DNA from: Prevotellaceae bacterium
Lineage (GTDB): Bacteria > Bacteroidota > Bacteroidia > Bacteroidales > UBA932
Length of the DNA stretch: 22,014 nucleotides
Assembly (NCBI GenBank): GCA_031273285.1
Contig: JAISSE010000031.1
Coordinates: 1-22,014, forward strand
Direction of reading: 5' to 3'
The notes beneath the pieces are model-generated. The model was not told the DNA's origin. It made no database searches and saw only the letters and a program-made list of their open reading frames with translations. Positions 1-22,014 of the stretch are shown in pieces. The number at the start of each line of letters is the position of its first letter. The first letter of the stretch is position 1. The translations under genes and the position numbers were made by a program.

Positions 1-336
1 AAACAAAGTGAAATTTGGTCGATCGACGTTGGTCCGATAAAAGAACCGGAAAAACAAAGAAGAATACCTGTCGTTATAGTGAACGATGATCAGTATGTTT
101 CCTTACCGTTAAAACTAATTGTATCCGTCACCGAATGGAAAGACTATTATGAAAATTTTCCATGGATGATAAAAATTTTCCCCGATGATTTCAACGGACT
201 GTCCGAAATTTCAGCAATTGATTGTTTCCAAATCTGTTTCGTTCATAAGGAAAAACTGATAAAACAACTTGGTTCTGTTGATATTGATATATTCAACAAA
301 ATGCAGGAAACTATCAGGGATGTATTGGGTGTATAA
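1..336 (+). CDS. PemK/MazF-family toxin, 3' part
   Basis: The frame is open from the first base and stops at 334-336, giving 111 residues with the start outside the window. Family members are ribosome-dependent or free mRNA interferases paired with an antitoxin. The visible protein begins KQSEIWSIDVGPIKEPEKQR, which matches the usual opening G-E-I-W-x-V-D-x-x-P-x-K-G-x-E. It continues with a hydrophobic strand (IPVVIVNDD), and its C-terminal half NGLSEISAIDCFQI...KEKLIKQLGSV follows the family pattern 'GL..S.....qir..dk.rL.k.iG.l'. The usual 'RP' after the first loop reads R-I-P. A GTG at 79 could be called as a start but would remove the conserved opening. The antitoxin, normally upstream, is off the window. 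A CRISPR-type repeat begins a few bases after the stop. Family assignment is by pattern recall; toxicity is not shown. Confidence 0.78.
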   Translation, partial: KQSEIWSIDVGPIKEPEKQRRIPVVIVNDDQYVSLPLKLIVSVTEWKDYYENFPWMIKIFPDDFNGLSEISAIDCFQICFVHKEKLIKQLGSVDIDIFNKMQETIRDVLGV

Positions 337-339
337 CTT

Positions 340-369
340 GTTCCGTTGCTGCGCAAGCGGCATTGAAAC
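340..369 (+). repeat. Solitary CRISPR-type repeat
   Basis: The 22 bases at 348-369 contain the complete functional core of the large array's repeat: the stem GCTGC, loop GCAA, stem GCGGC, then the handle ATTGAAAC. The 5' part (ttgttccgtt) is diverged. The handle ends in GAAAC, as does only the last repeat of the main array (12059-12080); the others end in GAGAT or GAGAC. It lies between the toxin-gene stop and cas6, about 8 kb from the array, in the orientation of both. The hairpin is intact, so Cas6 should be able to cut it if it is transcribed. Confidence 0.85.
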
Positions 370-409
370 TGTGAGAATTTAGCGTCGTGAATGAAGTTCG
401 GTATTTATT

Positions 410-449
410 GGATTCCTGGTTGCTGCGAAAGAAGAGCAAACCGTTGATA
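410..449 (+). repeat. Possible decayed second CRISPR repeat
   Basis: GGATT at 410-414 and GCTGCGAAAG at 422-431 match the array repeat. They are followed, after an insertion, by TTGATAC in place of TTGAGAC. The GCTGC positions of this element and of the solitary repeat (422 and 348) are 74 nt apart, which falls within the 72-79 nt period of the first clear units of the main array. The similarity is short and may be chance. Confidence 0.3.
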
Positions 450-492
450 CCTTGAAAAAATAAAAAAAACGGACTTGTATTACAAAAGAATG

Positions 493-500
493 TATATTTG
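493..500 (+). promoter_or_regulatory. Candidate -7 box for the cas operon
   Basis: TATATTTG fits the Bacteroidetes -7 consensus TAnnTTTG. The nearest TTG upstream (475-477) is only 15 nt away, shorter than the usual 19-22, so the match is partial. If used, the transcript would carry a leader of about 200 nt that includes the foldback at 552-682 before cas6. Confidence 0.25.
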
Positions 501-551
501 CGAAATAAAAATTGATGTTTGGCGCTGAATCTATAGTTGCAACAAACAACA

Positions 552-682
552 GGGAACTTCTAAAATCTTGATTTTTCAAGGCAGACAAGATTTTTAAACC
601 GGAATTTACCGATTGTAAATGAAGATTTAAAAATTTATAAAATTGACATTGGACGCAGAAAAAGCAGTGTTTAGAAGTTCCC
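552..682. repeat. 131-bp element with 13-bp terminal inverted repeats
   Basis: GGGAACTTCTAAA at 552-564 is the exact reverse complement of 670-682. Inside the left half a second hairpin pairs AAAATCTTG (562-570) with CAAGATTTT (586-594). No transposase and no clear target-site duplication is visible. It could be a MITE or insertion-sequence remnant, or a structured leader of the cas operon, because cas6 starts 31 nt after it. The 337-712 interval holds no convincing gene. Confidence 0.6.
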
Positions 683-712
683 AATATATTAACGAAATTT
701 AATTTTTTTTGA

Positions 713-2458
713 ATGTTGAAAGACCTTTTACAGTTATACGGTCAATTGTTTTACCACCGTTTCGTTGTGCGGATGATTGCCGTGAACGACGTCGTTTTCG
801 ACGCATGGACAGGCGCCGTTATCCGGAATAATCTGCTGTATGCGGCGGAACATGTCTTGATGGCGGAAACAAAGCAAACGCTTCGCAACAGGATAGATAC
901 CTTCCCGCTGGAAGATACGCATCCTTTGTACAAAGAACTCAGGGAGGGATTTCCGAAAGGCTATGTGCTGACGGATTTCTCCCATTCCAACCTGCAAACG
1001 CCGGAAACTTCCATAAAGAAAAATGAGATTGTTTCCTTTTCGCTGATTCTGATCGGCAATTACAACAACTACAAATCGTATTTTTTTCAGGCGATACGGA
1101 AGATGTGCGAACGGGGCTTCGGCAAACCCTTGACCCCTTTCCGGCTACTGGATATTGCCGAACAGTCGCCGGCGGGAGAATCGCAGGTGATGGCGGCAGC
1201 GCAGGACGATTTGTCGGAAACACTGCTGTATCCGGTACGTTTGTTCGATTTCATCCGGAAAGACGAAATAGATGAATTTTCCGAAATCACTGTCCGATAC
1301 CTTACGCCGGCTATCCTTTTCCGTTTAAAAAACAAGAAGAACACACAGTTGAGCTATCAGGACAAGAACAATCGTTTTCCGAGCTTTTACCAGCTGGTGC
1401 GTTCGACGTTTTTCCGATTGCAGAAATTACACGCAATCTACGGCAACCCCGACGAATACGCTCCCGAACTTTTCGACGCCGCACTGTTGGAAAATTATCT
1501 GGAAAAAGCAGGTTCTCCCTTGTTGAAATCGGCAAATATTCGATATATCACACTTCAAAACACGCAAAAAAAAGAAAAAACAAACGAAATGCCCCTGTCG
1601 GGATACACAGGCGAGGCGGTTTATTCGGGATATTTTCGGAAATATTTACCGCTGCTGCGGTTTATGGAAGCGCTGGGAGTTGGAAATGAGGTGGTGTACG
1701 GAATGGGACGATATGAAACGGAAGAAGACAATGGAAAAAACATATCCTCCGGCGCCAACAATCGTGATAAGCAGAATTTTAAAAGAGTATCAATCCTTAC
1801 CGTGCGATTCAAGAACGAAATCGACAGCAACGAAATTCAGCAATTCAGAGATACCGTTATGAAGATGTTGACCGGTAATAATGTCTTTTCATACACTCCT
1901 ACAGGCAAAAAACTGCGCCATCCTTATCCCCTGATACAATATAAACGACTGAACGGAAAAGCGTCAATCGTTTGTGTGGAAGAAGGAACGGAAAGCATAG
2001 GCGAATTTTTCTCCAATATCCGCAACTCGTTTTATTTGGACGATAAAGAAATATTGCTGGAATTAGACTCGGTGAAAGCCAGTCAAACATTAGTGCAAAT
2101 TTGGAACAGCAACTTCACCTATTCCATCCGCAAATGGCAACCTTTCAACAGTATGAATTACGCAACATTTCAACAAACAGACGATTTGCAGGCAAAGATC
2201 GCTTTTCTGGAAAAAATACTGAACACACATATTCTCGCCTTTGTCAAAGAGGTAGGCATCCGGTTCGAACGGGAATTTCGCTGTTCGATTATCGACATCG
2301 AAGCCAAAGAATCAATGAAAGATTCCGTTTTCGCTTCGTTTGATTTAATGTTTAAAACAAATGTATCCCTCCCCAACTACATCGGGCTGGGAAAAGGCGC
2401 CAGCCACGGGTTTGGAACCATAATACGAATGAATAATAATAATAACATATATATATAA
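713..2458 (+). CDS. cas6: Cas6 fused to a Cas6b-like domain (pre-crRNA endoribonuclease)
   Basis: This is a 581-residue protein, about twice the length of a normal Cas6. Residues 1-335 read as a RAMP-type Cas6 (PF10040-like): an N-terminal strand RFVVRMI, the segment VSFSLILIGN (107-116) followed by an aromatic helix and ERGFGK, and a C-terminal G-Y-T-G-E-A...ALGVGNEVVYGMGRYE ending near 335. A polar linker (about 336-355) leads to a second complete module at 357-570. It has VRF, HPYPLIQYK (403-411), a central W-rich part, and the glycine-rich GLGKGASHGFG (558-568) typical of the short Bacteroidetes Cas6b-like endonucleases. In those, as I recall them, an F-H-N-H motif precedes YPLIQYK; here that place reads F-S-Y-T, so the second module may have lost a catalytic His. 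The tail is Asn-rich, from an AAT microsatellite. Only 11 nt separate it from cas10. The start at 713 keeps the first RAMP strand; no Shine-Dalgarno is visible. Expected job: cutting the array transcript to give crRNAs with 8-nt handles. Confidence 0.88.
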   Translation: MLKDLLQLYGQLFYHRFVVRMIAVNDVVFDAWTGAVIRNNLLYAAEHVLMAETKQTLRNRIDTFPLEDTHPLYKELREGFPKGYVLTDFSHSNLQTPETSIKKNEIVSFSLILIGNYNNYKSYFFQAIRKMCERGFGKPLTPFRLLDIAEQSPAGESQVMAAAQDDLSETLLYPVRLFDFIRKDEIDEFSEITVRYLTPAILFRLKNKKNTQLSYQDKNNRFPSFYQLVRSTFFRLQKLHAIYGNPDEYAPELFDAALLENYLEKAGSPLLKSANIRYITLQNTQKKEKTNEMPLSGYTGEAVYSGYFRKYLPLLRFMEALGVGNEVVYGMGRYETEEDNGKNISSGANNRDKQNFKRVSILTVRFKNEIDSNEIQQFRDTVMKMLTGNNVFSYTPTGKKLRHPYPLIQYKRLNGKASIVCVEEGTESIGEFFSNIRNSFYLDDKEILLELDSVKASQTLVQIWNSNFTYSIRKWQPFNSMNYATFQQTDDLQAKIAFLEKILNTHILAFVKEVGIRFEREFRCSIIDIEAKESMKDSVFASFDLMFKTNVSLPNYIGLGKGASHGFGTIIRMNNNNNIYI

Positions 2459-2469
2459 AGTGTAACAAG

Positions 2470-4929
2470 ATGAAAAAGATAAAAGAACATATCTATCTGG
2501 CAGCGTTGCTGCACGATATCGGAAAGTTTTATCAAAGAGCGGATACGGGAAATGTTTCAACAAGCAAATACCTGTCGCAAACTAATAAAACGGAGAGTAT
2601 TCTTCCGCAACACAAGGGAGCATATACGCACAAATACTGTTTATGGACAGCACAGTTTATGGACGACAATCGGGATGTTTTCGCAAATTTGACCGGCACG
2701 GATTCGTCCGACTTGACGGGCGTAACCGATTTGCGCGATTTAGCTGTTTGTTATCATTTACAAAAAGAACAGCTATCGTCTTTGGGACAGATTGTCAAAG
2801 AAGCCGACAGTTTGTCTTCCGGCGTGGATACAGACTCCGAAGAAGCTTTTAAGGACTACAGGGACGAAGCCTCGTGGGATGCATTTAAAAAACGACGAAT
2901 GGTGTCCGTGTTTGAAACCATAAAACAAAAAACGTTTGAAACCAAATGGCATTTACCGGTTACGAAACTCTCCGTGTCAAAGGATTATTTCCCAAAAGCG
3001 GATTTCCAATCCAATCCGGACTACTCCGGCCTGTGGAAAGAATTTATTGATGAATTTACGCTGATTCGGGCGAATACCTGCAGCGCTTTTGGCGAAACGC
3101 TTCTGAATCTGTTGTACAAATATACGGCTTGCATACCGGCAAGCACTGTTAATTTTCCGGATGTATCGCTTTATGACCATGCCAAAACAAGAGCGGCTCT
3201 GGCTGTTTGTCTATACGATTTTCAACAGAGCGGAGAACAGTCCCCCCAGCCCTTTTTATTGATTGGGGCGGATTTGAGCGGCATCAAATCCTATCTGTAC
3301 CAGATTGTATCGAAACATGCAGGCAAAAATCTGAAAGGACGTTCGTTTTTCCTGCACCTCCTCTCGGACGCGGTGACTCGATATTTATTGAAAGAACTGA
3401 ATCTGTTTCAGGCAAATGTTATTTGCAATTCGGGCGGAAGCGTTTATTTAACAGCTCCGAATACCGATTTTGTTCGGAAAAAAATACGGGAAATCAGCGA
3501 CATAATCGAACAAAAATTCTTTACTTCCTTCGGAACATCTCTCTTTGTTGCCATTGACGCAGTTGCGATATCAAAAGATGTTTTGATGCACAAAAGCAAA
3601 CAGGAAAATTTGGGTCAAATATGGCATACTTTATTCGAGAAATGCGAAAGGAAGAAATCCTCAAAATTTGCTTCCTTAATCGAAAGCCGGTACAACAGCT
3701 TCTTCGCTCCGATACACCAGGGAGGAGACGCTTTGCGCGATGAAATCACGGGTGAAGAATTTTTGGAAAGCGAAAAGTCCGAAAATACAAAGTTGATTAT
3801 CAAAAAAGATACAAATCAACAGATTATTCTTGGAGAAAAACTTCAGGAAACAGACCTGATGATCGTTTCGGACAAAAAACTCAAATGCCTGGATAACGAA
3901 TTTTATATCAATCCGGCAGACCTTGGCTTTTATTACTATTTTCCGAAAAACGAACAACTGACCCAATCGGTTGATAACAGTTCCATTGTGCGATTCAACA
4001 ATTGCACGTTCCATCAACCCGTAAAAGGAAACAACAACTCCTGCGAGTTTCGATTCTACGGCGGTAATAAATTCAACAGACAAGCTTTTGAAGACCTGTC
4101 CCAAAACCCCAACATTTCAAATTTGGGCGTTTTGCGCATGGACGCAGATAATTTAAGCTCTGTGTTCCAAAAAGAAATACCGCCCGAACGCGCTACATTA
4201 TCCCGCTTTGCGACGTTAAGCCGGCTGTTAGATTACTTCTTTTCCGGCTATCTGAACAAAATACGGGAGACGACGGATACGGAAAATCAATCATTCATCA
4301 TCCACAGCGGAGGCGACGATGTGTTTATTGTCGGCAGCTGGGATGTAACCATAACACTGGCAAAAAGAATCAGAGAAGATTTCCGGGAATTTACCTGTCA
4401 CAGTAATCTGTTCGGCATATCGGGAGGAATGTCCGTTATTCCGGCAAAATTTCCGCTGATAAAAGGCGCCGAAGAAAGCGAAAACGAAGAACAACACGCA
4501 AAAAATCATTCGGTAAAAGGAACCGGCAAAAATGCCTTCTCCTTTATGAACATGCCCTTGAACTGGGAAAAAGAGTTTCAGTCAGTGGAAAAACTAAAAG
4601 AAAAAATGGTGGATTTAATAGACAAAAACATTGTTCCCAGAACGTTTATTTCAACCATATCGGCGCACTGGGCTAATGCCGAAACAAAAAAACATAAAGT
4701 GGGGCAAGTCAAAACTTACTGGAGGCTCACATACGATTTGACCCGCATGAAAGACCGTATCAAAAACGAAACGGCAAAACAAATGATGACAAACTGTATC
4801 ACCGAAGTATGCGGTAATACTTCATCCCTTGACGGTTTACCGATCTCGACCGGTTATCATCCTTTGGAATTGTGGGCTTTTGCCGCCCGATGGGCAGAGT
4901 TTGAATATAAAAAAAGTAATAAATATTAA
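2470..4929 (+). CDS. cas10: Type III-A effector large subunit Cas10/Csm1
   Basis: The 819-residue protein is the signature subunit of the Csm complex. The N-terminal HD nuclease motif is present (LLHDIGKF, His15-Asp16). The first palm-like domain begins around GADLSGIKSYL (Asp268 onward). The second palm starts with RMDADN (Asp558, Asp560) and carries an intact GGDD at 614-617 inside HSGGDDVFIVGS, which predicts synthesis of cyclic oligoadenylates from ATP when target RNA is bound. No CxxC zinc knuckle is visible between the palms. The C-terminal helical domain ends in a basic tail. The gene lies between cas6 and csm2 with short gaps (11 and 25 nt), so co-transcription is expected. No CARF-domain effector to receive the signal is present in the window. 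Both active sites look functional. Confidence 0.96.
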   Translation: MKKIKEHIYLAALLHDIGKFYQRADTGNVSTSKYLSQTNKTESILPQHKGAYTHKYCLWTAQFMDDNRDVFANLTGTDSSDLTGVTDLRDLAVCYHLQKEQLSSLGQIVKEADSLSSGVDTDSEEAFKDYRDEASWDAFKKRRMVSVFETIKQKTFETKWHLPVTKLSVSKDYFPKADFQSNPDYSGLWKEFIDEFTLIRANTCSAFGETLLNLLYKYTACIPASTVNFPDVSLYDHAKTRAALAVCLYDFQQSGEQSPQPFLLIGADLSGIKSYLYQIVSKHAGKNLKGRSFFLHLLSDAVTRYLLKELNLFQANVICNSGGSVYLTAPNTDFVRKKIREISDIIEQKFFTSFGTSLFVAIDAVAISKDVLMHKSKQENLGQIWHTLFEKCERKKSSKFASLIESRYNSFFAPIHQGGDALRDEITGEEFLESEKSENTKLIIKKDTNQQIILGEKLQETDLMIVSDKKLKCLDNEFYINPADLGFYYYFPKNEQLTQSVDNSSIVRFNNCTFHQPVKGNNNSCEFRFYGGNKFNRQAFEDLSQNPNISNLGVLRMDADNLSSVFQKEIPPERATLSRFATLSRLLDYFFSGYLNKIRETTDTENQSFIIHSGGDDVFIVGSWDVTITLAKRIREDFREFTCHSNLFGISGGMSVIPAKFPLIKGAEESENEEQHAKNHSVKGTGKNAFSFMNMPLNWEKEFQSVEKLKEKMVDLIDKNIVPRTFISTISAHWANAETKKHKVGQVKTYWRLTYDLTRMKDRIKNETAKQMMTNCITEVCGNTSSLDGLPISTGYHPLELWAFAARWAEFEYKKSNKY

Positions 4930-4954
4930 TATCTATAAATAAAATTTTAAAATT

Positions 4955-5425
4955 ATGCCAGATTATCGTAACAATCAGCAAAGCGGCGGTTTCAACAGAA
5001 ATCAGCAGCGTCCTGCAAGCTATCAAACACAAGAATCGGCTGCAGAAATGAAATTCAAAGAACTTTTGTATAAATCCGACTGGATAAAAACAGAAGCCGA
5101 CAGTAAATTAGTGGAATATGTGGAAGATGCCGGAAAATTCATGGCGAAAAACGGTCTAACCAACTCCAAAATACGAAGTATCTACGGAGAAATCAAACGC
5201 ATCCAAATGGGTCAGTTTGAAAAGGAAAAATCAGCATTTATTCTCCTCAAACCCAAAGTAGCCTACGCTATGGGAAGAGATGAAAGAAATGAAGGATTAA
5301 AACTTTTTAAACTGATATTCGACCGTTCATCGCAAGATGTGAACGATCAAAAAAGCTTTATCAACTTTTGTAATTTCATGGAAGCTATCCTGGCTTACCA
5401 TAAAGCAAACGGAGGCAAAGATTAA
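4955..5425 (+). CDS. csm2: Csm2 small subunit, with Q/N-rich N-terminal tail
   Basis: The 156-residue protein has the Csm2 pattern from about residue 32: a helix around LLYKSDWIK, then LTNSKIRSIYGEIKRI, LLKPKVAYAMGR, and the closing FMEAILAYHKANGG. Csm2 forms the helical small-subunit filament that helps hold the crRNA-target duplex. The first 30 residues (RNNQQSGGFNRNQQRPAS...) are rich in Gln, Asn and Arg, look disordered, and are an extension relative to the conserved core. A second Met at residue 32 could be an internal start, but the A/T-rich leader just before 4955 is like those before csm3 and csm4 and favours the longer form. Confidence 0.95.
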   Translation: MPDYRNNQQSGGFNRNQQRPASYQTQESAAEMKFKELLYKSDWIKTEADSKLVEYVEDAGKFMAKNGLTNSKIRSIYGEIKRIQMGQFEKEKSAFILLKPKVAYAMGRDERNEGLKLFKLIFDRSSQDVNDQKSFINFCNFMEAILAYHKANGGKD

Positions 5426-5463
5426 ACAAACAAGATTTATTGAAAATATTTAAATTTATAATT

Positions 5464-6099
5464 ATGTCAAGTATAAAATTAGCAAAGAAAATAGTTTATA
5501 CCGGTACTATCACCCTCAAAACCGGTTTGCATATCGGCGGCACAAATGCAGCCCTGAATATCGGTGGACCCGACAAGTTTGTAGTGCGCAATCCGCTTAC
5601 CAATATCCCCTACATTCCCGGAAGTTCGTTGAAAGGCAAAATGCGCGCACTGGTGGAAATCTCCAACGGCGAAACCAATAACGGAAAACCTACAAATAAT
5701 CCCAATTCAAAGGCGGGAAAACTGTTCGGCATTTCCGGCGACAGCGACAACAGCCGGGCTTCAAGGCTCATTGTGAGAGACGCTGAACTGGATACCGAGT
5801 CGGCAAATTTCAGCAATACCGATTTACCTTATACCGAAAGCAAAACGGAAGTGGCTATAGACCGGGTAACGGCTAAAGCCAATCCGCGAACATTTGAACG
5901 GGTTCCGGCAAACGCAAAGTTTAAACTGAATATGGTGCTGAACATCTTTGAAGGAGAAAACGAAAATGAACTGAAAGCCACTCTGAAACAGGCAATCGCT
6001 CTATTGCACGACGACTATCTCGGCGGACACGGCTCACGAGGCTACGGACAGGTGGAAATTGAACTGGATAAAGAACATGGTGAAGACAGAACCTACTAA
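5464..6099 (+). CDS. csm3: Csm3 backbone RNase
   Basis: The protein has 211 residues from the ATG at 5464. This RAMP subunit forms the backbone of the Csm complex and cuts target RNA at 6-nt intervals. The N-terminus is the usual strand followed by GLHIGG. The catalytic Asp equivalent is Asp37 in IGGPDKFV, just before the conserved NIPYIPGSSLKGKMR (47-61). The C-terminus carries the glycine-rich GGHGSRGYGQVE. An in-frame ATG at 5440 would add eight hydrophobic residues not seen in the family. The ATG at 5464 has the TAATTATG context shared with csm2 and csm4, so it is preferred. It lies 38 nt after csm2 and 10 nt before csm4. Confidence 0.96.
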   Translation: MSSIKLAKKIVYTGTITLKTGLHIGGTNAALNIGGPDKFVVRNPLTNIPYIPGSSLKGKMRALVEISNGETNNGKPTNNPNSKAGKLFGISGDSDNSRASRLIVRDAELDTESANFSNTDLPYTESKTEVAIDRVTAKANPRTFERVPANAKFKLNMVLNIFEGENENELKATLKQAIALLHDDYLGGHGSRGYGQVEIELDKEHGEDRTY

Positions 6100-6109
6100 T
6101 TCGTAAATT

Positions 6110-7102
6110 ATGCCAAAATACAATATTGTCAAACTGACGAATTTAACTCCTTTGCATATCGGTACGGGAAAGCAGAATCAGTACGATTCCGCGGCTGCCG
6201 ATTTGCACAGCGATACGCTTTCGGCAGCTTTGGCAGCTTTGAGGGCTCAGCGGGGAAACACAAACGATACGGAGGCTTTTCTCAATTCCTTTACCCTCAG
6301 CTCGGCTTTCCCGTTTTGGGGCAATACGCTGTTTTTGCCCAGATTGCAGGGAAAAATGCCCGTCAAAGTTGCCGGAAAAGAAGAAAACGAATACGGCAAA
6401 CAGTTGAAAAAACTGAAATATATCGACGCCGCCCTGTGGAACGAACTTGTAAAAGGTAAATCGCTGACGGTGGAACCTTCTCAACTGGAAGTTGAAGAAT
6501 TTCTGCTGAAAACGGACAAGGATTTCGAACAACCGTTCAAATCGCAAATCAACCGGCGAATCACCGCCCCGCGAACAGGCAATCAGGACGCAGAACCGTT
6601 TTTCTTCCACTGGACATACTACCACGCAAAATCAGGACTGTATTGCCTGACGGATGCCCAGGGCGCAAAATTCGACGAAACAGTCAATCTCTTTAAACTG
6701 TTGGGCGAAACAGGACTCGGCACAGACAAAAACTCCGGCGGAGGAAAGTTTGAAGTAGAAACGGATACAATAACGCTGCCGGACGTAACGGGCGCCAATC
6801 ACACCCTGTTGCTGTCGCTTTATATTCCCGAAGAAACAGAAATGCCGAAACTGCGCCTGTCCGCCGCTCAATACGGATTAACGCTGCGAGGCGGCTATAT
6901 GGCGGGAAGCTCCGAAGAACACCTGCGGTATCTGCGCAAACGTTCCGTGTATATGTTCACCGCAGGCTCACTGTTTCCAACCACCGCCAAACTGAAAGGC
7001 AAAACCGTAAACCTGACGCCCGACCGTAACGACGAAGGAATACATCCGGTGTATCGCAGCGGCAAACCGTTTTATCTACCCGTTAAAACCAACGTATCAT
7101 GA
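6110..7102 (+). CDS. csm4: Csm4, crRNA 5'-end cap subunit
   Basis: This 330-residue RAMP protein binds the 8-nt 5' handle of the crRNA and contacts Cas10. The N-terminal LTNLTPLHIGTGKQ is the characteristic Csm4 opening. The second RAMP half contains GETGLGTDKNSGGGKF (about 199-214), the usual glycine-rich loop. The C-terminal third has GGYMAGSSEEHLRYLRKR. The length is normal for the family. The stop overlaps the csm5 start in an ATGA arrangement, which suggests translational coupling. Confidence 0.94.
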   Translation: MPKYNIVKLTNLTPLHIGTGKQNQYDSAAADLHSDTLSAALAALRAQRGNTNDTEAFLNSFTLSSAFPFWGNTLFLPRLQGKMPVKVAGKEENEYGKQLKKLKYIDAALWNELVKGKSLTVEPSQLEVEEFLLKTDKDFEQPFKSQINRRITAPRTGNQDAEPFFFHWTYYHAKSGLYCLTDAQGAKFDETVNLFKLLGETGLGTDKNSGGGKFEVETDTITLPDVTGANHTLLLSLYIPEETEMPKLRLSAAQYGLTLRGGYMAGSSEEHLRYLRKRSVYMFTAGSLFPTTAKLKGKTVNLTPDRNDEGIHPVYRSGKPFYLPVKTNVS

Positions 7103-8208
7103 GCGCCGTAAAAATAGAAACACTGACGCCGGTGCATATCGGTTCGGGTAACATGCTATACAATAACACCGATTTTGTGGGCGTAAGAATCGGCAATGAA
7201 CCCTGTCTGGCGGTGATTTCCGAAGAGAAAATCTGGAAACTGCTGGGAGAACAGCATCTGGACAACTGGCTGCAGGCAATTACTGAAAGAAAACCTTTGA
7301 GAGATTTCTTACAGAAATTCGCACCCAACGCCAAATCCATCGATTATTCCAAACGCCGGATGCCGCTGTTTGCTGACCTCAAACCGAATGATACGCTAAA
7401 GGAAACTCTCCACAACGGCATGGGTTTGCCCTATATTCCGGGCAGCTCGATTAAGGGAGCAATCAGAACGGCAATCCTGGCTTCCGTGGTAAAGACCATT
7501 CAGGATAAGGAAAATGCCATTCAGGAATTTAAAAACGGAAAAACACTTGTTTCAGCAAAAAAAATCGAAACAAAAGCTTTCGGAATCGACCCCAACAGCG
7601 ACGCCTTCCGATTTATCCATGTCGGCGACGCCTATTTTGAAAAGGACAGCGAAATCGCCATGCGGCTAATAAATCTCAATGTCCGAAACAGCGAAAATGA
7701 CTTGATGGATAAATCCAAACCTCAACTCGTGGAAGCAATCTGTCAGGATGTTCAATGTTCGATTCAATTGAAAATCGCCAGGGAATACTACGATTTCGTG
7801 AAACAGAGATTTGATCAGGTGGGTCGATTACCCGTCAATTCCGCAGACGACCTGTTCCGGATGATCAATTCCCATACCCGTAAACTGGTTGAAGATGAAA
7901 TCGAAATATGGAACAATATAGCGAAAAACAAAATCGGAGGCGAGGGTTACATTGAACAGATGCAAAACATTTTCGACACGATTAATGCCTGCGAAGACGG
8001 GAAATCCTGCGTGCTGCGAATCGGACATACCTCCGGCTGGAGGTTTATTACCGGAGCATGGGCAGAAAAGTTATGGAATTTCAAAGACGTGGTTGTTCCC
8101 GCTTCCCGCCCGAAAAATCATAATTATGAAAACTATGATTTTCCGAAAACACGACGGCTGGACACAGAGAGTTATATCATGGGATTTGTGAAATTAACCC
8201 TGCTGTAG
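7099..8208 (+). CDS. csm5: Csm5, crRNA 3'-end subunit
   Basis: The 369-residue RAMP protein sits at the 3' side of the crRNA in the Csm complex and is implicated in crRNA 3' maturation. It opens with IETLTPVHIGSGN, has LPYIPGSSIKGAIRT with the GSS at 115-117, and closes with FPKTRRLD (348-355) and the short strand GFVKLTLL, all typical of Csm5. The start overlaps the csm4 stop by 4 nt. It is the last cas gene before the array; no csm6, cas1 or cas2 follows. Confidence 0.94.
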   Translation: MSAVKIETLTPVHIGSGNMLYNNTDFVGVRIGNEPCLAVISEEKIWKLLGEQHLDNWLQAITERKPLRDFLQKFAPNAKSIDYSKRRMPLFADLKPNDTLKETLHNGMGLPYIPGSSIKGAIRTAILASVVKTIQDKENAIQEFKNGKTLVSAKKIETKAFGIDPNSDAFRFIHVGDAYFEKDSEIAMRLINLNVRNSENDLMDKSKPQLVEAICQDVQCSIQLKIAREYYDFVKQRFDQVGRLPVNSADDLFRMINSHTRKLVEDEIEIWNNIAKNKIGGEGYIEQMQNIFDTINACEDGKSCVLRIGHTSGWRFITGAWAEKLWNFKDVVVPASRPKNHNYENYDFPKTRRLDTESYIMGFVKLTLL

Positions 8209-8357
8209 AACGACTCTGTTTTTCGAAAACTTCAACTATGCTCTTTGACATATCGGTTCTTTTATACCTGAACAGGTTTCAGGACGCTTCCTGTTTGAAA
8301 CATCCATAAAAACAATCTTCGATAATCCCTCATGTGACACTGTCACATGAGGAGCTA
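8209..8357 (+). promoter_or_regulatory. Csm5-array interval (probable leader)
   Basis: The 149 nt between the csm5 stop and the first recognisable repeat are A/T-rich and end in a strong palindrome (8328-8352). No clear TTG-N20-TAnnTTTG promoter is visible; TTTGACA at 8243-8249 is the best upstream-box candidate and lacks a convincing partner. The array may therefore be read through from the cas operon. Repeat polarity makes this the upstream side of the array, yet the first two repeats here are decayed, which is unusual for an active leader. Confidence 0.45.
8328..8352. promoter_or_regulatory. Perfect 12+1+12 palindrome before the array
   Basis: CCTCATGTGACA pairs with TGTCACATGAGG around a single central C, with no mismatch. 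As DNA it is operator-like and includes TGTGA-N5-TCACA, close to but one base shorter than a CRP/FNR-type site (N6). As RNA it would be a very stable hairpin. There is no following T-run, so a simple terminator is unlikely. Confidence 0.7.
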
Positions 8358-9041
8358 TCGGAGGCTTGGACGCGGCGGCATTGAGAGAAATTAAAAATTA
8401 CGAATTAAAAATTACGAATTACAATCGGAGGCTTGGACGCTGCACAGGCGGCATTGAGATGTTACAGTTTGAAACGAAGCTTTCATGATTAACTGGTCGG
8501 ATTGCTAACAGCTGCGCAAGCGGCATTGAGATATTGCTGCATAAAGCCGATTTGTAATTATTTTCCTTTGCAGGATTTCTAACAGCTGCGCAAGCGGCAT
8601 TGAGATCGAAGTTACCGTTACCGTTACCGTTACTGAGTTACTCTCAGCACAGGATTTCTAACAGCTGCGCAAGCGGCATTGAGATTATATATTTGTTTGC
8701 ATAATAATCAATTTAAATGTGCAGGATTTCTAACAGCTGCAAAAGCGGCATTGAGATAGCAAAATAGAGGAGCGAGAAGAATAAGGCTCTTGTTGTCATA
8801 TCGCTAACAGCTGCGTAAGTGGCATTGAGACACATCCAATTACTGTATGGGGATAGGCTCAACATGATTCGGATTGCTAATAGCTGCGTAAGCGGCATTG
8901 AGACGATGATGTTATTATTTCACTCCAAGGTCCCTTCTCAGTTAATTAATAGCTGCACAAGCGGCATTGAGATACGCTGTACTCACTTGCAGTTTTTCGC
9001 ATCAGTCAAATTTCTAACAGCTGCGCAAGCGGCATTGAGAT

Positions 9042-9188
9042 TCGCAGGCACCGTTACGGAATGGTTATTTTCCACATCGGTCAAATTGTTAATAGCTGCG
9101 CAAGCGGCATTGAGATGTTACCGTTACGGTTATTTTGCTGCTGTACACCGAGTCGGATTGCTAATAGCTGCGCAAGCGGCATTGAGAT
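9042..9188 (+). repeat. Two-spacer block duplicated at 9555-9701
   Basis: The segment of two spacers and two repeats after 9041 recurs with the same length (147 nt) after 9554. Both spacers (beginning TCGCAGGCACCG and GTTACCGTTACGG) are identical, while the repeats between and after them differ at a few bases. The second spacer returns once more, mutated, at 11144. This is copying of array segments, not independent uptake. Confidence 0.9.
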
Positions 9189-10138
9189 GTACAGACGCTG
9201 TACTCACTTACAGTTTTTCACATCGGTCAAATTGTTAATAGCTGCACAAGCGGCATTGAGATGCTATTTGTCGATGAATTAGTGATACCATTCACTGATG
9301 TCGGATTGCTAATAGCTGCGCAAGCGGCATTGAGATCCCCCCGTGTTCGGTAATCAGTTCCGGTGCGTTAAGTCGGATTGCTAATAGCTGCGCAAGCGGC
9401 ATTGAGATGCTTTCTCCCTGTATCTGTGATATCACATTCCTCAGTCGGATTGCTAATAGCTGCGAAAGCGGCATTGAGATGGAATGTTTTTTTTTTTAAT
9501 TCCTCCTGTAAAATTTGGTCAAATTTCTAACAGCTGCGCAAGCGGCATTGAGATTCGCAGGCACCGTTACGGAATGGTTATTTTCCACATCGGTCAAATT
9601 TCTAATAGCTGCGCAAGCGGCATTGAGATGTTACCGTTACGGTTATTTTGCTGCTGTACACCGAGTCGGATTGCTAATAGCTGCGTAAGCGGCATTGAGA
9701 CGATGATGTTATTATTTCACTCCAAGGGCCCTTCTCAGTTAATTAATAGCTGCGCAAGCGGCATTGAGATGGAATGTTTTTTTTTTTAATTCCTCCTGCA
9801 AAATTTGGTCGGATTGCTAATAGCTGCGCAAGCGGCATTGAGATAATGAATTTTTCTGAAGTATTCATGTTATTAAAAAAGTCAAATTGTTAATAGCTGC
9901 ACAAGCGGCATTGAGATTTATCCTCTTTCTCTTCTAATTTTTTTATTTTTTTCTGTCGGATTGCTAACAGCTGCACAAGCGGCATTGAGATTCGTCCTCT
10001 TCCTTCTCTCTCCCTTTCCCCCTCTCTGTTGGATTGCTAATAGCTGCACAAGCGGCATTGAGATGCTATTTGTCGATGAATTAGTGACACCATTTACTGA
10101 TGTCGGATTGCTAATAGCTGCGCAAGCGGCATTGAGAT

Positions 10139-10266
10139 ACTAACTATGTCGCCGTAGGTACCCGATTCTCCTTTGTAATAGCTGCGCAAGCGGCATTGAG
10201 ATACTAACTATGTCGCCGTAGGTACCCGATTCTCCTTTGTAATAGCTGCGTAAGCGGCATTGAGAT
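10139..10266 (+). repeat. Tandem 64-nt repeat-spacer duplication
   Basis: Two adjacent units carry the same spacer (beginning ACTAACTATGTCGCCG). Both downstream repeats lack the usual GTCGGATTGC start, so the unit is 64 nt instead of 72-74. The shared truncation shows that one unit was copied from the other; only one loop base differs (GCAA versus GTAA). Confidence 0.88.
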
Positions 10267-12100
10267 TCGTCCTCTTCCTTCTCTCTCCCTTTCCCCCTCT
10301 CTGTCGGATTACTAATAGCTGCACAAGCGGCATTGAGACATTCGGTTTTGTTGTGGATTTACATTTGCCATAACAGTCGGATTGCTAATAGCTGCGTAAG
10401 CGGCATTGAGATACACCTCCATTTAATTCATCAGTTACTAAAGTGTAGTCGGATTGCTAATAGCTGCGTAAGCGGCATTGAGATAGTAGAGGAAAAAACA
10501 CCTTTGTTTAAGTCGATAAAAAGTTGGATTGCTAATAGCTGCGAAAGCGGCATTGAGATTCACCAGCACCTGCCGTTGCGCTTGCAATGTGTAGTCGGAT
10601 TGCTAATAGCTGCACAAGCGGCATTGAGATACTATTTGTCGATGAATTAGTGATACCATTTACTGATGTCGGATTGCTAATAGCTGCGCAAGCGGCATTG
10701 AGATATTTCCTTTTTATAATTTCCCTTTAATTTATTAAAAGTCGGATTGCTAATAGCTGCGCAAGCGGCATTGAGATTCATACATTATTTCATATATTTG
10801 CTTAAAATATTCTAGTCGGATTGCTAATAGCTGCGTAAGCGGCATTGAGATTGATTATTTTTGTTAAAATGCTCTTCAAAATCAACGTCGGATTGCTAAT
10901 AGCTGCGTAAGCGGCATTGAGATTCGTCCTCTTCCTTCTCTCTCCCTTTCCCCCTCTCTGTTGGATTGCTAATAGCTGCGTAAGCGGCATTGAGATTCGT
11001 CCTCTTCCTTCTCTCTCCCTTTCCCCCTCTCTGTCGGATTACTAATAGCTGCGCAAGCGGCATTGAGATTTCTAATGAGAGCGACGAAGAGCTATTATTA
11101 GAAGAAGTTGGATTGCTAATAGCTGCGCAAGCGGCATTGAGATGTTACCGTTACGGCGATTATATTACTGCTGTACACCGAGTCGGATTGCTAATAGCTG
11201 CGCAAGCGGCATTGAGATGCTATTTGTCGATGAATTAGTGATACCATCCACTGATGTCGGATTGCTAATAGCTGCGCAAGCGGCATTGAGATATGATGAT
11301 AGTACGTGAACGAAGTCCCATGATTTCGAGTGCGTCGAATTGCTAATAGCTGCGAAAGCGGCATTGAGATTCTGGTGTTTTTTCCCATCATAGACATAAC
11401 TACACGGTGTCAAATTGCAATAGCTGCGCAAGCGGCATTGAGATATAACGAAGAATAGATATTATTTCGCGAGTTTAAAGTCAAATTGCTAACAGCTGCA
11501 AAAGCGGCATTGAGATAGCGTTCGGCAATGCGATAGTCGTTACCGTTACTTCGTCGGATTGTTAATAGCTGCGCAAGCGGCATTGAGATGTCGATGTTTT
11601 CGGCGATCTGCTTCACGGTAACATGTCACGCTAACAGCTGCAAAAGCGGCATTGAGACAGTCTTAATCGTTGTATTCATATATAAAAAAATTTGGATTGC
11701 TAACAGCTGCAAAAGCGGCATTGAGACGGTACGTGAGAAGATTTTATAACCTTATAATTCATTTGTCACATTGCTAACAGCTGCGCAAGCGGCATTGAGA
11801 CTTATCATCAATTGTAACATTCCAAATAATTCTACGAAGTCGGATTGCTAACAGCTGCGAAAGCGGCATTGAGACACTCTGCCGAAAAGAGTTTCGGAAT
11901 CGAATTTTATTGTCGGATTGCTAACTGCTGCGAAAGCGGCATTGAGACACTATCACTTATTTCAATACGACTAAGTTTAAGAGTCGGATTGCTAACAGCT
12001 GCGAAAGCGGCATTGAGACACTACACCTGTGTAAATGCTTCCATGTTCACTGTTAACAGCTGCGAAAGCGGCATTGAAACCGACATTATGTGTCCCTCTA

Positions 12101-12452
12101 CCCCTAAGCCGAACAAGCCGGAACCAAAAAGAGTGTATTTGACTGCGTCGAACTTACGCTTCAAATTGTTAAACCTCATTTATACCTTATTTTCCAAACA
12201 AAACAACCTCAGTAGCATCGGGATTACCCCCCTCTCCAACCTTATTACCTGATTATATTATTCCACAAAAGGAAGAGATAAAATCAGGTAATGAGGTTTA
12301 CAAGAGGTAGTAATTACCGCAGTTACTGAGGTTGTTTTGTTGTTTAAATAAGGTAGAAATGAGGTTTTTGTACTTCGTAAAGAAACAACAGTTTGAAACG
12401 TCAGTTCGACGCAGTCATATCCTCTTTGGTTCCGGCTTGCCCGGCTTAGGGG
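12101..12452. repeat. 352-nt imperfect palindrome after the array
   Basis: The two halves are diverged inverted copies. Matching segments are 12101-12128 with 12425-12452 (26 of 28 by eye), 12141-12170 with 12387-12416 (27 of 30), 12171-12193 with 12345-12367, the stretch near 12198-12214 with 12324-12340, and the core ATTACCTGATT (12244-12254) with 12282-12292. The spacing differs between the arms, so they have gained and lost bases since duplication. No protein or transposase is evident. It could be a foldback mobile element or a long structured RNA at the end of the array transcript. Confidence 0.82.
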
Positions 12453-12463
12453 TTGTTGATTTA

Positions 12464-12592
12464 TTTAAGGTCTTTAAGGTCTTTAAGGTCTTTAAGGTCT
12501 TTAAGGAGGTTAAGACCTTAAAGACCTTAAAGACCTTAAGTCCTTAAAGTCCTTAAGTCCTTAAGTCCTTAAGTCCTTAAAGTCCTTTTTTA
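12464..12592. repeat. Decamer foldback island A (TCTTTAAGGT family)
   Basis: Tandem copies of TCTTTAAGGT run up to a centre GGAGGT and then continue as the inverse, ACCTTAAAGA, drifting to AAGTCCTT. The whole can fold into one long stem, and the + strand ends in a T6 run at 12587-12592. It lies between the array and the convergent peptidase operon, so a bidirectional terminator is plausible. Two more islands of this family are at 20815-20934 and 21258-21305. Confidence 0.8.
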
Positions 12593-12642
12593 AAGCTCCC
12601 CCGCCTTCCATGCTCGGATTTGCAAACCGGCATAAACGAAAA

Positions 12643-12669
12643 TAGAGACGGGGCATGGCCCCGTCTCTA
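12643..12669 (-). terminator. Probable intrinsic terminator of the sus/peptidase operon
   Basis: TAGAGACGGGGC and GCCCCGTCTCTA form a perfect 12-bp stem with a 3-nt loop, 28 nt after the stop of the M14 gene on the minus strand. On that strand the stem is followed by ATTTTCGTTT, a T-rich tail. A REP-like sequence (CGGATT-TGCAAACCGG, 12615-12630) lies just beyond. Confidence 0.7.
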
Positions 12670-12697
12670 CCTGTGTATAAACGTTAGCTTGGGGGAT

Positions 12698-15253
12698 TTA
12701 CCTTCTTCCTCCTCCTCCGCCGCCACCGAAGAATATTGCATTAGTCAGGATGCGACCGGGGGCGAGGTAGTATCCACGGAAAGTGGGCGATTCGCCGAAC
12801 AGGACAATGGAGCCGCGTCCACGACCGGTGGCTGTCACTATGGCATGACCTTTCAATTTAGAGAGAGCGTCGTCGAGAACATATCCGTTCACTAATTCGC
12901 CTGTGGTTTCAAGCACAACGCCGGCGCCCGGAGTTCGGGGCAGACCCGATGCGCTGTTCTTCAGAACATAAAACTCCTTTGAAGTGAAGCCGTAGGAGAG
13001 AGAATGATTGAGGTTCAATTCGGCTCGAAGAACGATGCCTGTGAGCCTGTCGCCGAAGCCTCTGTCGCCTCTGCCGCCGGAGGGAGCTGCTGCCGGGGCG
13101 GAGGCGCGATTACCGCGGTTGCGTGAAGTGTCGGGAGGAGCCAGTAGCCTTGTATTGACCCACTGTGCGGCGGCGCCTGTTGCAATCAGTGTGCCGCCGA
13201 GTTCGATCCACGCGGTTAGACGGGTAACAAATTCGGGCGAAAACTGGCTGCCGCTGCCGGTCAGTACTATTGCGGTGTATCTTGACAGATCTGCACGTTC
13301 CACCGCCTGAGCGTCGATTTTGGTAAGCGGAATATTCAGCCGGTTACCCAGAAGCGCCCACAATTCGCCCACGCTTGTCCAGTTGCCTCCGGCGCCGGTG
13401 ACGGTTGCTACCGAAGGCGTTTTCAGTACTCGGATATTATTGCTTCCGAGGTCGATGCCTGCGATGCTGAATCCGTCGGTGATGGCGCTGACGGTGATAT
13501 TTGCCAGTGCGGAGGCTTCGGTCAGCAGCCGGTAGAGTTCGTCGGGAGCGACGGTTTGATAATGTACGGGGATGACTATCGTGCCGGGGACGAAACTCTT
13601 GTCACCCGCGGTGGTTTTGCTTGTGAAGGGACGCTGCGCCACGCGGGCTTTCACTCCGTGCGATTGCAGATAATACAGCGCTTTGGGAGCGAGATAGTCG
13701 AAATATTCGAAGGCGTATGCATAGTCGGAGCGTCCGGCGACGGAACCCTTCACTTCGGGAGCCTGCGCTATGCGTGCGCCTTCCTTCACTGCGCCTTTGA
13801 CCTTGACAAAGGGAACGCCGAAGCCATAAGCCGTACTTGGAGCCGATATGTCGTAAAATACCGAAGCGGGGTCGAACTTTGTTCTTTCGTCAAAAATCGC
13901 ATCAAGAATATAGTATTGCGTTTGACGGTAAGGCACAACCCAGGCGCTGCCGGGTTCAAACTTTTTGCCTCCCTGCGAAAATTCCGCCGTGAGTTCATGC
14001 ACCTCTATTTTATGTTGCAAGAGATGATCGATAAAAATGCTGTTGATGCTTTTATCCTCTTTGCTTCCAAAAACGATGTACTTGTCCGCCTGTTTGTCTG
14101 CCAGAGAGAGCGCCCCCTTGAAGAAATCTTTTTGATGATTCAGGAATACTGCCTTTTCGTTGGTTACGGTGAGCAGCGCGGCGATGCTGATCGCAAAATT
14201 ATCTCTTATGTTGTGGGCAAAGGTGCGTAATCCGGCATCGGTTTCAATCTCAATCCCTGCGGTTGAGCCTACTTCGAGCGTGGTGCCGATGCCGCCCTGA
14301 AAGTCGGGATAAGTGGCGCCGTAGATGGGCGAATAGTTTGTGAACGATTCCTTGGTATAGTACAGCGAACCGATGCTGTTGAGGGCTTGGGAGAAATGTT
14401 TCGCCATGATGTTGTGCAGCACCTCGTAGGTCGAAACGGGCAGGGCGGGACTCCAGCTGTTGGGCGGCGAGGGTTCGAAATAGTAGGTGCTTGCGCTGCC
14501 CATTTCGTGGAAATCGAGATAGATGTTCGGGTACCATTTATGATAGTAGGCAACACGGTTTTGACTTTCGACCTGCGCCAGAGCCAGCCAGTCGCGGTTC
14601 AGGTCGTTCCAGAAATGATTGCCTCTGTGAGGCGTTGCTCCGGAGGCGTGTTCACGGTCGGCGGGGTCGGACACCGGCGGCACGGAATGGAATCCATTGA
14701 TATAATTGGCGGCTCTTTCCCTGCCGTCGGGATTAAGAGCCGGTTCGACAAACACAACGGATTCGTTCAATCGGCGCACAATGTCGGGGTCTTCCGACGC
14801 CACAAGGTAATAGGCTGCAACCACCGATGCGTCGGTGCCGGCAATCTCGCCTCCATGCACGTTGTAGCCAAGATGCACAATAACTTTCTGACTGTTGATG
14901 TCCACCGACGATACCGCAGGGTCAACAACCTTGAGATGTTCAAGACGGATGTTCTCCAGATTCTTCTGATTTTCGGGAGAGGTAACAATCAGGGCTACCT
15001 GTTCACGGTCTTCATACGTCAAACCGAAGACTTCCACCGAAGCCCGGTCGGATTTCGCGGCAAGCAGACGGAAATATTCCACCACCTTGTCGTATCTCAC
15101 CAATGACTTCCCGATCTGAAAGCCAAAGAATGATTCCGGAGTAGGGATAGCCGGATTCAACTTCCCCCGTCCGCCAAAATAATACTCGTCCTGAGCAAAA
15201 ACTCCCGTAATTGCAAACAGAACCACAAATAATAATAATAAACTTCTTTTCAT
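12698..15253 (-). CDS. Secreted M14-family zinc metallopeptidase
   Basis: The 851-residue protein has a signal peptide (MKRSLLLLFVVLFAITGVFA, cut before QDEYY). The M14 carboxypeptidase fold spans about 50-350. The zinc motif HGGE lies at 133-136, NPDGRE at 174-179 gives the usual substrate-binding Arg (Arg178), the third zinc ligand is His249 in YLDFHEMG, and Glu327 in TTLEVGS is the likely general base. Beyond 380 is a long C-terminal part with an alpha/beta region (about 600-710: AIVLTGSGS, GGTLIATGA) resembling the class I glutamine-amidotransferase-like domain often attached to these peptidases. The C-terminus is a glycine run. It is expected to release residues from peptides in the periplasm or outside the cell. 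It is the third gene after susC and susD, 194 nt from susD across a repeat patch. Confidence 0.9.
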   Translation of the reverse strand: MKRSLLLLFVVLFAITGVFAQDEYYFGGRGKLNPAIPTPESFFGFQIGKSLVRYDKVVEYFRLLAAKSDRASVEVFGLTYEDREQVALIVTSPENQKNLENIRLEHLKVVDPAVSSVDINSQKVIVHLGYNVHGGEIAGTDASVVAAYYLVASEDPDIVRRLNESVVFVEPALNPDGRERAANYINGFHSVPPVSDPADREHASGATPHRGNHFWNDLNRDWLALAQVESQNRVAYYHKWYPNIYLDFHEMGSASTYYFEPSPPNSWSPALPVSTYEVLHNIMAKHFSQALNSIGSLYYTKESFTNYSPIYGATYPDFQGGIGTTLEVGSTAGIEIETDAGLRTFAHNIRDNFAISIAALLTVTNEKAVFLNHQKDFFKGALSLADKQADKYIVFGSKEDKSINSIFIDHLLQHKIEVHELTAEFSQGGKKFEPGSAWVVPYRQTQYYILDAIFDERTKFDPASVFYDISAPSTAYGFGVPFVKVKGAVKEGARIAQAPEVKGSVAGRSDYAYAFEYFDYLAPKALYYLQSHGVKARVAQRPFTSKTTAGDKSFVPGTIVIPVHYQTVAPDELYRLLTEASALANITVSAITDGFSIAGIDLGSNNIRVLKTPSVATVTGAGGNWTSVGELWALLGNRLNIPLTKIDAQAVERADLSRYTAIVLTGSGSQFSPEFVTRLTAWIELGGTLIATGAAAQWVNTRLLAPPDTSRNRGNRASAPAAAPSGGRGDRGFGDRLTGIVLRAELNLNHSLSYGFTSKEFYVLKNSASGLPRTPGAGVVLETTGELVNGYVLDDALSKLKGHAIVTATGRGRGSIVLFGESPTFRGYYLAPGRILTNAIFFGGGGGGGRR

Positions 15254-15288
15254 GTTAACTTTAATTTATAATTGTTTTAATTCTTTTT

Positions 15289-15384
15289 TAAGATGTTTAA
15301 GGCTCTTAAGATTCTTAAGATGCTTAAGATTCTTAAGATTCTTAAGATTCTTAAGATGCTTAAGGCTCTTAAGATGCTTAAGAT
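15289..15384. repeat. Nonamer tandem repeats (CTTAAGATT/CTTAAGATG)
   Basis: About ten tandem copies of a 9-bp unit built around the palindrome CTTAAG lie between susD and the M14 gene. The related unit CTTAAGGCT occurs near each end. This differs from the decamer islands in period and sequence. It may modulate the distal gene through RNA structure, but nothing proves this. Confidence 0.75.
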
Positions 15385-15406
15385 ACCGCATCCGTTCACC
15401 GGCGAC

Positions 15407-15432
15407 GCACGGATTACAAATCCGCGCGAGCG
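15407..15432. repeat. REP-like element, copy 1
   Basis: GCACGGATTACAAATCCGCG followed by CGAGCG contains the stem CGGATT-ACA-AATCCG. Closely related copies occur at 21704-21730 (inverted), 21758-21783 and 21794-21819, and a weaker one at 12615-12630. All are intergenic. On the minus strand it lies 16 nt after the susD stop. Confidence 0.7.
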
Positions 15433-15447
15433 GCGGTGGGTGGGCTG

Positions 15448-16836
15448 CTAATCATACCCCGGATTATTATGTCCATCGAGGTCGGGGTCGGAAAGGACGT
15501 CGGCACGGGGAATCGGGAAAAGCCAAAAGTTTCTGTCCACGCCAAGTATGTCTTTAGCCCTTTCGGTACGCACCAGATCGTACCAGCGATGAGCTTCAAA
15601 GGCAAATTCGAGTCGTCGTTCTTCCTCAATGGCGAGCAGCACGGCGTTGGCGTCGCCGGTTTCGGGAAAGGAAGCGACCTCTGCACGGTTGCGTATCCGG
15701 TTGAGGTCGGACACAGCTTCGGGGAGATTTGCCGGAGTCTTTCGCGCCCTTGCTTCGGCACGGATAAGATACAGGTCGGCGAGGCGGATAACGTAAGCGG
15801 GGTCGGTACTTGCGGCGGCGACGGTTGTGGTGCTGACTGTGTTGTACAGAACGCCGTACACGTCGCTGCCCGACTGCGCTATGAGAACGTTACGTGTTCC
15901 GCCCTTTTCCGGATCGTTCAGCAGGTTGATGAGTTCGGACGTGGGGCGACGTTCATACGAGCCGCTTCTTGTTACCGCCGAGGGATACCAGGCGCTCCAT
16001 GAAGTGTTGCGGTCGGTGGCGGTGGAGGTAAATTCAAAGACGGCTTCCTTTGTGAGGAAAGGCGCTGTGAAAAAGGCTCTGTAGGGCGACACGAGTTCGT
16101 ATTTCGGATTGTCAATCACCTGCGTTGCGTATCTCTCCGCCTCGTCCCACTGACGGGCGTAAAGGTGTACTCTGGCGCGGAAAGCCTGAACTATCGCCTT
16201 CTGCGCGCGGTTGCGGGTAGTGTTGTCGTCGGGACGAAGAAGACGTTCCGCTTCGTCGAGGTCTTCGATAACGCGAGCGTAGGTTTCCTCCTGCGAACTG
16301 CGTTTGATATTCCCTATGGAACTCAAATCGGTAGTGGGCTGGAGCTGAATCTGCACCCCGCCCCAGCTGCGGGCGAGGTGGAAGTACGCAAAAGCGCGCA
16401 GGAAATAAGCCTCCCCGATGAGGTGATTCCTTTCTTCGTCGGTCAGAGCTTCGTCTGTTACTTTGGGGACTTCGGAGAGCACCCAGTTGGCACGGTTGAT
16501 AATGGTGTAATTTTCACGATAGGCGCCCACAATTGCCGAATTGGTAACGGTAAAAGCGTTGGCGTCAAGTTCGATGTTCTGGCTCTGACTGCCGCCGAAA
16601 AAGACATTGTCGCCCGGTATCACGCCAAGTGTTACGGCGCTTCCCGTGCTGTAGCTTTTAGCCGACGAATAGACGGAGATGATGGAGGCGCGCGCCGTTT
16701 TCGCATCATATATTGCGTTGTCCGCAACAAGCGAACTGGTGGGCTGCACGTCTAAAAATTCCTCGCACGAGCTTGGCAACAGCGCTGCATTCACAGCGAG
16801 GATAAGGATGATGAGGTATCTATAAATTGTTTTCAT
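15448..16836 (-). CDS. SusD/RagB-family surface lipoprotein
   Basis: The 462-residue protein begins with a lipoprotein signal ending LLPSSC, with Cys24 as lipid anchor. The CEEF that follows resembles the acidic export signal of surface lipoproteins in Bacteroidetes. FLDVQPTSSL is the typical SusD start. Helical TPR-like segments follow (EAYFLRAFAYFHLARSWGGVQI), then DLDEAERLL, YLIRAEARA, AVSDLNRIRNRA, and the closing EEERRLEFAFEAHRWYDLVRT and NNPGYD. SusD proteins cap the partner SusC transporter and capture ligand. It lies 25 nt after susC. The cluster has a peptidase and no glycoside hydrolase, so the ligand is more likely a peptide than a glycan; this is inference. Confidence 0.95.
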   Translation of the reverse strand: MKTIYRYLIILILAVNAALLPSSCEEFLDVQPTSSLVADNAIYDAKTARASIISVYSSAKSYSTGSAVTLGVIPGDNVFFGGSQSQNIELDANAFTVTNSAIVGAYRENYTIINRANWVLSEVPKVTDEALTDEERNHLIGEAYFLRAFAYFHLARSWGGVQIQLQPTTDLSSIGNIKRSSQEETYARVIEDLDEAERLLRPDDNTTRNRAQKAIVQAFRARVHLYARQWDEAERYATQVIDNPKYELVSPYRAFFTAPFLTKEAVFEFTSTATDRNTSWSAWYPSAVTRSGSYERRPTSELINLLNDPEKGGTRNVLIAQSGSDVYGVLYNTVSTTTVAAASTDPAYVIRLADLYLIRAEARARKTPANLPEAVSDLNRIRNRAEVASFPETGDANAVLLAIEEERRLEFAFEAHRWYDLVRTERAKDILGVDRNFWLFPIPRADVLSDPDLDGHNNPGYD

Positions 16837-16861
16837 CTTTTGATTGATTTACGAGATTTGT

Positions 16862-19800
16862 TTATAATGTTACATTAAGAATTACTTGAAAAGTTCTTGG
16901 TTGCGGCACCGTAGCCCAGTCGTAGCCAGCCGTATTCTGGTCGCTGCTCTGTGCGCTTACTTCGGGGTCAACGCCCTTGTATCGGGTAAGCGTCCAGAGG
17001 TTTGTTGCCGACAGGGTGGCTTTTACACGGTTCAGATGCAGTTTCGATACCAGGGATTTGGGGAGAGTATAACTCAGGGATATATTCTTGAGCCGGAGAA
17101 ACGACCCGTCGTCAAGATAACGGCTGCTGAGGTTTGCCACCTGACCGGTATAGTTATTTGCCGGTCCGTTGTTTTGCGTCGGGTTGAGATTGTAGGTCGT
17201 CAGTCGCGGAATATCGGTCACATCGCCCGGCTTTTGCCAGCGGTCGAGCTGACGCGGAACAAAACCTATACCGTTTTGCGTGCCTCCGTGCAGAAGGAAA
17301 AAGTCCTGCATGTTCAATAAATCATTACCCTGCGTGAAATAGAAAAAGATGTTCAGTTCAAAATTCCCGTAGGTCAGGATATTTGTCAAGCCGCCCGTGA
17401 AATTCGGCAGAGCCTTTCCCACAATCTGCCTGTCGGCATAAGTGATGGAATCATTTTTATCTACATCGTCATAAACCGCATTTCCCGTTTGGGGATCAAC
17501 ATACAGTTGCTTGTAGAGAAAGAAGGAATTAACGGGATATCCCTCTCTCAAGATAGAAGTGCCGCGATTGGTGGCTCCGAGGGTTTGTTCCTGCGGGATT
17601 TTCTCGATTTTGTTGCGGTTGGCCGAGATGTTGAAATCCGTTACCCATTTGAAATTTTTAGTCTGGATATTCACCGACTGTATGGTGAGTTCCACGCCCC
17701 GGTTGCTCATTTCGCCGTAGTTGCGCGTTGCCGAACTGTAGCCGCTTCGCGAAGGCACGGTAACGCTCTGCAACATGTTTGTGGTGTATTTGTGATAGAG
17801 GTCAAAATCGACATTCAACCGGTTTTTCAGGGTCGAGAACTCAATTCCGAAGTCCGCCTGCCGCGTAGTTTCCCAGGTAAGGTCCGGGTTGGCAAGCCTT
17901 CCCGGAGCGATGCTTGCCTGATCGAGGTAGGATTGACTGCTGCTTGACCAGACTCCGATAGCGTCGTAGTTGCCGATGCCGTTCTGATTCCCGGCGTAGC
18001 CGAAACTGCCACGCAGTTTCAGGTCGTTGAACAGTTTCAGGTTTTTGACAAAACTCTCCCTGCCTGCGCTCCACGTCAGTCCGGCGGCGGGGAAATACCC
18101 CCAGCGCACGTTCTTCCCGAAGCGCGACGACCCGTCGGCTCGCAGACTGAACTCGAAGGAATACCGGTCGTCGTAAGTGTAGCCCGCCTTGCCGAAGAAG
18201 GATACCAGACGGCTCTCCGAACGTGAAGAACTGCCAGAGGTTGTTGCCGCCGAGGATACTTCCTTCAGCTGGTCGAACAGGTAATTGCTTCCCGAAGCGC
18301 CCACCGATTCGGAGGTGCGTATATTGATCGTATTGCCCAAAAAAGCATTAACACTGTGCGCCCCGTTCCTGCCAAAGGATTTGATGTAGGTCAGCAACTG
18401 TTCGGCGCTATATACAAGGTCCAACCCGCTGCTTGAGCTGGCGGAACCGTTGGTGCTAAGCGCAAAATCCGAAAAGCTCCGTGTTGTATTGTGCACATAG
18501 TCGAAGCTCCAGCTGCTGCGGAATTTCAGTTCCGGCAGGAAGGTGTATTCTCCGTAGAGATTCACGATATTGCGCCATGTCACATAGTCATTATCCAGAT
18601 GTTCGATCAGCCGCAGGTGATTGTTAAACGTGGCATGAGCGGCATACGTTCCATCGTCGTTGTATATCGGCAGAAAAGAGCGCGGGAAGATTGCCGAATT
18701 GATAATCCCTCCGGGGTCATTGTCGTTGCCGCGCACATTGGAACGCTGCGTCCGGTTGATATTGAAACTTGTGCCTAATTTCAGATTTCGGGTCACATTG
18801 TTATCGTAATTGATACGTCCCGAAAATCGTTCAAAAGTGTTGGGCTTCACCACCGATTCCTGACTGGAATATCCCACTCCGATATAATGATTGGAGGCGG
18901 CGTTTCCACCCTGCACGGATACCTGATAATCCGACGAATTGGCAATCTGAAACAGTCCGTCGATGCGGTCGTAAGTGGGCAGGGATGCATACTGGGGGCT
19001 GTTGATACGGTCGGGGAAATCGGGATAAACCAGATTATAGTGCGCCGGTTTCACCCGGTTCAGATAATCCGGCAGTTCTTCGCCGTAATCGTTAGCTGTG
19101 TTGGTCCACGATTCGTTCAGCAGCTGTCCTGTTTCGGGACCTGTTGTTACCTTAAATCTGTTCACCGCCTCCGACCATCCGTGCGATACGGTGAAATTGA
19201 TGCGCGAGGGTGTATTCAGTTTTCCGCGTTTGGTAGTAATCAGCACCACCCCGTTAGCGCCCTGTGCGCCGTAGATAGAGGTGGCATTGGCGTCTTTAAG
19301 TATGGAGATGTTTTCGATATCGGCGGGGTTAATGTCAGCCAGAGCGTTCGACATGAGATTGCCTCCCGAAGACCCCACGGCATTGGAGGCGTTCATAAAC
19401 ACGCCGTCCACAACATACAGAGGCGCAACGCTTCCTCCAATGGAATTATTTCCACGCACAATAAACGTCACACCACCTCCCGGCGTGCCGGAGGTAGAGG
19501 TTATCTGCACTCCGGAGGCTTTTCCCTGCAGGAGTTTGGCGACATCCTGGTCTGCCTGATGCGTATTCACTTCCGTGAAATTCACCGACGTTATGGCTCC
19601 GCTGATAGCTTTTCGCTGTTGAGTCGTGTAGCCTGTAACAACCACCTCGTCGAAATAATTATTCTCTTCGCTCAGGCTTACCGTCACGGGTTCTTCGGCG
19701 TCATACACGTCCACTTCCTGCGCGTTATATCCGGCAAGGATTATCGACAGGGCAACAGGCAGGGCGTCTCGGGTTTTAATCTCGAATGCGCCGTTGGCGT

Positions 19801-20017
19801 CGGTTGTCACCCCGTTTTTTGTAGATTTTTGCAAGACGGTAACGCCCGACAGAGGTTCCTGTGTTTTTTCGTCCACCACCTTACCTTTGATTACGGTTTG
19901 TCCGTATGCGGCTGTTGACACAATCTGCAACAAGCCGACAAGTAGAAGAACGTATGTTTTTGTTCTTTTAGTTTTCGCCCAACCACGGGCAATAAAATAT
20001 GTTAAGATACTTTTCAT
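16862..20017 (-). CDS. SusC/RagA-family TonB-dependent transporter
   Basis: The 1051-residue outer-membrane protein has a long charged n-region (MKSILTYFIARGWAKTKRTK) before the hydrophobic core YVLLLVGLL, with cleavage near AYGQ. A carboxypeptidase-D regulatory-like domain follows (VIKGKVVDEKTQEPLSGVTV, about 43-115). Then come the TonB box region EVVVTGYTTQQRKAISG, the plug (VRGNNSIGGSVAPLYVVDGV, ISILKDANATSIYGAQGANGVVLI), and a 22-strand-type barrel ending in the aromatic strand TFQVILNVTL. It forms the import pore with the SusD protein encoded 25 nt downstream. The candidate minus-strand -7 box CAAATGTA (20175-20182 on +, reads TACATTTG) would give a leader of about 150 nt. Confidence 0.96.
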   Translation of the reverse strand: MKSILTYFIARGWAKTKRTKTYVLLLVGLLQIVSTAAYGQTVIKGKVVDEKTQEPLSGVTVLQKSTKNGVTTDANGAFEIKTRDALPVALSIILAGYNAQEVDVYDAEEPVTVSLSEENNYFDEVVVTGYTTQQRKAISGAITSVNFTEVNTHQADQDVAKLLQGKASGVQITSTSGTPGGGVTFIVRGNNSIGGSVAPLYVVDGVFMNASNAVGSSGGNLMSNALADINPADIENISILKDANATSIYGAQGANGVVLITTKRGKLNTPSRINFTVSHGWSEAVNRFKVTTGPETGQLLNESWTNTANDYGEELPDYLNRVKPAHYNLVYPDFPDRINSPQYASLPTYDRIDGLFQIANSSDYQVSVQGGNAASNHYIGVGYSSQESVVKPNTFERFSGRINYDNNVTRNLKLGTSFNINRTQRSNVRGNDNDPGGIINSAIFPRSFLPIYNDDGTYAAHATFNNHLRLIEHLDNDYVTWRNIVNLYGEYTFLPELKFRSSWSFDYVHNTTRSFSDFALSTNGSASSSSGLDLVYSAEQLLTYIKSFGRNGAHSVNAFLGNTINIRTSESVGASGSNYLFDQLKEVSSAATTSGSSSRSESRLVSFFGKAGYTYDDRYSFEFSLRADGSSRFGKNVRWGYFPAAGLTWSAGRESFVKNLKLFNDLKLRGSFGYAGNQNGIGNYDAIGVWSSSSQSYLDQASIAPGRLANPDLTWETTRQADFGIEFSTLKNRLNVDFDLYHKYTTNMLQSVTVPSRSGYSSATRNYGEMSNRGVELTIQSVNIQTKNFKWVTDFNISANRNKIEKIPQEQTLGATNRGTSILREGYPVNSFFLYKQLYVDPQTGNAVYDDVDKNDSITYADRQIVGKALPNFTGGLTNILTYGNFELNIFFYFTQGNDLLNMQDFFLLHGGTQNGIGFVPRQLDRWQKPGDVTDIPRLTTYNLNPTQNNGPANNYTGQVANLSSRYLDDGSFLRLKNISLSYTLPKSLVSKLHLNRVKATLSATNLWTLTRYKGVDPEVSAQSSDQNTAGYDWATVPQPRTFQVILNVTL

Positions 20018-20174
20018 TTTACAATTTTTAATTCTTTTTTAATTTAAATATTCCGACAGAATCGAAGTCAGAAACCAGACCGCCCTACCCTACCCCAAGT
20101 CAGGAATACACCTTACTTTAACCGCCCGATTCGACAAGTCAGAACGGACTTTAACGGAAAACCGCCTGTTTCTG

Positions 20175-20182
20175 CAAATGTA
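20175..20182 (-). promoter_or_regulatory. Candidate -7 box upstream of susC
   Basis: On the minus strand this reads TACATTTG, a match to TAnnTTTG, 158 nt before the susC start. No TTG is found at the right distance, so support is partial. Between it and the gene, AAGTCAG occurs three times on the + strand (20065, 20097, 20136), possibly part of a regulatory leader. Confidence 0.3.
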
Positions 20183-20316
20183 TCCGTATTTATTCTGCCT
20201 TTATCCGATACTGCTTATCGTATCACTACTTTCTGACTTCTAACTTTCGACATTCTGTCTTTTCTAAAAAACTTTGGTCATTACAACCATTAAATACGTA
20301 TGACTAAACTTGTGTC

Positions 20317-20331
20317 CGCATAATTTATGCG
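20317..20331. promoter_or_regulatory. Operator-like palindrome upstream of susC
   Basis: CGCATAA-T-TTATGCG is a perfect 15-base palindrome about 135 nt upstream of the candidate susC -7 box. It has the size and symmetry of a dimeric regulator site; no regulator gene is in the window to link it to. Confidence 0.4.
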
Positions 20332-20466
20332 TACTTCCTCCACCGACGTGCAGCATCAGTAATCACACCGTTTTGTTTTTACTGTGTTACGTCATGCCGC
20401 AACTTCACGGCAGAGTTATAAAAGACTTTTTTATGATTTAAACACGCACCGGTACGCAACCGGCGC

Positions 20467-20490
20467 AAAAGACATCTCCGTTTTGGAGAT
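20467..20490 (-). terminator. Terminator-like hairpin after the small ORF
   Basis: Read on the minus strand, ATCTCC-AAAAC-GGAGAT is followed by GTCTTTTG. The stem is short (6 bp) and the T-run is short. It begins 7 nt after the stop of the 57-codon ORF, where an attenuator or small-gene terminator would be expected. Confidence 0.4.
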
Positions 20491-20497
20491 TAAAGCA

Positions 20498-20671
20498 TCA
20501 ACAACAACAACAACACATTCGGGTATGTGTATTGGCTTTCGTCGCTTGCGGGAACAAACGCGAACCAAAAACAACTGTAAACAAACCTGAAGGGGAGAAC
20601 CTTTCTCCTTCAACGAAACCCTTCAGAAACACTCGCCTTACATCGGCGTTTTTATTAAGTAAATTGTCCAT
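20498..20671 (-). CDS. Possible 57-residue leader or small protein
   Basis: This ORF is too short for routine calls. It starts MDNLLNKNADVRRVFLKG behind an A/T-rich leader (AAAGTAAAATT) like those of the cas genes. It ends in five Cys residues encoded by a TGT run, which is odd for a conserved protein. I do not recognise it. In its favour are a well-formed promoter ending 45 nt upstream and a terminator-like hairpin just after the stop. It could be a leader peptide controlling susC, a real small protein, or chance. No signal peptide or membrane helix is visible. Confidence 0.3.
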   Translation of the reverse strand: MDNLLNKNADVRRVFLKGFVEGERFSPSGLFTVVFGSRLFPQATKANTHTRMCCCCC

Positions 20672-20715
20672 AATTTTACTTTAATTTTTATTTAAAATAT
20701 TAATTTAATTCGGTG

Positions 20716-20746
20716 CAAAGGTACGGCGTCCCGTTAAACGCTGCAA
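20716..20746 (-). promoter_or_regulatory. Strong Bacteroidetes-type promoter, minus strand
   Basis: On the minus strand it reads TTG, 20 nt, TACCTTTG, an exact fit to the -33/-7 pattern (TTG at 20744-20746, -7 at 20716-20723). Transcription would start near 20709 and run toward the small ORF and susC, whose start is about 690 nt away. Confidence 0.65.
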
Positions 20747-20764
20747 TACCACAAGTATGGTATT
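20745..20764. promoter_or_regulatory. Inverted repeat overlapping the -33 box
   Basis: AATACCA-N6-TGGTATT, a perfect 7-bp inverted repeat, covers two bases of the -33 TTG and the 18 bases upstream. The position suits either an activator contacting the polymerase or a repressor. This makes the minus-strand promoter a likely regulated one. Confidence 0.55.
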
Positions 20765-20814
20765 TTGATGTACAAGCCGAAAAATCCGCTGAAAATAAAG
20801 GGGGTTAAGAGGGG

Positions 20815-20934
20815 AAGGACTTTAAGGTCTTTAAGGTCTTTAAGGACTTTAAGGACTTTAAGGACTTTAAGGAGGTAAGGACTTTAAAGACTTTAAAGTC
20901 CTTAAAGACCTTAAAGACCTTAAAGACCTTAAAA
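20815..20934. repeat. Decamer foldback island B
   Basis: It has the same build as the island at 12464-12592: tandem TCTTTAAGGT/ACTTTAAGGA units, a centre containing GGAGGT, then the inverse units ACCTTAAAGA. It can fold as one long hairpin. It lies directly upstream of the minus-strand promoter. Confidence 0.8.
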
Positions 20935-20983
20935 AGCCCGCACCGCGCAATCGGAATCGGGGGACGTAGAAATTTTCCGGAGG

Positions 20984-21210
20984 CGCCCCCTAACAGGGAT
21001 TTTAAACCCTGTCAGGGGGCTGCCGCACGGAGCAGCCCCCCCACTCCCCCCCCAAAGGGGGGCTTTGTCGCCGTCACAGCTCGCGCCCCCTTGTTAGAAA
21101 ACGATGGAGCGCGCGACATAACCCCCCCTTGGGGGGGGAGTGGGGGGGCTGCGCAAGCAGGGACGACGCTTTGCGCCCCTAACAGGGTTTAAAATCCCTG
21201 TTAGGGTTTG
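20984..21210. repeat. GC-rich nested inverted repeats
   Basis: Two self-complementary hairpins (CCCTAACAGGG/CCCTGTTAGGG at 21177-21206 and its near copy at 20988-21017) face each other in inverted orientation. Inside them, poly-C/poly-G arms (about 21032-21062 and 21121-21152) also pair. The 60 nt in the centre show no gene. The layout is that of an inverted pair of REP-like units. Confidence 0.7.
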
Positions 21211-21227
21211 GAATCCCATTAATCCGC

Positions 21228-21401
21228 CGTAGCGAGACGCTACGCCGAACGTGGCAGTTAAGGACTTTAAGGTCTTTAAGGTCTTTAAAGACCTTAAAGA
21301 CCTTAGTACCCGCTAAAAGCGCAGACCCGCCTTGTTACAAGCGGGTTTGCAAGCTGGAAGCCTGCTTTTAGCTCCGGCGTAGCGAGACGCTACGCCGAAC
21401 G
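21228..21401. repeat. Paired 24-nt hairpin repeats flanking decamer island C
   Basis: CGTAGCG-AGA-CGCTACG, followed by CCGAACG, occurs identically at 21228-21251 and 21378-21401. Between the two lie a perfect decamer foldback (21258-21305) and a nested hairpin with outer stem GCTAAAAGC (21312-21320) / GCTTTTAGC (21364-21372) and inner stem CCCGC/GCGGG. No coding potential is visible. Confidence 0.7.
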
Positions 21402-21430
21402 GAGTGATTCTAAATAGAATCATTGATTCT

Positions 21431-21682
21431 AATCGCAGTTAGTAGCTAACTCTAATTAGTGTCAATGACACTAATCGCAGTTAGTAGCTAACTCTAATTA
21501 GTGTCATTGACACTAATCGCAGTTGGTAGCTAACTCTAATTAGTGTCATTGACACTAATCGCAGTTGGTAGCTAACTCTAATTAGTGTCATTGACACTAA
21601 TCGGAATCAGTAGCTAACTCTAATTAGTGTCATTGACACTAATCGCAGTTGGTAGCTAACTCTAATTAGTGTCATTGACACT
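21431..21682. repeat. Six tandem copies of a 42-bp palindromic unit
   Basis: Units start at 21431, 21473, 21515, 21557, 21599 and 21641. Each holds AGTTRGTAGCTAACT, then the hairpin ATTAGTGTCA-T-TGACACTAAT, which spans the junction to the next unit. Variation is limited to a few bases: CAATG versus CATTG in the first unit, TTAG versus TTGG, and a GGAATCAG variant in the fifth. A related short hairpin GATTCTA-AA-TAGAATC precedes the series. The regular spacing suggests a satellite; binding sites or iterons are alternatives. Confidence 0.9.
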
Positions 21683-21703
21683 AATTGGAATCGTGGGGTA
21701 ACC

Positions 21704-21819
21704 TCGCTTGCGCGGGTTTGTAACCCGTGCCATCATATCCGTTTCCCGCTGTACCACGCACGGATTGCAAATCCGCGCGAGCGAAGGCGAGGGGCGCGGA
21801 TTACAAATCCGCACGAGCG
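21704..21819. repeat. REP-like elements, three copies
   Basis: Copies lie at 21704-21730 (inverted: CGCTTGCGCGGGTTTGTAAC...), 21758-21783 and 21794-21819. They share the pattern GCACGGRTTRCAAAYCCGCG followed by CRAGCG with the copy at 15407-15432. Each forms a small stem around a TRCAA loop. Confidence 0.7.
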
Positions 21820-21827
21820 AAGGATAA

Positions 21828-21856
21828 TTTGTAATTCATAAAAATATCTATCTTTG
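21828..21856 (+). promoter_or_regulatory. Bacteroidetes-type promoter for the last gene
   Basis: TTTG at 21828-21831 and TATCTTTG at 21849-21856 are separated by 17 nt. The predicted start is near 21862, leaving a leader of about 23 nt before the ATG. Confidence 0.65.
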
Positions 21857-21884
21857 CGGAAAATTAAATTAAATAATTATATAA

Positions 21885-22014
21885 ATGATTAAAAGAATGA
21901 AAAGAACACTCACAACGGCATTATTAATTGCCATGGTAAACTTCTCGCCGCTTTTTTCGCAGACGCAGGAGCGGGACATCCATTATTATATGATGGATAA
22001 AAAAGATAAACACG
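21885..22014 (+). CDS. Secreted protein of unknown function, 5' part
   Basis: Only the first 43 codons are in the window. The N-terminus MIKRMKRTLTTALLIAMVN is a clear signal peptide, with probable cleavage around LFSQ-TQERD. The ATG at 21885 or the one at 21897 could start it. The mature beginning (QERDIHYYMMDKK) is not one I recognise. It is divergent from susC, with its own promoter. Confidence 0.75.
   Translation, partial: MIKRMKRTLTTALLIAMVNFSPLFSQTQERDIHYYMMDKKDKH

Follow-up and report, generated by a model that had tools for sequence, protein, structure and literature searches.

The Cas6 of type III systems is generally seen as a separate enzyme, which cuts the precursor and then leaves. 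Chains in which Cas6 is joined to other domains are known from the Cas6-RT-Cas1 fusions (PMC8102632 and PMC5513706, both in excerpt), and R37 is an active-site residue of Cas6-RT-Cas1 according to the excerpt of the first source. For Cas6b, two histidines of the M. maripaludis enzyme have been implicated in catalysis (PMC3652601, in excerpt). A Cas6 of B. fragilis leaves a canonical 8-nt 5' handle (PMC10600005, in excerpt). Cas6 and Cas6b are both known families, and a fusion of the two was not found described in the open-access literature searched.

Such a fusion is encoded in the window, that is, the whole stretch of 22,014 nucleotides of Prevotellaceae DNA that was analysed (contig JAISSE010000031.1). 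The gene is a single uninterrupted open frame of 581 codons with no internal stop (Table 1). Pfam matches CRISPR_Cas6 at residues 206-334 (55.1 bits, cut-off 25), Cas6b_N at 359-456 (60.3 bits, cut-off 25) and Cas6b_C at 463-572 (97.8 bits, cut-off 39.4), and each half, scanned on its own, again yields its matches. CRISPR_Cas6 (PF10040, gathering score 25) scores 47.9-55.1 bits in the N half. The PADLOC models of Cas6 span residues 13-337 and 360-573, nearly all of both halves. The original prediction that two normally separate Cas6 families are joined in one chain is thus borne out. The NCBIfam Cas6 equivalog matches weakly, with 15.4 bits and below its cut-off of 58.65. All three Pfam domains in the chain belong to Cas6 or Cas6b, and no RT or Cas1 domain was found by the Pfam scan. 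In the structure model (pTM 0.69), the N half is predicted to take a Cas6 fold and the C half a Cas6b fold.

The genes that follow are those of a type III-A (Csm) system, since NCBIfam Csm1, Csm2, Csm3, Csm4 and Csm5 all score above cut-off in one operon. At the edge of the window lies an ORF of a PemK/MazF-like toxin (Pfam PF02452; 1-336, cut by the window start). Short tandem repeats with AGGTCTTTA-like units occupy 12451-12587, and three copies of a 23-base unit are found at 21442-21685.

Table 1. Features of the fusion gene, its operon and its repeats (positions of the window; residues of the fusion protein)
Feature	Position	Strand	Remarks
Solitary repeat-like copy	331..367	+	stem kept, handle ATTGAAAC
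cas6 fusion gene, N-type Cas6 + Cas6b	713..2458	+	581 aa
N half, residues 1-335, RAMP Cas6 of PF10040	713..1717	+	likely active endoribonuclease, predicted
Linker, residues 339-356	1727..1780	+	model confidence low at 342-353
C half, residues 357-573, complete Cas6b fold (predicted), Cas6b_N + Cas6b_C	1781..2431	+	
Site of lost HNH motif, residues 392-396	1886..1900	+	FSYTP in window protein
Glycine-rich loop of C half, residues 558-568	2384..2416	+	
cas10/csm1	2470..4929	+	11 bases after fusion-gene stop
csm2	4955..5425	+	
csm3	5464..6099	+	mechanical ORF starts at 5440
csm4	6110..7102	+	
csm5	7099..8208	+	
More degenerate repeat copy	8368		
CRISPR array, 51 repeats matching N type	8422..12078	+	5-bp stem, four-base loop, 8-base ATTGAGAT/C handle; presumed substrate

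The fusion is rare yet not unique. Among 5.8 billion proteins, 101 relatives were returned (the query included), of which 36, the window protein among them, carry all three domains and 65 the N half only. The 35 other fused proteins are 46-67% identical to the window protein. A named MAG contig of Dysgonamonadaceae (L033) also carries the fusion, its 5' end cut by the contig edge, and the same csm genes come after it, 62-87% identical in their best segments. An error of assembly, which the original prediction had named as one possible refutation, is ruled out as a chimera by these fused relatives and by the separate contig, and nothing was found in its favour. Given also the 581 codons without a stop, the chance that assembly or annotation joined two neighbouring genes is negligible. 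No further case came from the other searches: the whole-protein search of 393 genomes of the order and 198 relatives returned no fusion besides the window's own, the N-half profile returned no further one when run on the class (395 genomes) and the family (199), and one scan of viral contigs gave none. Six plasmid records matched one half alone, and in none did the match reach 80% of the query. A 582-residue frame in one genome (G171) was rejected as a fusion, since the reading had run through the stop of a separate Cas6b of 220 residues.

The two halves differ in what they have kept. The second module had been noted to read F-S-Y-T where F-H-N-H was expected, and the comparison agrees: H-N-H stands in 119 of 120 listed standalone Cas6b (of 530 found) and in none of the 36 fused proteins. 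Both histidines of the motif are still present in 6/36 fused proteins, and the motif loop is shortened in several. A second sample of standalone Cas6b genes gave HNH in 30/33, HHH in two (L055, L057) and neither in one (L074); it comprised 37 Cas6b matches, of which L080, L082, L083 and L084 start after the motif and were unscored, L083 being later seen with HNH. In the M. maripaludis Cas6b (4z7k) the aligned loop also reads HNH, at chain residues 38-40 as counted on the alignment, so its catalytic histidines would be those of this motif. Beyond the motif, 21 of the 54 columns that are at least 95% invariant in standalone Cas6b fall below 80% in the fused C half, R379, Y410, S509 and K561 being among those lost; K561 is replaced in 29/36. 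Since HNH is absent, the C half is classed as a Cas6b-derived domain and not as an active Cas6b. Its inactivity is no more than probable, because the Cas6 of S. solfataricus cuts although it has no canonical histidine (PMC3652601, in excerpt).

Loss through fusion as such was considered and ruled out. Among Cas6b fusions with NrN-like DHH proteins, HNH is kept in three of five (P0222, P0223, P0226) and changed in P0224 and P0225, and it is kept in a fusion with Card1 (P0227); fusion is therefore not in itself the cause. The NrN reading was made by eye, from the DHH motif and a likeness to the ORF beside a CorA-like ORF, itself recognized by eye, in the type III-B locus of genome G292.

The N half is better kept. 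None of the 35 columns that are at least 95% invariant in its unfused relatives (N-type Cas6) falls below 80% in the fused N half, and R38, N39, N40, H70, Q227, R230 and R235 are present in 32/32 fused proteins examined (P0007, P0019, P0031 and P0049 were left out, their N-terminus being incomplete). R38, in 75/75 aligned sequences, and H70, in 74/75, are near-invariant. Between the window and L033, residues 102-338 give dN 0.182 and dS 2.22 (near saturation), a dN/dS of about 0.08. The N-half profile had no significant sequence match to a solved Cas6, the best being 6dd5 with an E value of 0.19. A plasmid Cas6 tried as a bridge from the N half to R37 of Cas6-RT-Cas1 had no match to solved structures. 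Judged from its conserved residues, the N half is likely the cutter.

The repeats fall into two classes according to the Cas6 beside them, as surveyed in the window and in L031-L084. Near standalone Cas6b, nine arrays (the first array of L031, L049, L057, L068, L069, L073, L078, L080 and L083) have weak-hairpin repeats mostly ending in GGATTAAGAC. Near N-type Cas6, the repeats form a stem closed by a four-base loop, and their handle is ATTGAGAC or similar (the second array of L031, L038, L050 and L075). The array of the window is of the N-type class, and repeats of this class also lie elsewhere in the genome of L035 (G969). Predicted folding energies are -7.5 to -12.1 kcal/mol for N-type repeats (n=5, window included) vs -1.0 to -4.2 kcal/mol for Cas6b-type repeats (n=9), with most single repeats folding no better than their shuffles; of six N-type repeats L038 alone stands out (6/200 shuffles). 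Over seven N-type sequences, of which the window supplies three, the five-pair stem is kept in 35/35 cells; its covariation is weak, three sequences having both sides of one pair changed and 21/500 shuffles reaching the score. Not counted as CRISPR arrays were L043/L063 (three copies within an open frame) and L046 (a 42-base unit with gaps too short for spacers), while the energy comparison left out L119, a distant N-type relative with a hairpin seen by eye only, and L094, another system of the window's genome. This L094, on another contig (C247), has a Cas1 gene between ORFs resembling Cas4 and Cas2 by eye and a different array whose repeat ends in GGAATTGAAAC.

A search of the window's genome (76.6% complete) with one pattern, allowing up to 3 mismatches, returned no Cas6b-type repeat. 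As the HNH motif is gone and the weak-hairpin repeat was not found, the Cas6b half probably does not cut. The earlier proposal that one half binds while the other cuts is thus upheld as to the loss of a catalytic motif in one half, and the direction it had left open points to the N half as the likely cutter and the Cas6b half as the degenerate one. It is rather improbable that both halves cut, as a maturase of two specificities serving two repeat classes that feed one effector. A natural parallel exists in G292 (L031), where two different Cas6 genes, each beside an array of its own repeat class, share a single type III-B locus; the handles of the two classes, ATTGAGAC and ATTAAGAC, differ in one base. 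The fused C half also keeps its basic charge and predicted fold, and a sixth of the fused proteins retain both histidines; the complete HNH, however, is absent from all of them, and the second repeat class is the one that the genome search did not return.

The array itself shows which part of the repeat is held. In the 51 repeats, the stem (positions 16-20 and 25-29) and the handle (30-36) are nearly fixed: the sole stem change is a C to T that preserves a G-U pair, and the handle changes at position 35 in one repeat. Drift is found mainly at positions 1-10, at position 14, in the loop (21-22) and at the last base. A fixed stem and handle are expected if the enzyme reads the hairpin and the handle, and cutting of the repeat would leave an 8-nt handle. 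There are 50 spacers, 44 of them distinct, and a 183-base segment at 9005 recurs at 9518 (98%), so the array holds internal duplications. The solitary copy at 331-367, some 350 bases ahead of the fusion gene, overlaps the end of the preceding ORF; it may be what is left of an old array, or a site for Cas6 in the leader of the operon.

These repeats bear on the proposal of an intramolecular pseudo-dimer, in which the degenerate Cas6b half grips the RNA and the N half cuts. The Cas6 of S. solfataricus is 95% less active as a monomer (PMC3652601, in excerpt), which favours it; so does the charge of the halves, basicity being raised in the fused C half compared with standalone Cas6b and lowered in the fused N half compared with unfused N-type Cas6 (uncorrected for relatedness). 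However, an extra contact would most naturally fall on the 5' third of the repeat, and it is there that the drift is strongest, which speaks against the second half reading this part, and such reading by the Cas6b half is disfavoured. Furthermore, unfused N-type Cas6 occurs with the same repeat class in genomes where Cas6b is not detectable: none was found in 12/15 N-type genomes searched, four of them at least 98% complete and several incomplete, so the N-type enzyme seems not to need Cas6b. The pseudo-dimer is therefore unlikely, and the original idea that it could be dedicated to a drifting repeat is not supported, as the drift lies mainly outside the stem and handle and the unfused enzyme shares the repeat class.

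Within the order (taken as Bacteroidales from named relatives), standalone Cas6b was surveyed at 37 loci, and at 15 it stands directly upstream of a window-like cas10, with csm2-5 all detected in 11/15; one such locus (G393, L063) comes from the same genus as the window. The fusion occupies this slot of standalone Cas6b before cas10. Both fusion loci with readable context, the window and L033, carry the Cas6b-type Csm operon, L033 with no array visible. None of the ten unfused N-type loci with readable effectors does: five have III-B (L038, L039, L050 and L075 by PADLOC, L031 from its ORFs), three III-D (L034, L036, L040) and two a divergent III-A (L035, L119). The N-type loci L037, L041, L042 and L047 were left out of this scoring, the match being cut short or the contig small. 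Both states occur in one MAG (G967): L033 combines the fusion with III-A, and in L040 III-D is accompanied by an N-type Cas6 that has no Cas6b.

We consider it probable that an N-type Cas6, as the working nuclease, was fused onto the Cas6b of a III-A operon, whose Cas6b half then decayed while its body was kept. The resident would have been a type III-A operon cas6b-cas10-csm2-csm3-csm4-csm5 with crRNA maturation by Cas6b. A second Cas6, of the type seen mostly beside III-B and III-D effectors, would have been joined in frame at the N-terminus. Its half would bind the hairpin of 5 bp and four-base loop, the cut falling at the 3' base of the stem and giving the 8-nt 5' handle AUUGAGAU/C, and the array would by now be of the newcomer's repeat class. 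The catalytic motif of the resident Cas6b may then have decayed while selection kept its body, which would most likely serve to hold RNA or to dock to Csm. The fusion resembles a natural replacement of one maturase by another, in which the repeat class changed as well.

In another reading, the Cas6b half is a functionless vestige on its way to being lost. Loss of the 21 columns would suit such a vestige, as would members of the fused N-half clade that have no Cas6b half. In the N-half tree, 35 fused sequences (P0049 was left out) and 16 N-only sequences form one clade with support 100/100; some of the N-only ones may be fragments, but P0037 (L034) and P0036 (L035), checked on the DNA, have a real stop with a Cas10 gene directly after, and likewise L036, which is absent from the tree. 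Against this, the C half is still under purifying selection (window vs L033: dN 0.269, dS 1.08, dN/dS about 0.25), Q409, K411, N550 and the loop glycines G558, G560, G562, G566 and G568 are invariant in 36/36 fused proteins, and the half is retained in all of these. A vestige is accordingly quite unlikely. The fusion may have arisen once or twice; the C-half trees and the existence of two linker lengths (10-18 and 34-50) hint at two events. In an earlier test the C-half tree holding the fusions together was 17.03 log units better (p-AU 0.747); in the last, from which the long sequences L024, L027 and L029 were left out, it was 4.71 log units lower (p-AU 0.285), one clade not being rejected in either.

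Under the takeover by the N-type Cas6, both RNA holding and Csm docking would fit the kept body, and docking would fit the operon pattern better. Tentatively, and as a possibility short of an expectation, the decayed Cas6b half may be an operon-specific adaptor that brings the crRNAs made by the N half to the former Csm complex of Cas6b. This would explain why the Cas6b body stands with the Cas6b-type Csm operon (2/2) and is absent beside III-B, III-D and divergent III-A (10 loci). If true, the hand-off from maturase to effector in type III systems would become directly testable. A conserved chain that keeps a second, probably dead Cas6 points to a non-catalytic role of Cas6, in RNA holding or hand-off.

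Among known systems, Cas6b itself (PF17955/PF17262; M. maripaludis 4z7k/4z7l) has the HNH that the fused proteins lack, and in these it is joined to another Cas6. Marinomonas Cas6-RT-Cas1 (6dd5) likewise contains a RAMP Cas6 of PF10040, with a very weak sequence match to the N half, whereas the partner in the window protein is a second Cas6. The Cas6b-NrN-like DHH proteins (P0222-P0226) and Cas6b-Card1 (P0227, whose partner is the Card1 CARF-nuclease) also hold Cas6b in a larger chain, but with an effector-type domain as the partner. Another arrangement of two Cas6 occurs in two genomes, where a second divergent Cas6b-like ORF is convergent to a normal Cas6b (L012, 2466-3173; L018, 2427-2960). 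In the dimeric Cas6 of S. solfataricus two Cas6 units act together, again with no canonical catalytic histidine as far as the excerpt of PMC3652601 goes; that enzyme is a homodimer of separate chains, whereas the fusion is one chain. The Cas6b-cas10-csm2-5 (III-A) operons have the same gene order as the window, with Cas6b directly upstream of cas10, and the window differs from them in its extra N-terminal Cas6 and its other repeat class.
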